Below, in pieces: positions 1 to 64,000 of a DNA stretch of 64,000 nucleotides. Location of the stretch: assembly GCF_019355055.1 (NCBI RefSeq), contig NZ_CP048411.1, positions 4,387,001 to 4,451,000 of the forward strand, in the 5' to 3' direction. A program made the position numbers and the translations under genes. Source of the DNA: Pseudomonas sp. MTM4. GTDB lineage: Bacteria > Pseudomonadota > Gammaproteobacteria > Pseudomonadales > Pseudomonadaceae. Below the pieces are notes generated by a model. It made no database searches. It saw only the letters and a list, made by a program, of their open reading frames with translations, and had not been told where the DNA came from. The stretch's first letter is position 1. Each line of letters begins with the position of its first letter.

Positions 1-1505
<1,505 letters not shown>

Positions 1506-2384
1506 TTAACGAGCTTCTTGGGCAGTGGCATCGTGTTTGTTGTAACGCTTGGCTTCGTGATCTGGCTCAGGTGCAGCACAAGCGCCCGAGCCCAGATTCG
1601 GGAGATGCTTGCAGATCAGTGCCTTGTAGCCTGCGGCGCCGATGCAGGCGCCCAGCACCGGAGCGATCAGCGGGACCAGAAAGTAGGGAATGTCCCGCCC
1701 GCCAGTGAAGGCAACCTCGCCCCAGCCGGCAAAGAAAGTCATCAGCTTCGGTCCGAAATCCCGTGCCGGGTTCATAGCAAAGCCGGTTAACGGGCCCATC
1801 GCGCCGCCGATCACCGCGATCAGCAGGCCGATCAGCAGCGGAGCCAGCGGGCCGCGGGGCAGGCCATTACCGTCGTCGGTCAGCGCCATGATCATTCCCA
1901 GCAGAATAGCGGTAATCACCACTTCCACCAGAAACGCCTGGCCGATGGACAGGGACGCGTGAGGGTAGGTGGAGAACACCGAAGCGAGTTCAAGGCTGGC
2001 GAGGCTGCCGCGCGTCATCTGCTGGGCTTGTTCGAAATCGAAAAAAAGGCTGCTGTAAAGTCCGTAAACCAACGCAGCGGCGCAGAATGCGCCTGCCGTC
2101 TGGGCGAGGATATACGCGGGCACCTTGTTGCGCTCGAAGGTGCCGAACAGCCAGAGCGCGATGGACACGGCAGGGTTCAGGTGAGCGCCCGACACGCCGG
2201 CTGCGAGATACACTCCCATGCTGACGCCGATTCCCCAAATAACGCTTATTTCCCAAAGGCCTAGATCAGCACCGCCAAGCTTCAGCGCGGCGACGCAGCC
2301 GGTGCCAAAGAAGATCAATAGAGCGGTGCCGAGGAATTCGGCGATGCATTGCCCCCGTAGCGTCGGGGTGGACGGGTTACTCAT
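1506..2384 (-). CDS. glpF: glycerol uptake facilitator (aquaglyceroporin)
   Basis: A 292-residue inner-membrane channel of the MIP family that lets glycerol diffuse in; GlpK then traps it by phosphorylation. Both pore half-helix NPA motifs are present: HLNPAVSIAL near residue 70 and FAMNPARDFGPKL near residue 205; the Asp following the second NPAR is typical of glycerol facilitators rather than water-specific channels. Six hydrophobic spans are apparent. ATG at 2384 is preceded by AGAGG about 8 nt upstream. First gene of the glpFK operon. The C-terminal tail (after about residue 265) is polar and longer than in E. coli. Confidence 0.96.
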   Translation of the reverse strand: MSNPSTPTLRGQCIAEFLGTALLIFFGTGCVAALKLGGADLGLWEISVIWGIGVSMGVYLAAGVSGAHLNPAVSIALWLFGTFERNKVPAYILAQTAGAFCAAALVYGLYSSLFFDFEQAQQMTRGSLASLELASVFSTYPHASLSIGQAFLVEVVITAILLGMIMALTDDGNGLPRGPLAPLLIGLLIAVIGGAMGPLTGFAMNPARDFGPKLMTFFAGWGEVAFTGGRDIPYFLVPLIAPVLGACIGAAGYKALICKHLPNLGSGACAAPEPDHEAKRYNKHDATAQEAR

Positions 2385-2733
2385 GCGCAGAACCTCTTCT
2401 GGAGACTGTTGTTTTTATAATCCGAATACTGCGTGGGTTCGGAAATGTTCGGAAGCGAAAACTTAAAGTCAAAGTTTGGTGCTGTCAAAGTAAAAACTTG
2501 AACATTTCATCGAAAAGGTAGCGAACGGAGCGGTAGATCCGTTGTCGCCATCAGCCGGCGCAGGCTAGCCAGCGGCAAAGTGCGAAGAAGTGCGGAACCT
2601 CAACGCCGAGTGGCCTCAGCGCGGCGCAACGCTGATGCACCATCGCATGGAGAGCTACCAGAAGAGTTTTCTCACAGGCAAAGCCGCCTCTCGTAACGGA
2701 CGTTCAGCCAAGCGAACTGTGGGGTACTGGCCA

Positions 2734-2787
2734 TGCGCAGAGCGCACCCTACGGAGTACGAGACCCTTGTAGGGTGCGCTCCGCGCA
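2734..2787. repeat. REP inverted pair (GTAG-headed, family A)
   Basis: Two inverted copies of a REP-like sequence, reading GTAGGGTGCGCTCCGCGCA on the plus strand at 2769-2787 and its inverse ending in CACCCTAC at 2734-2752. The short palindrome GGTGCGC/GCGCA(CC) headed by GTAG recurs at 13699-13866. The 470-bp gap between glpF (2384) and the DUF1810 gene (2856) holds this element and nothing else that I recognise. Confidence 0.7.
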
Positions 2788-2855
2788 GCAAAGCCCTGAT
2801 GGCATACCGGCAGTGCAATCGCCTCTGACAATCACATGCTAGAGCTTGACAACGC

Positions 2856-3281
2856 TCAGCGTTGCAGTCTGGCCAACGTCGCCGGATCTGCCTCGCCGCC
2901 ATAGAAAGCGTCCAGGACCTGACGATAGATGGTCCGCTCAGGTGCGACGTTGCTGAACAGCGTCATGCTCGAACGTAGCTTCAGGTCATCGGGCGAACCG
3001 AGAATCTGCCGCGCCGGACGATCAGTGTGCTGCAGCATCGCCTGCGCGCATTCCTCCAGCCGCGCTCCCAGCAGCGGATGCTGCAGATAGGCGAGCGCCT
3101 CGTCTGTGCTGGAAATGGCGTAGCGTCGTGCCATGTCGCTATGGCCGAGCCCGGCGATCTGTGGAAAGACGAACCACATCCAGTGGCTCTGTTTACGACC
3201 GGCTTTCAATTCCGCCAGGGCGCGGTCGTAGATGCTGTCTTGAGCGGCGACGAATCGTTTCAGGTCGTAAGTATCGTGCAT
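2856..3281 (-). CDS. DUF1810 family protein
   Basis: A 141-residue soluble protein of the DUF1810 family; molecular role unknown. Recognised by DLKRFVAAQ near the start, the block SHWMWFVFPQIAGLG (about residues 38-52) and the C-terminal LRSSMTLFSNVAPE, FYGGEADPATL. Full length for the family. ATG at 3281 has a strong ribosome-binding site (GGAGG, 5 nt spacing). It stands alone, convergent to nothing nearby; the next gene downstream is glpF 470 bp away on the same strand. Confidence 0.88.
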   Translation of the reverse strand: MHDTYDLKRFVAAQDSIYDRALAELKAGRKQSHWMWFVFPQIAGLGHSDMARRYAISSTDEALAYLQHPLLGARLEECAQAMLQHTDRPARQILGSPDDLKLRSSMTLFSNVAPERTIYRQVLDAFYGGEADPATLARLQR

Positions 3282-3451
3282 GGGTGCCTCCGCACGCTGC
3301 GTCCATCGTTCATATGAGACAGCCCCGGACTCGATGATTCGCTCTTCTGATTGGCTGTTTACGCGTTGTTTACACCTGCCTGACGCCCCTTGACCGAGCG
3401 GCGGTGTTTGATGGCTGTGGGCAACGAGCCCACTCGTAGAAGGAGAAAGCC

Positions 3452-3766
3452 ATGTTCTGTCGCATACTCAAGATTGGTTTGCTTGCCGGTTGCTTGATCA
3501 CAGCCAGTGCGGCTTCGGCGGCCGATCGCAACGTTGTGGTTCCCGTATTGGCCGGTGCGGCAGTTGGGGCGGTATTGGTGGCGGTGCTAGCGAAGGATTC
3601 CGATGATCGTCACGACCATCGGCATGCTCGCCGTTATCAGCACCAGCCGAAGCGTCATGTCCATCACCATCGGCATGCGCCCCGTGCAGTGAAGTACCGG
3701 CCGAAACGCGTCGAGTACGTCATGGTCCCAGTGGAGCGTCGTGACTGGCGCAGAGGACATCGTTAA
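3452..3766 (+). CDS. small exported histidine-rich protein
   Basis: A 104-residue protein with an N-terminal signal peptide (hydrophobic core about 8-18, cleavage likely after ASAASA near residue 24), an Ala/Val/Gly-rich hydrophobic stretch at about 28-47 and then a basic, very histidine-rich region (HDHRHARR, HVHHHRHAPR) ending in RRDWRRGHR. The His clusters could bind metal ions, but this is inference; no family was recognised. ATG at 3452 follows AGAAGGAGAAAG, a good ribosome-binding site. Single gene, convergent with the helicase downstream. Confidence 0.75.
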   Translation: MFCRILKIGLLAGCLITASAASAADRNVVVPVLAGAAVGAVLVAVLAKDSDDRHDHRHARRYQHQPKRHVHHHRHAPRAVKYRPKRVEYVMVPVERRDWRRGHR

Positions 3767-3778
3767 CAGCCAAAGCAA

Positions 3779-3834
3779 AGAAGCGGGCACCCTACGGCTC
3801 ATAAATCATTTGAGCTGATGGGGCGCCCGCTTGG
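3779..3834. terminator. bidirectional hairpin between convergent genes
   Basis: AAGCGGGC at 3780-3787 pairs with GCCCGCTT at about 3826-3833, flanking a long loop, in the gap between the converging His-rich gene and the helicase. Likely shared terminator; no long T-run. Confidence 0.4.
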
Positions 3835-3844
3835 CCGTGGCTCG

Positions 3845-6331
3845 CTACGTTTTTACCCGCTTTGGAGCGCGCCGTTTGGCGCTTGGCTGCTCTTTGGCTC
3901 GCTGTTCCTGAAAGCAGTTCTGACACAAACGAAATTGTCGCTCGGCCATTGGCATGGCCTTGCCGCACTGCTTGCAGTTTCGGGTTTCGCCTGAGAGGCG
4001 GCGGCGGTCGCTGCTGCGCGGCTTGCGTTGGCGCGACAGCTCGCGGGTGATCGCGCCATTGAGCAGGCTGCGGTGCTCCTCGGCCTGTTCCAGCGTCGGG
4101 AAGTGCGCCGGCAGCGTTCGCGCCAGGTGCAGGTAGGTTTCGATGACGTGCAGCGAGCTTTCCAATGTCGCCAGGTCGGCATCGATGATCAGTCGCGGCA
4201 GTGGGATTTCCTTGTTCTGCGCAACCTTCTTCAGCCATTGCTGGGCGAAGATGCTGGCGGGACTGTCGAGGCCGCCGCGGATCGGCGTACAGGCGAAAAT
4301 CCAGCGCAGCGGTAAGTCGATGGTCGGATCGTCGATCAGCTTGATCCACTCGGCCAGCTCGTCCGGCAGCACCGAGATGAATTCCTCGCCATAGTTGATG
4401 TTGCGATTGAAGGTCAGCCAGGCACGCAGCAGGCTGGGCTCGTCCATCAGCTCGGCGATGGCCTGCAGATGTTCGATCGATGGCCGTACCTGGAATTGCG
4501 ACAAATCCACCGGCAGGTCGGCGCTATGGAATAGACGCTTGATCGACTGCAGGGTCTGCACATCGAGCGCAGTGATAAGGCCGCTGTCGTGATGGCCGAA
4601 ACGCCCGGCGCGCCCGCCGATCTGCTTGACCTCTTGCACCTTCAGCTGACGGTTCTGGATACCGTCGTATTTTTCATCGGTGTAGAAACACAGCGTGTGC
4701 GCCGGCAGGTTCAGCCCCATGCCCACGGCATCGGTGGCGACCATGATGTCCGCCTCGCCTTCACGAAACCGTCGTGCCTGCTCGCGGCGCACTTCCGGCG
4801 ACAGCGCGCCGTAAACCACCGAGACGCTCTTGCCGGTCATCTCCAGCATGGCCTTGAGTTCCAATACCGTCTTGCGGCTGAAGGCGACCAGCATCGAGCC
4901 TTCGTCGAGCTGCTTGAGCGTGGTCGAGCGACGCGCCACTTCCACCGGCGACAGACGCTTGGTGCGCTTGACCACCAATTCGTCATCGCACAGGTCGCAG
5001 AGCGTTTTCAGCGAGGGTTGGATCAGCTCCGGACCAGTCATGATCAGCTCTGGCGTATAGGCGCTGACCAGTGCATCGACCCAGGCCCAGCCGCGCTGCG
5101 AGTCGGCCATCATCTGCACTTCATCGATGACCACCACATCCCAGGGCTGATGGCGGAAGCGGGCGAACTCTTCGACCGTGCAGCAGTAATGCGTGGCGCC
5201 TTCGCGGATGATTTCCTCTTCGCCCGTGACCAGCGAGCAAGGCACGCCCATGGACTCGATGCGTTCCTGGTTTTCCAGCGCCATCAGCCGTAGTGGCGAA
5301 AGATAGATGGCGTGCTCGACGCCGGTCATCGCCTCGATGGCCTGGTGCGTCTTGCCGCTATTGGTCGGGCCGAGCAGGGCGGTCCACGTACGGGTAATGC
5401 GCCGCGCGGCGTAGAGCTTGTGGTAGTGCACGAAGCGCGGGTTGTTTTCCAGCAGCACCGCGAAGGCCATCTTTTCCTTGTTGTCCTGGCGGGCGAAGCG
5501 GATGGTCCGGCGAAGTTTCTTCGGCTCCATCATGAACACTTCTGTCAGCCGCTTCTCGCCCAGCAGCTGCAGGTCGAAGTCGCCGGCTTCCTCGATCATC
5601 GTCTCGAACTTGGCCAGCAGATCCTGACGATCCTGCGCCTTCAGTTCGGCCACGTCCTGTTCGCTTAGCACTTGACCTTGGCCACCGGGAATGCGCCGCT
5701 GCAGGTCCAGCGCGACGTCGCAGTGGCGCAGTTCCACGACATAACGCAGTTCGTGCTTCACCTCGTTGAGGATATCGACGGCCTTGGCGGCGAAGTCATC
5801 GAGCCGGGAGAGTTTTGTCGGCAAGCGATCCAGAACGCGCGTCTTCTGCTCGTCGCTCATGCTGGCGAAGGGGCGCTCCAGCACATGCAGACGGTCCCGG
5901 ACCCGTGCTTCGATGGCGTCGTCCACGTTGGCTTCGAATTCGTCGATGGAGGTGCTGTCAGGGATGCGCAGCACGAGCTCGGGTTCCAGCAGGTTCTGTA
6001 GCGGACCGCAGTCGAGCGTTTTCTCGACGCCGAAGATGTCGACGTTGCAGCTGTAGTCGTTCAGATCGCGATTGAGCAATCGGCCGATCAGGCTCTGGGG
6101 ATCGGCACCCTCGACGTTGGCATCGACCGCCGGCTCGTCCAGTCCGAGCCAGAACAACCGCGCCGCGCGCCCGATCTCGGGCGGTTGATGACCGATATAG
6201 GTGCTGAACCAATTGTCCTGATGGTTCTTCTTCGGCACGAAGTCGGGATGGCGCTCCGAGGCCCATGTCAGGAAGCGCTGCAGTCGCTCCAGCTTGAGGG
6301 AGTTGCGGTGTTTGACTTCGGCCTTGCGCAT
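3845..6331 (-). CDS. Suv3-like DExH RNA helicase
   Basis: An 828-residue superfamily 2 helicase resembling the mitochondrial Suv3 family, which unwinds structured RNA, often with exoribonucleases. Motif I GPTNSGKT lies near residue 320, motif II DEVQ near 400 and motif VI GGRAGRFG near 570, with the Suv3-type C-terminal domain after that. The extreme C-terminus carries a CxxC-x(13)-CxxC pattern (CKQCGK ... CQNC) suggesting a zinc ribbon, followed by a basic tail. I chose ATG at 6331 (MRKAEVKHRNSLK) over an upstream in-frame ATG at 6397 because AGAGAGG precedes it by 8 nt. Single gene. Confidence 0.9.
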   Translation of the reverse strand: MRKAEVKHRNSLKLERLQRFLTWASERHPDFVPKKNHQDNWFSTYIGHQPPEIGRAARLFWLGLDEPAVDANVEGADPQSLIGRLLNRDLNDYSCNVDIFGVEKTLDCGPLQNLLEPELVLRIPDSTSIDEFEANVDDAIEARVRDRLHVLERPFASMSDEQKTRVLDRLPTKLSRLDDFAAKAVDILNEVKHELRYVVELRHCDVALDLQRRIPGGQGQVLSEQDVAELKAQDRQDLLAKFETMIEEAGDFDLQLLGEKRLTEVFMMEPKKLRRTIRFARQDNKEKMAFAVLLENNPRFVHYHKLYAARRITRTWTALLGPTNSGKTHQAIEAMTGVEHAIYLSPLRLMALENQERIESMGVPCSLVTGEEEIIREGATHYCCTVEEFARFRHQPWDVVVIDEVQMMADSQRGWAWVDALVSAYTPELIMTGPELIQPSLKTLCDLCDDELVVKRTKRLSPVEVARRSTTLKQLDEGSMLVAFSRKTVLELKAMLEMTGKSVSVVYGALSPEVRREQARRFREGEADIMVATDAVGMGLNLPAHTLCFYTDEKYDGIQNRQLKVQEVKQIGGRAGRFGHHDSGLITALDVQTLQSIKRLFHSADLPVDLSQFQVRPSIEHLQAIAELMDEPSLLRAWLTFNRNINYGEEFISVLPDELAEWIKLIDDPTIDLPLRWIFACTPIRGGLDSPASIFAQQWLKKVAQNKEIPLPRLIIDADLATLESSLHVIETYLHLARTLPAHFPTLEQAEEHRSLLNGAITRELSRQRKPRSSDRRRLSGETRNCKQCGKAMPMAERQFRLCQNCFQEQRAKEQPSAKRRAPKRVKT

Positions 6332-6440
6332 GATCGACGCCTCTCTGATCAGTTCAGCTGCCCCATTATGGACAACCCGATGGGAACTTCCGATCAATTG
6401 CTCTGCATTCGCGTGGATCTCAATTCAACGATCAGCAACG

Positions 6441-6632
6441 CAAGCGGATCGGCGTGGGGCTGTGGCAGTGTGCTTTCGCTTCTTGTGGGACTTCGCGGCG
6501 AAGCTTTGGCTTTTGCGCTGGATGAGGGCACGCTTTCGCCGCGAGGTCGCGCCTCCTACGAAAGCGGATCGGCGTGGGGCTGTGGCAGTGCGCATTGCTT
6601 TTTGTGGGAGGCCTGCTCTCGGGGCGAAGCTT
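6441..6632. repeat. imperfect 65-70 bp direct repeat with REP-like palindromes
   Basis: A block beginning AAGCGGATCGGCGTGGGGCT is present at 6441-6506 and again at 6560-6632 (period about 120 bp). Each copy ends in a REP-like segment TTGTGGGA...GGCGAAGCTTT. It fills the 340-bp gap between the helicase start and the serine hydrolase; no coding region is apparent there. Confidence 0.6.
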
Positions 6633-6671
6633 TTGGGTTGAGCCGCGCGGGAGCGGCGGAACCATCAGCCA

Positions 6672-7757
6672 TCACTCGGTTTTGTTTAGCAGCACTCGGG
6701 TAATGGCTTCGCCCAAGCGCTCGAAGGCCGCTCCGGCTTCCTTGGCTTCGTCCAGGGCCTCGGCGCAGGCCACGATGATGACGGTCTTCGCCTGCTTTTC
6801 CGCCAGGGGTTCGATCACGCCTACGTGGCAGGCGCGTTCCAGTTGCGTGCCGGTCTTCTGGATGAAGGGCACATCGCTGGGCAGGCCGGCTTCGAGGCGG
6901 TAGGCGTCATACCGATCCAGCTTCATGTCCTTGAACAGCAGATCCCGGCTGGACTCGGAAAGCAGATCGCCTTCGACCAGTTTCTCCAGCAGCGTGCCGT
7001 AGGCTTCCAGCGTGCTGGAATTCAGGTTGCGCGCGTAATAGCGCTCATAAGCCTGCTCCATGCTGTCGGCCTTCAGCTCGCTTTCGGAGAGCGACAGGGC
7101 GTTGGCGACCGCCTCGTAGCGCGGCTCGCTGAAGGGCGCCGATGCAAGCTTCACCAGTTCGATGTTGTCCAGTTCATGCGCACCGGGATGCAGCTCGCCA
7201 TAGACGTCCCGCCGCACCTGAGTGAAGTCGGTGATGCGTTCAAAGCCCTTGCCGCCCATGTTCTTGCGTGTGCGCTCGTTCAGCTCATCCTCGCCAATGA
7301 GCCGGATCAGCATGTTGGCGGCCGTGTTGTCGCTTTCGATGAGCATTTCATTCAGCAGCGCTCGCAGCGAATACTCGACGCCTTCGTCCTGCCAGACCAG
7401 ATCGCCGGAGCCGTCGACCTTATCCGTGGCTTCCAGGCTCATCTGCTCGTCGAGGCTGTGCTCGCCTTCGTCGACGCTCTGCAGGACCGCGATGGCGATC
7501 GGCACCTTGACCGCCGACCCCAGGTACCAGAAGCGGTCCGCCTCGTAGTCGAGTGCCTCGCCGTCACCTAGGTGTTTGATGTAAACGCCGAGATTGCCTG
7601 GGCTCTGTTCGTCGATCTGGCGAATGTCCTGCTCCAGCGCGTTGCGCCAGGACTCCGAATAGGCCTGTTCCTTATACGCCCAGAGCGCCAGTCCGAGGCC
7701 TACCAAGGCCGGTAGGGCGAGCAATTTTCCGGTGCGCGCGAGCGGGGCTGGTTTCAT
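6672..7757 (-). CDS. class A beta-lactamase-like serine hydrolase (copy 1)
   Basis: A 361-residue protein with an N-terminal hydrophobic anchor (about residues 10-28), so probably periplasmic. It has the serine penicilloyl-transferase triad: SAVK (SxxK) near residue 80, SDN near 140 and KTG near 310. The omega-loop region reads VYGELHPGA where class A beta-lactamases have WEPELN, so the Glu166 deacylation base appears to be absent; beta-lactamase activity is therefore doubtful and a peptidoglycan-related or other hydrolase role is possible. The start ATG overlaps the stop of the upstream paralogue (ATGA, 7754-7757), so the two are translationally coupled. Confidence 0.82.
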   Translation of the reverse strand: MKPAPLARTGKLLALPALVGLGLALWAYKEQAYSESWRNALEQDIRQIDEQSPGNLGVYIKHLGDGEALDYEADRFWYLGSAVKVPIAIAVLQSVDEGEHSLDEQMSLEATDKVDGSGDLVWQDEGVEYSLRALLNEMLIESDNTAANMLIRLIGEDELNERTRKNMGGKGFERITDFTQVRRDVYGELHPGAHELDNIELVKLASAPFSEPRYEAVANALSLSESELKADSMEQAYERYYARNLNSSTLEAYGTLLEKLVEGDLLSESSRDLLFKDMKLDRYDAYRLEAGLPSDVPFIQKTGTQLERACHVGVIEPLAEKQAKTVIIVACAEALDEAKEAGAAFERLGEAITRVLLNKTE

Positions 7758-8878
7758 AGGCGAAGCACTCCAGAGGCGGTTATCGCTTCGCCCGCGCCGC
7801 GCAACGCGCGTTCGGCCTTGGCGGTGGATGCAGCACCGCGCACGCAGGCGATCACAACGATACGTCCGGCGGGGTCGGCTATGCGGAAGGGTGGCGGCGC
7901 GATCACGCCGGCATCGCAGATACGGGCGAGCTGAGTGCCGGTCTTGTGCGCATAGCCGACCGTCGGCGGCAATCCGGCCTTGATGCGCTGGGCTCCGGTG
8001 GCCACGCGATTCATCACGCTGAGCAGGTATTCGGTGCTGGCTTGGCTCAGCGCCTTACCTTCCACCACTGCGGACAGGAGATCGCCATAGGCTTGCAACG
8101 TGCCCGAATTGAAGGGCGTCGCGTAATAACGTTCATAGGCCTCGCGCAGCGGGATTTTGGTGAACGCGCTCTGCTGGACGCCCAGCAGGCTGGCCAGAAG
8201 CGAGAGGCGTCCGGCTTCGCTGCGCTGCGCTTTGAGCGAAAGGAAATCCCTGCCGGAGAGCAGGCGGGCAGAGGGGTGTAGTTCCCCGTAGATCAACCTG
8301 CGCACACCCGCCAGGGTGGTGATCGGGCCGAGGCCTTCCGGCACCAGTTCGCGGGTCACGGCATTGACCGCGTCGAGGCCGACCAGGCGGATGAGCATGT
8401 CGCTTGCGGTGTTATCGCTGTGGATCAGCATCTGGTCCATCAGGTAACGGACACTGAGCGAGGTTCCCGGTGCGTGTCGTTTGGTCGGTCCGGCGCCGTC
8501 GACGTAGTCCGACTCCAGCAAGCGCACGGTGCTGTCCAGGCTCAGGGTGTCCTGATCGATGCGACGCATGACGGCAATGGCCACCGGGACCTTGACCGTG
8601 GACGCAAGGTACCAGGCTTCCTCGCCGTGGTAGGAGGCCGACACGCCGGTATCCAGATCCTTGAGGTAGATGCCCAGCTCGCCCGAGGTGCTCGCATCGA
8701 CCTTGGCGATGTGTTCGAGGAAGTTTTCCGTCCAGCTGAAACCGTCCTGCGCCACCGCCCGCAGTGGCGATGCAAGCAGGACCATTGCCATCAGCAAGGG
8801 CGTTGCGATACCTGTTCGTAGCTGGGGCTTGGCTCGGAACAACACGGTTAGCGGACCTCTCTGCCGGTTATTGGTCAT
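7754..8878 (-). CDS. class A beta-lactamase-like serine hydrolase (copy 2)
   Basis: A 374-residue paralogue of the downstream gene. N-terminal signal peptide (hydrophobic about 24-42, AVAQD). Catalytic motifs STVK (SxxK), HSDNTASDM and HKTGTQLAR are intact, and the omega-loop region reads IYGELHPSA, again lacking the canonical Glu166. Both copies share the sequence ERYYA and a C-terminal cysteine (ICDAG here, ACHVG there). They form a two-gene operon by gene duplication. ATG at 8878 is preceded by CAGGT about 6 nt upstream. Substrate unknown. Confidence 0.82.
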   Translation of the reverse strand: MTNNRQRGPLTVLFRAKPQLRTGIATPLLMAMVLLASPLRAVAQDGFSWTENFLEHIAKVDASTSGELGIYLKDLDTGVSASYHGEEAWYLASTVKVPVAIAVMRRIDQDTLSLDSTVRLLESDYVDGAGPTKRHAPGTSLSVRYLMDQMLIHSDNTASDMLIRLVGLDAVNAVTRELVPEGLGPITTLAGVRRLIYGELHPSARLLSGRDFLSLKAQRSEAGRLSLLASLLGVQQSAFTKIPLREAYERYYATPFNSGTLQAYGDLLSAVVEGKALSQASTEYLLSVMNRVATGAQRIKAGLPPTVGYAHKTGTQLARICDAGVIAPPPFRIADPAGRIVVIACVRGAASTAKAERALRGAGEAITASGVLRL

Positions 8879-9080
8879 GGTTGGACCTGCATCGCTCCGG
8901 CCCGTGCCCGACGCATACGTGACGAAATATTGATCTTTCGGATGACGGCGTTGTGCGACGTGCCGTGTCGCCTATCCAAGCCGGCTGCGGCGCGAATGCT
9001 CAGCGGATATCGAACGACTGCCTGCAACGGAACGTCCTATTTGCGGACGGCACGTGGTCGCCGCATAGCAGGAGCAACGC

Positions 9081-10349
9081 ATGGAGCAAGTCAGCAGGGA
9101 AAAATTCATCGGGCTCGAGTGGTTGCGATTTTCGCTCGGCATATACCTGGTGTTCTTTCACACGATCCATGTGTATCCCGAGGAACAGCGGCCCTGGTGG
9201 CTGTCGGACCTGACCGGGGTGGGGTTCTTCGCGACCAGCAGTTTCTTTGTGCTGTCGGGCTTCTTGCTGGCCCATGTCTATTGTCAGCAAGGACAACTGC
9301 GCGAACCGGGGCGCAGCTTCCTCAGCCGGCGTTTCGCCAATCTCTATCCGTTGCACCTGTTTTCATTGGGACTGACGGCGGTGGTGTTGTTCATCATCGC
9401 CAAACTCGGTATCCCGCCGGACGACGCCAAGGCGACTCTGCGTTTCGTGGTTTACGACACCAACGAGGATTTGGGCGAGGCGTCCAGAGAGGCCCTTGAG
9501 CACTTCATGGGCAATGGCGAGCTGTTGCTCAATTTCGTCCTGCAGCTGTTCATGCTGCAGGCATGGAATCCTTACTACCTGACCTTCAACCCACCGTTGT
9601 GGTCGATTTCCACGCTGTTCTTCTTTTATCTGACGTTCCCTTTGCTGGCGCCGCGGCTGATGCGGTTGCGGCACAAGGCACTCTGGCTCGCGGTCATCGC
9701 GGCGATCTACCTGATCCCGCCGCTCTGGGTGATTCAGCAGCAGGAATATGGTGTTCCCTATACCGGCATGCTGCACCGCATGCCCTTGCTGCGCCTGCCG
9801 GAATTTCTCGCCGGCATCTTGTTGTATGGGGTGTTCCGCGAAATGCAGAGTCAAGGACGCGTGCCGAGGCCGGGCAGTCGTTTGGCGCTGGCAGGCTTCG
9901 TGCTGGCCTGCTTCATCGCCGCCATTTGGCTGCTGAAGGGAGAAAAGCTCTGGTACTTCCTGCTGCACAACGGGCTGCTGCTGCCCTCGCAATTGGCGCT
10001 GGTCTACCTCTTTGCGCTGATCGCCACGCCAGGCAGCGCCCGCGTGAATCGCTGGTCGCAGCGTCTAGGAACGGCATCGCTGCCGCTGTTCGTGCTGCAT
10101 GTACCGGCGTTCATCCTGTTTTCTCGTTCGGAAAAATTGCTGGGCGTCGCTTCGTCCAGCTGCTTCGAGACCTGGGCCGATTGCGCCGTCCGGGCCGGAG
10201 AACAACCGCTGTCACTGCTGTTCTATCCGCTCTACTTGATCTTGACGGTGGTGCTCTGCGTCTGGGCTCAGGAGCATGCCGTGGTGCCGGCGCGTAAATG
10301 GTTGCTCAAGCGGTTGCCGGTCCAGTCGGGCACGCAATCGGCACGCTAG
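9081..10349 (+). CDS. acyltransferase 3 family membrane protein
   Basis: A 422-residue integral membrane protein with about ten hydrophobic spans, matching acyltransferase-3 (OafA/NodX-like) enzymes that O-acylate surface glycans or other exported substrates. The N-terminus has GLEWLRF and LVFFHTIHVY, where the His corresponds to the conserved catalytic His of the family, followed by GFFATSSFFVLSGFLLA, the SGF motif. Good start at ATG 9081 after AGGAGCAACGC. No glycan-synthesis genes are nearby, so the acceptor is unknown. Confidence 0.88.
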   Translation: MEQVSREKFIGLEWLRFSLGIYLVFFHTIHVYPEEQRPWWLSDLTGVGFFATSSFFVLSGFLLAHVYCQQGQLREPGRSFLSRRFANLYPLHLFSLGLTAVVLFIIAKLGIPPDDAKATLRFVVYDTNEDLGEASREALEHFMGNGELLLNFVLQLFMLQAWNPYYLTFNPPLWSISTLFFFYLTFPLLAPRLMRLRHKALWLAVIAAIYLIPPLWVIQQQEYGVPYTGMLHRMPLLRLPEFLAGILLYGVFREMQSQGRVPRPGSRLALAGFVLACFIAAIWLLKGEKLWYFLLHNGLLLPSQLALVYLFALIATPGSARVNRWSQRLGTASLPLFVLHVPAFILFSRSEKLLGVASSSCFETWADCAVRAGEQPLSLLFYPLYLILTVVLCVWAQEHAVVPARKWLLKRLPVQSGTQSAR

Positions 10350-10426
10350 GGTCGATTAGCGCCGGAGGATCAAGCCGGCATGCGCGATGGTCATCTGTAA
10401 GAGCCAACATTCGGCGGGACCTCACA

Positions 10427-11191
10427 GTGAAGGACTTCGACACCTCCATATTTCTCGGCACGGCGGGCTGGAGCCTGCCGCGCGAGCAGTGGCCAGCATT
10501 CCCGGACGAGGGCACGCACCTGCAGCGCTACGCTGATCGTTTTCCAGCGGTGGAAATCAATAGCTCCTTCTATCGCCCCCATCGACCCGCCACCTACGCC
10601 AAGTGGGCCGAAAGCGTGCCGGCGGCGTTTCGCTTCTGCGTGAAGCTGCCCAAGCAGGTCACCCACGAGCGGCGGCTGATCGCTTGCGAAGAACCGCTCG
10701 AACGTTTCCTGCACGAGTGCGGCCATCTGGGCGAGAAATTGGGCTGCCTGCTTGTGCAATTACCGCCTTTGCTGGCCTATGACTCTGCGAGCGCCGGTAC
10801 TTTTTTCGCTGCATTGAGAGCCCGCCACGACGGGCCGGTGGCCATCGAGCCTCGCCATCGTAGCTGGCTCGATGCCGAGTCGCTGCTGCAGCAGGCGCAG
10901 ATCGCCCACGTCGCTGCCGATCCCGCGCCCTTTGCCGAAGCGGCCGAGCCGGGCGGCTGGGCGGGGTTTCGCTATTACCGGCTGCACGGCTCGCCGCGCA
11001 TCTACCATTCCTCATACGCTGCCGATTGGCTCGATTCGCTGGCCGACCGCCTAGCTGATCAGCCGGACGGCGTTGCTAATTGGTGCATCTTCGACAACAC
11101 GGCCAGTGGGGCAGCGACGGCCAATGCGCTGGCGCTGCAGGGGCGCCTCCCAAGCAACGGGCGCCAACGACACAAACCGAAACGGTCCTGA
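10427..11191 (+). CDS. DUF72 family protein
   Basis: A 254-residue protein of the DUF72 family (YecE-like, TIM-barrel fold; function unknown). Diagnostic features are GTAGWSLP at the N-terminus, AVEINSSFYRPHRPATYAKWAES, FCVKLPKQVTHERRL and the C-terminal WCIFDNTASGAATANA. I place the start at GTG 10427 (VKDFDTSIFLGTAGW), since homologues begin just ahead of the GTAGW block; an ATG at 10298 in the same frame would lie inside the acyltransferase gene and add 43 non-homologous residues. Same direction as the acyltransferase, 77 bp apart. Confidence 0.87.
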   Translation: MKDFDTSIFLGTAGWSLPREQWPAFPDEGTHLQRYADRFPAVEINSSFYRPHRPATYAKWAESVPAAFRFCVKLPKQVTHERRLIACEEPLERFLHECGHLGEKLGCLLVQLPPLLAYDSASAGTFFAALRARHDGPVAIEPRHRSWLDAESLLQQAQIAHVAADPAPFAEAAEPGGWAGFRYYRLHGSPRIYHSSYAADWLDSLADRLADQPDGVANWCIFDNTASGAATANALALQGRLPSNGRQRHKPKRS

Positions 11192-11264
11192 AGTAGGGTC
11201 CGCCTGTACGGTGGGTTTTTTCCGCTACTGTTGAAAAGTCGTCTCACTTCGCAGGTAGAAACCC

Positions 11265-12047
11265 ATGAAAAAGACGTGCATTGCCCTGGCGCTGGCCGGG
11301 ATGGTCGGCGTTGCCGAAGCCGCTGTGGTGGTCAAGCCCCATGCCTATGAAATCGACGGCGAAGCCTTCGAGGGCTTACTGGTTTACGACGATGCGGTGA
11401 CCACGCCGCGCCCTGGTTTGGTGATGGTGCCCAACTGGCTAGGGGTAACCGAGCGTTCGGCTGAGAAGGCCGCGCGCGCCGCAGGGGAGAAATACGTGGT
11501 GTTCATGGCGGATTTATACGGCAAGGCGGTACGGCCATCGAGTCCGGATGAAGCCAAGGCGGCCGCCACCTCGGTACGCGGTGATCGCGCGCTGATGCGC
11601 AAGCGCGCCCAGGCTGCGGTCGATGCGTTCAAATCACAGCAGGACGTAGCGCTGGATACCAGCAAGATGGCGGCGATCGGTTTCTGCTTTGGTGGCGGCG
11701 CAGTGCTGGAACTGGCCCGCTCTGGTGCCGATCTGGACGCCTTCGTCTCCTTTCACGGCAACCTGGACACGCCTAACCCCGATGACGCTAAGCAGATCAA
11801 GGCACCTGTGCTGGTTTTGCACGGTGCCGATGATCCGGCTGTGCCGAAGGAGCAAGTCGATGGCTTCGTCGCCGAGATGCAAGCCACCGATGCCGACTGG
11901 CAAATGGTCAGCTATGGCAACGCCGTGCATTCGTTTACCGACCCCTATGCCAAGGTGCCGGGCCGCAACGAGTACAACCCGTTGGTGGCGAAGCGCGCTT
12001 TCGAGGCCATGAACGACCTGCTCGATGAGGTGTTCATGGCGCAATGA
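11265..12047 (+). CDS. dienelactone hydrolase family protein, exported
   Basis: A 260-residue alpha/beta hydrolase with a signal peptide (MKKTCIALALAGMVGVAEA), so probably periplasmic. The dienelactone-hydrolase triad is visible: Cys in GFCFGG (about residue 142), Asp in LHGADDPA (about 190) and His in NAVHSF (about 222). Members hydrolyse lactones or esters; the natural substrate cannot be told. ATG at 11265 follows GCAGGTAGAAACCC. Stands alone, convergent with the stress-protein gene downstream. Confidence 0.88.
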   Translation: MKKTCIALALAGMVGVAEAAVVVKPHAYEIDGEAFEGLLVYDDAVTTPRPGLVMVPNWLGVTERSAEKAARAAGEKYVVFMADLYGKAVRPSSPDEAKAAATSVRGDRALMRKRAQAAVDAFKSQQDVALDTSKMAAIGFCFGGGAVLELARSGADLDAFVSFHGNLDTPNPDDAKQIKAPVLVLHGADDPAVPKEQVDGFVAEMQATDADWQMVSYGNAVHSFTDPYAKVPGRNEYNPLVAKRAFEAMNDLLDEVFMAQ

Positions 12048-12071
12048 GCGTGATGCACTTTCGGCGGCGCG

Positions 12072-12668
12072 TTACCGCGGAATGATCCGCACCCGCCCGG
12101 CCGTGTTGTCACGACGCTCGGCCTTTTCGTTTTCGGCGCGGCCTGGAATCGAGCCATCGTCCGCGCCGCGGTCCGGTGTGGCCATTCCATTCAGCTCGCG
12201 TTCGTCGACGCTGATGGATGTGGCGTCCGGGTAGCCAGTCGTCAGGGTTTCGGTGCTGGCCGTGACGGGCGTCGTGTCATCGTCGCCCCAGCCGGCACTG
12301 CGCTCGTCGATATCGATCGCACCGTTTCGCTCCATCAGCTGCTCGACCATCGATATCTGGCCTTCGTCGTCCAGCGTGACGGTGACAATGGTCGAACCAC
12401 GACGAGCCGCCTCTGGGTAGCGACCGGCGTGCTTGCTCGAATCGTCGCCGAAGACGTTCTGGAAGAAGCTGCCAATTTTGTCGGCGACCGTGGCGTCCTT
12501 GTCCGGTTCTTCGCCGACGACTTCCACCCGGCTGCTGTCGACCGTGGCGGGGTTGAAGGATGCGGATATCTGAATGTCGTCGCTGGGCACGCCCTTGCTC
12601 AGGAGTTCGGTTTTGACGCGCTCGGCTTCGGCGTAGCGGTCGAAGGCGGCAATGAGAATCTGAGTCAT
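12072..12668 (-). CDS. general-stress-protein-17M-like hypothetical protein
   Basis: A 198-residue soluble acidic protein. The N-terminal ~100 residues (ILIAAFDRYAEAERVKTELL, GVPSDDIQI, GSTIVTVTLDDE) resemble the general stress protein 17M-like domain found in YsnF-type proteins; the C-terminal half is polar and low in complexity. Function unknown; a stress role is inference and fits its position just downstream of the SDR gene on the same strand (48 bp apart), a pairing seen in osmotic/oxidative stress clusters. Confidence 0.6.
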   Translation of the reverse strand: MTQILIAAFDRYAEAERVKTELLSKGVPSDDIQISASFNPATVDSSRVEVVGEEPDKDATVADKIGSFFQNVFGDDSSKHAGRYPEAARRGSTIVTVTLDDEGQISMVEQLMERNGAIDIDERSAGWGDDDTTPVTASTETLTTGYPDATSISVDERELNGMATPDRGADDGSIPGRAENEKAERRDNTAGRVRIIPR

Positions 12669-12716
12669 GATTTCACCTCGGTTCGTGCGGCCAGGCTGCG
12701 TTCGATATGGCGAACC

Positions 12717-13580
12717 TCAGCCGTTCACCACTTTGCCGCCATTGATGTGAATGGTCTGGCCGCTGACATAGGACGAGTCTTCGCATGCAAGATAAACGTA
12801 AGCCGGGCCCAGTTCAGAAGGCTGACCGCAACGGCCCATGGGCATCTGGCTGCCGAAGCCTTCGAGCATCTCGGGATCGTGCTTGCCGATGGTGGCCGGT
12901 TGCAGCGGCGTCCAGATCGGGCCGGGAGCGATCTGGTTGACGCGAATGTCGCGCTCGATCAACTGTTGCGACAGGGCTCGGGTGAAGCCGTCGATGGCGC
13001 CCTTCGTCGCGGTGTAGTCGACCAGCATCGGATTGCCGATGAAGGAATTGATCGAAGTTGTGTTGATGATTGACGCGCCGGCTTTCAGGTGGGGCAGGGC
13101 GGCACGGGTGAGATAGAAATAGCCGTGAATGTTGGTGGCGAAAGTCTTCTCCCACTGCTCGTCGGTGATGTCCTCGAGCCGCGTCTGTACTTCCTGGCGT
13201 CCGGCATTGTTCACCAGCACGTCCAGCCGGCTGAAGGCTTCGATCGTCTGCCTGACCGCATCGTTGCAGTAGCGGCTGTCGCGGATATCACCGGGCAGGG
13301 TGATGCAGCGCTGCCCTTCGGCTTCCACCATGCGCTTGGCTGTTGCGGCGTCCTCGTGTTCGTCGAGGTACATGATCGTTACGTCAGCACCCTCGCGCGC
13401 GAAGTGCAGCGCCGCCGCGCGGCCAATGCCACTGTCGCCCCCACTGATCAGCGCCACCTTGCCGGCCAGCTTGCCGCTGCCTTTGTAGCTGTCACGGATG
13501 AACTCGGCTGGCGGCTGCATCTCGCTCTCCAAGCCGGGCTGGCGGTCCTGCTTCTGTGCGGGGATCTTCGGGTAAGCCAT
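12717..13580 (-). CDS. SDR oxidoreductase (YghA-like)
   Basis: A 287-residue short-chain dehydrogenase. The Rossmann motif is GGDSGIGRAAA near residue 45, followed by NNAGRQE, and the catalytic Ser-Tyr-Lys set is in NTTSINSF and DYTATKGA. The extended N-terminus (YPKIPAQKQDRQPGLESEM) is typical of the YghA group, which reduces aldehydes and is often induced by stress. ATG at 13580 follows GGAGAAGGT; the longer frame from 13664 has no such site and no homologous sequence. Likely co-transcribed with the gene downstream at 12072. Confidence 0.9.
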   Translation of the reverse strand: MAYPKIPAQKQDRQPGLESEMQPPAEFIRDSYKGSGKLAGKVALISGGDSGIGRAAALHFAREGADVTIMYLDEHEDAATAKRMVEAEGQRCITLPGDIRDSRYCNDAVRQTIEAFSRLDVLVNNAGRQEVQTRLEDITDEQWEKTFATNIHGYFYLTRAALPHLKAGASIINTTSINSFIGNPMLVDYTATKGAIDGFTRALSQQLIERDIRVNQIAPGPIWTPLQPATIGKHDPEMLEGFGSQMPMGRCGQPSELGPAYVYLACEDSSYVSGQTIHINGGKVVNG

Positions 13581-13698
13581 ACCTTCTCCGGTGTGAATGG
13601 GTTCTGTAGGTACGGCTGATGGCGGGCTGGAAAGTTTCGGCTGGATGCCGAGTGGTACACGCATGGCCAGTGATCAAAAAAGGTTTCGTCTAGGACAA

Positions 13699-13866
13699 GT
13701 AGGATGCGCTCCGCGCACCAGATACACCGAAGCCCGGCGGTGCGCGAAGCGCACCCTACATTCCAATCAGCGATGATGCCGCTCCGTTCGGTGCCACCTT
13801 GGCCACGTAGGGTGCGCTCCGCGCACCGGATACACCGAAGCCGGCGGTGCGCGAAGCGCGCCCTAC
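13699..13866. repeat. two near-identical REP inverted pairs (BIME, family A)
   Basis: Two ~60-bp units at 13699-13759 and 13807-13866. Each has a GTAG-headed REP (GTAGGRTGCGCTCCGCGCACC), a ~19-nt spacer containing GATACACCGAAGCC, and the inverse REP ending in CCCTAC. They occupy most of the 416-bp gap between the SDR gene and the lipoprotein gene. Classic bacterial interspersed mosaic elements; no protein is encoded here. Confidence 0.8.
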
Positions 13867-13997
13867 GAAACCCAGACCGAGGGCGCTTGGCCATCAGCAA
13901 ACAGTGTCCTATAGTGCCGCCCGCCAAGGATGGCCGCCGGACCCCAACGTAGGGCCGGTCTAGGTCGTCCACGCCTACCACCTGCAAGGGATTGAAC

Positions 13998-14435
13998 ATG
14001 AAAGCCAAGCAACTCCTGGCGCTGCCGCTGATGGCTGCGCTGCTGTCCGCCTGTTCCGCCACCACCTCGCTGCGTTCCAGCGATCCGAGCCTCAGCGTCA
14101 AGATCAATGACGATGCACCGCTGGTGCTGAAAAACCCGGTCAGCAAAACCTACAAAACCACCAGCTTCGGCCAGTACCGCTTCCGCGCCACGCAGGATGG
14201 CATGGAGCCCATGTACGGGCTGATTCCGCTCAAGTTCAACGGTGGCTATCTGGCCGCTGACATCCTCTTCTTCGCCCCGGCTGCGTTCTACAACCTGCGC
14301 GAGGTTTATCCCTTCTACGAGTTCGATGTGGCGCAGGGTGTCGTGCGTTACAAGAAGAACGAGAGCGACGAGTGGATCAACTACAAGCCCACCGCCGCAG
14401 AAGCGGAGCGCGCGCAGGCGTATTTCGCCGAGTGA
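13998..14435 (+). CDS. small outer-membrane-type lipoprotein, unknown
   Basis: A 145-residue lipoprotein: MKAKQLLALPLMAALLSAC gives a type II signal peptide with lipobox LLSAC. The mature part contains a PEGA-like or carboxypeptidase-regulatory feel (KTYKTTSFGQYRF) and two hydrophobic/aromatic blocks (YLAADILFFAPAAFYNL, VYPFYEFDV), but no family was identified with confidence. ATG at 13998 follows AAGGGATTGAAC; a TTG two codons upstream is possible. Single gene. Confidence 0.75.
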   Translation: MKAKQLLALPLMAALLSACSATTSLRSSDPSLSVKINDDAPLVLKNPVSKTYKTTSFGQYRFRATQDGMEPMYGLIPLKFNGGYLAADILFFAPAAFYNLREVYPFYEFDVAQGVVRYKKNESDEWINYKPTAAEAERAQAYFAE

Positions 14436-14705
14436 TACGCGTATCGAACGGCCTCGAACGTTCAAGGCCGGGCGAGCCTTTGGCGACGCTAGCGAGCCGC
14501 GGCTGCGGCCGCTCGTCGCAGATGGTTTTTGCGGCCTGACATCGGCACGGCGCGGGCGTAGAATCCGCGCCGCTCCGACTGTCCTGTTTCGTATCTCAAT
14601 CGTTTCCGCTGCCGCCCGCACTTCTTCGAAGCTCGCGGGCCGGGTGCGTTGTGGTGATCGAGCACGACCGTCACCCCTGAATTCTCTCTCGTCACGCTGT
14701 GGTGT

Positions 14706-14857
14706 GCCTTTTTCAAAAAGGCTATGTCTGTTGCCAATTGGTTTGGGAAGGCTCCGAGCCTTGTAGGGTGGGCTTTAGCCCACGCTGACCGCGTTGGTGG
14801 GCTGAAGCGGAACGTCGCTCGGGCCTTTGCGCCAACAGACATAGCTTTTCAAAAAGG
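14706..14857. repeat. inverted-repeat-bounded element with internal REP
   Basis: GCCTTTTTCAAAAAGGCTAT... at 14706-14732 is matched in inverse at about 14832-14857 (ends AACAGACATAGCTTTT), roughly 24 of 27 positions. Inside lies a REP-like pair beginning GTAGGGTGGGCTTTAGCCCA at 14763. The 464-bp gap between the lipoprotein and the MFS gene contains no coding sequence that I can support. Could be a MITE or a large transcription-terminating hairpin. Confidence 0.5.
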
Positions 14858-14899
14858 CGCGTTGCGGTTGCCGATTGGTCGCATCAAGACATCGCCCAC

Positions 14900-16090
14900 A
14901 TGAACGAATCGCAACACTCCCACGCCGGGAGCTGGCTCAGTGTCATCGCACTGGCGCTGGCCGCCTTCATTTTCAACACCACCGAGTTCGTCCCGGTCGC
15001 GTTGCTCAGCGACATCGGGGGTTCGTTCGACATGCCGCCGTCCCAGGTCGGTCTGATGCTGACCATTTACGCGTGGGTGGTGGCACTGATGTCGCTGCCG
15101 ATGATGCTGCTGACGCGCAACGTCGAACGCCGCAGGCTGCTGATCGTCGTCTTCGCGGTATTCATCGGCAGCCATCTGGTGTCCAGCGTGGCGTCGAGCT
15201 TCAGCATGCTGATGATCAGCCGTATTGGTATCGCGCTTTCGCACGCGGTGTTCTGGTCGATCACTGCATCACTGGCCGTGCGCGTTGCGCCACAAGGCAA
15301 GCAGGCACAGGCGCTGGGCCTGTTGGCCACCGGCAGTGCACTGGCGATGGTGCTGGGCATTCCGCTTGGTCGTGTGGTGGGTGAAGCGCTGGGCTGGCGC
15401 ACGACATTCCTCTCGATTGGCGTGATCGCGGCGCTGGTGGCGCTCTGCCTGGCGCGGACGCTGCCGCTGCTGCCGAGCCAGAATTCCGGTTCGCTGCGCA
15501 GCCTGCCGGTGCTGTTCAAGCGCCCGGCGCTGGTCGCGGCCTACGTACTGACCGCTTTGGTGATCACCGCGCAATTCACGGCCTACACCTATATCGAACC
15601 CTTTGCGCAGAATATCGCGCACCTGAGCGGTGACATGACGACGGTATTGCTGTTGCTGTTTGGCGGCGCCGGCATTCTTGGTTCGTTCCTGTTCAGTCGC
15701 TACAGCGGCCGTTATCCGAGGGGCTTTCTGGTCGCCGCGATCTCAGCGATGGCGACGTGTTTGCTGCTGTTACTGCCGGCTTCACGCGACAGTTCGCTGC
15801 TGGGCGCGCTGGTGGTGGTCTGGGGGATCGCCGGGATGTGCTTTGGCCTGGCATTGCAGGCGAAGGTGCTGAATCTAGCGTCCGATGCGACCGACGTCGC
15901 CATGGCCATGTTCTCTGGCATCTATAACGTCGGAATCGGCGGCGGCGCGCTGCTCGGCAGCCTGGTTACCGTCCATCTGGGCCTGAGCAATGTGGGCATT
16001 GTCGGTGGGTTGCTGGCGTCGAGTGGTGTCGTGCTGTGCTGCTTGGCGACCTATCGTTTCGCCAGGCCGGTAGAAAAGGCTGCGCTCTGA
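14900..16090 (+). CDS. MFS sugar-efflux transporter (SotB-like)
   Basis: A 396-residue inner-membrane MFS transporter with twelve hydrophobic spans, resembling the SotB/AraJ group that exports arabinose, IPTG and related sugars. Characteristic sequence includes [15 protein letters not shown] in TM1 and the motif-A-like [10 protein letters not shown] after TM2. No dedicated regulator is adjacent. Substrate assignment is by family resemblance only. Confidence 0.82.
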
Positions 16091-16102
16091 TCGCATGAAC
16101 GA

Positions 16103-16122
16103 GGCGGATGAAGGCATCCGCC
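16103..16122. terminator. hairpin between convergent genes
   Basis: Perfect 8-bp stem GGCGGATG/CATCCGCC with AAGG loop, placed between the 3' ends of the MFS and chemoreceptor genes. No T-run, so a weak or Rho-assisted terminator. Confidence 0.45.
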
Positions 16123-16138
16123 CCATCACAGCTGAGGA

Positions 16139-17452
16139 CTAATTCAGCTCCTTCGCGAAGCGTCCGACAGCGTTCACCACCTGCTTGGCACCGTCCTGAA
16201 TCTCAACGATCACCGCGCCGGCCTGATTGGCCAGTGACAGGCCTTGGGCGGCCTGCTCTCGGCTGCTGGCCATTTCTCGTACGGCCTCATCTACCAATGA
16301 CTGGTTCTTCTGCACCACGCTGACGATCTCTTCCGTGGCTGCGCTGGTGCGGCCTGCCAGCTGGCGAACCTCATCGGCGACCACCGCGAAACCGCGACCC
16401 TGTTCCCCGGCGCGTGCCGCTTCGATGGCCGCGTTGAGCGCCAGCAGGTTGGTCTGGGCAGCGATACCGCTGATGGTCTGCACGATCGAGCTGATAAGCA
16501 GCGATTGCTGGCCCAGGGCCTCGATGCCCTGCGTGGCCGATTCCACTTGCTCGGCGATGCGCTGCATCGTCGCGACCGTGTCCTTGACCACCACGGCACC
16601 GCGCTCGGCACTGGTGTCGGTCTGCCTGGACACGTCATAGGCGATGCCGGCCGCCCCCCGAACATCCTCTTCGCGGGCAATCTGGTCGGTGATCACGCTG
16701 GCGAACTTGACCACTTTGCACAGCTTGCCCTCAGTGTCGTGTACCGGGTTGTAGCTCGCCTCGAGCCAGACGTCGCGGCCCTGGCTGTCGACCCGCTTGA
16801 AGCGGTCGGCAACGAACTCGCCGCGGTTGAGCGTCTGCCAGAAGGCCTTGTACTGCTGCGATCCGGCCTCGCTTGCAGTGCAGAACTGGCTGTGATGCTT
16901 GCCCACGACTTGCTTGAGCGAGTAACCCATCGCCTGCAGGAACTGATCGTTGGCGGTAATTACGGTGCCGTCCAGATTGAACTGGATGACCGCGGTGGAG
17001 CGAAGAAGCGCGTTGATGAACGCTTCGTTCTCCTTCGCCACCTGCAACTCCTTGGTCACTTCACGGGCAATGCCGCGAATGTTCAGCAGGGTGCCGTGTT
17101 CGTTCCCGATGGGATACCAATCGACATGCAACCACGCAAGGCTGCCGTCGGCGCGCAGGTAGCGGTAGTCATCGCTGATGGGGGTCATTTTGGCTATCGC
17201 GGCGCGGAAGTTATGAAAGCACGGCAAATTTTTCACGTAAGGCGGCACGATGTCTGCCATCGCGCGACCCTTCAGTTGCTCGACGTTGTAACCGAGCGTG
17301 CGAGCGAACCTTTGGTTCAGAGCGGCAATACGAAAATCGGGGTCGAGGGTGATCGACGCCATCGTGCTTTCCATCTGCTCATGGAGCTGACGCAGCAGCG
17401 ACAGCTCCGCCCTTTGTTCTTGGAGTTGTTTTTTTAGATAGCCGTTGAACAT
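16139..17452 (-). CDS. cytoplasmic PAS-PAS chemoreceptor (BdlA-like)
   Basis: A 437-residue methyl-accepting chemotaxis protein without transmembrane segments. Two PAS domains occupy about residues 25-135 and 145-265 (the second with the linker [11 protein letters not shown]), followed by a short signalling domain with the hairpin tip core [20 protein letters not shown]. Size and layout match BdlA of P. aeruginosa (about 417 residues), which couples redox or nutrient cues to biofilm dispersal; that role is inferred from architecture. The signalling domain is short for a class 40H-type MCP, as in BdlA. Single gene. Confidence 0.85.
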
Positions 17453-17721
17453 GGAAGCACCATGGTGGATTGACGTGCATCTCTATCGGCACGCCATGGC
17501 GATTCTTAACGCGCACCGATGGCTTTAATTTTTACTGCGATCTCTCGATCTTGGTTGAAACGAACGCTGACCAGACACACAGGCGGGCCATTACCGTCAC
17601 CGGATGTCGACCGTGACCCCAAGCGCTACAGCACGCTGGCCGAAATGTCTGAAGCTGAGCGGTGCTATGAGAACTCCCGGAATGCGACCAGATGCGGCGC
17701 TTCGGAGGCGCCCCGTCCGAT

Positions 17722-18126
17722 TCAGTCGACCCTTTCGAGGCGCACCCGGATGATGCCGGACCGCGTGTTGCCGATGCGCTCGAAGGCCGCTTTCGACAAG
17801 TCGATGATTCGCCCACGCACGAAGGGGCCGCGGTCATTGATGCGCACGACCACGCTCTTGCCGTTGCGAGTATTGGTGACCCGGACGTTCGTGCCGAAGG
17901 GCAGCGTGCGGTGGGCGGCGGTGAGAGCCGTCTGATCGAAGCGCTCGCCGCTGGCGGTCAGCTTGTTGTGGTGCTGGTTGCCATAGTACGAGGCCTTTCC
18001 CGAACCAATGTGCTCGCCTGCGGCAGACTGAGGGGATGGGCTCGTGGCGGGACCTCTGAGCGGCGACGTCGAGCAGCCGGCAAGCGCGGCGGCGAGTGAT
18101 ACGGCGATGATCCAGCGGTGAAGCAT
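17722..18126 (-). CDS. RlpA-like double-psi beta-barrel lipoprotein
   Basis: A 134-residue lipoprotein ([18 protein letters not shown], lipobox LAGC) with a C-terminal RlpA-like domain: [32 protein letters not shown] and [10 protein letters not shown], the last containing the Asp thought to be catalytic in RlpA lytic transglycosylases. It lacks the SPOR domain of true RlpA, so it should not be called rlpA. ATG at 18126 is preceded by AAGGA; an upstream in-frame start at 18237 gives no plausible export signal. Confidence 0.85.
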
Positions 18127-18286
18127 GTTCGATCCTTGTCTGCATATGAGCGGGCACGCGAATCGCATTGCCGCGCTGCCGGGGCATATCTCGCCATCCG
18201 CTGCGCTTGCCGCGGAGGTTGAACAGCAGACAACCATATTGCCGGAAGTTCAGACCTCGATGCGCCGTCGTTGCCGGAGGGCCTGA

Positions 18287-20287
18287 TCAGGCGCGCGGCT
18301 TGCTGCGAATAGTCTTCATCAGGTCGTCCGGCGTGATATGCCCGACCACGCTGGCGGCGCTGCCCGGCTGCGGCAGGTTGAGGATGTTGCCTTTGATCTT
18401 GCCGATCACGTGCATCTCGCAAGGCTTGCAATCGAATTTCAAAGTCAGCACCTCGTCACCATGCACCAGCTGCATCGGGGCGACCTTGGTGCGAACGCCG
18501 GTGACGCCCTTGGCCTGTTTCGGGCATAGGTTGAAAGAGAAACGCAGGCAGTGCTTGGTGATCATCACCGGCACTTCACCGGTTTCCTCATGGGCCTCGT
18601 AGGCCGCGTCGATCAGTTGCACACCGTAGCGGTGATAGAACGCGCGGGCCTTCGCGTTGTAGACGTTGGCGAGAAAGGACAGGTGAGAATCGGGATAAAC
18701 CGGAGGCGGCACGCTGACGGCCTTGCGGCTGCCCAGCGGACGAATCGCTTCACGGGCCTCGGTCAGCGCCTCGATGGCTTCGCGGCGCAGGGCCTTGAGT
18801 TGCGAGTTGGGGATGAAGAACGCCTGCGGCGCATCTACGTCCACTTCTTCGGCGTGGTAGATCGTCGTGCCCAGCTGGCTCAGCAGGTCGGCGATCTGAC
18901 CGGGCACCTGCTCAGGCTTCTTCGCTTCGCCAAACGGACCGGCCAGCGAGACGGTGGCATAGGCGCCTTCTTCGCTGGTGACGTGGAGTTCGAGCTCATC
19001 GGCACGCAGTTTGGCCAGCCAACGCACACCAACGCGGCGTTCGGCGGAGGTTTTCAGTAGCGCGTTTTGCCAGTTGTGGTCCAGGTTGCGATTGAGCGGA
19101 TGGTTCGGCCGCAGCTGGCGCAGGTCGGCGGGCATTTCGTTGGGTTCGACACGGTATTGCCAGAAAGCCTGGCCGTCCTCTTCGAACTGCTTAATAGGCT
19201 CGACCACGCTGGCGCGAAAGCCCACCACTTCGCGTTTGACCAGCACGTTCAGGCCGTCACCGTTGGACAGCGGCTCGCGGGTCTGGACGGTGAGGTCGTG
19301 CTTGCCGACCTTGAGCACTTCGCCCACGGCCAGGCCGGTAAAGGTCGGCGAGTCGAAAGCGCCGATGTCGATCTTGCGGTCGGTGACGAAGTAGTCGGTG
19401 CTGCCGCGGTGGAAGGTCTTGTCCGGGTCCGGCAGGAAGAAGTGGTCGGTGCGGCCGCTGGAGGCGCGGGCCAGGTCGGTGCGGTCTTCGAGAATCTCGT
19501 CGAGGCGCTGGCGGTAGTAAGCAGTGATGTTCTTCACGTAGCTCACATCCTTGTAACGCCCTTCGATCTTGAACGAGCGCACGCCGGCATCGACCAACGC
19601 GCGCAGGTTGGCGCTCTGGTTGTTGTCCTTCATCGAAAGCAGGTGCTTGTCGAAGGCGACTACGCGGCCCTGGTCGTCTTTCAGGGTGTAGGGCAGGCGG
19701 CACGCCTGGGAGCAGTCGCCGCGGTTGGCGCTGCGCCCGTTCTGCGCGTGAGAAATATTGCACTGCCCGGAAAACGCCACGCACAGCGCGCCATGGATGA
19801 AGAACTCGATGGCGGCGTCGGTTTCATCAGCGATTGCGCGGATTTCCTGCAGGTTCAACTCTCGTGCGAGGACGAGCTGCGAGAAGCCGGCCTTGTCGAG
19901 GAACTTGGCCCGCTCCAGGGTGCGGATATCGGTCTGGGTGCTGGCGTGCAGCTCGATCGACGGGATGTCCATTTCCATCACGCCCATGTCCTGCACGATC
20001 AGCGCATCGACGCCGATTTCGTACAGCTGCCAGATCAGCGCGCGAGCCGCTTCCAGCTCATCGTCATGAAGAATTGTGTTGATGGTGACGAACACCCGCG
20101 CATGGAACAGGTGAGCGAAGGTCACCAGCCCGGCAATGTCCGCCACGCTGTTCTCGGCGTTGTGCCGCGCGCCGAAACTCGGCCCGCCGATGTACACCGC
20201 ATCGGCGCCATGCAGGATGGCCTCCTTGGCAATGGACACATCCCGCGCGGGGCTGAGCAGTTCGAGGTGATGCTGGGGTAGGGACAT
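18287..20287 (-). CDS. rlhA: U32-family 23S rRNA C2501 hydroxylase
   Basis: A 666-residue protein of peptidase family U32, whose length matches RlhA (YdcP, about 650) rather than the shorter YegQ/TrhP. RlhA makes 5-hydroxycytidine at 23S rRNA position 2501 with prephenate-dependent chemistry. N-terminal HLELLSPARD and AVYIGG mark the TIM-barrel start; the Fe-S cluster cysteines are in FSGQCNIS, RGDCSQACR and the pair C-terminal to it; the extended C-terminal part has DCKPCEMHVIGKIKG. ATG at 20287. Single gene; identification by length and motifs. Confidence 0.85.
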   Translation of the reverse strand: MSLPQHHLELLSPARDVSIAKEAILHGADAVYIGGPSFGARHNAENSVADIAGLVTFAHLFHARVFVTINTILHDDELEAARALIWQLYEIGVDALIVQDMGVMEMDIPSIELHASTQTDIRTLERAKFLDKAGFSQLVLARELNLQEIRAIADETDAAIEFFIHGALCVAFSGQCNISHAQNGRSANRGDCSQACRLPYTLKDDQGRVVAFDKHLLSMKDNNQSANLRALVDAGVRSFKIEGRYKDVSYVKNITAYYRQRLDEILEDRTDLARASSGRTDHFFLPDPDKTFHRGSTDYFVTDRKIDIGAFDSPTFTGLAVGEVLKVGKHDLTVQTREPLSNGDGLNVLVKREVVGFRASVVEPIKQFEEDGQAFWQYRVEPNEMPADLRQLRPNHPLNRNLDHNWQNALLKTSAERRVGVRWLAKLRADELELHVTSEEGAYATVSLAGPFGEAKKPEQVPGQIADLLSQLGTTIYHAEEVDVDAPQAFFIPNSQLKALRREAIEALTEAREAIRPLGSRKAVSVPPPVYPDSHLSFLANVYNAKARAFYHRYGVQLIDAAYEAHEETGEVPVMITKHCLRFSFNLCPKQAKGVTGVRTKVAPMQLVHGDEVLTLKFDCKPCEMHVIGKIKGNILNLPQPGSAASVVGHITPDDLMKTIRSKPRA

Positions 20288-20496
20288 GAGCGCGGACCGG
20301 GTGTGAATCGAAAGTCGCGCATTGTAAGGGCTTACGGCCGGTTTGGGTTTGGCCGCCGGGCGTTTTCGAGAGGTTGACGCGGGAGATCGCGTCGGACGTT
20401 ACCGCACGCTCGGTACGTATCGCGGATTGTGCCGGTCTTCAGGATCGGCGGTAGCCTGGGCGGACAGGCCAAGAGTGCTACCGGTGCCACTGACAA

Positions 20497-21267
20497 TTAC
20501 TTCCGTGGCGGCTGTCCCCGTTCCTCCAGTTGCCCTCGTAAAGCCTGGACTTCGGTGGTCAATTTTTCTACCTGCTCAAGCAGGTTGTGCAGCACGGCTC
20601 GGTCCGCTTCCTGCTGCTCGATGTTTTCATCATGCTTGTCGGCGATAAACAGCGAGCCGATATAGGCGGCGAAGCTGCCGAACAGGCCAACCCCGGACAC
20701 CATTAGCAGCACCGCCACGATACGGCCTTGGGTCGTGACCGGGTAGTAGTCGCCATAACCGACGGTCGTGACGGTCACGAAGGCCCACCAGAGCGCTTCT
20801 TCCGGCGTATTGATAGCGCTTTGCGGGTTAGGCGCCTCGACCAGCAACATAGTGATGGCACCGAATGCCACGAGTAGCAACGTGGCCGTAGCGGCGGACA
20901 CGACGATGCTTTCTGCACGGTTGCGAAACAGCAGGCGCCAGATCATTTGGGTCGACTTGATCGCACGCAGCGCACGCAACACCTGCACGGCGCGCACCAT
21001 CTTGAACGCTTGCAGTCCGCCCGCCGGTACGCTGGCCAGGAGGTCGATCCAGCCCCAGCGCATGAAGCGCCATTTATCCTCCGCGAGTTGCAGACGTCTA
21101 GCAAAGTCGATGAAAAAGAACAGGCAGACAATGTTGTCTATGTAACTGAGCAACTCAGATACGTCGGGCGGCAGGTCGAACAGGACGTCGGCGATCAATG
21201 CGCCCAACACGTAAATCGAGAGCACGAGAATGAGTAGTTGGAAGGGCGATACGGCACGCTGGGTCAT
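20497..21267 (-). CDS. voltage-gated-type potassium channel
   Basis: A 256-residue membrane protein with a six-TM Kv-like layout. The pore loop carries the K+ selectivity filter TVGYGD (about residue 170); ahead of it lies an S4-like helix MVRAVQVLRALRAIKS with basic residues every third position, and the C-terminal tail (about 215-250) is a coiled coil (EQQEADRAVLHNLLEQVEKL). Start at ATG 21267 (MTQRAVSPFQ), where homologous sequence begins, rather than at 21336. No partner gene. Confidence 0.88.
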   Translation of the reverse strand: MTQRAVSPFQLLILVLSIYVLGALIADVLFDLPPDVSELLSYIDNIVCLFFFIDFARRLQLAEDKWRFMRWGWIDLLASVPAGGLQAFKMVRAVQVLRALRAIKSTQMIWRLLFRNRAESIVVSAATATLLLVAFGAITMLLVEAPNPQSAINTPEEALWWAFVTVTTVGYGDYYPVTTQGRIVAVLLMVSGVGLFGSFAAYIGSLFIADKHDENIEQQEADRAVLHNLLEQVEKLTTEVQALRGQLEERGQPPRK

Positions 21268-21469
21268 GACGGTCACAGAATAGACGTGAGATGGCCGGCA
21301 GCTTAAGGCAAGAGACCGCCACGTTACACAGCGCATCTGCTTCGTTGAAAGAGGTCATGAACGCAGGCGCGTCGGGACTCGCGGTCTGAGGACGAGGCTA
21401 AAGGCGAACGTAATGCTCGTATTCACGCCTGCGAGAGCGCCGGTCGCCTTAGCGAGGCAGGGCAGGAAA

Positions 21470-21808
21470 TCACAGCAGTGCCCCAACGGCCCAAAGCAGA
21501 GTGCCCATCGCCGGCAACCCAGTCGCCAAGCGAGGGGCGTAGGGGATCAGCAGGAGCAAGGCGAAGCCGGCAAGGGAGATCAGGCCGAACCAGCCAACCA
21601 GCGCCATGCCGCCCGGCCAGACGCGGGTTGCGGTATACACGGCAAGGCCGAGCAGCAGGCCTCCCGCCGGAAAGCAGAGGCGACGCAGTTGAGCGGGAAC
21701 GCGAGAATTGACCAACTGCTTCCAATGGCGCTCCTTGCCCAGGCAGAAGCCGAGCATGCCGGCGTAGGCCAACAAAAGACTGGCGAGCAGGGCTGATGAA
21801 CCGTTCAT
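21470..21808 (-). CDS. DUF3325 membrane protein of iron-uptake operon
   Basis: A 112-residue inner-membrane protein with three to four hydrophobic spans and the sequence LAYAGMLGFCLGKERHWKQL typical of DUF3325. Family members sit with PepSY-TM ferric reductases in iron-uptake operons and their role is unclear. ATG at 21808 overlaps the stop of the PepSY gene (ATGA), so it is translationally coupled. Last gene of the operon. Confidence 0.82.
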   Translation of the reverse strand: MNGSSALLASLLLAYAGMLGFCLGKERHWKQLVNSRVPAQLRRLCFPAGGLLLGLAVYTATRVWPGGMALVGWFGLISLAGFALLLLIPYAPRLATGLPAMGTLLWAVGALL

Positions 21809-23367
21809 GACGAGACTCCCGGAACTGGGCGAGCGAGCTGGGGTTGGCGAGCTTTTCTCGCGGCGACGATCGTAGGGATTTTCCAGGCGGTCCAGCCGGA
21901 CAGCAGGCCCATCGCAAACACGGCCGCGAGGACAGACAACCGGATGCCGTCCAGCTCCATGTTGGCTGTCATCAGGTCCAGCAGCGGCAGGGTCATCGCC
22001 AACGCCGCGGCGGCGAAGAGCTGCTCGCGCCATGCCTGCAATGGCTTGCGTACCCAGGCATGCAGCCAGCTCAAGGCCCAGATACTGAAGAACAGCCGCA
22101 ACTCCCAATCCTGCCGATTGGCCAACTCAGCTGGCAGCAGGCGATTGCTCCACAAGAGCGCGACGCAGGCCAGCGAAAGTCCGGCCACCACGGCTACGTT
22201 GAGGCTCTCCACCATCCGCAGAAACTGCACGTTGGCCTTGGCCTGTTTGCGCTGCTTGACCGCATAGAGCACAAGCCCTGTTGCGATCATGGCGCAGCTG
22301 ACTAGGCCGCAGATGAAATACAGCCAGCGCATCGGGTAACCGCCAAACTGGGCGAAATGCAGACCCGCCATCACGCGTTGGGTCAGCTGACTGGCACGCG
22401 ACGGCTCTGGCGCCTGGATCAGCTCACCGGTAACGCCGTTGAAGACCATGCCTTCGCCCTTCGTCAGCTCCATGCGATTGCCCAGCACCGGCCGCGCGGT
22501 GACCTGAGCATTGGCTCGGCCAGGGTTGCTCACGGCCAGGCCACCGATCATGCCTGCACCGTAGTGCGCCTCGGCACGGCTGACGATCTCGTCCAACGCC
22601 AGCATAGGCGCTGCTGGTGCCTGGACGGGTTTGCTGCCGCGACCTTCACCGCGCGGCGCTTCGGCAGCACGGGCTGGCTGCGCCTCGCGGAAGTAAGCCT
22701 GACGATCGCCGTCGTACAGGGCATCGACCGCAGCAGGCATGTAGATCAGGAAGAAGATCACCAGTCCGGTGTAGGTGATCATCAGGTGGAACGGCAGCAG
22801 CAGGACGGCGCTGGCGTTATGGCCGTCGAGCCACGAGCGCTGCCCCTTGGCCGGGCGGAAGGTGAAGAATTCCTTGAAGATCTTTTTGTGGATGACGATC
22901 CCGCTGATCAGCGCCACCAGCATCGCCATCGCCGCGAACCCCACCACCCAGATACCGAGCAGTCGCGGCATATGCAGCGTGTAGTGGAAATGGAAGAAGA
23001 AGTTGCCGCCGATGGTTTCCCGCGCCTCGATCGGCTCGCCCGTGAGCGGGTCCAACTGCGTGCCACCGGCACCGCGCCGCCGCTCCCCGACCGATACGCC
23101 AAGGTCCGGCGAACGCTCGGTCGGCAGGCTGATGTTCCAGTTCGACTCATCGGCGTGGTGTTCCATCAGCCAGCGCTGAGCGACATTGGCGGCAGCTGCA
23201 GGCGACTGGCTCTGGTCGGTCAGCTCCGGCTGCATCCACCAGCTGATCTCCTTATCGAACACCGCCAGGGTGCCGGTGAGGAAAATAGCGAACAGCACCC
23301 AGCCGAGCAAAAGCCCGCACCAGGTGTGCAGCCAGGACATGGATTGCGTGACGGTCTTGTGTTTCAT
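21805..23367 (-). CDS. PepSY-TM protein, putative ferric reductase
   Basis: A 520-residue inner-membrane protein with PepSY-associated TM helices: an N-terminal helix (WLHTWCGLLLGWVLFAIFLTGTL), a large periplasmic region and further helices around residues 190-290 and 380-500, including histidines in FFFHFHYTLHMPRL and PFHLMIT suited to haem or metal ligation. Homologues such as FpvG reduce ferric siderophores in the periplasm. The ATG at 23367 overlaps the preceding DUF3649 stop (ATGA); the long upstream extension of this frame is an artefact of reading through that gene. Confidence 0.87.
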   Translation of the reverse strand: MKHKTVTQSMSWLHTWCGLLLGWVLFAIFLTGTLAVFDKEISWWMQPELTDQSQSPAAAANVAQRWLMEHHADESNWNISLPTERSPDLGVSVGERRRGAGGTQLDPLTGEPIEARETIGGNFFFHFHYTLHMPRLLGIWVVGFAAMAMLVALISGIVIHKKIFKEFFTFRPAKGQRSWLDGHNASAVLLLPFHLMITYTGLVIFFLIYMPAAVDALYDGDRQAYFREAQPARAAEAPRGEGRGSKPVQAPAAPMLALDEIVSRAEAHYGAGMIGGLAVSNPGRANAQVTARPVLGNRMELTKGEGMVFNGVTGELIQAPEPSRASQLTQRVMAGLHFAQFGGYPMRWLYFICGLVSCAMIATGLVLYAVKQRKQAKANVQFLRMVESLNVAVVAGLSLACVALLWSNRLLPAELANRQDWELRLFFSIWALSWLHAWVRKPLQAWREQLFAAAALAMTLPLLDLMTANMELDGIRLSVLAAVFAMGLLSGWTAWKIPTIVAARKARQPQLARPVPGVSS

Positions 23368-23651
23368 CCGAGGCGCTCCAGCAGCTGTGGCCAGAAGCCG
23401 ACGACCGCCAAGGGCGCCGCGAATGCCAGCGCCGCCCAGGCACGCCATGCGCTGCGGCAGCCAAAAGCCCAGAGGATGACCGCCGTATAAATAATGAAAG
23501 CTGCCAGCGTCGCGACTACCACCGCATCGGATTTTGCCAAGGGAAGCAGGCGCGCCAGTGCCGCCGTGCAACAGTAGGTGAACACGTAGCCGCCCAGCAC
23601 GGCCGCGAGGGTTCGCGATACTACCGGCCAAGGTTGTGAAGGGGCTTTCAT
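23364..23651 (-). CDS. DUF3649 membrane protein of iron-uptake operon
   Basis: A 95-residue-class (94-95 aa) small inner-membrane protein with three hydrophobic spans; VVSRTLAAVLGGYVFTYCCTAALARLLP and LWAFGCRSAWRAW mark the DUF3649 family, regularly found just upstream of PepSY-TM reductases. ATG at 23651 (MKAPSQPW) is chosen because homologues start there. Overlaps the next gene by 4 nt. First of the DUF3649-PepSY-DUF3325 set, 98 bp downstream of the methyltransferase gene. Confidence 0.82.
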   Translation of the reverse strand: MKAPSQPWPVVSRTLAAVLGGYVFTYCCTAALARLLPLAKSDAVVVATLAAFIIYTAVILWAFGCRSAWRAWAALAFAAPLAVVGFWPQLLERLG

Positions 23652-23748
23652 CGGTGCGTTCTCTTCATGTTGGAACAGGACGTGGAGGTGGAGTGGGGCG
23701 AGGTGTAAGGACCGAAACGAACGCTCCGGTGTGTCGCGCCATGGTTGT

Positions 23749-25047
23749 TCATGAGTTGCCGGTCGGCTGGTGAATGGCTGTTCCGCAGTCCTCAACAACG
23801 TTCAACTTCAGTTGGCTCCGTTCGATCCAGGCCTTCAGCTTGTTCACTTGCTCAGTGCAGCTGAGGCCATCCGGACGTTGGGGATGGATATGGCCCTGCC
23901 ACATCAACATCTGTAGCGCTTGCGATAGCGTGCCGAGCTTTTCGGTAAAGGCTGGCAACTGTCTTAGCTCGGCAAAAGTGGCGGGTCGTTCGGCTAGCTT
24001 TTCCAGCAGAGGAGAGAAGATGTCGCCGGGGCCTTGGATTTCCCCGATTGGCGTTTGGAAAGACAGCGCGCCTGAGCGTGGCGCTTGGGGCATAAGCTGA
24101 AACCGAAGCGCATCGACCTGCTGTAGAACGTCCTGCTGGTTCAGGCGTACTGGAGCACGCTGAAACAGATCGCTGCGCTGATGCTGATTCTTGGCTAGGT
24201 CCTTGACCGTTTCCCTTAGTGCTGGCGAGGCCAGCTTTGCGAGAAGCGGCTGTACGGCACCCGGTACGGACAGGCTGTCCAGATTGTCGAAGGCGTTGGC
24301 ACTGCCTAGATAGGTGACGCCGGCCTGTGCCACCGATTGATGAACATCGGTCGAGTGCTGTGGAGTCCAATGGTCGGTCAGGAAATCGTGGGCGAGATAA
24401 GAAGCAGGTTTCTGCTTGAGTGACTTTATCTTTTCGCTCAGGTTGGGCTGGTCTATGAAAGTGCCGGCGACGTCCAGCTCACAGACGAAATCCAGCGCAG
24501 CTTGAAGCTTCTGCTCCGAGGAACCCGGTAACTGTCGAGCCAGGTCGTTCAGCAGCTTCTGCACCGGCATCATTTGAGTCGCGCCTGGGTGGCACATGTA
24601 GTGCAGATAGAACAACCCTTTGGGTTTGAGCGACTTCGCTACCAATTGCAGGATGCTTTTCTGCTGGCTTTCCGCGATCCATGACCAGACGCCATGGCTG
24701 ACGATGAAGTCGAAGAACAGGTTGTTGCTCTGAGTAAACTGGGCGAAATCAGCCTGGACGAAACGGATGTTTTTGACGTCCATTGCTGCCGCGGCCGAGC
24801 GCGCGATGTGCAGCGCTTTGTCGTTGGCATCAACACCTACGAACTGCCCCTGCGGGTTCGTTATTGCGGCAATGAGTAGGTTGATACCCATACCGCAGCC
24901 CAATTCACAGTAGGAGTAAGGCTTGGAAATGTCGGGCGCCGCCGAGCCGAGGAATTGAACCAGACTGGTCAGCCAGACAGGTTGGATTTCCTTATGAAAG
25001 TGCGGCGGGTAGGCCACATCCATCACATAGCCATCGTTTCTAGTCAT
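23749..25047 (-). CDS. SAM-dependent methyltransferase with regulatory domain
   Basis: A 432-residue protein. The N-terminal Rossmann methyltransferase domain has motif I CELGCGMGINLL (about residues 46-57), FVGVDANDKAL and DFIVSHGVWSWI; the middle and C-terminal parts match the methyltransferase regulatory domain family (about 210-420). The acceptor is unknown. ATG at 25047 (MTRNDGYVMDVAYPPHFHKE) is the family-like start; the frame extends upstream to 25113 without support. It lies between the TonB receptor and the ferric-reductase-type genes on the same strand, suggesting a role in siderophore or metallophore handling, which is inference. Confidence 0.82.
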   Translation of the reverse strand: MTRNDGYVMDVAYPPHFHKEIQPVWLTSLVQFLGSAAPDISKPYSYCELGCGMGINLLIAAITNPQGQFVGVDANDKALHIARSAAAAMDVKNIRFVQADFAQFTQSNNLFFDFIVSHGVWSWIAESQQKSILQLVAKSLKPKGLFYLHYMCHPGATQMMPVQKLLNDLARQLPGSSEQKLQAALDFVCELDVAGTFIDQPNLSEKIKSLKQKPASYLAHDFLTDHWTPQHSTDVHQSVAQAGVTYLGSANAFDNLDSLSVPGAVQPLLAKLASPALRETVKDLAKNQHQRSDLFQRAPVRLNQQDVLQQVDALRFQLMPQAPRSGALSFQTPIGEIQGPGDIFSPLLEKLAERPATFAELRQLPAFTEKLGTLSQALQMLMWQGHIHPQRPDGLSCTEQVNKLKAWIERSQLKLNVVEDCGTAIHQPTGNS

Positions 25048-25119
25048 GTTGCTTGGCCTCTTGTCCGACCGACCGGAGCGGGTCCGATTGCGCCTCGTGC
25101 GCATTCCATACACACGAAC

Positions 25120-25149
25120 GCTCCCTGACGGATAGAGCCGCCAGGGAGC
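25120..25149. terminator. hairpin after the TonB receptor gene
   Basis: Stem GCTCCCTGACGG (25120-25131), loop ATAGAG, and CCGCCAGGGAGC (25138-25149) with one mismatch. It lies 15 bp past the receptor stop and ahead of the methyltransferase start, so it may attenuate read-through; no T-run follows. Confidence 0.5.
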
Positions 25150-25163
25150 ATCGTTTCATCCGA

Positions 25164-27254
25164 TCAGAACGCTTGGGTCACCGAGAAGATGAAGCGTCGG
25201 CCGTCCAGGTTGTAGGCGTAATCCCCATCGGTGGAAACTTCCTTGTTGCCGATGTTGTAGACGCCCGCTTTCAGGCTCAGGTCGTCCGTTGCTCTGAACG
25301 CCACGCCGACGTCCACGAAGCTGTAGGCCGGATAGCGAATGCCATTGGTACTGGAACCGCTGGTACCGGTCTGCCAACGGCCGGAGGTCTTGCCGCGATA
25401 GTTGTACTGAGTCCAGGCATTGAGCCGGTCGGTGGCCTGCCAGTCCAATGAGGCGTTGAACATGTGCTTGGCTATATCGTTGAGCGGCTCGCCTTTGAAG
25501 TCGCCGGATTTCTGCTCGGTCTCGGTATAGGTGTAGCTGTGGCGGTAATTCAGGTTGTCGAGCAGGCGATAGTCCAGGGTCCACTCGATGCCGCGCAGTT
25601 CCGCCTCGTCCACGTTCTCGTAGGCGGTGTAGCCGAACGGGTGAGCAGGATAATCCGTGCCGTTGTAATTACAGGGCTCGTTCTGCAGGCAGACTCGGCC
25701 GGTACGGTTGATCTTGTCCTCGTAGTCGATCACGTAGGCCGTCAGGGTGGTGAGCAGGCCTAGGTCCTGATCTTCGTAGGCGATGCCGATCTCGCGGTTT
25801 ACGCTGGTTTCCGGCGTTAGATCGGGGTTGCCGATGATCACGCCGCCCATGGACGTGGAGCCAAAATCGGTGGCGCTGGAGCGCAGGTCAGGCGCCTTGT
25901 AGCCAGTGGTGACACCACCCTTAATGGTGAAGCTTTCGTTCAGGTGGTAGACGCCATAGACCTTTGGACTGAACTGACCACCGAATGCCTGGTTGTCGTC
26001 GTAGCGTCCGCTCAGGGTCAGGATGAAATCTTCGGTCAGATTCCAGTTGTCCTCGAGGAAGATGGAGTTCTGATAACGATCCATCTCAACCGTGGCATTT
26101 GCATCTGCAACTACCGGCTCTCGCAAGCCATTGGAGTTGTGCTCCAGGTTTTCGTATTTGTGGGTCAAGCCGCCCGTGATGGCATGAGCGCCGAGGAAGT
26201 AGGTCGCCTGCGTGTTGGCCGTGATGACCTCGTAGTCGATGCCTTTGCCGGTCTCGGCGTTTGCGGTGGTCGGGTTTTCCGAGTGGTCGTAGTTGATGTA
26301 CGACTTCAGCAGAAGGTTGTCGTAGTTCCCTTCATGGTCGATGAAGTAGTTACGCTTGATTGACTCGCTGTATGTCGGCTCTATGTCGACGCCTGCCTCG
26401 GTTTGCTCGGCGAGACTTCTGCCCGGATTATGCCAACGCTCCTGTTTGGTGTAGGTGTGCCCTATCGTCAGCGCGTTCTGGTCGTTCAGATTCCAGGAGA
26501 GTTTCGCGCCGGCATTGCGCTTTTCGTATTTGGGATCGGTGGCCGCGCTGTCGCCTCCACCGACGAAGTTGCTTTCGTCTTGATTGTGCAAAGCTCCGGT
26601 CAGCTGCAGGCCCAGAACGTCCTCAATCAGCGGTACGTTCAGATAGGCGCTGGTCTGAACGGTATCTTCGTTGAGCTTGTTGCCGCTGCCGGGCGTGGTG
26701 TATTCGGCGGTGATGCTGCCGGTCAACTCGTTGGATACTTTCTTGGTGATGATGTTGATCACGCCGCCCATGGCATCGGAGCCATAGAGAGCGGACGCCG
26801 GGCCACGAATGACCTCGATTCGCTCAATCGACTCGAGCGGAGGAAGGAAGTTGATCGGCGTACCGGCCTGTGATCCCCTCTCGGAAAAGGCATCGTTGCC
26901 TTGGGCCGGGCGGCCATCGATAAGGAAGAGGGTGTAGGCCGAAGTCATGCCACGGACCATGATCGATTGCTCGACGCCACCGCCGGAAATCTGCACACCG
27001 GCAACGTTCTTCAGCGCATCGGTGATATCCGTGTAGGAGCGCTTCTTCAGTTCTTCTGCGGTAATGACAGAGATGGTAGCCGGAGCATCCTTGATGTTCT
27101 GCTCGAAGCCCGAGGCGGAAACTACAACCGAATCCAGTTCCAATCGCTCTTGTGCGGAGGCCGAGCACGCCAACGAGGCCAGCGCGGCGGCGATGAGGGT
27201 TTTCTGGAACGTGGGACGTGGCGTTGTGATGAACGGGCTTTTGACGATGGGCAT
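25164..27254 (-). CDS. TonB-dependent siderophore receptor (PfeA/FepA/CirA-like)
   Basis: A 696-residue outer-membrane receptor. Signal peptide to about residue 35 (ASLACSASAQE); TonB box LDSVVVSAS directly after; plug domain with ELKKRSYTDITDALKNVAGVQ, MVRGM, LIDGRP and RIEVIRGPASALYGSDAMGGVINI; a 22-strand barrel that ends in the aromatic FIFSVTQAF. The plug resembles catecholate receptors of the FepA/CirA type. It sits next to a PfeRS-like two-component system and has a Fur-like box upstream, so it is probably induced by iron limitation plus its siderophore. Confidence 0.88.
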   Translation of the reverse strand: MPIVKSPFITTPRPTFQKTLIAAALASLACSASAQERLELDSVVVSASGFEQNIKDAPATISVITAEELKKRSYTDITDALKNVAGVQISGGGVEQSIMVRGMTSAYTLFLIDGRPAQGNDAFSERGSQAGTPINFLPPLESIERIEVIRGPASALYGSDAMGGVINIITKKVSNELTGSITAEYTTPGSGNKLNEDTVQTSAYLNVPLIEDVLGLQLTGALHNQDESNFVGGGDSAATDPKYEKRNAGAKLSWNLNDQNALTIGHTYTKQERWHNPGRSLAEQTEAGVDIEPTYSESIKRNYFIDHEGNYDNLLLKSYINYDHSENPTTANAETGKGIDYEVITANTQATYFLGAHAITGGLTHKYENLEHNSNGLREPVVADANATVEMDRYQNSIFLEDNWNLTEDFILTLSGRYDDNQAFGGQFSPKVYGVYHLNESFTIKGGVTTGYKAPDLRSSATDFGSTSMGGVIIGNPDLTPETSVNREIGIAYEDQDLGLLTTLTAYVIDYEDKINRTGRVCLQNEPCNYNGTDYPAHPFGYTAYENVDEAELRGIEWTLDYRLLDNLNYRHSYTYTETEQKSGDFKGEPLNDIAKHMFNASLDWQATDRLNAWTQYNYRGKTSGRWQTGTSGSSTNGIRYPAYSFVDVGVAFRATDDLSLKAGVYNIGNKEVSTDGDYAYNLDGRRFIFSVTQAF

Positions 27255-27401
27255 GTCTTTATCTCTGGTTGTTCGAATATCCCCCGGCCCGTAATTGCAG
27301 GGCGTGCCTAACGTGCCTGGATCAACGGCAGGGCTGGGCTGTGGGAACGGATAACTAAGCGTGCGTCAGCCTGCGCAGATGTGGTCGAGTTGCGCAGGCA
27401 C

Positions 27402-27420
27402 ACGAATGCTAGTCATTCTC
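27402..27420 (-). promoter_or_regulatory. Fur-box-like sequence upstream of the receptor
   Basis: On the minus strand the sequence GAGAATGACTAGCATTCGT agrees with the 19-bp Fur consensus at about 12 positions, about 150 bp ahead of the receptor start and between it and the sensor kinase gene. Prediction only. Confidence 0.45.
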
Positions 27421-27446
27421 AACTGAGAGTAAAGCGCATTTACAAT

Positions 27447-28778
27447 CTATACATCTTGCAAAACAAAATTCACTCGCAGGCCTGGATGGATGTTTTCCGC
27501 CCAGATGCGGCCGCCTTGCAGTGTCACCATGCCGCGCGCGATGGCGAGACCCAGGCCGAAGCCATCGCCACCCGGCCGGGCGGCACTCAGGCGAGAGAAC
27601 GGGCGGAACATCACGTCTAGCTGATCCTGCCGTACGCCGGGGCCTTGATCGTCGATGCAAAGACGCCAGTGGGCCTCTTCGCGGCAGGCGGTTAAGCGTA
27701 CGGTGCCGTCGGCTGGAGAATGTCGGATGGCATTGCGCAGGACATTCTCCATCGCTTGGGCCAAGGCGTTGAGGTTGCCGAAAACCTGGCAGTCTTCTGG
27801 GATATCGCTGTGAAGGCGCGCTCTAGGCCATCCGGATTCGAAGCAGGCGTCCTCGCAGATCAGGTTCCACAGGGACTCGACATCGACAGCTTCTCGCTCG
27901 AGCTGCGGCTGCTCGCTATCGAGCCAGGCCAGCTCCAGCGTGTCGTCGACGAGGCGCTGCATGCCTGAGACTTCTCGCTCCACGCGCTCGCGCAGTACCG
28001 CTTGAGGCAGGTCGCTTTCGCAGGCGACCCGAAGTCGGCTCAATGGCGTTCGCAATTCGTGGGACAGGTCGCGCAATAGCTGTTGCTGCTGGCGGATCGA
28101 GTCGTGCAAGCGCCGGGTCAGATATTCGAGCGAGCGGCCAAGCTCTCCCAGCTCGTCGTTGCGGCGGGTTAGCGCGAGCGGCAGCAGTGAGCTCAGGCGG
28201 CTGCCGCGCAACGTATTGGCTTGCCGGCGCAGCTGGTCGAGGGGGGATATGAGGAGCCGGTAGAGCAGCCAGCCGAACAGGACCGACAACACCACGGGGG
28301 GCAGGTATACGATAAGGACGATCAGCAGGGCCTGGTGAGGCCAGGGACTGAGGCGTTCGGGCAGTTGCATGACCAACTGGTCGCCGCTTCCGTTGAAGGG
28401 AATGGCGATCATTGGGCGCGGTCCGGCGCGCCGGCTCATGGGACTATCGTATGGCCGGGCGAAGCGCAGCAGGCTGCGCTCCCGCTCATCCAATTCACGG
28501 TCGCCAAGCGACTGATGATGACGATCCACGACCATCGCCAGCCCAGGCTCGTCCTGCTGCAAGGCGGCGATCCAGCTATCCACCGCGGCGGGGCCTCGGC
28601 GGGCCGCAACATGAGCCTGCTTAGCGTAGCCGTCCAGGGTTTCCAGTGCTTGCGCTGACAAGAAGGAGCTGTGGTACGCAACCTTCTGATCGACATAACC
28701 GCTGACCCAGATCATCGACAGGCAAAACCCGGCGACCAGTATCACTAGACGCCAGAACAGCGAATGACGGTTGGGCAT
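27447..28778 (-). CDS. sensor histidine kinase (PfeS-like)
   Basis: A 443-residue inner-membrane kinase. TM1 at about 8-27 (WRLVILVAGFCLSMIWVSGY), a periplasmic sensor region, TM2 near 150-175 (LLIVLIVYLPPVVLSVLFGWLL), HAMP, then the DHp box with the phospho-acceptor His in LSHELRTPLSRL (about 245) and the ATPase N-box ENVLRNAIRHSP and G-box DQGPGV. Start ATG 28778 shares its A with the regulator stop (TAATG), so the pair is coupled. Context with a catecholate-type receptor suggests that it senses the periplasmic ferric siderophore, as PfeS does. Confidence 0.9.
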   Translation of the reverse strand: MPNRHSLFWRLVILVAGFCLSMIWVSGYVDQKVAYHSSFLSAQALETLDGYAKQAHVAARRGPAAVDSWIAALQQDEPGLAMVVDRHHQSLGDRELDERERSLLRFARPYDSPMSRRAGPRPMIAIPFNGSGDQLVMQLPERLSPWPHQALLIVLIVYLPPVVLSVLFGWLLYRLLISPLDQLRRQANTLRGSRLSSLLPLALTRRNDELGELGRSLEYLTRRLHDSIRQQQQLLRDLSHELRTPLSRLRVACESDLPQAVLRERVEREVSGMQRLVDDTLELAWLDSEQPQLEREAVDVESLWNLICEDACFESGWPRARLHSDIPEDCQVFGNLNALAQAMENVLRNAIRHSPADGTVRLTACREEAHWRLCIDDQGPGVRQDQLDVMFRPFSRLSAARPGGDGFGLGLAIARGMVTLQGGRIWAENIHPGLRVNFVLQDV

Positions 28779-29479
28779 TAGTCGGCCTGCAGTTCCAGCA
28801 CGTAACCCTTGCCCCATACCGACTCCAGACGCAATGCCGTGACCTGCTCGCGCGCCAGTTTGCGGCGGATGTTGCTGATGTGCATGTCCAGGCTGCGATC
28901 ATGCTGCGAGTAACCGCGGCGCAGCGTCTGCTGGTACAGGAAGGGTTTGCTCAGCACCTCGCCAGCCGCGTCGTGAAGTACCTTCAACAACCGGTACTCG
29001 GTGCCGGTCAAGCCGACCCAGCGTCCCTCGTAACGCAGGTCGCAGCGCTGGTCGTCGAAGCGCATCGACTCATCGTTCGCCGCCGGCTGCACGCTGCGCT
29101 CGTACGCCACACGGCGCAGGATGGCGGCGATGCGCACCTGCAATTCCTCGATGCTGAACGGCTTGGGCAGGTAGTCGTCGGCACCGCTATCGAAGCCCTG
29201 GATGCGATGCTCTTCATTGCCCAGCGCGGACATCATCAGCACGGGTGTACGGCGCTGCGCCCGCAACCGGGTCAGTAATTCCATGCCACTGAGTTCCGGC
29301 AGCATCACGTCGAGGAGGATCAAGTCGTAAGCCGACTCGCTGGCCAAGGTCAGGCCGGTCAACCCGTCATCGGCGAGCGTGACCTGAAAGCCACGGCTTT
29401 CCAGGGATGTTTTCAGGTGGGTGCCGAGAACCGGGTCGTCTTCGATTGCAAGAATCTGTCGGGCGGCGGAAGAGAGCAT
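28778..29479 (-). CDS. OmpR-family response regulator (PfeR-like)
   Basis: A 233-residue regulator. Receiver domain with acidic pocket IEDD, phospho-acceptor Asp in LILLDVMLPELSG (about residue 56) and Lys in PKPF (about 107); C-terminal winged-helix with LTGTEYRLLKVL, RSLDMHISNIRRKL and VWGKGYVL. First gene of the minus-strand iron block, with a Fur-box-like sequence directly upstream. Expected to activate the receptor gene two genes downstream. Confidence 0.93.
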   Translation of the reverse strand: MLSSAARQILAIEDDPVLGTHLKTSLESRGFQVTLADDGLTGLTLASESAYDLILLDVMLPELSGMELLTRLRAQRRTPVLMMSALGNEEHRIQGFDSGADDYLPKPFSIEELQVRIAAILRRVAYERSVQPAANDESMRFDDQRCDLRYEGRWVGLTGTEYRLLKVLHDAAGEVLSKPFLYQQTLRRGYSQHDRSLDMHISNIRRKLAREQVTALRLESVWGKGYVLELQAD

Positions 29480-29495
29480 TACGAAGGAATCCGGT

Positions 29496-29514
29496 GCAAA
29501 TAAGAATGATTATA
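29496..29514. promoter_or_regulatory. Fur-box-like sequence upstream of the response regulator
   Basis: GCAAATAAGAATGATTATA agrees with the palindromic 19-bp Fur consensus at about 13 positions and lies 17 bp ahead of the regulator start codon, where bound Fur would block transcription. Confidence 0.55.
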
Positions 29515-29575
29515 GATTGGTGGCATGCCGACGAGGCAATAGGCTCAGCTACAGCTGAGGACAGGTTGCGCCGGT

Positions 29576-29868
29576 ATGCGGTCGCTGGCGGCTCGACTTG
29601 AGACGCACTTTCGCAACTTCTTCAACCTGCTCGACAACGATGGCCGTACACCTGGCGATCGGGTGGAGCTGGCGGGTCACAGCGGCACCCAGATAGGGCA
29701 AAACATCGCTGCAGCGATGGACCGAAGAGCAAGGTGGTCGAAGGCTGGCTAGCCAGCTCAGAGCATTACGCCGATGTGATGAACTCGCGACTCAGCGAGC
29801 CAGGCGCTGCCTATGCGGTCGATCCGCAAAGCGATGCGGGATTATTGGGAGTGTTTGGCAGGCAGTGA
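29576..29868 (+). pseudogene. CAP-domain (SCP/PR1-like) gene remnant
   Basis: Two adjoining frames together spell the middle and end of a CAP domain: from ATG 29576, SLAARLETHFRNFF, DNDGRTPGDRVELAG, IGQNIAAAM; then, after a frameshift near 29730, VVEGWLASSEHYADVMNSRL and AAYAVDPQSDAG to a TGA at 29866-29868. The signal peptide and first helix are missing and the usual His of the FFSH-type motif is replaced by Asn. The tail is homologous at DNA level to the end of the remnant at 33981-34208. Confidence 0.7.
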
Positions 29869-29985
29869 TGTGCAAAGCGACTCGGGGGCTGAGCCGACCT
29901 GCGCTACCTGTCGCGCTGAGTCGAACTCAGAACCACTTGTGGGGCCATCCTTGGCCCGGCAGCGTCCCTTAGCGGCGTTGCCTGA

Positions 29986-30564
29986 TCAGATCAGATCCTT
30001 GCTTGCCGCCTCTTCCAGATTGCTCTTCGTGAGTTCGGTCAATAGCGCATCGGCCGACTCGTTGAATGGCAAAGCGAAGATCAGAAATAAATGCATCCAG
30101 GTCGTCAGCGTTTCCTGCTTCTGTACCCGGCCAAGCTTCTTGCCGCCGCCATCGCGGAACATCATGTCCATGATCAGGGTGTTGTCGAAGGTGCCTGGAA
30201 CCAGGAATAAGGTGGCGCCGGTTAACACCGCTAGTCCGAGATTGGCGGTTTCCTGATTGCGCAGCGTCACCGTGACATAGAGATCCGAGGCCTCCTGTTC
30301 GGTGCTGACTCGGGAGAAGCGCCCGCTGTCGGTAAACGACTGTTTGACGAGGTTTTCCAGCTTGGCAATGTCGGGATTGCTCGCCGTGGGCGTGCCGTTC
30401 ACCGAGTACTCGGTCTGAACGTTGATATATGCGGTCGGTTTTGTCTGAGCCGATTCGGCGAGTGGCCATTGTTCAACGTCAGGCAAGGTGTTGTGGGAGT
30501 ACGTCATGCAACCCTGCAAGGTCAGGGATGCGGTAATGGCGAGAAGGGCTATCAACGCTTTCAT
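29986..30564 (-). CDS. lipoprotein, unknown function (second of pair)
   Basis: A 192-residue lipoprotein (MKALIALLAITASLTLQGC, lipobox LQGC). The mature part contains a hydrophobic segment LGLAVLTGATLFLVPGTFDNTLI at about 115-137 and another near 160-175 (MHLFLIFALPF), so it may be membrane embedded as well as lipidated. No family recognised. Start ATG 30564 fits the lipoprotein signal; the frame upstream to 30606 overlaps the neighbour. 13 bp after the preceding lipoprotein gene, so a two-gene operon. Confidence 0.75.
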   Translation of the reverse strand: MKALIALLAITASLTLQGCMTYSHNTLPDVEQWPLAESAQTKPTAYINVQTEYSVNGTPTASNPDIAKLENLVKQSFTDSGRFSRVSTEQEASDLYVTVTLRNQETANLGLAVLTGATLFLVPGTFDNTLIMDMMFRDGGGKKLGRVQKQETLTTWMHLFLIFALPFNESADALLTELTKSNLEEAASKDLI

Positions 30565-30577
30565 GTGGGCGTCCTTG

Positions 30578-31183
30578 TCAGTGTGCAAGTTGCTGAGTGG
30601 CGTCATGCAGCAGCTGTTCGACTAACTCGGTCAGCTGCCGCGAGCCCAACGATGTATTGAAGTAGTCGTAATCCCACAGACCGGTGTTCTGATTGCGTGC
30701 CAGCGTCTTCTGAGAAAGCGCCACCTGCTTACCGGCGGCGTCGACGACCTCCAGCTCGGCTGCGAGGTCATATTTGTCCACGTAGATGGGGCCGTTGACC
30801 CAGATCCATACGGTCAGCGTCAGCAGCGCTCCCGGAAAGTAGCCGGGATGCGGCGTGCGCTTGCCCTTGAGCGAGGTGAAATTGAATTGCAGCTGGACGT
30901 CTTGCTCGCCCAGGGTAGCGGGGAAGCTGATCATGCGTTCGAAGTATTCGCCGCGCTCGATGTGCTGGGCAATCTGCGCTGTCAGCGTATTGCTGATGTT
31001 TCGGCGCTGGGTTTCGTTCAGCCGTGTGTCGGAAACCTCCACCTCCTTGAGCATTGCGCCGGCAGGCACCGAGTGTTCGAGGACTTGCGCAGGCAGCCCG
31101 ATAGGCCCGGATGGGGTAAAGGAGACGCAGCCGGTCAGCGCCAGCCCCATCAGCGCAGCGGCCAGGTATTTCAACTTGATCAT
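30578..31183 (-). CDS. lipoprotein, unknown function (first of pair)
   Basis: A 201-residue lipoprotein (MIKLKYLAAALMGLALTGC, lipobox LTGC). The rest is soluble apart from FPGALLTLTVWIWVNG at about 118-133; sequence such as ISNTLTAQIAQHIERGEYF and ELVEQLLHDATQQL recalls envelope proteins of unknown role. The gene and the next one downstream share a theme (lipobox, one or two hydrophobic segments, adrift family), suggesting that they act together. Start ATG 31183. Confidence 0.75.
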   Translation of the reverse strand: MIKLKYLAAALMGLALTGCVSFTPSGPIGLPAQVLEHSVPAGAMLKEVEVSDTRLNETQRRNISNTLTAQIAQHIERGEYFERMISFPATLGEQDVQLQFNFTSLKGKRTPHPGYFPGALLTLTVWIWVNGPIYVDKYDLAAELEVVDAAGKQVALSQKTLARNQNTGLWDYDYFNTSLGSRQLTELVEQLLHDATQQLAH

Positions 31184-31530
31184 GAAGCATCCTTGAGATT
31201 TGCAGAAAGTGTTGGCTTGCCGTGGATGATCGTCGGCGCTCTCTGTGGAGTGATCCTTTAGCCATCCTTGGGCGCGGCGGAGTTTAGCGTCATATTGCCA
31301 TCACCCATGCTGGCTAGTTCTCCGTCTGCGGTACTGGTTCTCATTGTTGGGATCATCGCCGACATACGGTTTAGTGCGGCTGGAGGGGAATCCAGGTACG
31401 TGGTTACGAGTACATGGAGAGGACTCGCACATCTATCAGCTCTGTTGGCGCTCGCCGCGAACATTGGCGCAGCTCGCGTACTCCAATGGATGACCACTCT
31501 GGTCTTTTCATCGTGATGAGGACCGCTGAC
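31184..31530. other. intergenic, nothing recognised
   Basis: About 350 bp between the lipoprotein operon and a small acidic protein gene on the other strand. Both promoters must lie here, but I see no clear box, repeat or convincing ORF. Confidence 0.4.
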
Positions 31531-31683
31531 ATGATCGATCCAAACGACCCGCTCAAGGATGGCCTGACTCCGCCGGATTTTGATGAATATGGCGATGTGC
31601 CCGAGTCGGGAGAAAACACCGAGCCGGAAGCGGGCACTGATCCGAAGGACGAGCCGAATCCCGGCGAAAGCCCGCTCGGCTGA
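31531..31683 (+). CDS. small acidic protein, 50 aa
   Basis: Begins MIDPNDPLKDGLTPPDFDEY and is rich in Asp, Glu and Pro (PESGENTEPEAGTDPKDEPNPGE), with no hydrophobic segment. The start at 31531 is supported by GAGGA ending about 9 nt upstream; an in-frame ATG at 31516 lacks a site. Composition suggests an intrinsically disordered protein. No family recognised. Confidence 0.5.
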   Translation: MIDPNDPLKDGLTPPDFDEYGDVPESGENTEPEAGTDPKDEPNPGESPLG

Positions 31684-31816
31684 ACGTCCGCAACGGAAAC
31701 CGACGGTCTGTTCTAGGCGAGCTGCTGGACAATTCGATCCCCACGGCCTAAAAAGGCGCGCGCAGCGAGGCGTGCGCTTCAGGCATGCATGTGATTGATC
31801 GAAAGGCAGGTGAATC

Positions 31817-31945
31817 GTGAAAAAGAAAAAGCCCGTGGACCCCGTCCGGCAGGCAGAAAAGAACCATGCGCACCGGATTGGCTGGGCGATCGCGCTGGCG
31901 GGAATCGTGGTGGGCTTCGTGCTGGTAATGATGAAGCAAGCGTGA
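31817..31945 (+). CDS. single-pass membrane microprotein, 42 aa
   Basis: A GTG-started frame (31817) encoding MKKKKPVDPVRQAEKNHAHR then one transmembrane helix (IGWAIALAGIVVGFVLVMM) and KQA. Basic N-terminus and following helix predict an N-in orientation. GGCAGG lies about 7 nt upstream of the GTG. Too short for routine ORF calling. Small single-TM proteins of this kind are common in pseudomonads but I cannot name the family. Confidence 0.5.
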   Translation: MKKKKPVDPVRQAEKNHAHRIGWAIALAGIVVGFVLVMMKQA

Positions 31946-32021
31946 CAGCTTGCGTGGTTTCGCGCTGTTGGCCATAACCACTACGCATAGGCGTCAGCTG
32001 ATGGTCAGCGAGACGCCAGCG

Positions 32022-32303
32022 TCATGGGCTGGTATGGCGTACCGGCTTCTCGGTCATCATCAACAGCACAGGCAAGGGTTTGGCGGACGCGGAATGCTCT
32101 GCTGACCCTTCGATCGTCAATGCATTGCCAGCAATGGCGATGACGGTTGCCGATAACAAGAGCACCCATATTCGCGGCGGCACCAGTTGCGCGCGGATCC
32201 GAGCGGTGCTCCATCCATGGTCAAATGCCGGGTCCGCTCGCCTGATGGTTTCGCTCGCTTGGGTAACAACTTCATCGTTCGACACACGCTGTCCGATAGC
32301 CAT
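32022..32303 (-). CDS. small membrane protein, 93 aa
   Basis: From ATG 32303, with a near-consensus GGAGG 7 nt upstream, the frame encodes MAIGQRVSNDEVVTQASETI, a soluble half, then one TM helix (IWVLLLSATVIAIAGNAL, about 54-71) and a short tail. The ribosome-binding site is the best argument that the gene is real. An inverted-repeat element (32341-32453) lies immediately upstream and probably contains or interrupts its promoter. Confidence 0.55.
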   Translation of the reverse strand: MAIGQRVSNDEVVTQASETIRRADPAFDHGWSTARIRAQLVPPRIWVLLLSATVIAIAGNALTIEGSAEHSASAKPLPVLLMMTEKPVRHTSP

Positions 32304-32340
32304 GGTGATTCCTCCGAAACCCTGTCCGGCGAGGCTTCCA

Positions 32341-32453
32341 TTAGGGTCTGTTCCTGTTTCGTCGCTAGCCGCGTTGCTGCGCCAAATCTTGCCAGGCAAG
32401 GCGCGGGACGCAGGCTCCGGCGCGGCCGCGTACGAAACGGGAACAGATCCTAA
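32341..32453. mobile_element. MITE-like element, 22-bp terminal inverted repeats
   Basis: TTAGGGTCTGTTCCTGTTTC.. at 32341-32362 and its inverse (..GAAACGGGAACAGATCCTAA) at 32432-32453 match at 20 of 22 positions around a 69-bp GC-rich core. If the outermost TA is the target, the element would be flanked by TA duplications, as for IS630/Tc1-type MITEs. No transposase inside. Confidence 0.6.
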
Positions 32454-32773
32454 GCATCGGTCCGTCCCTGCAGGTGTGCTGGCGACTGTAGCGGAGTGCC
32501 ACATTGCCATCAATCAATTCAATGGTTGATGCGGTGGTTGCGCCGGGGCTTTTGATGCCAGGGAACCGCATGTGTTCGAATCGGCATCGTTCGTTGTCCT
32601 AAGCGCTCGCAACGGTTGGAGCCTTTCGACATTGGCCGGCGCTCGTCGGTCGCCAATAATCCTACTAGAAGTCCCCTGAGTGGTGCTGAACAGCGAGACG
32701 ACGACTGTCAAACGGCACACTGGTCCCTTCTGGCTGTTTCGGCCATGCACTCGAACGACGAGCCGAGGCGACG

Positions 32774-33451
32774 ATGACTGAACTCACCCTGTACCACTGC
32801 GTTAGCGCCCGCTCTTTTCGTGTGTTGTGGGCGCTGGAAGAACTCGGGCTGGATTACCGGCTGGCAACTATGGCGTTTCCGCCTCGTCTGCATGACAAAG
32901 CGTTCTTTGATATCAACCCGCTGGGCACGGTCCCTGCGCTTGTCGATGGCAATGGCGTGTTAACCGAGTCGGCGGCTATCTGCGAGTACCTCAGTCAGGT
33001 GTACGGCGGTGGTGCGTTGTCGGTGGATAAAGGCGAGGCCGATTATGGTCAGTACCTGAACTGGCTAAGCGCGGCCGATGCGACGCTGACTTTTCCTCAA
33101 ACACTAATCCTCCGTTACGCCTACTTCGAACCCTCCGAGCGACGGCAACCCCAGGTTGTCGAGGACTACACGCGTTGGTTCCTGGGCCGCTTGCGTGGAG
33201 TTGAAAACGCCCTGCAGGCAGGTAATCAATACCTCTGTCAGAACAGATTCAGTAACGCCGACATCGCTGTCGGCTACGCGCTGATGTTGGCTGACTTCCT
33301 CGGACTAAGGCCGCAGTTTCAACCGCTCACCGAGGCGTTTTGGCAGCGATTGCAGGAGAGGACTGCCTTCGTCAGCGCGCTGGATGCGGAAAATCGGGAT
33401 GCACGTTCTCATGGCATCGATCCGCTGCCCACGCCATTGATTCGTTGCTAA
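32774..33451 (+). CDS. glutathione S-transferase family protein
   Basis: A 225-residue GST. N-terminal thioredoxin-like domain with YHCVSARSFRVLWALEELG (catalytic Ser/Cys region at about 9-13), INPLGTVPALVDG with the cis-Pro, and TESAAICEYLS that binds the glutathione gamma-Glu; the C-terminal helical domain has NADIAVGYAL. Conjugates or reduces electrophiles in the cytoplasm; substrate unknown. ATG at 32774 follows GAGGCGACG. Confidence 0.88.
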   Translation: MTELTLYHCVSARSFRVLWALEELGLDYRLATMAFPPRLHDKAFFDINPLGTVPALVDGNGVLTESAAICEYLSQVYGGGALSVDKGEADYGQYLNWLSAADATLTFPQTLILRYAYFEPSERRQPQVVEDYTRWFLGRLRGVENALQAGNQYLCQNRFSNADIAVGYALMLADFLGLRPQFQPLTEAFWQRLQERTAFVSALDAENRDARSHGIDPLPTPLIRC

Positions 33452-33852
33452 CGCAGAATCGACTGCTGGTATTCCTGCGCCGGCACATCCGCGTGACCGG
33501 CGATCTTTACGAGGGGCGTTTTCTGGTGCGCCTGCACAGCGGATCTGGTATTCGCCCTGGACAGCGTGCCGGCCCGTGTTCGCCATTGCCCAGGGTCCGT
33601 TTATCGTCTATACCTCGAACATCTTCGCCATTCTCGGGTTGCGCGCGCTCTACTTCGCGCTCGCGGCCCTGATGCACCGTTTCGTGTATCTGAAGTACGC
33701 ACTCGCAATCGTGCTGATCTTCATCGGCGGCAAGATCTTCCTGCATGGCTTTTTCAAGGTGCCGCGTTGTTGTCGCTCAGCGTGACGCTCTGGTGCTGGC
33801 CGGCGGTGTACTGCTGTCGCTGCTCAAGACGCGTGCCAGGTCGGGCAGCTGA
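33450..33852 (+). pseudogene. TerC/Alx-family membrane protein remnant
   Basis: Fragments in different frames spell the C-terminal half of a TerC-type protein: RLLVFLRRHIRVT, then (after a deletion) ADLVFALDSVPA, then (after a frameshift) VFAIAQGPFIVYTSNIFAIL, LRALYFALAALMHRF and ALAIVLIFIGGKIFLHG; a further shift restores a tail AGGVLLSLLKTR. At least three lesions and no N-terminal part. Lies directly after the GST stop codon. Confidence 0.75.
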
Positions 33853-33980
33853 TAGTGGTTTGATACGCAAGGGTTCGCCTGGACGCTACCCGTTCCAGAA
33901 TGCGTGAACCATTGCAAACTCAGCCTGGTTCAGGTGCACAGTACAGGCGTCATTGGGCGGTCAGGTCTGGGAGCTTATCC

Positions 33981-34208
33981 ATGCGCATCGAGTCATCGCT
34001 TGTACGTCTCGCCTTGTCGGTGCTGGGGCTGGTATGCGCTGGTGCTGCCAGTGCTGCCGAGGAGGCCCGGCTCGTCGAGTCGATCAACTTCTATCGCGCC
34101 GAAGTGCGCCTAATGACTACGCGATTCAGCGAGCTGGGGGCAGCCTTTGCGGTCGATCCGCAGCGCGATGGCGGCATCGACTGGACGGCGCTGTTCAGGG
34201 TGCATTGA
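33981..34208 (+). pseudogene. CAP-domain gene with large in-frame deletion, 75 aa left
   Basis: Encodes a signal peptide (LVRLALSVLGLVCAGAASA), the first CAP helix (EEARLVESINFYRAEVR), and then jumps directly to the CAP C-terminus (MTTRFSELGAAFAVDPQRDG). The whole central domain is missing, yet the frame is open, so a short secreted peptide could still be made. Related at DNA level to the remnant at 29576-29868. Confidence 0.65.
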
Positions 34209-34293
34209 TGTGATGGGAAGGAAGGGTCCTTCTGCGCCGTCGATGTCTTCATTCCTCGTGATACGCAGAAGGTCATAGGACAGAAAGCAAGAA

Positions 34294-35187
34294 ATGCACA
34301 ACGATTCATCCAGGGTGCCTTTGTTCGCGTACTTATGTCTCGGTTTGTCGATGTGCATGGTGGGCAGCAATATCGGCATAGGAAAACTGATCGTTACTGA
34401 ACTGCCGGTGTTTCTGTTTGCGGCGATGCGCTTCTTGATTGCAAGTATCGTTCTGCTTCCGGGAATGTTCCGCCCATCATTTCGTCAAGGCCTGGACAGG
34501 CCTGCGTGGCGGGGTTTATTCCTTCAGTCCTTTTTTGGGTGTTTCCTGTTTAGCTTGTTGATGCTTTATGGCGTCATTTACACCACTGCCACGAGTGCTG
34601 GAATCATTACCAGCGCTCTTCCGTCGCTCATTGCATTATTGGCATGGCTATGGCTTCGCGAGCGCCTCAGCCGTCATGCAATAGTGGCTGTTGTTTTTGC
34701 CGCGGTAGGAATAGCCGTGCTGAACCTGCAGGATGCGGATCTTTCTGGAAAGAGCAATGTGCTGGGCAATTTATTGGTCCTGGGAGCCGTTTTAGCCGAG
34801 GCGTTATTTGCAGTCTTCTCGCGGCGCTTATCTCTTACGGTGCATCCCTGGAGCATGGCCTTTGGCGTAAATATTGTAGGCTTCTTCCTGTTCGCTCCTT
34901 TGGCTGTTGTGCAAGCTATGAACTTTGCTTGGGCTGGGCCTGGATGGGAACTTTGGGGCTGGGTTGTGTTTTATTCACTTACCGCAAGCGTATTGTCCTT
35001 TCTGCTCTGGTATAGAGGCGTTTCACAGGTGCCCGCTAATATTGCAGGCCTGTTCACGGGTTTGATGCCACTCAGCGCGGCGCTGGTTGGTTTTCTTGTT
35101 CTGGGAGAATTATTGTCGTTCGGACATCTCGTGGGGATGGGTATGGTGATAATGGCGATACTCTTGGGTGCCAAACGGCCCGGCTAA
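34294..35187 (+). CDS. EamA/DMT-family transporter
   Basis: A 297-residue inner-membrane protein with ten hydrophobic spans in two EamA repeats, typical of drug/metabolite exporters. Recognisable segments are GSNIGIGKLIVTELPVFLFA, TSAGIITSALPSLIALLAWL and LTASVLSFLLWYRGV, VPANIAGLFTGLMPLSAAL. Substrate unknown. The gene is visibly more AT-rich and uses different codons from its neighbours, suggesting recent acquisition. Start ATG 34294 after CAGAAAGCAAGAA, a weak site. Confidence 0.85.
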   Translation: MHNDSSRVPLFAYLCLGLSMCMVGSNIGIGKLIVTELPVFLFAAMRFLIASIVLLPGMFRPSFRQGLDRPAWRGLFLQSFFGCFLFSLLMLYGVIYTTATSAGIITSALPSLIALLAWLWLRERLSRHAIVAVVFAAVGIAVLNLQDADLSGKSNVLGNLLVLGAVLAEALFAVFSRRLSLTVHPWSMAFGVNIVGFFLFAPLAVVQAMNFAWAGPGWELWGWVVFYSLTASVLSFLLWYRGVSQVPANIAGLFTGLMPLSAALVGFLVLGELLSFGHLVGMGMVIMAILLGAKRPG

Positions 35188-35254
35188 AACAAAGGGCTAT
35201 CAATTGAGTACCGGTGTGCCAGACGCCATGTCCGCTCTTCGTTTTTCAGAGGCA

Positions 35255-35908
35255 CTAGCGCCGAATCGTCAGCCCGATCAGGCGCGAGACCACCAGCGCG
35301 ATGTACATCACTCCTGCGAATTGCTCGAGCATCACCAGCGCCCGCGCCATCGGCGTGATCGGCAGAATGTCACCAATGCCGACGCCCGAGAGGATGGAAA
35401 AGCTTAGAAACAGCAACTCCAGCCAGGTGCGCGGTGCTTCGGGATCAAGCAACGCGGTAAAGCTGCCCGGCAGCAACAATTGGCAGACCATGAAACTGTA
35501 GGCGAAGGCCCAGGCCAGCAGCGTAAAGGTGGCTCCAACCGCGAACAGCTCATCGGTAGTGGCGCGCTGATCTTCCATCATGTAGGCGATCAGACTGGCC
35601 GCTGCATAGAAATAGAAAGCCGCCTCCAGCGCGGCCAGCGTCAGACTCAACTCCGGCCCGCCGCGCACTTCTCCGATGATGGTCAACACCAGAATGCACG
35701 CCGCCAGCGTGAAGGCCACCCACTGGATCAGCGGACTGCGCCGCACCATACGCAACGCCGCCACCAGCACTACGATACCGAACGTCCCCATAATCGCCCG
35801 ACCGCGCGGCAACTCGTCGAGAAAGGGATACAGCACGATGCCCAGTAACTGGATGAGCAACAGGCTGGCAGATGGGTAACGAAGCAGAAACGATTGTTGG
35901 GCGTTCAT
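35255..35908 (-). CDS. ion-channel-like membrane protein with GIGD filter
   Basis: About 217 residues with six hydrophobic spans. The last two enclose a pore loop LSFSILSGVGIGDILPITPMA, which aligns with the two-TM K+ channel domain but has GIGD in place of GYGD. Ile substitution in the filter occurs in some channels, so ion selectivity cannot be predicted. The start is uncertain: ATG 35908 (MNAQQSFLLRYP) or 35920; neither has a clear ribosome-binding site. Convergent with the DMT transporter. Confidence 0.68.
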   Translation of the reverse strand: MNAQQSFLLRYPSASLLLIQLLGIVLYPFLDELPRGRAIMGTFGIVVLVAALRMVRRSPLIQWVAFTLAACILVLTIIGEVRGGPELSLTLAALEAAFYFYAAASLIAYMMEDQRATTDELFAVGATFTLLAWAFAYSFMVCQLLLPGSFTALLDPEAPRTWLELLFLSFSILSGVGIGDILPITPMARALVMLEQFAGVMYIALVVSRLIGLTIRR

Positions 35909-36135
35909 TGGGGCGATCATCGAGAGGGGGTTGAAGCGTACTGTTCCGGTAGCGTGCCTGGCCACTGCCTGGTGCCGTTGTTCACCAAATGTGCCAGATT
36001 TTGGCGCTTGCTGGCGTCAAGGGCTTGTTCGTGCGCAACCAGCTGTTGGAGGGATTATTCCGTAGCGTCGTGCTTGCTGCTGGGGCTCGGTAGCGCGACC
36101 AATGCGCCACCGCGGCCAGACAGAGGGCTTACCGC

Positions 36136-36528
36136 TTACCCGATGAAGAATAGGGCGATGCAGCAGGCGAGTCCCAGCGCCCAGAGCACCGACCTCACGT
36201 TAGCCCAATCGGCAAGATAAGCGCCGATATAGCCGACTCTGGCCGCGACGAAGGCAACGGCAAGGCCATCAATCAGCGGCTGTGAGGCTTGCTGGTGCTC
36301 GGCCACCAGAACGCCGGCGATGAAGATCGGCAGCGCTTCGAAGCTGTTCAACTGCGCGGCGTTTGCTCGAGCCTGCCATCCCTCCAGACTGGCCAACCAT
36401 TGACGTGGACTGTGATTGTCGAAGCCACCGTCGCGGCGCGGTTTACCGAGGCCTTTCGACTTGGCGATCCATGCGCAGGCAAGGGGAAGAAGGCAAGCAA
36501 CAAGGACACAGGCTTCTGCAATGGTCAT
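36136..36528 (-). CDS. MAPEG family membrane protein
   Basis: A 130-residue four-TM protein of the MAPEG superfamily (membrane-associated eicosanoid/glutathione metabolism). Sequence marks are the RANAAQLNSFEALPIFIAGVL block around residues 54-74 and ARVGYIGAYLADWANVRSVLW near the C-terminus. Bacterial members have no settled role. ATG 36528 chosen because the upstream extension to 36588 is non-hydrophobic and non-homologous. Confidence 0.85.
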   Translation of the reverse strand: MTIAEACVLVACLLPLACAWIAKSKGLGKPRRDGGFDNHSPRQWLASLEGWQARANAAQLNSFEALPIFIAGVLVAEHQQASQPLIDGLAVAFVAARVGYIGAYLADWANVRSVLWALGLACCIALFFIG

Positions 36529-36630
36529 GTAGTTACACCTGAATAGGGGAAGAGTGTGGCTAGGGCCGTTCGGCCGCCTAGGGAGCACGTCGATTCAGGC
36601 TAGCTCAGGCGTTGCCAGGTGTGGATTCCT

Positions 36631-36840
36631 TTAGCAGCAAGTGCGATCCACGTAAGTTTTATTACCGTTTCGGTTTATGTAGAAGCAGCCACCCCGTGGT
36701 CCCTGCTGCAAGTTCGCTCCGCTTGGGCCGCACGAGGCGGCTTCGGCGATTTGGCTGGTGCCGGAAGGCGCAAGAGCAAAAAGAGCCAGCGCAAGAGCTG
36801 CACCGGTTATGAAGGGTATCGCGCGGATCCTTGGTTTCAT
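36631..36840 (-). CDS. small secreted protein with PBCV basic-adaptor-like motif
   Basis: A 69-residue protein with signal peptide (ALALALFALAPSGTSQIAEAA) and a mature part of about 37 residues containing GPRGGCFYINRNGNKTYVDR and ending TCC. The motif GGCxYINxNGNKTYVDR is that of the PBCV-specific basic adaptor domain, seen in small exported or nuclease-associated proteins. Three cysteines may form disulfides. Start ATG 36840 is preceded by GGATGGCGAG. Role unknown. Confidence 0.65.
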   Translation of the reverse strand: MKPRIRAIPFITGAALALALFALAPSGTSQIAEAASCGPSGANLQQGPRGGCFYINRNGNKTYVDRTCC

Positions 36841-37054
36841 CTCGCCATCCTTTTTGTGATGGCTGCGTGATATCACTTACACGCGACAAAGGGAATTCCA
36901 GTTTCCGTACTGCGAGCATCGCCGTACTGCTCGATGCGTCTATTCCGGCTGGCCGGTTCCTTTGAATTAAGGAAGGTCGGCCTACTGAGGAAAGCCACAA
37001 GGGCTCGCCTCCGTGATCCGGCTCGCCTGGGAAGGCTTCCTTTGACGCCTTCAC

Positions 37055-38116
37055 TCAGGGGATGAGTCTGCTCGCACGCAGATCGGCGAAGACCTTGAAG
37101 AAGGCCTCGTCACTCGCCTGGTAATCGAGGAACCCGAGTTTGCGGCTTTTCGACATGTCCGTTACGACCTCGATCGGACGACCGAGGTCCGCATCGGTGT
37201 GCCACGGCGAAATGAGCTTGCCGATATCCGGCTCGGCGAGGTTGAACTGTTTCGCCATGTCTGCCCAGGTCTCGGCGTCGTTCGCCATCTGCTGTTCCAG
37301 CGGTGCGGGTTGGCCGTCGAAGGGCGCCGCTTCGATATCGAACCACTCGGCGATGCGCGACCACATCCACTTCCAGCGGAACACATCGCCGTTGGCGATG
37401 TTGAAGGCTTGGTTGGCCGCCGCAGGCGTTGTCGAGGCCCAGCGCAGATGCCTGGCAAGCTGACCCGCGTCGGTCATGTCGGTCAGGCTGTTCCACTGCA
37501 CTTCCGAGCCCGGAAAGCGGAAAGGTCGGCCGGTAAAACGGCAGATGGAAGCATGGACAGCCAGCGTGGTCGCCATGTTCATCGCGTTGCCGACGGCAAT
37601 ACCGGTCACGGTGTGGGGCCGGTGAACGCTCCAGTTGAAACCGTCGCGGGCTGCCGCGGCGAACACCTCGTCTTCCTGTGCGTAGTAGAAGTTCTCGACG
37701 TTCAGCCGCCCCTGTTCTTCACGGAAGGGTGTTTGTGGCAGCGAGCCCTTGCCGTAGGCTTCGAACGGACCCAGGTAATGCTTGAGGCCCGTCACCAGTG
37801 CGACATGGCGAACCGAGCCAGCCGGGCGCAAAGCTTCGAGTAGATTACGCACCATCTGCGCGTTGACGCGGATATTCTCCGCTTCGCTGGCCTGGCGCGC
37901 CCAGGTCGTCAGGAACACGTGCGTGGGTGCAAGACCGCTCAGCGCCGAGCCTAGCGACGATGTATCCAGCAGGTCCGCGCTTATCGGCGTGATACCCACC
38001 TCGGCGTTGGGGCGGCGCGCCAGCCCGGCGACCGCCCAGCCTTCTTTGGCCAGTAGGCGCGAAACCGCCGAGCCAACGATTCCACTCGCCCCGACCACCA
38101 GCGCTTGATTTGTCAT
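37055..38116 (-). CDS. atypical SDR (progesterone 5-beta-reductase-like)
   Basis: A 353-residue extended SDR. Rossmann motif VVGASGIVGSAVSRLL at the N-terminus; NVENFYYAQEDEVF holds the YY/K-type active site region of the PRISE (progesterone 5-beta-reductase/iridoid synthase-like) group; then WSVHRPHTVTGIAVGNAMN and AFNIANGDVFRWKWMW. Likely reduces an activated C=C bond; substrate unknown. ATG 38116 is where homology begins. Divergent from the HxlR gene 73-88 bp away, its probable regulator. Confidence 0.85.
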   Translation of the reverse strand: MTNQALVVGASGIVGSAVSRLLAKEGWAVAGLARRPNAEVGITPISADLLDTSSLGSALSGLAPTHVFLTTWARQASEAENIRVNAQMVRNLLEALRPAGSVRHVALVTGLKHYLGPFEAYGKGSLPQTPFREEQGRLNVENFYYAQEDEVFAAAARDGFNWSVHRPHTVTGIAVGNAMNMATTLAVHASICRFTGRPFRFPGSEVQWNSLTDMTDAGQLARHLRWASTTPAAANQAFNIANGDVFRWKWMWSRIAEWFDIEAAPFDGQPAPLEQQMANDAETWADMAKQFNLAEPDIGKLISPWHTDADLGRPIEVVTDMSKSRKLGFLDYQASDEAFFKVFADLRASRLIP

Positions 38117-38203
38117 GTTCAGACCCTCACACAATGAAACAGGCCTGCACCTTAACCACTCGAAAATGCCGATCCAAGTCGGCACCAAATGGTAACCATC
38201 CCC

Positions 38204-38629
38204 ATGAACACGGGCTCTGACGAAGAACAATGGCGTGAAGACTGCGCCCCGCGGCGCGTGCTGGAAATCTTCTCCACCAAATGGACCAGCATGATTCTGC
38301 ATACGCTTCATGCGCGACATGACGGCATTGCCCGCAGTGGGGCGCTGCATCGGAGCGTGCCGGGTGTTTCGAAAAAGATGCTGATTCAGACGCTGCGGGA
38401 GCTGGAGGAGAGCGGGCTGATCGAGCGGCACACCCTCGATTCGGTGCCTCCCGCGGTGAGTTATGCGCTGTCGCCGCTGGGCAAACTCATGGTGCAGCCA
38501 ATCGAGTTGATCTACGAGTGGGCCAGGCAAAACTCCGCGGCGCTGGATCAGCTGCAGCCGCGGCGAACCTCGCGCAGGCGTGGGAGCGTGCAAGCCGTGA
38601 GCGGAGAGCTGACACCGCCACGGCTGTAA
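38204..38629 (+). CDS. HxlR-family transcriptional regulator
   Basis: A 141-residue winged-helix regulator: CAPRRVLEIFSTKWTSMIL, the HxlR opening with its redox-type Cys, then GVSKKMLIQTLRELEESGLIER (recognition helix) and PPAVSYALSPLG (wing). HxlR proteins often sense electrophiles or aldehydes and control adjacent oxidoreductases. Start at ATG 38204 or at 38189. Divergently transcribed from the SDR gene. Confidence 0.87.
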   Translation: MNTGSDEEQWREDCAPRRVLEIFSTKWTSMILHTLHARHDGIARSGALHRSVPGVSKKMLIQTLRELEESGLIERHTLDSVPPAVSYALSPLGKLMVQPIELIYEWARQNSAALDQLQPRRTSRRRGSVQAVSGELTPPRL

Positions 38630-38668
38630 GCATTCATTCTTCGCTGCATGTGAAACCCGAAGGCGGGC

Positions 38669-39772
38669 TCAGTCGAGTACCACCGCGTGCCCCGCGAGCG
38701 GGTTGATATGGCCTTTTATCAGCGATTCGGCCAGCGCTTGAGCGGCTTCCAGGCCGGCATGCTCGTTCACCTGCATCCATGGCTGCTGCGCATCACTCAC
38801 CCGAGCGATAAAGGCCAGCTGCGCCTCGTTGAAACGGCGGGTGACCTCAGCAGCGCCCCAATCAGCGTTGCGTTTCTTGATCTGGTAGGGCGCGAAATAA
38901 GGCTGTGGCGGCGGGCCGGCCAGCGTCTGGTCGAGCTCGGCATAGTCCTGGTTCTGGGCCGATCCGGCATAGCAGTCATGCACCAGGGTGTCTTTGAAAT
39001 GTGCGTGGATCTGTTGGCGAAGCCCGCTGCTGCCGGAGAAGTCCACGTAGAGCGTTGGCACGCTTGGGTCCAGCGAGCCGAGCTGGTCGTAGCCAAGCGC
39101 CTGGCGATAGCAACCCAGCCCTTGCACGAAGTCGGTATTGCTGGGAGAGGTCAGGCCAATCATCGTCACGGCCGGGTTGTCCTGCAGGCAGAACGCCGTG
39201 CCGTACGCCGTCTTGCTCGATGCGCTGGATATCACGATCTGCCGCGCGCCGAAGAAGCCGTTGTCCTCCAAGAAGTCGGCCAGCATGAACGAGGTGATGA
39301 ACAGCGGCCGCAACAGCATCTGGTAGTTCTCGCTCTCGGCGCGATATGCAGCGTCGGTGCCGATGCGCTGGTACTGGTTATACGCCGAGGTCAGCGCGAG
39401 ACGATGTTCGGCGCCGTCGTAGAAGCCGCGTTCGCTGACCCGCACCGGCTGCATGACGAGGTGGCTGGCGATCGGCCAGAAGCCATAGAAGCGTTCGCCC
39501 TTGGCCAATCCCTCGACCGTACTTTCGACGGCCTCGGCGAACCCCCACGCGGGCATGTGGAACCACTCGGCATCGCCGGTCGGGAAAAAGTCCCAGTAGC
39601 GCAGGTGCGGGGTTTCGCCGAAGGCCGCGTAGGTGACGTTGTTCGTGGTCAGCGCCAGTCGACTGATTCGCAACAGAGCCTCGCCGGCCTTCAGTCTGGG
39701 CATGGGCTGGGTCTGAATGCGGGTTTGCTCCATGCTTCGCTTGTTGTTTTGCAGCTGGTGAATGACGCTCAT
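38669..39772 (-). CDS. DUF2855 family protein
   Basis: A 367-residue protein of DUF2855, distantly like medium-chain dehydrogenases: GEALLRISRLALTTNNVTYAAFG at the N-terminus, YWDFFPTG, the central ARQIVISSASSKTAYGTAF (where a nucleotide-binding fold would be) and FAPYQIKKRNADWG. Function unknown. ATG 39772 has AAGGTG 7 nt upstream; the frame continues upstream to 39910 but would overlap the TetR gene. Divergent from the TetR gene, 74 bp away. Confidence 0.83.
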   Translation of the reverse strand: MSVIHQLQNNKRSMEQTRIQTQPMPRLKAGEALLRISRLALTTNNVTYAAFGETPHLRYWDFFPTGDAEWFHMPAWGFAEAVESTVEGLAKGERFYGFWPIASHLVMQPVRVSERGFYDGAEHRLALTSAYNQYQRIGTDAAYRAESENYQMLLRPLFITSFMLADFLEDNGFFGARQIVISSASSKTAYGTAFCLQDNPAVTMIGLTSPSNTDFVQGLGCYRQALGYDQLGSLDPSVPTLYVDFSGSSGLRQQIHAHFKDTLVHDCYAGSAQNQDYAELDQTLAGPPPQPYFAPYQIKKRNADWGAAEVTRRFNEAQLAFIARVSDAQQPWMQVNEHAGLEAAQALAESLIKGHINPLAGHAVVLD

Positions 39773-39845
39773 CGATGGCACCTTGGGGACATATTGAGAT
39801 GGCATCGACTGTAGCCCTTTCGTTTTACCGCCGGGTTCGGATTTC

Positions 39846-40478
39846 ATGAGCACACGATTGCCGAGCGCCAAGCCGCTCAAACGGCCTATCCAGGCGCGCG
39901 CCAAGTTCACGGTTCAGGCGATTTACGACAGTTATGTTCGGATCTGGCAGCGCGATGGCTGGTCTCGACTGACGACCCGTGCCGTTGCGCTTGAAGCCGG
40001 CGTTGCGATCGGCACCCTGTACGACTACTTCCCCAGCAAGCAGGCGCTGCACTCGGGCTACGTGCGGTATTGCATCGAGCAGCTGCTTGATGCAATCGAC
40101 GAGCATGCAGTGAAGCCCGCTGCGATCGGCTGGCCGGTGCGAATCCAGCGATTGGTGCGATTGCTCGCTGGCGTCGAACCGCATCTGCCCTGGTTTCATC
40201 CGGACATGCTTGAGCTGGAAGCGCTGGTTGCAGAGCCCAAACACCAGCGTCGGGTTTATGAAGACTTACTGGGCGCCTGGCATCGCGTCATCGACGCGGC
40301 GACCGATCTGCCTGTACGCCCGGATGCCGCGACCCTGGAGGCGCTTCATCTGTCGGTCTGGGGTGGGCGCCGCTACGCCATGCTGGTGCAGCTCGAGCCG
40401 GAGCGTATCGACGAATGGGCCGGCTGCATGGAGCAGCTGTGCTTACGCACGCTTGCGGGATCGAACGGGCAGGCCTGA
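39846..40478 (+). CDS. TetR-family transcriptional regulator
   Basis: A 210-residue regulator with an N-terminal TetR helix-turn-helix (TTRAVALEAGVAIGTLYDYFPSKQAL, about residues 40-65) and an all-helical ligand-binding domain. Divergent from DUF2855, which it probably represses. The protein begins with a basic stretch before the DNA-binding domain. Confidence 0.88.
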   Translation: MSTRLPSAKPLKRPIQARAKFTVQAIYDSYVRIWQRDGWSRLTTRAVALEAGVAIGTLYDYFPSKQALHSGYVRYCIEQLLDAIDEHAVKPAAIGWPVRIQRLVRLLAGVEPHLPWFHPDMLELEALVAEPKHQRRVYEDLLGAWHRVIDAATDLPVRPDAATLEALHLSVWGGRRYAMLVQLEPERIDEWAGCMEQLCLRTLAGSNGQA

Positions 40479-40511
40479 ACGCAGCCGGCTATCGCCGGAA
40501 TGTTCGGCGAG

Positions 40512-41003
40512 CTAAGTGGTTTGTTGGGGTTGGCGTCCGAACTCGGGGCCGGAGCGGGTGTTGTTGCCTTTCGCCAGCCGGTCGTAAAGCACCACGTTAA
40601 CGGTCGCTGCGAGGTTCATGCAGCCATTGGTGGGGATGTAGACGACGTCCTCGCACCAGTCGCGGATCTCTTTGCTGAGCGAGCCGTCCTCGGCGCCGAA
40701 GATGTACAGGGCGCGATCAGGGTGAGTGTACTCAGGCAGGGAACGCGCGCCTTCGACCAGCTCCACCGCCACCGGCACACAGCCGAGCGGCAAGATCTTG
40801 CGCAAGTCATCGATATTGATCAGCGGAATGTCCTGATGGACCTTTTTGGTGTCGGTGATGAAATCCTTCGCGCGGTCATAGCGGGTGCCGGTATAGAACA
40901 CCGAGGCGGCGCCATAGCAGCCCGCCGCGCGCATGATCGCTCCCACATTGGACGGCGATTTCGGGTTGCTCAGGCCAATGCATGCATATCGTTTGTTGCT
41001 CAC
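40512..41003 (-). CDS. TrmH/SpoU-family RNA methyltransferase
   Basis: A 163-residue SPOUT-fold methyltransferase that ribose-methylates RNA using SAM. GLSNPKSPSNVGAIMRAAGC (motif 1 with the catalytic Arg/Asn), YIFGAEDGSLS (motif 2) and YIPTNGCMNLAATVNVVLYDRL (motif 3, knot). It lacks the N-terminal substrate domain of TrmB/RlmB-type enzymes. I use GTG 41003 (VSNKRYACIGLSN) as start, since no ATG lies close and homology begins there. Confidence 0.87.
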   Translation of the reverse strand: MSNKRYACIGLSNPKSPSNVGAIMRAAGCYGAASVFYTGTRYDRAKDFITDTKKVHQDIPLINIDDLRKILPLGCVPVAVELVEGARSLPEYTHPDRALYIFGAEDGSLSKEIRDWCEDVVYIPTNGCMNLAATVNVVLYDRLAKGNNTRSGPEFGRQPQQTT

Positions 41004-41214
41004 AGTGTGCTGCTCACGGAAGACTCGCGGGAAGCGGCGAGTATACGGACATGTCTCGTTCGCGGCTCGGGCCAGGCACGAATTGATGTAGCGATGTCGC
41101 TCCTTGCAGACGCGAACAGGAGCCGTTGCGGTCAACGCTGCATGGGCAGAGAGGCTCACGCAGCCGTGGAGGACGCAGCTGCCTTTGCATGCGCGTCACA
41201 GGCGCTTCGTAACG

Positions 41215-41245
41215 AAAGCGCCCGATGCGGTGCATCGGGCGCTTT
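41215..41245. terminator. strong hairpin downstream of the curlin-repeat gene
   Basis: Perfect 14-bp stem AAAGCGCCCGATGC / GCATCGGGCGCTTT with a GGT loop, 42 bp past the curlin gene stop. Ends in TTT on both strands, so may act both ways. Confidence 0.75.
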
Positions 41246-41286
41246 ACGTTCCGGCAGAATAAGGCCGTTCGGGCTACAAAGGCCTA

Positions 41287-42384
41287 CTAACGCTGGGTGA
41301 CAGTCGCGCTGTTGTTCATCCCGTTCTGCATGATTGCCGCAGTGTCCATACCGCTGCCAAGGCTGTCTATTCCTTGGGTCAAGCGCGCGTAATTGCCGGT
41401 GCCGGTCTGATCGATGATGCCTACGTCTCCTGAAGCCCCATCTTTCATCTGAAACGCTTCAATCACGTTATCCGAGCCACTTTGAGCCAGGTCAAGTGAG
41501 TTGCCGTCACCCGTCTGGACGAAGAAGACTTCGTTGTAGTCTCCCTTGGAAATACCGGTAACGCTGCCGTTGCGGACGCCTTGACGCGCGATCAGCTCGT
41601 TACCCGTACCAATTTGGGTGAAATCCAATAGACCCTCAGCCGTGCCTGTATAGACGTCAGCCTTGTTACTTGCTCCAGTCTGAGTCAGATACAGATCGCT
41701 ACTTGAGTCATAACTTCCCTCCGATTGGCTAACGCTCGCCTCGTTGTACTCCCCTGTCTGACTGATGACGGCATTCGCCCGCGAATACGCGCCTTGTTGA
41801 AGATCTACTTCGTTTGCCAGGCCGGTTTGATTGATCTGGGCTGTTACATGGCCGGACTGGCGAACATTAGCCAGGTTGCGAGTCCCTTCCTGTGTGGCGT
41901 CGAGACTGTTCAGAATGTAGGTCTGCTCCAGCCGGAGCACGTTTTGCTGGCCATGCTGGTTGATCCTGCCATCGTTGTAATCGCCGTCGTTCTGTACAAC
42001 ATATGCCTCGTTATCGACCCCGTATTGATAGACGTACGCCGTTACCCCGCCTTCGGACCGCTGAACGATGCTTTGCAGGTTGCCTTCGCCTTCCTGGTGA
42101 GACCGAACCCATGTCCCAAATCCTTCCTGGGTGGTCGTCAAATGGTTCGCAACGCCTTGCTGTGTCGCTTCGACCGACACGTTGGTGCCGGCTTGAGTGA
42201 CGGTTGCTTCGTTTGAATCGCCGTTCTGAGTCAGTTCCGTCCAGATATAGGTGCCGCCTAACTGAGTGACCTCTGCGGTGTTGTTGTTTCCGTTTTGCTC
42301 AATGGAAGCCGTTTGATCAACAGCCTGAGCCTGCCCGGCTAAGACAAGGGACACGGCGGCAGCGAGAAGGGAGCGCATGAACAT
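41287..42384 (-). CDS. curlin-repeat (CsgA/CsgB-like) amyloid protein, orphan
   Basis: A 365-residue exported protein: signal peptide to about residue 21 (LVLAGQAQA) and then about 15 imperfect ~22-residue curlin-type repeats with the pattern N-x5-Q (NNNTAEVTQ, SNEATVTQ, NGSVTG, GTGNYARLTQ). Curlin repeats stack as a cross-beta amyloid fibre. It is two to three times the length of E. coli CsgA and is not next to csgBCDEFG, so export could use a distant csgG. ATG 42384 has AAGGA 9 nt upstream; ATG 42378 is the alternative. Confidence 0.8.
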   Translation of the reverse strand: MFMRSLLAAAVSLVLAGQAQAVDQTASIEQNGNNNTAEVTQLGGTYIWTELTQNGDSNEATVTQAGTNVSVEATQQGVANHLTTTQEGFGTWVRSHQEGEGNLQSIVQRSEGGVTAYVYQYGVDNEAYVVQNDGDYNDGRINQHGQQNVLRLEQTYILNSLDATQEGTRNLANVRQSGHVTAQINQTGLANEVDLQQGAYSRANAVISQTGEYNEASVSQSEGSYDSSSDLYLTQTGASNKADVYTGTAEGLLDFTQIGTGNELIARQGVRNGSVTGISKGDYNEVFFVQTGDGNSLDLAQSGSDNVIEAFQMKDGASGDVGIIDQTGTGNYARLTQGIDSLGSGMDTAAIMQNGMNNSATVTQR

Positions 42385-42587
42385 TTTCAGAATCCTTTGA
42401 GTCGTGGGAAGTCGGATTCTTGAGGATTGACCAGAGAAGGAAATAGGCTGAACGACTGGTTATTTAAGGGCGTATTGACCGATTGTCGGAATTCCGGCTG
42501 TTTTTCCGCCCGCGATGAGGGGTGATTTCCATACAGCCCGGATATGATGCGCGCCCTCAACGTTCCAGCTCAAACTTCAGGGCCACC

Positions 42588-43325
42588 ATGCTCGCCATTT
42601 ATACCGATCTGTCGGGTTACTACGATCTGATGTGTGCCGATATCGACTATCGGGCGCAAAGCCACTGTATCCAACGGCTCCAGCAATTGTTCGGTAATGC
42701 GGGAAAGAGGCATCTGGACTTGGCCTGCGGAACCGGGCCGCATGTGCGCCATTTCATCGATGCGGGCTATGAAAGCAGCGGGTTAGATATCAACCAGCCC
42801 ATGTTGGACAGAGCGTCTATTCGCTGCCCGGAAGCACGGTTCTCCTTACAAGATATGTGTGGCTTCACGGTGGAAAGCCCGGTCGACCTGATCACCTGTT
42901 TTCTGTATTCCATCCACTACAGCGCAGGAATCGAGCGGTTGAAAGCCTGTATAGCCAGCGTGCATGCCGCACTGGCCGACGATGGGCTCTTCTGCTTCAA
43001 CGCCGTCGACAAGCACGCCATCGACAATGATTCATTCGTATCGCACACCGCTAGTCACCCAGACGGCGTGTTCAACTTCAGTTCCGGTTGGTACTACGCC
43101 GGCGCTGGCGAGCAGCAGTCGCTAAAGCTACGCATCGAAAAATTGATCGCCGATGAAAGCCAGGTATGGCTCGACGAACACCGCATGGTGGCCGTGAGTT
43201 TTGGGGAATTGATCGAGCTGTTAAAGCCGTACTTCGATGTTCATGTGCTAGAGCACGATTACGAAAGGATCGTTCCTTGGAACGGGACTTCAGGGAACGC
43301 GATATTTGCCTGTGTGAAGATTTGA
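42588..43325 (+). CDS. class I SAM-dependent methyltransferase
   Basis: A 245-residue methyltransferase: HLDLACGTGPHVRHF (motif I, about residues 42-56), GLDINQPML (motif II, acidic residue), DLITCFLYSIHY (motif IV) and LADDGLFCFN (motif VI). Small-molecule type, similar to ubiquinone/cyclopropane-type enzymes in the fold only; acceptor unknown. ATG 42588 chosen where homologous sequence begins. Confidence 0.83.
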   Translation: MLAIYTDLSGYYDLMCADIDYRAQSHCIQRLQQLFGNAGKRHLDLACGTGPHVRHFIDAGYESSGLDINQPMLDRASIRCPEARFSLQDMCGFTVESPVDLITCFLYSIHYSAGIERLKACIASVHAALADDGLFCFNAVDKHAIDNDSFVSHTASHPDGVFNFSSGWYYAGAGEQQSLKLRIEKLIADESQVWLDEHRMVAVSFGELIELLKPYFDVHVLEHDYERIVPWNGTSGNAIFACVKI

Positions 43326-43547
43326 TGCACGGCGCAACATGGCGCGAGGATGGAGTGATTAGAACGTCTCGGCCCCTTGTACCCCATGCAAGTGCGCTAT
43401 CAGACTGCGCTACGCCCAACATACTTCTAACGCCAGTATCCGGCATTCATTCATCGGTGACCTGACTCGCTACTGACCTCGCGGAGTGGCTCGTCTTGTC
43501 GGCATCGGGATTACGTAGCGCGGACCGCAACGATTTCTTCAGGTTGA

Positions 43548-44243
43548 TCAATGCAAGCGCTTAGCTGGAGAGTATGCCTGGACTAAATGCTGCGCCTGCT
43601 CGGCCAGCTTATCCAGCAGGCCATCGCGCTCTTTCTCCGCGTCGCTCATGGCTTTTTCACCGTGTTGTTTCACGAGATAGCTGTGAATTTGCCGCACTTC
43701 TTTTGACTGGAAGATCGGCTCCAGATCCTGCACCGCCAACATGCCGTTTGACGGCTGGCTCCGAGTGTTCAACACTACTTGCGGGCCGCGAGCCACCAAC
43801 GGCATAAAGCCCAACGCTTCGAAGTACGGCACCTTGCCGGCCACGCACGCCACTTCCGCATGGGGATAGCGCGCCACCATCTCTTCGACCATGGCCCTAC
43901 CGATGCCCTGCCGGCGATGGCTGGCCTGCACCGCCAGATAGATCAGCGTACAGGCATCGGGATCGTCCACATACGGCAGATACAGAGCGAAGCCGAGCAG
44001 GAGACCCGGATCGTCAGCATCCAGCGCCATGATCAGTTTGGGCTTGCCCGCCTGCGCGCCGTCCATGCTGTCCAGATAACGATGCACCTCGAAACCCACC
44101 ACGTATTGATACAGCTGATACAGCGGGTTGCTGGATGTGAGCGATACCGGACTGATGTCGCCGAGGTAGTCCACCACCATCTGCAGCACCTGGCTTTTCA
44201 TCGATTCCGGTGGCGGGGTGTCCAGGTGGGCGAGGGTGAACAT
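43548..44243 (-). CDS. GNAT-family N-acetyltransferase
   Basis: About 231 residues. The acetyl-CoA-binding A motif is VQASHRRQGIGRAMVEEM (about residues 110-127, RRQGIG), followed by FEALGF. The C-terminal ~70 residues form a polar, charged extension not part of the GNAT fold (EKERDGLLDKLAEQAQHL). Substrate unknown. Start ATG 44243 fits family starts; the site upstream is weak. Confidence 0.82.
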   Translation of the reverse strand: MFTLAHLDTPPPESMKSQVLQMVVDYLGDISPVSLTSSNPLYQLYQYVVGFEVHRYLDSMDGAQAGKPKLIMALDADDPGLLLGFALYLPYVDDPDACTLIYLAVQASHRRQGIGRAMVEEMVARYPHAEVACVAGKVPYFEALGFMPLVARGPQVVLNTRSQPSNGMLAVQDLEPIFQSKEVRQIHSYLVKQHGEKAMSDAEKERDGLLDKLAEQAQHLVQAYSPAKRLH

Positions 44244-44362
44244 AGGCGAGGTGGCTCCGGGACGGTATGGCAAAGAACGCATTGTACCGATCGATGCGCA
44301 CCGAGCGGGTTGGAAGGGGGGGCCGCAGTCGAGCCGTGCAATGTGGCGTGAAAGTGGTTTTC

Positions 44363-44779
44363 CTAGTAACGCATCTCCAGGGTGACCTTGGCGGGCTCGT
44401 CAACGGTCACTTCGAACACGCTATCTTCGAAAGAAGGCGGGCCCATCACCTTGGGATTGTTGGACAGTCCATAGGCTTCCGTGGGGATCATGCCGAAACG
44501 CCGATCCATTTTGCCGTTGTCGTTTTCGTCATGGTAGGCGAGCACCGCGTAGCGTCCGGGCGGCACATCGTTGAATACCAGCGTTACGGCACCTTTTTCA
44601 GCCTTGGCCTTCTGCGCGGCGAAAGCCTGGTCGTCCTTGCGGAAGGTTTTCGGGTCGGCGTACACCGCCACGGCAACCTGGCCATTGTCATGCTCAAGGC
44701 CATTGAGTGTGACGCTTAGCTCTTGAGCGTGCGCCAAGGGCGCTAGCAGGACGAGGGCCAGGATCGGAAGGGCTTTCAT
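44363..44779 (-). CDS. DUF2141 exported protein
   Basis: A 138-residue periplasmic protein: signal peptide (LALVLLAPLAHA) and a DUF2141 beta-sandwich recognised by VAVAVYADPKTF, LVFNDVPPGRYAVLAYHDENDNGKMD (a calcium-like DxNxxGxxD loop) and GLSNNPKVMGPPSFEDSVF. Function unknown. ATG 44779 fits the signal peptide. Confidence 0.88.
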   Translation of the reverse strand: MKALPILALVLLAPLAHAQELSVTLNGLEHDNGQVAVAVYADPKTFRKDDQAFAAQKAKAEKGAVTLVFNDVPPGRYAVLAYHDENDNGKMDRRFGMIPTEAYGLSNNPKVMGPPSFEDSVFEVTVDEPAKVTLEMRY

Positions 44780-44982
44780 TTCTGAACTCCTAAAATCGAG
44801 CGTGACGGAGTCGCTCAGGGGTGCGTTGATCGGCCAGTGGCGTGGAGGTCGATCCTCGCATATTCGAGTAATTAGCGAAGCGCTGTCCATGCAGTCATTC
44901 CGTGCTCTTTCCACGCGTCATTTCTAGGGCTATCTCGCGTACTTGAAGGAAGCATGTTTAACAAGCCGCCGGACTGATGCGT

Positions 44983-45372
44983 TCAGTTTCCGGTGAGTTT
45001 TAGCAGGCCAACCGCCAGGCACAGCCACGCCATGCCGACAAAGCAAAGCCACCAGGCGATAAGCATTCGGCGCTTGATGAAGTGAGGCAGGTTTCGTACT
45101 TCATTCTCATCAAGCTCTCCGCGTTTAATGTGGCCTTTCGGCAACAGGGCCACCGCTGCCAAACTGCTGGTCAGAATAAATCGCGAGTAAAGACCGCTAT
45201 TGCCCCATAGCATTTTCTGTCTTTGGACGTATTCACTGTTTGGAAACGTGTCGAGGATCATGTCCAGATTTTGGTATGCCATGACAAGAATCATGGCCAT
45301 GCCCAAAGAGCCGATTACGAAGGGGGCCAGCATAAAAAAGAATGCCCACCAAGAGTTCCAGAACTCAGTCAT
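44983..45372 (-). CDS. putative immunity protein, three-TM
   Basis: A 129-residue membrane protein with TM segments at about 7-30 (WWAFFFMLAPFVIGSLGMAMI), 66-80 and 105-127. Its start (ATG 45372) overlaps the stop of the upstream toxin-like gene (ATGA), a hallmark of co-produced toxin/immunity pairs. Immunity proteins against membrane-targeting effectors are usually small inner-membrane proteins of this kind; the assignment is by context only. Confidence 0.5.
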   Translation of the reverse strand: MTEFWNSWWAFFFMLAPFVIGSLGMAMILVMAYQNLDMILDTFPNSEYVQRQKMLWGNSGLYSRFILTSSLAAVALLPKGHIKRGELDENEVRNLPHFIKRRMLIAWWLCFVGMAWLCLAVGLLKLTGN

Positions 45373-46631
45373 GGCTTGGTCTGCTCGTACATGAATTCCC
45401 CCATCCACTCGCCACCTGCGGCGCCCCCAGCCCCACCCGCCACCGAAGCTCCTCCAACCACTACCAGCCCGCAAACAACGCCGCCGAGGCCGCCTGAGGC
45501 TACTCCGAGTGCAACGCAAATAGATCCCGCTACGGGACTAGTTAGAGCCATGGCGAGCGCCCCACCACCCAGCGCTCCAGCAAACCCTCCCGTCTCGGTA
45601 AAACGAACCTTCTGACACGCCTGGGTTTCGCCTGCTTGGCACACCTCTTGGACTTTCAAAGCGGAGGCCGTACCGCCCAAGGCAATACCAACATAGGTGC
45701 CGTTCTTAAGGTACTTCGCCGCCTTCGCGATTTTATCCATATGCGTCGCGTATCCGGGAATCTGGCCCGGTGCGCCGCCTTTGCTCCAGTGGTGCACCAG
45801 GCTGCGGGTGGAAATGCCTAGGTCTTGGCGCAGCGTCGGGTAGCTGCCCAGGCCCAGCTGCTTGCCGAGGAAGGTTGCTTTCAACTGGTTGTCGAGTTGG
45901 CGGTACAGCTGTTGGCGCGAAGCGAAGAACTGCGGACTTTGCAGGTGGCCATGCGTGGTGAATTCGCGCTGGTGCAGGAATTCGATATCGCGCAGGGTGC
46001 CATCGATCTGCTTCAAACCCATGCTTAGCATGTCGGTGCCAAGCCCTAGCGACTGGCTGGCACCACCGACCATCAAGGCGATTTCGGCCTGATGCTTCGC
46101 CATGAAATCCGCCTCGCTCTCGCTCAGCGGCTCTAAAGCCGTACGAACCTTGGCGGCAGCCGCCATCAGGTCGGCTTCTTCGCGCAGGCAAGCGGTCGGG
46201 TTGATCAGGTTACCCAAGACGAACATTTCGCCGGCCTTGAAGCCTTTCGCGAAGGTGGGGTTTAGCGCCTTGATGCGGCTGACCAAGTGATTATGGGGCG
46301 CATCGGCAAACAACTTGGCGAGCACCTGCTCGCCGGACATGCTGCGCGGCACGATGTAGAAACCCGGCGGCTGGGGCTCGGGGAGCCTGAGCATGTCGGG
46401 CGGCGGCCAATCCGACAGCTCAGGAGTGCTTTCGACATGCTCTTCCCAGGCAGCAAAGGAGGCGCCGCCGTTACCTGGCTTGGTCTTCGGCAACTCGGCC
46501 TGGCGGCCCCAGCCACGATCAGGCATCCAACTGAAGTCGCGGCTGCCGGTGCTGTCCGCCCTCCAGCCGGTGTCCAAGTCCCAGCCCTGATCAAGCGGGT
46601 AAGCCGCGTCTTTAAGGGTGTCCGTTCCCAT
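45369..46631 (-). CDS. LysM-glycine-zipper protein, candidate secreted toxin
   Basis: A 420-residue protein without a signal peptide. Residues 1-100 are a polar, Trp-rich lead; about 105-165 form a LysM-like module (FYIVPRSMSGEQVLAKL, IKALNP, FKAGEMFVLGN); 170-340 are helical; and the last ~70 residues are a glycine-zipper hydrophobic region (GGALAMALTSPVAGSICVALG, GGLGGVVCGLVVVGG). ATG 46631 with GGAGA 6 nt upstream. LysM plus terminal glycine zipper resembles membrane-targeting type VI secretion effectors, but no VgrG, Hcp or PAAR gene is nearby. Confidence 0.5.
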   Translation of the reverse strand: MGTDTLKDAAYPLDQGWDLDTGWRADSTGSRDFSWMPDRGWGRQAELPKTKPGNGGASFAAWEEHVESTPELSDWPPPDMLRLPEPQPPGFYIVPRSMSGEQVLAKLFADAPHNHLVSRIKALNPTFAKGFKAGEMFVLGNLINPTACLREEADLMAAAAKVRTALEPLSESEADFMAKHQAEIALMVGGASQSLGLGTDMLSMGLKQIDGTLRDIEFLHQREFTTHGHLQSPQFFASRQQLYRQLDNQLKATFLGKQLGLGSYPTLRQDLGISTRSLVHHWSKGGAPGQIPGYATHMDKIAKAAKYLKNGTYVGIALGGTASALKVQEVCQAGETQACQKVRFTETGGFAGALGGGALAMALTSPVAGSICVALGVASGGLGGVVCGLVVVGGASVAGGAGGAAGGEWMGEFMYEQTKP

Positions 46632-46701
46632 GCAAATCTCCTTGTATTGCTGAATCGGGCCGCAGTCTATCTGTTCATGGCGGCGGCCGATCAGCGCTTG
46701 T

Positions 46702-47439
46702 TCACGAAGCTTGTGCCGGAGCAGCACGAGGGACGTGTTCGGTGACGAGGGGCTTGGGATTGGCATCAAGGGCTGCCTGAAGCTCAGTCACCAAGACATC
46801 AACCTGACGTAGCGCCTGAGCCACCGAGGCCGCCAGCACGTCACCTCCCGTTTCCTGACCTTCAATCGCGATCTGATGAATGCGAGTAATCCCGATGAAG
46901 TTAAGCGCGGTTACCAGGTTCGGCTCCAAGTGATTCATGTGAGCCATTTCCCCGCCGGGACCGAAGCCTATGCCGCCCCTGGCGGTGAGAATGACCGCAT
47001 GCCGTGGCCGGTCTCCCAGCAATGGGACGTAAGGGTCGGGATGTTTGGTTTCGTCGATCCCAACCGTCCGTCCCAGGCGTACCACTTGGTCGATCCAGGC
47101 CTTGAGCGGCGCGGGCATCCCGAAGTTGTAAAGCGGCGTCCCGATGACCAGCACATCGGCTGCGATCAACTCATCGACCAATTGGTCGCTTTCGGCCAGC
47201 GCGTCCTTCATCCAGGGCTCCTGACGTTCTGGCGGCGTAAAGGCTGAAGCGATCCAGTCATGGTTGAGGAAGGAGGGCGGGTTCTGGCCTATATCCCGAT
47301 AGTTGATGCTGTCCTGCGCGCGGCGGGACTGCCATTGGCTGACAAAGCGGTGAGTGAGGTTGCGGCTGTGGGAGCCGTGGTTGTCTTTACCGGCGAGGCC
47401 GGGGCGGGCGCTGGCATCAAGGTGCAGAAGGTGCGTCAT
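46702..47439 (-). CDS. FMN-dependent NADH-azoreductase (AzoR-like)
   Basis: A 245-residue flavodoxin-fold reductase, larger than E. coli AzoR (about 200). LHLDASARPG at the N-terminus is the FMN phosphate loop, and PLYNFGMPAPLKAWIDQVVR and TARGGIGFGPGG are the conserved flavin-contact blocks. Reduces quinones and azo compounds with NAD(P)H. Divergent from the LysR gene (117 bp gap), its likely regulator. Confidence 0.88.
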   Translation of the reverse strand: MTHLLHLDASARPGLAGKDNHGSHSRNLTHRFVSQWQSRRAQDSINYRDIGQNPPSFLNHDWIASAFTPPERQEPWMKDALAESDQLVDELIAADVLVIGTPLYNFGMPAPLKAWIDQVVRLGRTVGIDETKHPDPYVPLLGDRPRHAVILTARGGIGFGPGGEMAHMNHLEPNLVTALNFIGITRIHQIAIEGQETGGDVLAASVAQALRQVDVLVTELQAALDANPKPLVTEHVPRAAPAQAS

Positions 47440-47556
47440 GGTGGGTCTCCTCTGTGACTGAATTCATCTGTCATTCGCGGTAGGCCCAGACTAGGTCTAG
47501 CCTCTACGGGCGACAAACGACCATTTCTTTAGGCTACAGATGAGGAAAACTCAGCC

Positions 47557-48462
47557 ATGGCGCACCGAAGATTGCCTTCGCTTTCCGCCCTGCGGGCCTT
47601 CGAAGCGGCCGCCCGCCATGAGAGCGCCAAGCAGGCCGCCGAGGAGTTGAACGTCACCGCTACGGCGATCAGCCACCAGATTCGCTCGCTGGAAGAATCG
47701 CTCGGCGTGGCGTTGTTTGTGCGAAAACCGCGCAAGCTGGAGCTGACCGCCCAAGGCCGTGAGCTGCACCAGACGCTTGAGACGGCGTTCGACAGCATCA
47801 GCACAACGGTCGAACGCCTCAGCGCGGGACCCTGTCGTCAGGCGATCACCCTCAGCACCACACCGGCCATTGCCGTGCGCTGGCTGGTGCCCTGGGTCTG
47901 CATGCTGCGTGACTCCCATCCGGATATCGATCTGCGCTTCCATACCTCCCATGAGCCCGTCGCGCTGGATGGGGTAACGGCCGACATCGCCATCCGTTAT
48001 GGCGACGGCCGCTGGCCCGGGCTGGTGGCGGAGAAGCTGTTCGACAACACGTTCGTTCCGGCCTGCAGCCCGCGGCTTGGCTTGCATGATGTGGCCGAGC
48101 TGCCCAAACACTCGTTGATCCACTTCCAAGCCCAGCGCGCCTTATCCGCCCCGATTCACTGGGCGTCATGGCAGAAAATGGCCAACGTGCCGGGGCTGGA
48201 CGTCAGCGCCGGGCTGGTCTTCTCCGACGAGACCCACGCCATTTCAGCCGCCGTTGGCGCGCAGGGCGTGGCGTTGATGAGTCGTCAATTGATCGAGGAC
48301 GAATTGAGGGAAGGGCGGCTGGTTCAGCCGTTTGGGCCGGTGATGGAGGGCAAGCCATTTCATCTGGTTTATCCGGAGGGACGGCGGGATGATCCGACGG
48401 TTCAGGCGGTGAGGGACTGGGTGATGGCGGTGCCGGGTGGGTTGTGTGAAGTGACTGCTTAA
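47557..48462 (+). CDS. LysR-family regulator
   Basis: A 301-residue LTTR. Helix-turn-helix near the N-terminus (LRAFEAAARHESAKQAAEEL, VTATAISHQIRSLEESLGVALF), then a GcvA-like effector domain (TLSTTPAIAVRWLVPW, DIAIRYGDGRWPG). Members activate or repress the divergent gene, here the azoreductase, in response to a small ligand. Confidence 0.9.
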   Translation: MAHRRLPSLSALRAFEAAARHESAKQAAEELNVTATAISHQIRSLEESLGVALFVRKPRKLELTAQGRELHQTLETAFDSISTTVERLSAGPCRQAITLSTTPAIAVRWLVPWVCMLRDSHPDIDLRFHTSHEPVALDGVTADIAIRYGDGRWPGLVAEKLFDNTFVPACSPRLGLHDVAELPKHSLIHFQAQRALSAPIHWASWQKMANVPGLDVSAGLVFSDETHAISAAVGAQGVALMSRQLIEDELREGRLVQPFGPVMEGKPFHLVYPEGRRDDPTVQAVRDWVMAVPGGLCEVTA

Positions 48463-48490
48463 TACTGCAGCGCCCATGCGTGAGGGCCGA

Positions 48491-48520
48491 AGGTGGGAAA
48501 CGGCGGAGCCTTTACCAAGC
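48491..48520. repeat. degenerate REP (family B)
   Basis: GGTGGGAAACGGCGGAGCCTT.. is a decayed relative of the family B REP at 49910 and 53822-54722, followed by the same TTCTTCCAGACTACTCGC tail. Confidence 0.5.
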
Positions 48521-48540
48521 ATTTCTTCCAGACTACTCGC

Positions 48541-48894
48541 TCAGTCTCGCTCAACTTCGTGCAGAAAACTCTCCAGAACCTTTCGGCTTTGAGCCAGCTC
48601 CGCTGCCTTCTGATCGGCAACGCGGATTTGCTCGTATAGGACGTTACGCAGCTCGTCACATGGCTCGAACGCGAGGCCTTCGCCTCTCACGCATGGCAAG
48701 AACTTCAATATGGTCGCTAGGGTCATGCCGGCCGCGCCCAGTAACCTTATGCGCTCGACGGTGCGTAATTCTTCCGGGGCATAATCGCGATAGCCGCTGG
48801 CTGTGCGTTTGGGTTTCAGCAGTCCTTCGCCTTCGTAGTAACGGAGCATTCTGACACTGACGCCAGAACGCTTGGATAGCTCGCCTATTTTCAT
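48541..48894 (-). CDS. MerR-family transcriptional regulator
   Basis: A 117-residue regulator with a winged helix at the N-terminus (MKIGELSKRSGVSVRMLRYYEGEGLL, YRDY) and the dimerisation coiled coil in the second half (RVADQKAAELAQSRKVLESF). Only two cysteines and no metal-binding loop of the MerR metal sensors, so an organic ligand or stress cue is more likely. Divergent from the class IV aminotransferase. Confidence 0.9.
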   Translation of the reverse strand: MKIGELSKRSGVSVRMLRYYEGEGLLKPKRTASGYRDYAPEELRTVERIRLLGAAGMTLATILKFLPCVRGEGLAFEPCDELRNVLYEQIRVADQKAAELAQSRKVLESFLHEVERD

Positions 48895-48907
48895 CGTTTG
48901 TTTCGCC

Positions 48908-48939
48908 TTGACTCTGACAGCGCTGTCAGAGTCGATGAT
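48908..48939 (+). promoter_or_regulatory. MerR-type promoter/operator
   Basis: A perfect 22-bp palindrome (half-site ACTCTGACAGC, 48911-48932) lies between -35 TTGACT (48908-48913) and a -10-like GATGAT (48934-48939). The spacer of about 20 bp is longer than the usual 17, as expected for MerR-activated promoters. It serves the aminotransferase and overlaps the regulator's own upstream region. Confidence 0.75.
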
Positions 48940-48978
48940 AGGTGCTCGATCAATCGAGCACCATCAGGAGCTGTTCTC

Positions 48979-49794
48979 ATGGCGACCCAACCGAACTCTT
49001 ACCCTGCAATCATCAATGGGCAACCTGTCACCGATTTGCAACTCAGCCCTCTGGCTTTTGCTGGGTTTGCACACTTCACGGCGATGCAGGTGAGAGACGC
49101 CAAGGTCAAGGCGCTGGATCTTCACCTCGACCGTCTGCGCAATGCCTCTCTAGAGTTCTTTGGCCGGGCGCCGTCCGATGCGCTTCTGCGCTCATACATT
49201 CGGATGGCGATTCAAGAGGGGACGAGAGACCAGTCGCTGACGGTCACCGTCTTCTCTCCCCATGGCGAATTCACTGCCGATAGCATGGATCTGGAGCCTG
49301 GCGTGCTCGTGCGTACCGCCGCTCCGTCTGATGGGCCGAAAGGCCCGTTACGCTTGAGTGCCATCGCGCACCAGAGGCCTCTGGCCGCAATCAAGCATGT
49401 CGGTGAAGTAGGCAAGACCTATTACCTGCACCAGGCCATACGGCAGGGCTTTGACGACGCGGCATTTCTCGATGATCGCGGGCACCTGAGTGAGGGCACT
49501 ATCTGGAACTTGGTGTTCTGGGATGGAGCTACGGTGATCTGGCCTAGGGCCGAAATGCTGAAAGGCACCATGATGGCCATGGTTCAGCGTCAACTTGCAC
49601 GCCTCGAGGTGCCGCAGCGTCACGAGTTCATCACGCTTGAAAGCTTGAACGAACTCTCCGGTGCAGCGGTGATGAACTCATGGACGCCGGGGATTCCCGT
49701 TACTGCTATTGCCTCCCACACTATTGAAGAGGCAAGACCTTTTATCGAGCTCCTGCACAAAGCCTACGAGGCAGAGCCAGCCGACTTCCCCTGA
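48979..49794 (+). CDS. class IV PLP-dependent aminotransferase-like protein
   Basis: A 271-residue fold-type IV PLP enzyme, of the branched-chain aminotransferase/aminodeoxychorismate lyase family. PLP lysine in AIKHVGEVGKTYYL (about residue 138), and AFLDDRGHLSEGTIWNLVF matches the conserved ADEAL..SEGsgsN segment; LKGTMMAMV is the late phosphate-binding block. Substrate uncertain. ATG 48979 after CAGGAGCTG. Controlled by the divergent MerR protein. Confidence 0.83.
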   Translation: MATQPNSYPAIINGQPVTDLQLSPLAFAGFAHFTAMQVRDAKVKALDLHLDRLRNASLEFFGRAPSDALLRSYIRMAIQEGTRDQSLTVTVFSPHGEFTADSMDLEPGVLVRTAAPSDGPKGPLRLSAIAHQRPLAAIKHVGEVGKTYYLHQAIRQGFDDAAFLDDRGHLSEGTIWNLVFWDGATVIWPRAEMLKGTMMAMVQRQLARLEVPQRHEFITLESLNELSGAAVMNSWTPGIPVTAIASHTIEEARPFIELLHKAYEAEPADFP

Positions 49795-49909
49795 GAATGG
49801 TCAGGGAATCTTACTCCTGGGTCCCGCCGGCCTCGGCGGGTTCCCTCGCTGTTCTAGGGGCACCGAGCGGTGCCTAACCTGTTAGTTGGGTCGAGGAACA
49901 TGTGAGCAA

Positions 49910-49943
49910 GTAGGGTGGAAAACGGCGAAGCCTTTTCCACGCG
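49910..49943. repeat. REP family B copy
   Basis: GTAGGGTGGAAAACGGCGAA... with stem GTGGAAAA/TTTTCCAC and a GTAG head, followed by TACTTCAGACTACCTCGCT. The same sequence occurs at 53822, 54014 and 54690. Confidence 0.8.
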
Positions 49944-49961
49944 TTACTTCAGACTACCTCG

Positions 49962-50486
49962 CTAAACCGAAAGTCCCGCATCATGGTTTGGCTGTGATGT
50001 GAGGCTGTGTCTCTTGGCCGCAAGAACAGCGGCCTGAATTGCGCTCAGCGTTTTCTTGCCCGCCGGGTATTCAAACACTTTGCTCTCAGCCAGGGTGTAA
50101 ACGCGCTCGCCGTTGTTCAGCGTGACCTCCAGAAATGCCAGGTGATCCGTCCACGAGCGATAACGGCGCACCATGAACAGGCTGTGTTTGGAGGTGACCG
50201 AGCGAATGCGGGTCAGGGGTATTTGCCGGTGACCCGCGTCGCGGGTAATCACCAGCTCATCGTTATGGATAAACGCTGGGCCACATTTGCTGACTCGGAC
50301 ATATTCAACGGCAAAGCGACCCCACATTATGAAAAGCACCGGAACAACTACCCATATTTCGGCGCGCTTCATGTCGGGCAACGCGAACAACAACATAACG
50401 CCGACTGCCACGAAAATGGCGAGCGTAACGAATCGGTAGAAAAAGACGTTCTGGAGTTCCATGAGGCTTAGAAAGCGGGTGTCCAT
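49962..50486 (-). CDS. membrane protein with PH-like domain
   Basis: A 174-residue protein with two hydrophobic spans at about 12-60 (FFYRFVTLAIFVAVGVMLLF, IWVVVPVLFIMWGRFAVEYV) and a C-terminal beta-rich region (ELVITRDAGHRQIPLTRIRSV) like bacterial PH domains. Role unknown. ATG 50486 follows GAGG 11 nt upstream; a longer start at 50573 is not needed. Confidence 0.68.
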   Translation of the reverse strand: MDTRFLSLMELQNVFFYRFVTLAIFVAVGVMLLFALPDMKRAEIWVVVPVLFIMWGRFAVEYVRVSKCGPAFIHNDELVITRDAGHRQIPLTRIRSVTSKHSLFMVRRYRSWTDHLAFLEVTLNNGERVYTLAESKVFEYPAGKKTLSAIQAAVLAAKRHSLTSQPNHDAGLSV

Positions 50487-50832
50487 ACGCGTTTTATTCC
50501 TCGAAGTCGATTTAGAGCGCTGATGGGCTTTGGAGGAATTTGAGCAGAGTAGAACGCTGGCTGCGCTATCCAATCTTGAGAAATGTGGTCTGTCCCTCTG
50601 TTTATCGCAGGTACACCTCGGCTGACGTTCGGCCGCAGCTTTGAGTCGCCAATATCAAGGCATTGCGCCCCTCGAGCGCCTCACTCTTGGCCAGGGAAGA
50701 GAAAGGGACTCGCTGTGCCTTGCAAAACCGTGGATGGCGCCGAGTAACGTGTGGCGCAAATGCGGACGGGCTGGGATAGGAAATAAATCTGTCCCTTTTC
50801 CCTTGCTGCAGGCTACGTTGCCAGCCAATGCG
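50487..50832. other. intergenic, nothing recognised
   Basis: About 350 bp between the PH-like gene and the 3' fragment of the IS-split gene. I see no ORF, repeat or RNA gene with support. Confidence 0.4.
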
Positions 50833-51078
50833 TTATTCAGCTGGTTTGATTATTGCCCGAACGAACCTGGAAGGGATTTGTAGAACGCGGTCGTCGCGCC
50901 GCAAGATCAACGTCTCGCCAAGAGCCCATATGACTTGGATGTTATTCACAGCGCAAGCGCCATCCAAGTACAGAGGCTCCACTGAATCGTCGCAAAAGCC
51001 AGGTTCGAACAGAATCGATTCGGCTTGAAAATTACCCAACCCCAATGCATGCACAGTCTTATCGGGCAAAGTGGTTAG
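50833..51078 (-). pseudogene. 3' part of IS-interrupted membrane-protein gene
   Basis: Reads in the minus direction as the last 80 residues of the protein whose 5' part lies at 52270-53074. With the IS and one TTAG copy removed the sequence continues in frame (GGT CTG CTA ACC ACT TTG) and ends at a TGA/TAA at 50833 after VRAIIKPAE. This part is a soluble C-terminal domain (FCDDSVEPLYLDGACAVNN, ETLILRRDDRVLQIP). Confidence 0.75.
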
Positions 51079-52269
51079 GGATGGTCTGAAAAAGACTTCC
51101 CGAATCTGGTGAAATACGCCGATCCCGTTGCCCGAGTTTCCCGATGAAGCAAATGACCTTCGCCGACGCCGAGTACGCCGGCAAGCGCAAGCAGACCCGC
51201 AAAGAGTTGTTCCTGATCGAGATGGATCAGGTGGTGCCGTGGAAGGGTTTGATTGCCCTGATCGAGCCGCACTACCCCAAGGGTGAAGGTGGTCGTCCGG
51301 CGTATCAGCTGATGGCGATGCTGCGCGTACATTTGATGCAGAACTGGTTCGGCTACAGCGATCCAGCGATGGAGGAGGCGCTGTACGAGACCACAATCTT
51401 GCGCCAGTTTGCCGGGCTGAACCTAGAGCGTATTCCCGACGAAACCACCATCCTCAATTTCCGTCGCCTGCTGGAGAAGCACGAGTTGGCGGCCGGGATT
51501 CTGGCGGTGATCAATGGTTACCTGGGCGATCGGGGCCTGTCGCTGCGCCAGGGCACCATCGTCGATGCCACGCTGATCCATGCGCCGAGTTCGACCAAGA
51601 ACAAGGACGGTAAGCGTGACCCGGAAATGCACCAGACCAAGAAGGGCAATCAGTATTACTTCGGCATGAAGGCCCACATCGGCGCGGATACCGAGTCTGG
51701 CCTGGTGCACAGCGTGGTGGGGACGGCAGCCAACGTTGCTGACGTTACCCAGGTCGACAAACTGCTGCATGGAAAGGAAAACATGGTCGGCGCCGACGCG
51801 GGTTACACCGGCGTAGAGAAACGCCCGGAACATGAAGGCCGGGAGGTGATCTGGCAGATTGCGGCCCGCCGCAGTACGTACAAGAAGCTGAGTAAGCGCA
51901 GTGCGCTGTACAAAGCCAAGCGCAAGATCGAGAAATCCAAGGCCCAGGTGCGCGCCAAAGTCGAGCACCCGTTCCGGGTGATCAAGCGCCAATTCGGCTA
52001 CGTGAAGACACGCTTCCGTGGCCTGGCGAAGAACACCGCGCAGTTGGTGACACTGTTCGCGCTGTCGAACCTGTGGATGGCGCGCCGACATTTGCTGACG
52101 AATGCAGGAGAGGTGCGTTTGTAATGCGGGAAATGGCCGGCGCGAGGTGCTCGCGCCGGCTATAAATCCGGAAAGAGGGGATGATTTGATCGTTTTTTAG
52201 CCGAATCACCGTTTTGAAATCGGCAAGGGCTGGAGTCAGCCAGAAATACCTGACTACTTCAGACCATCC
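51079..52269 (+). mobile_element. complete IS5-family insertion sequence
   Basis: A 1191-bp element with imperfect terminal inverted repeats (GGATGGTCTGAA at both ends) and a 4-bp target duplication TTAG at 51075-51078 and 52270-52273. It carries one transposase gene. Size, repeat and TAR-type 4-bp target fit the IS5 group. It lies inside a membrane-protein gene. Confidence 0.9.
51144..52124 (+). CDS. IS5-family transposase
   Basis: A 326-residue DDE transposase. DDE residues are seen in GTIVDATLIHAPSS, VGADAGYTGVEK and KVEHPFRVIKRQFG (YREK-like context R..K). N-terminal dimer/DNA-binding half starts MKQMTFADAEYAGKRKQTRK. The frame is intact. Nearly the same protein, 3'-truncated, is at 61868-62595. 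Confidence 0.95.
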   Translation: MKQMTFADAEYAGKRKQTRKELFLIEMDQVVPWKGLIALIEPHYPKGEGGRPAYQLMAMLRVHLMQNWFGYSDPAMEEALYETTILRQFAGLNLERIPDETTILNFRRLLEKHELAAGILAVINGYLGDRGLSLRQGTIVDATLIHAPSSTKNKDGKRDPEMHQTKKGNQYYFGMKAHIGADTESGLVHSVVGTAANVADVTQVDKLLHGKENMVGADAGYTGVEKRPEHEGREVIWQIAARRSTYKKLSKRSALYKAKRKIEKSKAQVRAKVEHPFRVIKRQFGYVKTRFRGLAKNTAQLVTLFALSNLWMARRHLLTNAGEVRL

Positions 52270-53074
52270 TTAGCAGACCACTGTAAAGAGCGATAACTAG
52301 TGCGAAGAAAATGGAAAAGTGCAAAGCGGCGTTCCAACCCGCAATGAGAAAGAACGCGCACAACGCTGCAATGAGTGGAACGACTAGAACTACAGCTACG
52401 TAGATTGCCCACTTCCACACACCAATCTGATAGCCTTCGATGATCGGAGCGGATTGACCGAGCGTAAAGGTCGCCAGAAGGCCCGCAATCATCACCCCAA
52501 CGTCGGCCGCCCATATGTATCGAAGGAAGCTGAACGGCTTCAGTTCGAAGACCATTTGGATGATCAGGCCGAACAAAAGAGTTACCGCTATCGGGACCAG
52601 AACGACTGATAACGGGAATAGTGATGGCGCCAGCATCAGCACCGCCATCAGGCCTAACGTACAAACTATGAATGGCAGCCAAAAGACCAGACTTCCTAGC
52701 TTCAAAACCCACCAACCTCGGCGGTCCTCTAGATATGGCAGTGAGGACTTGAGATCGCCTTTTACATGTTTGTGCTGGATGAATAGTTGGTAGATCGATA
52801 TGCCTGGGCTGAACAGAGCAAAAACTAGCAAGCCAATGATGGTAAATCCGATAGCGGCCGCGGCGATTAGTAGCGAGGAAAATTGAAACAGATCGAAGCT
52901 CGGATAAAACTGGTGGCGGTAGAAATAGAAGACAAATATCGCGAAGCCAAACAGTGGTGGGCCGGCCTTGAGAATGACCGATATATGCTGATCGAGAAAC
53001 CCGCTGGATGATTCAAGAAAGCGGTCAAACACGTCTTCATCTGACGCTGGCTGGTCGATCCATCGCTGTTGCAT
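52270..53074 (-). pseudogene. 5' part of IS-interrupted membrane-protein gene
   Basis: Encodes 268 native residues from ATG 53074 (AAGGATGAC upstream), then the frame runs into the IS and stops after three foreign residues. The protein has a polar N-terminus and about six hydrophobic spans (FGFAIFVFYFY, LLIAAAAIGFTIIGLLVFALF, WLPFIVCTLGLMAVLMLAP, VGVMIAGLLATFTLG, IYVAVVLVVPLIAAL, FSIFFALVIALYSG). The 80-residue end is at 50833-51078, giving a 348-residue intact protein. Unknown family. Confidence 0.75.
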
Positions 53075-53180
53075 CACGTCATCCTTGAAGCCGATTCGAA
53101 GGCGGCCACGCTACGGGAGCGAGCGGAGAGCTGCAATATGCATCTCGCGGTCCGGCATTGGGGCACAGAGTAGGGCTTGT

Positions 53181-53702
53181 TTAGGACATAGAAACAGACA
53201 GCTCTTTCCCGCACCAGCTGTTGGGATAAATCCCAGCCCTGACGGCTCGGTGAAAGCTGGAGTAAGGCCAGTCGGCGACGTGCGTAACCAAGCCGTGCTT
53301 CAGCGGGTTTAGGTGGACATAGTCGACGTGATGGCGGTAGTCGCGCTCGTCTCGGATCAGGTGCTCCCAATAGCGCCGTTGCCAGATCCCTCGCTCACCA
53401 CGGGATCGTTGCGTTGCTGTCAGTACCTCTGTTTTCGGCAAGCGGCGGGCAAACGCAAATTTGATGACCTTCCAGCGCAGCGCAAAATCGGCGTCGCCAT
53501 TGGGTAGTGTCCAGACGCAATGCATGTGATCAGGCAGGACGACCCAGGCATCGATGTGAAATGGATGGCGTGAGCGGGTGGCACGCACCGTCTCGCGTAG
53601 CAGGTCGACATGGCGGACCAGCAGGTCGCTTCGACGATTGAGCAGATTGACCGTGAAGAAATACGTGGCGCCCGGGACACGGGCACGGCGGTAGCGGGAC
53701 AT
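53181..53702 (-). CDS. REP-associated tyrosine transposase (RAYT), copy 1
   Basis: A 173-residue Y1-type single-strand transposase of the IS200/IS605-like RAYT group. HUH-type metal site HMHC in LPDHMHCVWTLP and the catalytic Tyr candidate in YRHHVDYVHLNPLKHG. These proteins recognise REP hairpins. Flanked on the start side by REP families C (53746) and B (53822). About 90 per cent similar to the copy at 54048-54578. Confidence 0.9.
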   Translation of the reverse strand: MSRYRRARVPGATYFFTVNLLNRRSDLLVRHVDLLRETVRATRSRHPFHIDAWVVLPDHMHCVWTLPNGDADFALRWKVIKFAFARRLPKTEVLTATQRSRGERGIWQRRYWEHLIRDERDYRHHVDYVHLNPLKHGLVTHVADWPYSSFHRAVRAGIYPNSWCGKELSVSMS

Positions 53703-53745
53703 GGCGGCTCATCCTTGAGCGTTGTGTTGGCGGGAGGTCCGTATC

Positions 53746-53775
53746 GGTGGATAAGCAAAGCGTTATCCACCCTAC
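53746..53775. repeat. REP family C copy
   Basis: GGTGGATAAGCAAAGCGTTATCCACCCTAC: on the minus strand a GTAG-headed REP with stem GTGGATAA/TTATCCAC. It lies 44 bp upstream of the RAYT copy 1 start. Confidence 0.85.
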
Positions 53776-53821
53776 GACATCTCAACCGCACACACCGTCG
53801 ACGCATCGACGTTGCCGGAGC

Positions 53822-53855
53822 GTAGGGTGGAAAACGGCGAAGCCTTTTCCGCGCG
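53822..53855. repeat. REP family B copy
   Basis: GTAGGGTGGAAAACGGCGAA... with stem GTGGAAAA/TTTTCC(G/A)C and a shared tail TTCTTCCAGGCTACCTCGCT. Confidence 0.8.
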
Positions 53856-53945
53856 TTTCTTCCAGGCTACCTCGCTGCAACTGGCGAAGCGGCGCCCAGC
53901 CTTTAACGGTCGCTCCTTGGCGTGGAGCAGGCGGGAAAGTCGATT

Positions 53946-53976
53946 GGGTGGATAAGCAAAGCGTTATCCACCCTAC
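53946..53976. repeat. REP family C copy
   Basis: Same GGTGGATAAGCAAAGCGTTA... sequence as at 53746, inverse-oriented GTAG head at its right end. Confidence 0.85.
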
Positions 53977-54013
53977 GCCACCGCACCCACTTACTCCGCC
54001 GACCCATCGGCAC

Positions 54014-54047
54014 GTAGGGTGGAAAACGGCAAAGCCTTTTCCACGCG
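54014..54047. repeat. REP family B copy
   Basis: GTAGGGTGGAAAACGGCAAA... with intact GTGGAAAA/TTTTCCAC stem; abuts the 3' end of RAYT copy 2. Confidence 0.8.
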
Positions 54048-54578
54048 TCAGCCCGCATCACCTGCGAACCCCTGCGCCTCATCACCGCACCAATCAACTG
54101 TATAAACACCGGCCCCGACCGCCCGATGAAAACTCGAATAGGGCCAGTCGACGACGCGCTCCACCAAACCGTGCTTTAACGGATTCAAATGCACATAGTC
54201 GACGTGATGCCGATAATCGCGTTCATCCTGAACCAGATGCTCCCAATATCGCCGTTGCCAGATACCGCGCTCACCGCGAGAGAGCTGCGTTGTCGTCAGC
54301 ACTTCGGTTTTTGGTAGTCGCCTGGCAAACGCGAACTTGATGACCTTCCAGCGCAGCGAAAAATCCGCGTCGCCCTCCGGTAACGTCCAGACGCAATGCA
54401 TATGGTCCGGCAGAACGACCCAGGCATTGATATGGAATGGGTGACGCGAGCGCGTGGCACGGACCGTCTCGCGTAGCAGGTCGACATGGCGAACTAGCAG
54501 GTCGCTGCGGCGGTTAAGCAGATTGACCGTAAAGAAATACGTGGCGCCCGGCACCTGGGCGCGGCGGTATCGAGACAT
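54048..54578 (-). CDS. REP-associated tyrosine transposase (RAYT), copy 2
   Basis: A 176-residue paralogue of the RAYT at 53181-53702 with the same HMHC site (LPDHMHCVWTLPEG) and YRHHVDYVHLNPLKHG. It differs mainly at the extreme C-terminus. Each copy, its REP C and its REP B have the same layout at an offset of about 870-876 bp, so the pair arose by tandem duplication. Confidence 0.9.
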   Translation of the reverse strand: MSRYRRAQVPGATYFFTVNLLNRRSDLLVRHVDLLRETVRATRSRHPFHINAWVVLPDHMHCVWTLPEGDADFSLRWKVIKFAFARRLPKTEVLTTTQLSRGERGIWQRRYWEHLVQDERDYRHHVDYVHLNPLKHGLVERVVDWPYSSFHRAVGAGVYTVDWCGDEAQGFAGDAG

Positions 54579-54621
54579 GGCGGCTCATCCTTGAGCGTGT
54601 GGCTGGTAGAAAGTCCGTATC

Positions 54622-54651
54622 GGTGGATAAACAAAGCGTTATCCACCCTAC
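54622..54651. repeat. REP family C copy
   Basis: GGTGGATAAACAAAGCGTTA..., one base different from the copies at 53746 and 53946; 44 bp upstream of the RAYT copy 2 start. Confidence 0.85.
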
Positions 54652-54689
54652 GCCACCGCACCCACGCAATTCGCCTGACGCATCGGCAT

Positions 54690-54722
54690 GTAGGGTGGAA
54701 AACGGCGAAGCCTTTTCCACAC
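54690..54722. repeat. REP family B copy
   Basis: GTAGGGTGGAAAACGGCGAA..., followed by CAGGCTACCTCGCTACAAC, as after the copy at 53822. Confidence 0.8.
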
Positions 54723-54882
54723 GTCACTCCCAGGCTACCTCGCTACAACTGGATCCGCCCTCATCAATTTAACGATGGGTTGGCTCCAGCAAAAAAGGAA
54801 GAAAACTTAAAACCGTGTCCGGCATGAGTTGACCACTACATAGGAAGCAGCGCAGCCTTGACACGTCGCGCGGATATTCCGT

Positions 54883-55593
54883 CTACCTAGCCGATGTCTG
54901 GAGTATATTGATCACTTCATCTTGCAGCTTAGCCGGCCAGCTTCCCGGTACATAGCCTGGCGCCATTACTAAGTAGGATCTTTCAGAATTTTTGAAAACG
55001 TTAGTATTTTGGGTTTTCCAAAAAAAATAACTTTCTCGAGACAGTTCAGATGGCTGCCCGAGCGCCTCTTCCAGTAATGGTTGTAAAAAAAGGTCGCTTT
55101 CGTCATCTTGCGGGATGTAATTCAATGTAAATAAGATGTGCGTTATTATCTTTTCGTTGTCGTCTTCATTAAAATAATATGTCGCGCCTGAAATTAGGCC
55201 TTCCAATGTTACGCTGTAATAGCTTGGTGTCTTTGTATCAACTCGTTCTTTTTCGTAGATTTCGACAATTGAATTTGCGTTGTCACCAATGCGAACTTTT
55301 CCTGCCCCCTTGGGATAAGGATTGTTATGCTGAAATAATGCCGAGTTGATTGCGTCTGTTAGCTGTTTTTTTGTTCTTTTGAGTTCAGATGAAAGCAATG
55401 CAAGTTGAGATTTTTCTTCTAAGTTCGTTGCCGTTATCTTCTCTAGCCTTCTCTTCGTTTCGGTGAGCTCGTTTGTAGTGCTCGCTATCCTTGTTGGGAT
55501 TAAAGCTTGTTCATATACCCCAATAGCAAAGGCAATCGCTGCTGCTGCGCTTATTGAAGCGGTGATAACATGGCTATTTTCTTTCCAGCTCAT
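54883..55593 (-). CDS. AT-rich membrane-anchored coiled-coil protein, unknown
   Basis: A 236-residue protein with one N-terminal TM helix (VITASISAAAAIAFAIGVY, about 9-27), a coiled coil at about 36-80 (TNELTETKRRLEKITATNLEEK) and a soluble C-terminal domain of about 150 residues (RIGDNANSIVEIYEKERVD, ATYYFNEDDNE). The DNA is clearly more AT-rich than the flanks and uses rare codons for the genome, so it was probably acquired horizontally. No family recognised; no adjacent partner. Confidence 0.65.
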   Translation of the reverse strand: MSWKENSHVITASISAAAAIAFAIGVYEQALIPTRIASTTNELTETKRRLEKITATNLEEKSQLALLSSELKRTKKQLTDAINSALFQHNNPYPKGAGKVRIGDNANSIVEIYEKERVDTKTPSYYSVTLEGLISGATYYFNEDDNEKIITHILFTLNYIPQDDESDLFLQPLLEEALGQPSELSRESYFFWKTQNTNVFKNSERSYLVMAPGYVPGSWPAKLQDEVINILQTSAR

Positions 55594-55846
55594 GATTAAG
55601 TACTTTGGCGAATATTATAAAAGCATTAGATATTGTACGGCCGAGAATTCGTTGGACCGTTTGCGGACCTGTAAATAAATCAGTCCCGTTGATACAGTTT
55701 GAGTAATAATATTGATGTTTGTCAGGTCTGAGCTTGAGCTGTCAAGCTCAAGTAGTTTTTGAGGCCTTGCGACTGCGCAAGGCCTTTAGCCCGAAGATAA
55801 GCCGTATGAGCTACGTGTTATTGGCGGTGTGGTTGGGTAGAAAAAA

Positions 55847-57100
55847 TCAATCCCAACTCAAAGCCCCACCGGTCTGATACTCAATAACCCGCGTCTCAAA
55901 GAAGTTCTTCTCCTTCTTCAAGTCCATGATCTCGCTCATCCACGGGAACGGGTTGGTGGTGCCCGGGTACTCTTCCTTCAAGCCAATCTGCGTCAACCGG
56001 CGGTTGGCGATGAACTTGAGGTAATCCTCCATCATCGCGGCGTTCATGCCGAGCACGCCGCGGGGCATGGTGTCGCGGGCGTATTCGATTTCCAGCTGCG
56101 TACCCTGGAGGATCATTTGGGTCGCTTCGTCCTTCATGGCGGCGTCCCACAGGTGTGGGTTTTCGATCTTGATCTGGTTGATCACGTCGATGCCGAAGTT
56201 CAGGTGCATGGACTCGTCGCGCAGGATGTATTGGAACTGCTCGGCGGTGCCGGTCATTTTGTTGCGGCGGCCCATGGAGAGGATCTGGGTGAAGCCGCAA
56301 TAGAAGAAGATGCCTTCCAGTACGCAGTAGTAGGCGATGAGGTTGCGCAGGAACTCTTTGTCGGTCTCGACGGTGCCGGTGTTGAACTCGGGGTTGGAGA
56401 TCGAGCGGGTGTACTTGAGGCCCCATGAGGCCTTCTTCGCGACGCTCGGGATCTCGTGGTACATGTTGAAGATCTCGCCTTCATCCATGCCCAGCGATTC
56501 GATGCAGTACTGGTAAGCGTGGGTGTGGATCGCCTCTTCGAAGGCCTGGCGCAGGATGTACTGGCGGCACTCGGGGTTGGTGATCAGGCGGTACACGGCC
56601 AGCACGAGGTTGTTGGCGACCAGGCTGTCGGCGGTGGAGAAGAAGCCGAGGTTGCGCATGACGATGCGGCGTTCGTCTTCGCTGAGGCCGTCTTTGCTCT
56701 TCCACAAAGCAATGTCGGCGTTCATGTTCACTTCCTGCGGCATCCAGTGGTTGGCGCAACCATCCAGATACTTCTGCCAGGCCCAGTCGTACTTGAAGGG
56801 TACGAGCTGGTTGAGGTCGGCGCGGGCGTTGATCATCTGCTTGTCGCCGACGTGAACGCGGGCGGAGGCGCCTTCGAGGTCGTCCAGGCCTTCCTGGATG
56901 TCGAGGTCGTCCAGAGCCTTTTTGGCGCGGGCGATGGCAGCGGAGTCGTCAGCGGCTACGGCGCGGGCTTCTTCGACGGAGCCGGCGGCGTCCTGGTCGA
57001 GCTTGGCGGGGGCTTCGTTGCTGGTGGCAGCGGCTTGTGGGGCTGCGGGCGCGGCGGTGGTAGTGGTTTCTTCTTCGTCGAATTCGTCCCAGCTCAGCAT
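55847..57100 (-). CDS. nrdB: class Ia ribonucleotide reductase beta subunit
   Basis: A 417-residue R2 subunit carrying the diiron-tyrosyl radical. An acidic N-terminal extension of ~100 residues (typical of Pseudomonas NrdB) precedes the core: [27 protein letters not shown] (E/H ligands), [14 protein letters not shown] and [12 protein letters not shown] (ligands E, H); the C-terminal tail TGGALSWD docks on NrdA. ATG 57100 with GGAGAAA upstream. NrdA, normally just upstream on the same strand, is not present within the window. Confidence 0.95.
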
Positions 57101-57235
57101 GGCGGTTTCTCCTGATTGGGGACCGGTGTGGCCGGTCGGGAATGTTCTGGGCTTTTGTGTGTGCACGCAAAAGCGGGTGTTTGGTTGGGGGAGGGTGGTG
57201 GTGCCCTGCGCCCTGGTGTTCTGTATTAGGTCGGG

Positions 57236-57392
57236 GTTTAGTCCGGCCTTTTGTGTTGTCTGGTGGGGCTGCCCCTCACCCTAGCCCTCTCCCCGGAGGG
57301 GCGAGGGGATGGTCGGGAGTTTGGTCCCGGCCTTTGTGTTGTCTGGTAGGTCGGCCCCTCACCCTAGGCCTCTCCCCAGAGGGGCGAGGGGA
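57236..57392. repeat. two ~75-bp tandem repeats upstream of nrdB
   Basis: Copies at about 57236-57310 and 57319-57392 (period 83) share the GTTTRGTCC..GGCC start and end in a palindromic CCCTCTCCCC..GGGGCGAGGGGA. Further on, 57437-57483 resembles the common pseudomonad REP (GTAGGAGCGAG type, inverse orientation). No coding region found in 57101-57902. Confidence 0.6.
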
Positions 57393-57902
57393 CTGGATTG
57401 GCGGTGGCCTCGGGCTATGCGTTAACTCGGGTGGTGAGTTGGCGGATAGCGCTTCGCGAGCAAGGGCTAGGCGCCCCCCTCGCTCCTACAATGTGATTCC
57501 ACTTCGCGAATGAGAACGCAGCGTTCCCTCGCATTTGCAATTTCGCCTTTGCTTCTTCAGCTCGGTGTGAGCGCGAAGCTGAGCGAGGCAGCGCTAGGCG
57601 TCTGCCAAGTCGGAGCCCCTGAGCGTACGCCTGTACGTGATGGGGGCCGGCTTGGTAGACAACAACGCGCGGTCCGCTCAGATCCGTGCGCCAGCTAACT
57701 TCTTATTGACAAAACGCCGATGCCATAATCGTAAACATTTCTGCGCGGCCCGAGTAGTAAGGGGGGTGGCTGTTGAGGAGGGTCATTGATGAACGAAAGC
57801 GTATACATTTTGGCATAAACAGGCTCCTTTTCGGCGTGAAAGTATACGGCAGTGCCGCTGAAATTTTTTTTACGTTTTGTCGGCCTTTGCTGACCTGATT
57901 CG

Positions 57903-58601
57903 CTATGTGCGCACGAAGCGCAGTGTTCCTGCGGTGTTGCGGCCATTACGCCAGTTTCGTGCTGTCCAGTAGAAACCAGAAAGAATGAGCTGATCGTCCT
58001 TGCGTAGCACTTCCAGTTCGGCTGCTCCTATGTGGTTCGACTCGTCATCTCCCGAGGGTTCAGACAATTGCGACACGTAAACATAGGTAAGACGATGGGG
58101 TTCGTCATGAGCCGAAACCCTGGGCTTGCACATCAAACTGTAGGAGCGCGACTCCCCATTTCGCCCTTGGACGGTCATATTCACAGTGATCCGGTTGAGG
58201 GTCGCTTTAATACTCATTACCGCTTCAAACTGCTCAAGCTCGACGCTATTAACGTCATTGGGATCAAAAGCATTGAATGTCCGCTCACGTGAGTTAGCAG
58301 CATTCTGAAGCGCTTCATGGACAGAAATGTTGGATCGAAGCTGTCCTTTCCAAATGCCGGTCAGGTCAGGGAACAAGCTATCAGAGCATGCTTCTGCTGC
58401 TTTCCATATCCAGCGAAACACTGGACGGATGTTGCCTAGAAGGAATATGGCCCCAATGGTAAGACTGGCGACTCTCCAAAGGAGCGAAACGAGCTCCGTC
58501 ACGTCATCGGGCCTTTCCTGCCAGGTGACACCAAGAAAAACAAGTAGGATCAGTGCCAGTACGCCTATCACAAGGCTTTTCAGGCCGAAAACGGCATACA
58601 T
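57903..58601 (-). CDS. cap15: CBASS effector Cap15-like (2TM + beta-barrel)
   Basis: A 232-residue protein with two TM helices (VIGVLALILLVFLGV near 12-26 and LWRVASLTIGAIFLLGNI near 41-58) and a C-terminal beta-barrel matching the SMODS-associated 2TM/beta-strand-rich effector (Cap15) domain: PDLTGIWKGQLRSN, MSIKATLNRITVNM, LTYVYVSQ, HIGAAELEV and LSGFYWTARN. In the family the barrel binds a cyclic nucleotide and oligomerisation disrupts the inner membrane. ATG 58601 has GGGGG 5 nt upstream. Divergent from the CD-NTase gene with a 76-bp shared gap. Confidence 0.8.
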   Translation of the reverse strand: MYAVFGLKSLVIGVLALILLVFLGVTWQERPDDVTELVSLLWRVASLTIGAIFLLGNIRPVFRWIWKAAEACSDSLFPDLTGIWKGQLRSNISVHEALQNAANSRERTFNAFDPNDVNSVELEQFEAVMSIKATLNRITVNMTVQGRNGESRSYSLMCKPRVSAHDEPHRLTYVYVSQLSEPSGDDESNHIGAAELEVLRKDDQLILSGFYWTARNWRNGRNTAGTLRFVRT

Positions 58602-58677
58602 CTCAACCCCCTATGTTGTGGTAGACATCCGTGATTGGCACACCATATAGTGGTGTCGTCATTGGGTCAACGGAGCG

Positions 58678-59856
58678 ATGTCGATGCCAGCTTTCAACCT
58701 GCACAGTCTGTTGGACAGTACGGTTTACGCGACCACCTACCTAGACCGACTGACGCTTTCCAGCGATGAGCGAGACGAGATGCAGAGCGCTCGCACCGAA
58801 ATACGTGATCGGCTCCGTTCTAAGCTACCCGGCATGCTTCAGAAAGCACTCGGTAGTGAGCAACAGGTGCGCAAGCCGCGTTTCTTCACCCAAGGCTCGT
58901 GGGCTTACAAGACCTTGAATTCCCCTTGCCGGGATCCCCAGCAAGCGGATCTCGACGATGGAACCTATCTCCCATTTAGCTATCTTGAAGCGGCCCGTCC
59001 GTCTGTTATGAGCAATGTCTTGTTTGCCTGCGTTGAAGAAGTGCTGCAAGGCTTGGCGGATGAAAAGGGTTGGAAACTCATTGACGACAATCCAAATTGC
59101 ACGCGCCTTGAGATCGCCGGCGACAAGCACATTGATGTGCCGGCCTACAGCATTCCGGATGCTGAGTTCGAAAAGCTTAGGGAGATCCGGTCGATGGCTG
59201 TCTGCAAAGCGCTCGACAGCATCTTGGCGAGTGCCCAGCTAGACGAAGACGATAAGTGGGATTTGATGCCTACTCATGGTGTGCTCATGGCCACCAAAGA
59301 TCGCGGCTGGCGCGATAATGATCCTCGGCCAATTAAGGATTGGGTTGAATCCGAAGTTGCTTTAAAGACCGAGCAGTTACGTCGGGTCATGCGCTACATA
59401 AAGGGGTGGCGTGACAATCAGGTATGGAGTGGTGAGGATCCCAAGTCCATTCTCTTGATGGTCGCAGTTGCGAAAGCGCTCGATGTGTCACTACCTCGAC
59501 GCGATGATTTAGCCTTGCTGAAAGTTGCAAAGGAACTGCCCAAAATTCTCCAAGGCAAGGTCATGAACCCCACGACAATTAACAAACCCATCGAGGAGCA
59601 AGAAGATATTGCTGCGCGTTTGGATAAGGATGGCATTCGTGCCGACGTGGTGGCTCGCCTCACTCGTTTAGCACAGCAACTGGACGAGGCAATTTATCGC
59701 TCTAGTACTCCGGAGCAAGCATGCAAGCTTCTGCAAGAAGCATTCGGTCATCGTATGCCCTTCGATCCAGGGCGAGTGGTGATTGATACAGTTCAAAGCA
59801 CTCCTCTAGAGAGGACGAAAGCAGTGTCCCCTGTCGGTATTATGACGGCGGGTTAA
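58678..59856 (+). CDS. CD-NTase, DncV-like cyclic nucleotide synthase
   Basis: A 392-residue cGAS/DncV-like nucleotidyltransferase. GSW at 73-75 and DLDDG at 91-95 give the catalytic Asp91 and Asp93; the third Asp is D153 in KHIDVPAY. RFFTQGSWAYKTLNSP and DDGTYLPF are close to V. cholerae DncV (RFWTQGSFQYDTLN, DDGTYMPM), so it belongs with that clade, where 3',3'-cGAMP is the known product of DncV; the real product cannot be read from sequence. ATG 58678 or 58684; the latter has GGAG at 8 nt. Last base before cap2 by 3 bp. Confidence 0.9.
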   Translation: MSMPAFNLHSLLDSTVYATTYLDRLTLSSDERDEMQSARTEIRDRLRSKLPGMLQKALGSEQQVRKPRFFTQGSWAYKTLNSPCRDPQQADLDDGTYLPFSYLEAARPSVMSNVLFACVEEVLQGLADEKGWKLIDDNPNCTRLEIAGDKHIDVPAYSIPDAEFEKLREIRSMAVCKALDSILASAQLDEDDKWDLMPTHGVLMATKDRGWRDNDPRPIKDWVESEVALKTEQLRRVMRYIKGWRDNQVWSGEDPKSILLMVAVAKALDVSLPRRDDLALLKVAKELPKILQGKVMNPTTINKPIEEQEDIAARLDKDGIRADVVARLTRLAQQLDEAIYRSSTPEQACKLLQEAFGHRMPFDPGRVVIDTVQSTPLERTKAVSPVGIMTAG

Positions 59857-59859
59857 ACA

Positions 59860-61524
59860 GTGGAACTGAGTAGGATCCATTCGGCATTAATCGGGTACGG
59901 CTACGAGCTTCAGCAAAGTATGCCGTACCCAATATACAAGGGACTTCTTCGCCCGAAGGGCGAAGAAGTCCCCATCCGTATTCATTTTTCGGATGTATCA
60001 CTTGTTTCTCTTCCATCCATTGAGCTTGTTGAGCGTCCGGTAGGGCTGCCAAAGGTGTGCGCTCACATTAATCCGTATGGATTTTTATGTTACTTGGGGC
60101 GTGATCAAGCCTATCTTCCGAGAGGTAATATTGGTGGAGCGGTTGTAGGTTGTCTTGAGTTAGCCCAGCGGCTTCTCGAACGACTTCTCGATGGCGATTC
60201 TCTGATAGATACTCGTGATGAATTTTTGGTCTATTGGGGTGGTGGCGATCTACTTCTTGATATTCCCCAATCAAGATCTGAGGGACTGTATGAGCATTGT
60301 TCAATAATTACTCTCCCCAAAAATGATGCTCGCGAGGAAATATGGATTTTGGGGAGCGACGAAGAGGCTCTAGTTGCTCGCTACGAGAACTGGGGTGGCC
60401 AAGAAGCCTATTCAAACTTGATATTACGGGTCGTGGATTCAGTTTCTTTGCTTGGTGTTTCTGAAGAGTGGCCGCCCACTAATCTCCAACAATTATCTAC
60501 GTGGTTAAAGGTTGCAGATTATAAAGCCCATGGTGGACTAATGTCTGTGCTGAAAGATGCATACAGGCTTCGCCAAAATCTTGTTCTTCTTTTGGTTCGG
60601 GCACCTAATTGCTCTTGCGCAGTTCTTCTTAATCTTTCTGTTGTGAATAAAATCGTTAAGGCTAGGACTCCAGATCAGTTTATGCGTTCTGTTCTCCGGA
60701 GCTACCCTAGAAATGTAAAGGTTAGCCGGCTAAGTCCGATTCCGATTGACGCGGAGTCGTGGTTGTCGCGCAATCTTATGGAGGGATATAAAAGTCTTGC
60801 AGGAAAAAATATTGCTTTAGTTGGTTGTGGTGCGATTGGTGGATATTTGTCAGATTTACTTGTGAAATCTGGTGCTGGTTTTTTAGGTGGTTCGTTAATA
60901 CTTATTGATGATGATGATTTGTCTATGGGTAATTTGGGGCGTCACTTTCTTGGCTTTGAATATATTGGCCAGGACAAGGCTTCCGCTCTTAGTTTAGAGT
61001 TACGTAACAAATACCCGGAGGTGAAGTTGCACGCATACAGCGATAGAGTGAAAAATCTGAGTGTTTTTTCAGAGGTGGACTTGGTCGTCGATGCAACTGG
61101 TAGTGAGGCATTTTCTCAGTATTTAGGCGAGAATTTTATTTCCGGAAATCTTCCTCCAATAGTATTTTCATGGGTTGTCGGAGCGGGCTGTGGTGCTCAA
61201 GCCTATTTATTGCATGAACGCGAACAAGCCTGCGTAAGTTGCTTGGAGCATACTAAACCAGGCGGCCAGCTTTCGGTTATGCGGCGAGAGTATGAGATGA
61301 AAGTGAAGAATGCAGGTGCATGCGGAGATTGGCTTGTTCCATTCTCCGCGCCTGCTGCACTGCATGCGGCAGCTCTAGCTGCTGAAATCGCCCTTGATTG
61401 GTCAAGTGGAATATTCAAGCCTACTTTACGAAGTATTACTTTGGACTATGCAAATGGAAAACAGGTGAAGCCGATTTCGCCTAGACAGAGAGCAAACTGC
61501 GAAGTATGCAGCCGCTCGCACTGA
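59860..61524 (+). CDS. cap2: CBASS E2-E1 fusion conjugation enzyme (Cap2)
   Basis: A 554-residue protein from GTG 59860. The N-terminal E2-like part has CAHINPYGFLCYLG with the candidate catalytic Cys77; the C-terminal E1/ThiF adenylation domain begins with NIALVGCGAIGGYLSDLL near residue 315 and contains LIDDDDLSMGNLGRH and a Cys pair set (CVSC ... CEVC) that would bind zinc. Cap2 conjugates the CD-NTase C-terminus to target molecules and primes it. The CD-NTase ends in a Gly (ITAG-like MTAG), as needed for conjugation. The gene is AT-rich. Overlaps cap3 by 19 bp. Confidence 0.9.
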   Translation: MELSRIHSALIGYGYELQQSMPYPIYKGLLRPKGEEVPIRIHFSDVSLVSLPSIELVERPVGLPKVCAHINPYGFLCYLGRDQAYLPRGNIGGAVVGCLELAQRLLERLLDGDSLIDTRDEFLVYWGGGDLLLDIPQSRSEGLYEHCSIITLPKNDAREEIWILGSDEEALVARYENWGGQEAYSNLILRVVDSVSLLGVSEEWPPTNLQQLSTWLKVADYKAHGGLMSVLKDAYRLRQNLVLLLVRAPNCSCAVLLNLSVVNKIVKARTPDQFMRSVLRSYPRNVKVSRLSPIPIDAESWLSRNLMEGYKSLAGKNIALVGCGAIGGYLSDLLVKSGAGFLGGSLILIDDDDLSMGNLGRHFLGFEYIGQDKASALSLELRNKYPEVKLHAYSDRVKNLSVFSEVDLVVDATGSEAFSQYLGENFISGNLPPIVFSWVVGAGCGAQAYLLHEREQACVSCLEHTKPGGQLSVMRREYEMKVKNAGACGDWLVPFSAPAALHAAALAAEIALDWSSGIFKPTLRSITLDYANGKQVKPISPRQRANCEVCSRSH

Positions 61525-61867
61525 TTGATCCGGGGTCGGGGCGGCTTGTAGTAGTGAGCGCTTTGGTGATTGAGCTTGTTGCTCGGTATAAGCAGCTGAA
61601 AGCGGGTGACCCGGAGTCTGGCGGGATTCTGATTGGTCTGCGAAGAGGGGAGCATTTCGAGATTACTGCTGCCACGATGCCCCAAGTAGACGATAAGAGA
61701 ACTAGATTCAGATTCGAGCGTGTCGAGCGTGGGCATGCTGAAGCGCTCAAGAAGCGTTGGGCTGTGAGTATGGGTGCCGAAAATTATTTAGGGGAATGGC
61801 ATACCCATCCAGAGGATCACCCATCCCCATCATCGATTGATGTGAGCGAGTGGCAACGAGCCGTCGT
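61506..61867 (+). pseudogene. cap3: CBASS JAMM protease Cap3, 3' end replaced by IS
   Basis: About 120 native residues from ATG 61506. The JAMM metalloprotease motif is complete: Glu37 in PESGGILIG, His99 and His101 in EWHTHPED, Ser109 and Asp112 in SPSSID. Right after SEWQRAV the reading frame runs into a truncated IS5-family element and stops at 61994 (162 aa total, about 40 foreign). Cap3 normally removes the CD-NTase-Cap2 conjugate; activity of the truncated form is uncertain. Confidence 0.82.
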
Positions 61868-62660
61868 CGACGCGCCGCGACCTGCCAGATCACTTCGCGG
61901 CCCGCATGTTCTGAGCGCTTTTCGACCCCGGTGTAACCGGCATCGGCGCAGACGACGTTCTCCACGCCATGCAGCAGTTTGTCGACCTGGGTGACATCCG
62001 CCACGTTGGCCGCCGTGCCAACCACGCTATGCACCAGCCCCGACTCGTCATCCACACCGATGTGGGCCTTCATGCCGAAGTAGTACTGGTTACCCTTCTT
62101 GGTCTGGTGCATCTCCGGGTCGCGCTTACCGTCCTTGTTCTTGGTCGAACTGGGTGCATGGATCAACGTAGCATCGACGATAGTGCCCTGACGCAGCGAC
62201 AGACCGCGGTCACCGAGATAGCCATTGATGACGGCCAGGATACCGGCAGCCAGTTCGTGTTTCTCCAGCAGGCGACGGAAGTTGAGGATGGTGGTTTCGT
62301 CGGGAATGCGCTCCAGGCTCAGCCCGGCGAACTGACGCAGGATGGTCGTCTCGTAGAGCGCTTCTTCCATGGCCGGGTCGCTGTAGCCGAACCAGTTCTG
62401 CATCAAATGTACGCGCAGCATCGCCATCAGCGGATACGCCGGACGACCACCTTCACCCTTGGGGTAATGCGGCTCGATCAAGGCAATCAAACCCTTCCAC
62501 GGCACCACCTGATCCATCTCGATCAGGAACAGCTCTTTACGGGTCTGTTTGCGCTTGCCGGCGTACTCGGCGTCGGCGAAGGTCATCTGCTTCATCGGAA
62601 AACTCGGCGGGTGGAGTCCGGACATTTTGCCAAAATTAGGAAGTCTTCTTCAGAGTTTCC
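61868..62660 (-). mobile_element. truncated IS5-family element
   Basis: The left end (GGAAACTCTGAAGAAGACTTCC at 62639-62660, minus strand) with its flanking TTAG (62661-62664) is intact; the transposase runs 62595-61868 on the minus strand and is about 93 per cent identical to the intact copy at 51144, but the last ~85 codons and the right end are missing and are joined directly to cap3. The terminal repeats differ from the intact IS, so it is a sister element, not a copy. Confidence 0.85.
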
Positions 62661-62709
62661 TTAGTGCTTCGCTGTTTGCAGTGCTAAGCCAGGTCGCTCC
62701 ACGGCAGAG

Positions 62710-63747
62710 TCAATCCTCACGCATGAATTTCTCATAAGAGTGAGCGTGATAGGAACACAGCCCACCATTGTGCTGGTCTTCTTGCCCCAGACGCTCCTCA
62801 CACATCTCGCATTCCGTGTATTCGAGTTCAGCGGCACACCACAGGCAGGACTGCTCATAGATGAGGAACGCTCCACGGCCACACTGATTGCAGCCCTCAA
62901 GGCTGGCCTCGCCTCCGTCACGCGGGTCGTAACTATGGGCGTTCTCCAGCGCGACGACCATGAGCGGGGCAACCAAGTCTGTGTATCCACAGGCGATACA
63001 GATAGCCTTAAAGCGGTCATCGTTGCGTTTAACAGTATCACCTGCGTCCAGACTTTCTTGCGCAGGCGCTAATAAAGTTGAACCGCATTCCGGGCACTTA
63101 GACTCCTTCAGCCAAGGCTCCATTCCTTCAGGCACGTAGGCCTCAGACCAAGCCTCTTCGCATCGTTTTGTGGTGTCTACAAAGAAGTTGTGATGCAACA
63201 GCATGAGCTGCCAAGCGTCCCCGAGGATAGCTGCTGGTGACTCCTCCAGCTCCGTCTGAATGAAATCCCGTAACACCGGGAACAGCTCCGCCACGAATTC
63301 GGCTACCTCACCTAGCGTGTGAGCGGGATGGAGATGCTCAAGATGGTTGCGGCACGCCTGCAGTTTTTCGATCACATCCCAATCAACATCTATCTCAAAA
63401 GCTTCAAAACGCTTTTGGATCGTTCCCACATCGATTGTGGTGGGCCTGAACTTGCCCACCGGCACCCATGCGATACCCCCTTCCCCATCTGAATGAGGCA
63501 AAACCTCCGGTGGATTGAAGATTAGCGCCGCAGCATTAGCGGGGTCATCGACACACGTAGCGATTTTGTACTTGAATAGGAGCAGTACGCCTGCGAAGAG
63601 GTTTCGAATTGCCGAGAGCGCCCGCGCTGGATCGCCCGCTGGATGTCTGCAGCGCTCGAAGTCCTCAACGCCTAACCGAATAGAGGTAAGCGCGTTCTCC
63701 CGAAGCTTCGCGGCATCAAGCCTCGGCATCGGGCGTTGGGTAGCCAT
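62710..63747 (-). CDS. zinc-ribbon protein of unknown function
   Basis: A 345-residue soluble protein. The N-terminal ~200 residues are helical and HEPN-like in feel (RNHLEHLHPAHTLGEVAEFV), followed by three Cys pairs: CPEC...CIAC (about 224-255), CNQC...CLWC (about 291-312) and CEMC with CSYH at the C-terminus, giving two or three zinc ribbons. Start ATG 63747 (MATQRPMPR) after AAGGG. No family recognised. The HEPN resemblance is inference from RNHxxH (R-N-H-L-E-H), the usual HEPN RNase motif being Rx4-6H. Confidence 0.65.
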   Translation of the reverse strand: MATQRPMPRLDAAKLRENALTSIRLGVEDFERCRHPAGDPARALSAIRNLFAGVLLLFKYKIATCVDDPANAAALIFNPPEVLPHSDGEGGIAWVPVGKFRPTTIDVGTIQKRFEAFEIDVDWDVIEKLQACRNHLEHLHPAHTLGEVAEFVAELFPVLRDFIQTELEESPAAILGDAWQLMLLHHNFFVDTTKRCEEAWSEAYVPEGMEPWLKESKCPECGSTLLAPAQESLDAGDTVKRNDDRFKAICIACGYTDLVAPLMVVALENAHSYDPRDGGEASLEGCNQCGRGAFLIYEQSCLWCAAELEYTECEMCEERLGQEDQHNGGLCSYHAHSYEKFMRED

Positions 63748-64000
63748 ATGTTGATTTCCCTTCACGGCCTCAGATAACTCAGCAGATATTAGCTGACTGC
63801 ATCTGTGAACGGCACGCACTTCCCAGAGCCAGCTTAGTCTCGGGGCGACGCCTACAAGAAAGGGGGGTTGTCAGCATTTACCAACGTCCTTCCTTAGCCG
63901 CAAGAAGACGCCTCCATTCAAAGACTATCCTCGCACGCCAATAATTTCATCCCAGCGCGTCGTGTACCGTTGACTCAACATCTCCCGACGGATAGCCCAA

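What the first reader, a model, noticed from the sequence alone, without database searches (positions are those of the whole stretch)
57903..61867. Type II CBASS anti-phage locus with a Cap15-like effector
CD-NTase (DncV-like GSW...DLDDG...HIDV), Cap2 (E2-E1 fusion) and Cap3 (JAMM) stand in order on the plus strand, with a 2TM/beta-barrel Cap15-like effector next to them. All four components of a type II CBASS system are present. The usual operon puts the effector and CD-NTase in one direction; here it is divergent.
Basis: partly seen in the sequence, partly recalled or inferred. Interest (0 to 1): 0.8.

Follow-up and report, generated by a model that had tools for sequence, protein, structure and literature searches.

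The report
Anti-phage CBASS locus, Cap3 gene truncated
This is a known type of bacterial anti-phage immune system (type II CBASS with a Cap15-type membrane effector) carried on a mobile island between two housekeeping genes; one of its four genes has lost its end next to a broken insertion sequence.

Summary
The effector matches Cap15/2TM profiles, the cyclase is a cGAS/DncV CD-NTase ending in glycine, and Cap2 is a full E2-E1 fusion. Two corrections. First, cap3 is incomplete: about 121 codons remain (154 in the nearest relative found). At 61867/61868 it runs into an ISPa16-like IS5 fragment that has itself lost its end. Second, divergence is not unusual for this effector group: of 19 related loci, 16 have a detectable cyclase and 14 of these are divergent; 12 of the 13 with Cap2 are. 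Pseudomonas mendocina EF27 has the same order beside an nrdB gene, with an intact Cap3. The locus lies at one end of a ~35.3-kb insertion at the 3' end of nrdA; in 51 of 54 genomes of the genus (this one included) nrdA and nrdB are under 0.8 kb apart, and a tyrosine recombinase sits at the other end. Most likely it is a working or recently working type II CBASS that has lost its own deconjugase: a new member of a known kind. No structure was predicted; the machine stayed busy.

The parts
57903..58601 (-). cap15: S-2TM-beta effector, 232 aa; two hydrophobic segments (within ~1-30 and ~36-62), then the cyclic-dinucleotide receptor domain (122-230)
   Evidence: PDLC00671 1.5e-88; PF18153 36 bits, cut-off 31.2; PF18153 at E <= 0.01 in 11 of 11 aligned proteins, window included; hydropathy; 69% identical to P. 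mendocina EF27
58602..58677 (.). 76-bp intergenic region with two promoter-like sites facing opposite ways (+ 58622-58651, - 58670-58642) whose -10 boxes overlap by 2 bases inside the palindrome ACACCATATAGTGGTGT (58640-58656)
   Evidence: 2 sites found, 0.2 expected; the same two in P. mendocina, 0.1 expected; palindrome identical 17 of 17 in P. mendocina, region 62 of 76 identical. But 264 of 2000 shuffles also hold a palindrome with 6-bp arms, and of 8 other divergent gaps read (L006, L007, L016-L018, L020, L022, L025) only L006 holds one. Consensus matches only
58678..59856 (+). cdn: cGAS/DncV-type CD-NTase, 392 aa, aspartates D91, D93, D153, C-terminal glycine (start may be 58684, where the P. 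mendocina protein begins)
   Evidence: NF041078 320 bits, cut-off 150; PF21654 and PF21713 over cut-off; DncV structures 4.5e-39; D91, D93, D153 invariant and last residue G or A in 12 of 12 sequences, window included
59860..61524 (+). cap2: E2-E1 conjugating enzyme, 554 aa, GTG start; candidate active-site cysteines C77 (E2) and C488 (E1)
   Evidence: PDLC00853 4e-128; ThiF 82.6 bits and Prok-E2_B 26.9 bits, both over cut-off; C77 and C488 are the only cysteines invariant in 12 of 12, window included
61506..61867 (+). cap3, N-terminal part only (~121 codons); the frame then reads on through IS DNA to 61994 (162 aa in all)
   Evidence: homology ends at residue ~121; 71% identity over residues 1-119 to the 154-aa P. 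mendocina Cap3; E37, H99, H101, S109, D112 present; C-terminal IVG segment lost
61868..62664 (-). ISPa16-like IS5 fragment, lacking the last ~253 nt of its transposase gene (the side that abuts cap3)
   Evidence: NF033581 285 bits
62710..63819 (-). neighbouring gene, 369 aa, matching a PADLOC model named PDC-S64 ('phage defence candidate', meaning recalled)
   Evidence: 1.1e-33
57712..64000 (.). window part of a ~35.3-kb island (genome 4444712-4480012, ends good to a few bases) inserted at the 3' end of nrdA, between nrdA and nrdB; its other end, outside the window, holds tyrosine recombinases
   Evidence: alignments to 7 unbroken nrdA-nrdB stretches; gap survey; recombinases
55847..57166 (-). 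nrdB, the chromosomal flank (not part of the system)
   Evidence: NF005550 709.9 bits

Best explanation
A type II CBASS anti-phage locus with a Cap15 effector, carried at one end of a mobile island between nrdA and nrdB. On phage infection the cGAS-type cyclase makes a cyclic dinucleotide, most likely cGAMP. It binds the Cap15 barrel, the two-TM part then disrupts the inner membrane, and the infected cell dies or stops growing. Cap2 joins the cyclase's C-terminal glycine to cell proteins and so primes it. The Cap3 deconjugase has lost its C-terminal fifth next to an IS5 remnant and is probably inactive, so conjugation would run one way unless another JAB protein stands in. Shown here: gene identities, conserved active-site positions, the truncation and the island. 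Inferred: the nucleotide, membrane killing, and loss of Cap3 activity.
For: Profiles for all four genes; DncV structures match the cyclase; catalytic aspartates, two Cap2 cysteines and the cyclase C-terminal G/A conserved in 12 of 12 sequences, window included; complete relative in P. mendocina EF27 with the same order; pN 0.086-0.194 against pS 0.71-0.80 between the window and EF27 across the four genes; cap3/IS junction at 61867/61868, the boundary at which four other long copies in the genome and a plasmid copy also start to match. Papers, passages only: Cap2 conjugates cGAS through a C-terminal Gly/Ala and Cap3 is the isopeptidase (PMC10097602); [quoted passage not shown] cereus CBASS, and Cap3 is dispensable in some other systems (PMC11153139); Cap15 disrupts the host membrane (PMC10686824).
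Against: The Cap3 fragment keeps E37, H99, H101, S109 and D112, so loss of activity is not certain. Two other E1+JAB pairs in the genome might act in trans. No structure was obtained, and Cap15 had no significant sequence match to a solved structure. Expression was not tested. dS is saturated (infinite for two of the four genes), so selection after the truncation cannot be judged.
Confidence: 0.85

Rival explanations
1. A decaying CBASS remnant: the IS event that cut cap3 is the first step of loss and the locus no longer defends.
For: cap3 and the IS are both truncated at their shared junction; genes between cap3 and the PDC-S64 gene may have been deleted too (inference).
Against: The other three genes are open, full length against EF27 and keep conserved active-site positions; the four genes show far fewer amino-acid than silent changes against EF27 (dS saturated, so it says nothing about the time after the truncation); two relatives with Cap2 (L024, L044) also show no detectable Cap3.
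Confidence: 0.2
2. The truncated Cap3 still deconjugates the cyclase, or one of the two other JAB proteins of the genome does, so nothing changes functionally.
For: The expected metal-site and catalytic residues E37, H99, H101, S109, D112 remain (roles recalled from the JAMM family); other JAB genes lie at 227.5 kb and 2.937 Mb, each beside an E1-like gene.
Against: The lost segment holds I131-V132-G133, present in at least 9 of 10 aligned Cap3 proteins, and ~41 unrelated residues replace it; the other JABs score only 35.5 and 32.3 bits, far below the Cap3 cut-off of 200.
Confidence: 0.25
3. The effector belongs to a Panoptes (mCpol/OptE) system rather than CBASS.
For: OptE and Cap15 are related (PMC12657218 passages), and mCpol stands near the CBASS in L006, L018 and L020.
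Against: A profile from three mCpol proteins found none in the ORFs (50 aa or more) of the window and the island stretches; the gene adjoins a CD-NTase 76 bp away, and 14 of 16 related loci with a cyclase share that divergent pairing.
Confidence: 0.02

Closest known systems
Pseudomonas mendocina EF27 CBASS locus (L015, NZ_VRYE01000095.1)
   Same: Same gene order and divergence, beside an nrdB gene whose product is 89% identical; protein identities 69% (Cap15), 85% (cyclase), 74% (Cap2), 71% (Cap3 residues 1-119)
   Different: Cap3 intact at 154 aa; no close copy of the recombinase found in that draft genome (best E 7.8e-5); its contig ends just beyond cap3, so the island there is unresolved
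Type II CBASS with cGAS, Cap2 and Cap3 (E. coli TW11681, V. cholerae, P. aeruginosa and E. cloacae systems, PMC10097602, passages)
   Same: cyclase ending in G or A, E2-E1 Cap2, JAB Cap3
   Different: Those systems use CapV or Cap4 effectors and keep Cap3; here the effector is Cap15 and Cap3 is cut
Type I-B CBASS with CdnE03 and Cap15 of Staphylococcus schleiferi (PMC10686824, passages)
   Same: Cap15 effector that disrupts the host membrane
   Different: Two-gene operon, E-clade cyclase, no Cap2 or Cap3
Divergent Cap15-cGAS-Cap2 loci of alphaproteobacterial plasmids and chromosomes (L005-L007, L016-L018, L020, L025, L041, L044)
   Same: Effector divergent from the cyclase operon
   Different: Cap15 only 26-33% identical; L005 and L041 also carry CapV; no Cap3 detected in L044

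Membership tests
Type II CBASS | CD-NTase of the cGAS/DncV family with catalytic aspartates | tested here: met
   NF041078 over cut-off; D91, D93, D153 aligned with DncV and invariant in 12 of 12, window included
Type II CBASS | Cap2 with E1 and E2 domains and active-site cysteines | tested here: met
   ThiF and Prok-E2_B over cut-off; C77 and C488 invariant in 12 of 12, window included; that these are the active cysteines is inferred
Type II CBASS | cyclase C-terminal residue Gly or Ala (feature from PMC10097602) | tested here: met
   ends MTAG; G or A in 12 of 12, window included
Type II CBASS | intact Cap3 (JAB) deconjugase | tested here: not met
   N-terminal ~121 codons only; NF050170 116.6 bits, cut-off 200. 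Filed as type II all the same because Cap2 is what sets the type apart (recalled), and Cap3 is reported dispensable for defence in some systems and needed against some phages in others (PMC11153139 passages)
Cap15 effector (S-2TM-beta) | cyclic-dinucleotide receptor domain by profile | tested here: met
   PF18153 36 bits, cut-off 31.2; PDLC00671 1.5e-88; no NCBIfam hit
Cap15 effector (S-2TM-beta) | two N-terminal transmembrane segments | tested here: met
   Kyte-Doolittle windows of 1.6 or more within residues 1-30 and 36-62; none above 0.58 after residue 70
Cap15 effector (S-2TM-beta) | beta-barrel fold | not tested
   structure predictor busy at 13 of 13 tries; no significant sequence hit to a solved structure
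Cap15 effector (S-2TM-beta) | membrane disruption when cyclic nucleotide binds | not testable with these tools
   needs an experiment
Integrative mobile island | empty site in relatives and a recombinase at one end | tested here: met
gamma-Mobile-Trio element (name recalled; listing only) | GmtX, GmtY and GmtZ proteins | tested here: inconclusive
   the four recombinase-end genes matched no NCBIfam model so named; whether the library holds such models was not checked

The most novel reading that the evidence does not exclude
A natural Cap3-less state of a type II CBASS in which Cap2 conjugates the cyclase irreversibly, so the Cap15 system sits permanently primed (or permanently parked on its targets). 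The divergent, overlapping cap15/cdn promoters would then be the main remaining brake.
Probability: 0.3. Interest if true: 0.45.

Novelty: new member of a known kind. Interest (0 to 1): 0.27.

Why it matters
What Cap3 does in type II CBASS is still argued: helpful in B. cereus and for some phages in E. coli, dispensable elsewhere (PMC11153139 passages). A native locus with a cut cap3, beside a complete relative 72% identical over 4.3 kb of DNA, is a ready natural comparison. The nrdA 3' end is also a place to look for defence islands in this genus. Otherwise the system is ordinary.

Tried and rejected
Rejected or left open: (1) 'Divergent layout is unusual': 14 of 16 related loci with a cyclase are divergent. 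My first count (single-sequence searches) missed the cyclases of L019 and L021; they are weak (9.6e-8 and 9.8e-5), and without them the count is 12 of 14. The profiles were built partly from the same loci. (2) Phage-borne origin: no match for Cap15 at E <= 1e-5 in 50,697 phage records, and none in viral contigs with peptide patterns from one protein (a weak test). (3) EF27 as the same mobile element: its draft genome has no close recombinase and its nrdA contig ends inside the gene, so this is open. (4) The second, weak Cap15 hit in the genus (G004, E 2.6e-5): the fetched stretch L003 gave no hit to my four profiles, so it is not counted among the 19 loci. L004 is the same locus as L024 and is counted once. 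(5) Palindrome as proof of an operator: 264 of 2000 shuffles hold one with 6-bp arms, and only 1 of 8 other divergent gaps does. (6) The Cap15 profile search of solved structures gave nothing better than E 0.059. (7) The top paper of the nrdA search (PMC3826726, passages) is about an nrdB gene carried on an element, not nrdA as an insertion site. Not done: structure prediction and fold search. The host genus was not named by any search.

Full report
What is there. The minus-strand 232-aa protein matches PADLOC 2TM effector models (best PDLC00671, 1.5e-88) and Pfam Cap15_CD_rec over its curated cut-off (36 against 31.2 bits); NCBIfam has no hit. It has two N-terminal hydrophobic segments. The plus-strand 392-aa protein matches the NCBIfam CBASS cGAMP synthase (320 bits, cut-off 150) and DncV crystal structures (4.5e-39). 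The next gene, 554 aa, matches E1-E2 models (4e-128), with ThiF and Prok-E2_B domains over cut-off. The last frame matches Cap3/JAB models, but only up to residue ~121.

Active sites. In an alignment of 12 loci, the window among them, the cyclase residues D91, D93 and D153 and the Cap2 cysteines C77 and C488 are invariant, and the cyclase ends in G or A in 12 of 12. That C-terminal rule is reported for operons with full-length Cap2 and Cap3 (PMC10097602, passages seen).

The broken gene. The complete Cap3 of Pseudomonas mendocina EF27 is 154 aa; the window protein matches its residues 1-119 at 71% identity and then stops matching. From 61868 to 62664 the DNA is an ISPa16-like IS5 element, about 89% identical to the best plasmid copies, and it matches five other places in the same genome, one of them short. 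Against the plasmid copy L008, annotated with a 981-nt transposase gene, the window copy lacks about 253 nt of the gene on the side that touches cap3. So both cap3 and the IS are cut at one junction; an IS insertion followed by a deletion is the simplest history (inference). The fragment keeps E37, H99, H101, S109 and D112. In an alignment of 10 Cap3 proteins, the window among them, 12 columns are invariant and lie in the part that is kept; I131-V132-G133, present in at least 9 of 10, is in the part that is lost. Loss of activity is therefore likely but not shown.

Orientation. I examined 19 loci other than the window: all 12 from the genome scan, which rested on two short peptide patterns, and all 7 plasmid records with a Cap15 match. 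With profiles built partly from the same loci, a cyclase is found in 16: 14 divergent and 2 co-directional (L024, L042). Two of the 14 (L019, L021) rest on weak cyclase matches. The 3 without a detected cyclase are L023, L026 and L043. Of the 13 with Cap2, 12 are divergent; Cap3 is found in 11 of these 13, in L005 and L041 cut by the end of the stretch, and not in L024 or L044. L005 and L041 are near relatives that also carry CapV between cyclase and Cap15. The sample was gathered by Cap15 similarity, so it speaks for this effector group, not for CBASS at large. The effector itself is rare near home: at E <= 1e-3, 2 of 56 genomes of the genus, the second weak; at E <= 1e-15, 2 of 369 genomes of the class, each count including this genome.

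Promoter region. The 76-bp gap holds one promoter-like site in each direction, with -10 boxes that overlap (2 found, 0.2 expected). The same pair is present in EF27 (2 found, 0.1 expected), and a 17-bp palindrome over the -10 boxes is identical in both. Palindromes with such arms are not rare by chance (264 of 2000 shuffles), and of 8 other divergent gaps only that of L006 holds one, so an operator is only a suggestion.

Where it sits. nrdB lies at 55847-57166, but nrdA is 36 kb away. Of the 56 genomes of the genus searched, 54, this one included, have strong matches to both genes. In 51 of these the matched parts are 291-761 bp apart, in G006 6,441 bp, in G000 36,037 bp, and in G020 they are on different contigs. 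Aligned to 7 unbroken nrdA-nrdB stretches, the island runs from about window 57712 to genome 4480012, right at the nrdA stop codon. At the nrdA end stand a tyrosine recombinase (PF00589 over cut-off), a second integrase-like protein that stays below the cut-offs, and two proteins without matches. The first recombinase occurs at E <= 1e-40 in 2 of 56 genomes, G000 and G006, and in both it lies beside nrdA. In EF27 the CBASS also stands beside nrdB (89% identical protein), but no close recombinase was found there and its nrdA contig breaks off. Other island genes that I scanned include a PDC-S64 match, a PDC-S06 match (3.4e-181), an FRG-domain protein and chromate transport genes, and UmuC; not every island gene was scanned.

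How it most likely works. By established knowledge of the families, infection activates the cyclase, its cyclic dinucleotide opens or assembles Cap15, and the membrane fails. Cap2 conjugates the cyclase and primes it. [quoted passage not shown] cereus CBASS, it mattered for T4 and T6 but not lambda or T2 in E. coli, and it was dispensable in V. cholerae and P. aeruginosa systems (PMC11153139, passages). The window's locus could therefore still defend. Two other E1+JAB pairs in the genome might supply a substitute. No mCpol gene was found in the window or island stretches, which speaks against a Panoptes reading.

Novelty. The parts are known and the order occurs in many relatives. I searched the paper library for Cap15 with CBASS, Cap3 with Cap2, gamma-mobile-trio, CBASS with tyrosine recombinase, nrdA islands, divergent Cap15, broken cap3 and divergent CBASS effectors. 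I saw the listings and passages of five papers (PMC10097602, PMC11153139, PMC12657218, PMC10686824, PMC3826726). No listed title describes this locus, a naturally broken cap3 or an nrdA defence island, but the papers were not read through for it. The adjacency of mCpol to CBASS seen in L006, L018 and L020 is already reported as a trend (PMC12657218, passages).

Noticed in passing
genome 4444712-4480012 (window 57712 to past its right end): A ~35.3-kb island inserted at the nrdA stop codon, separating nrdA from nrdB; G006 has a ~6-kb insertion with a related recombinase (55% identical) at the same place.
   Followed up: partly
62710-63819 (-): 369-aa protein matching PADLOC model PDC-S64 (1.1e-33).
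   Followed up: no
L045 182-2473 (genome 4467181-4469472): 763-aa protein in the same island matching PADLOC model PDC-S06 (3.4e-181); it looks like an ATPase by eye.
   Followed up: no
L049 and L050 (genome 227.5 kb and 2.937 Mb): Two further gene pairs, an E1 (ThiF-like, by eye) plus a JAB protein, in the same genome, function unknown.
   Followed up: no
L006 6280-6660, L018 9540-9776, L020 2696-3109: mCpol genes with a second 2TM effector near the CBASS locus, i.e. Panoptes beside CBASS; already reported as a trend in PMC12657218.
   Followed up: partly
51085-51871 (-): A second ISPa16-like IS5 copy in the window, 87% identical to the one at cap3.
   Followed up: no
53181-53702 and 54048-54578 (-): Two near-identical proteins that look like REP-associated transposases (name from memory; no Pfam hit for the first).
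   Followed up: no
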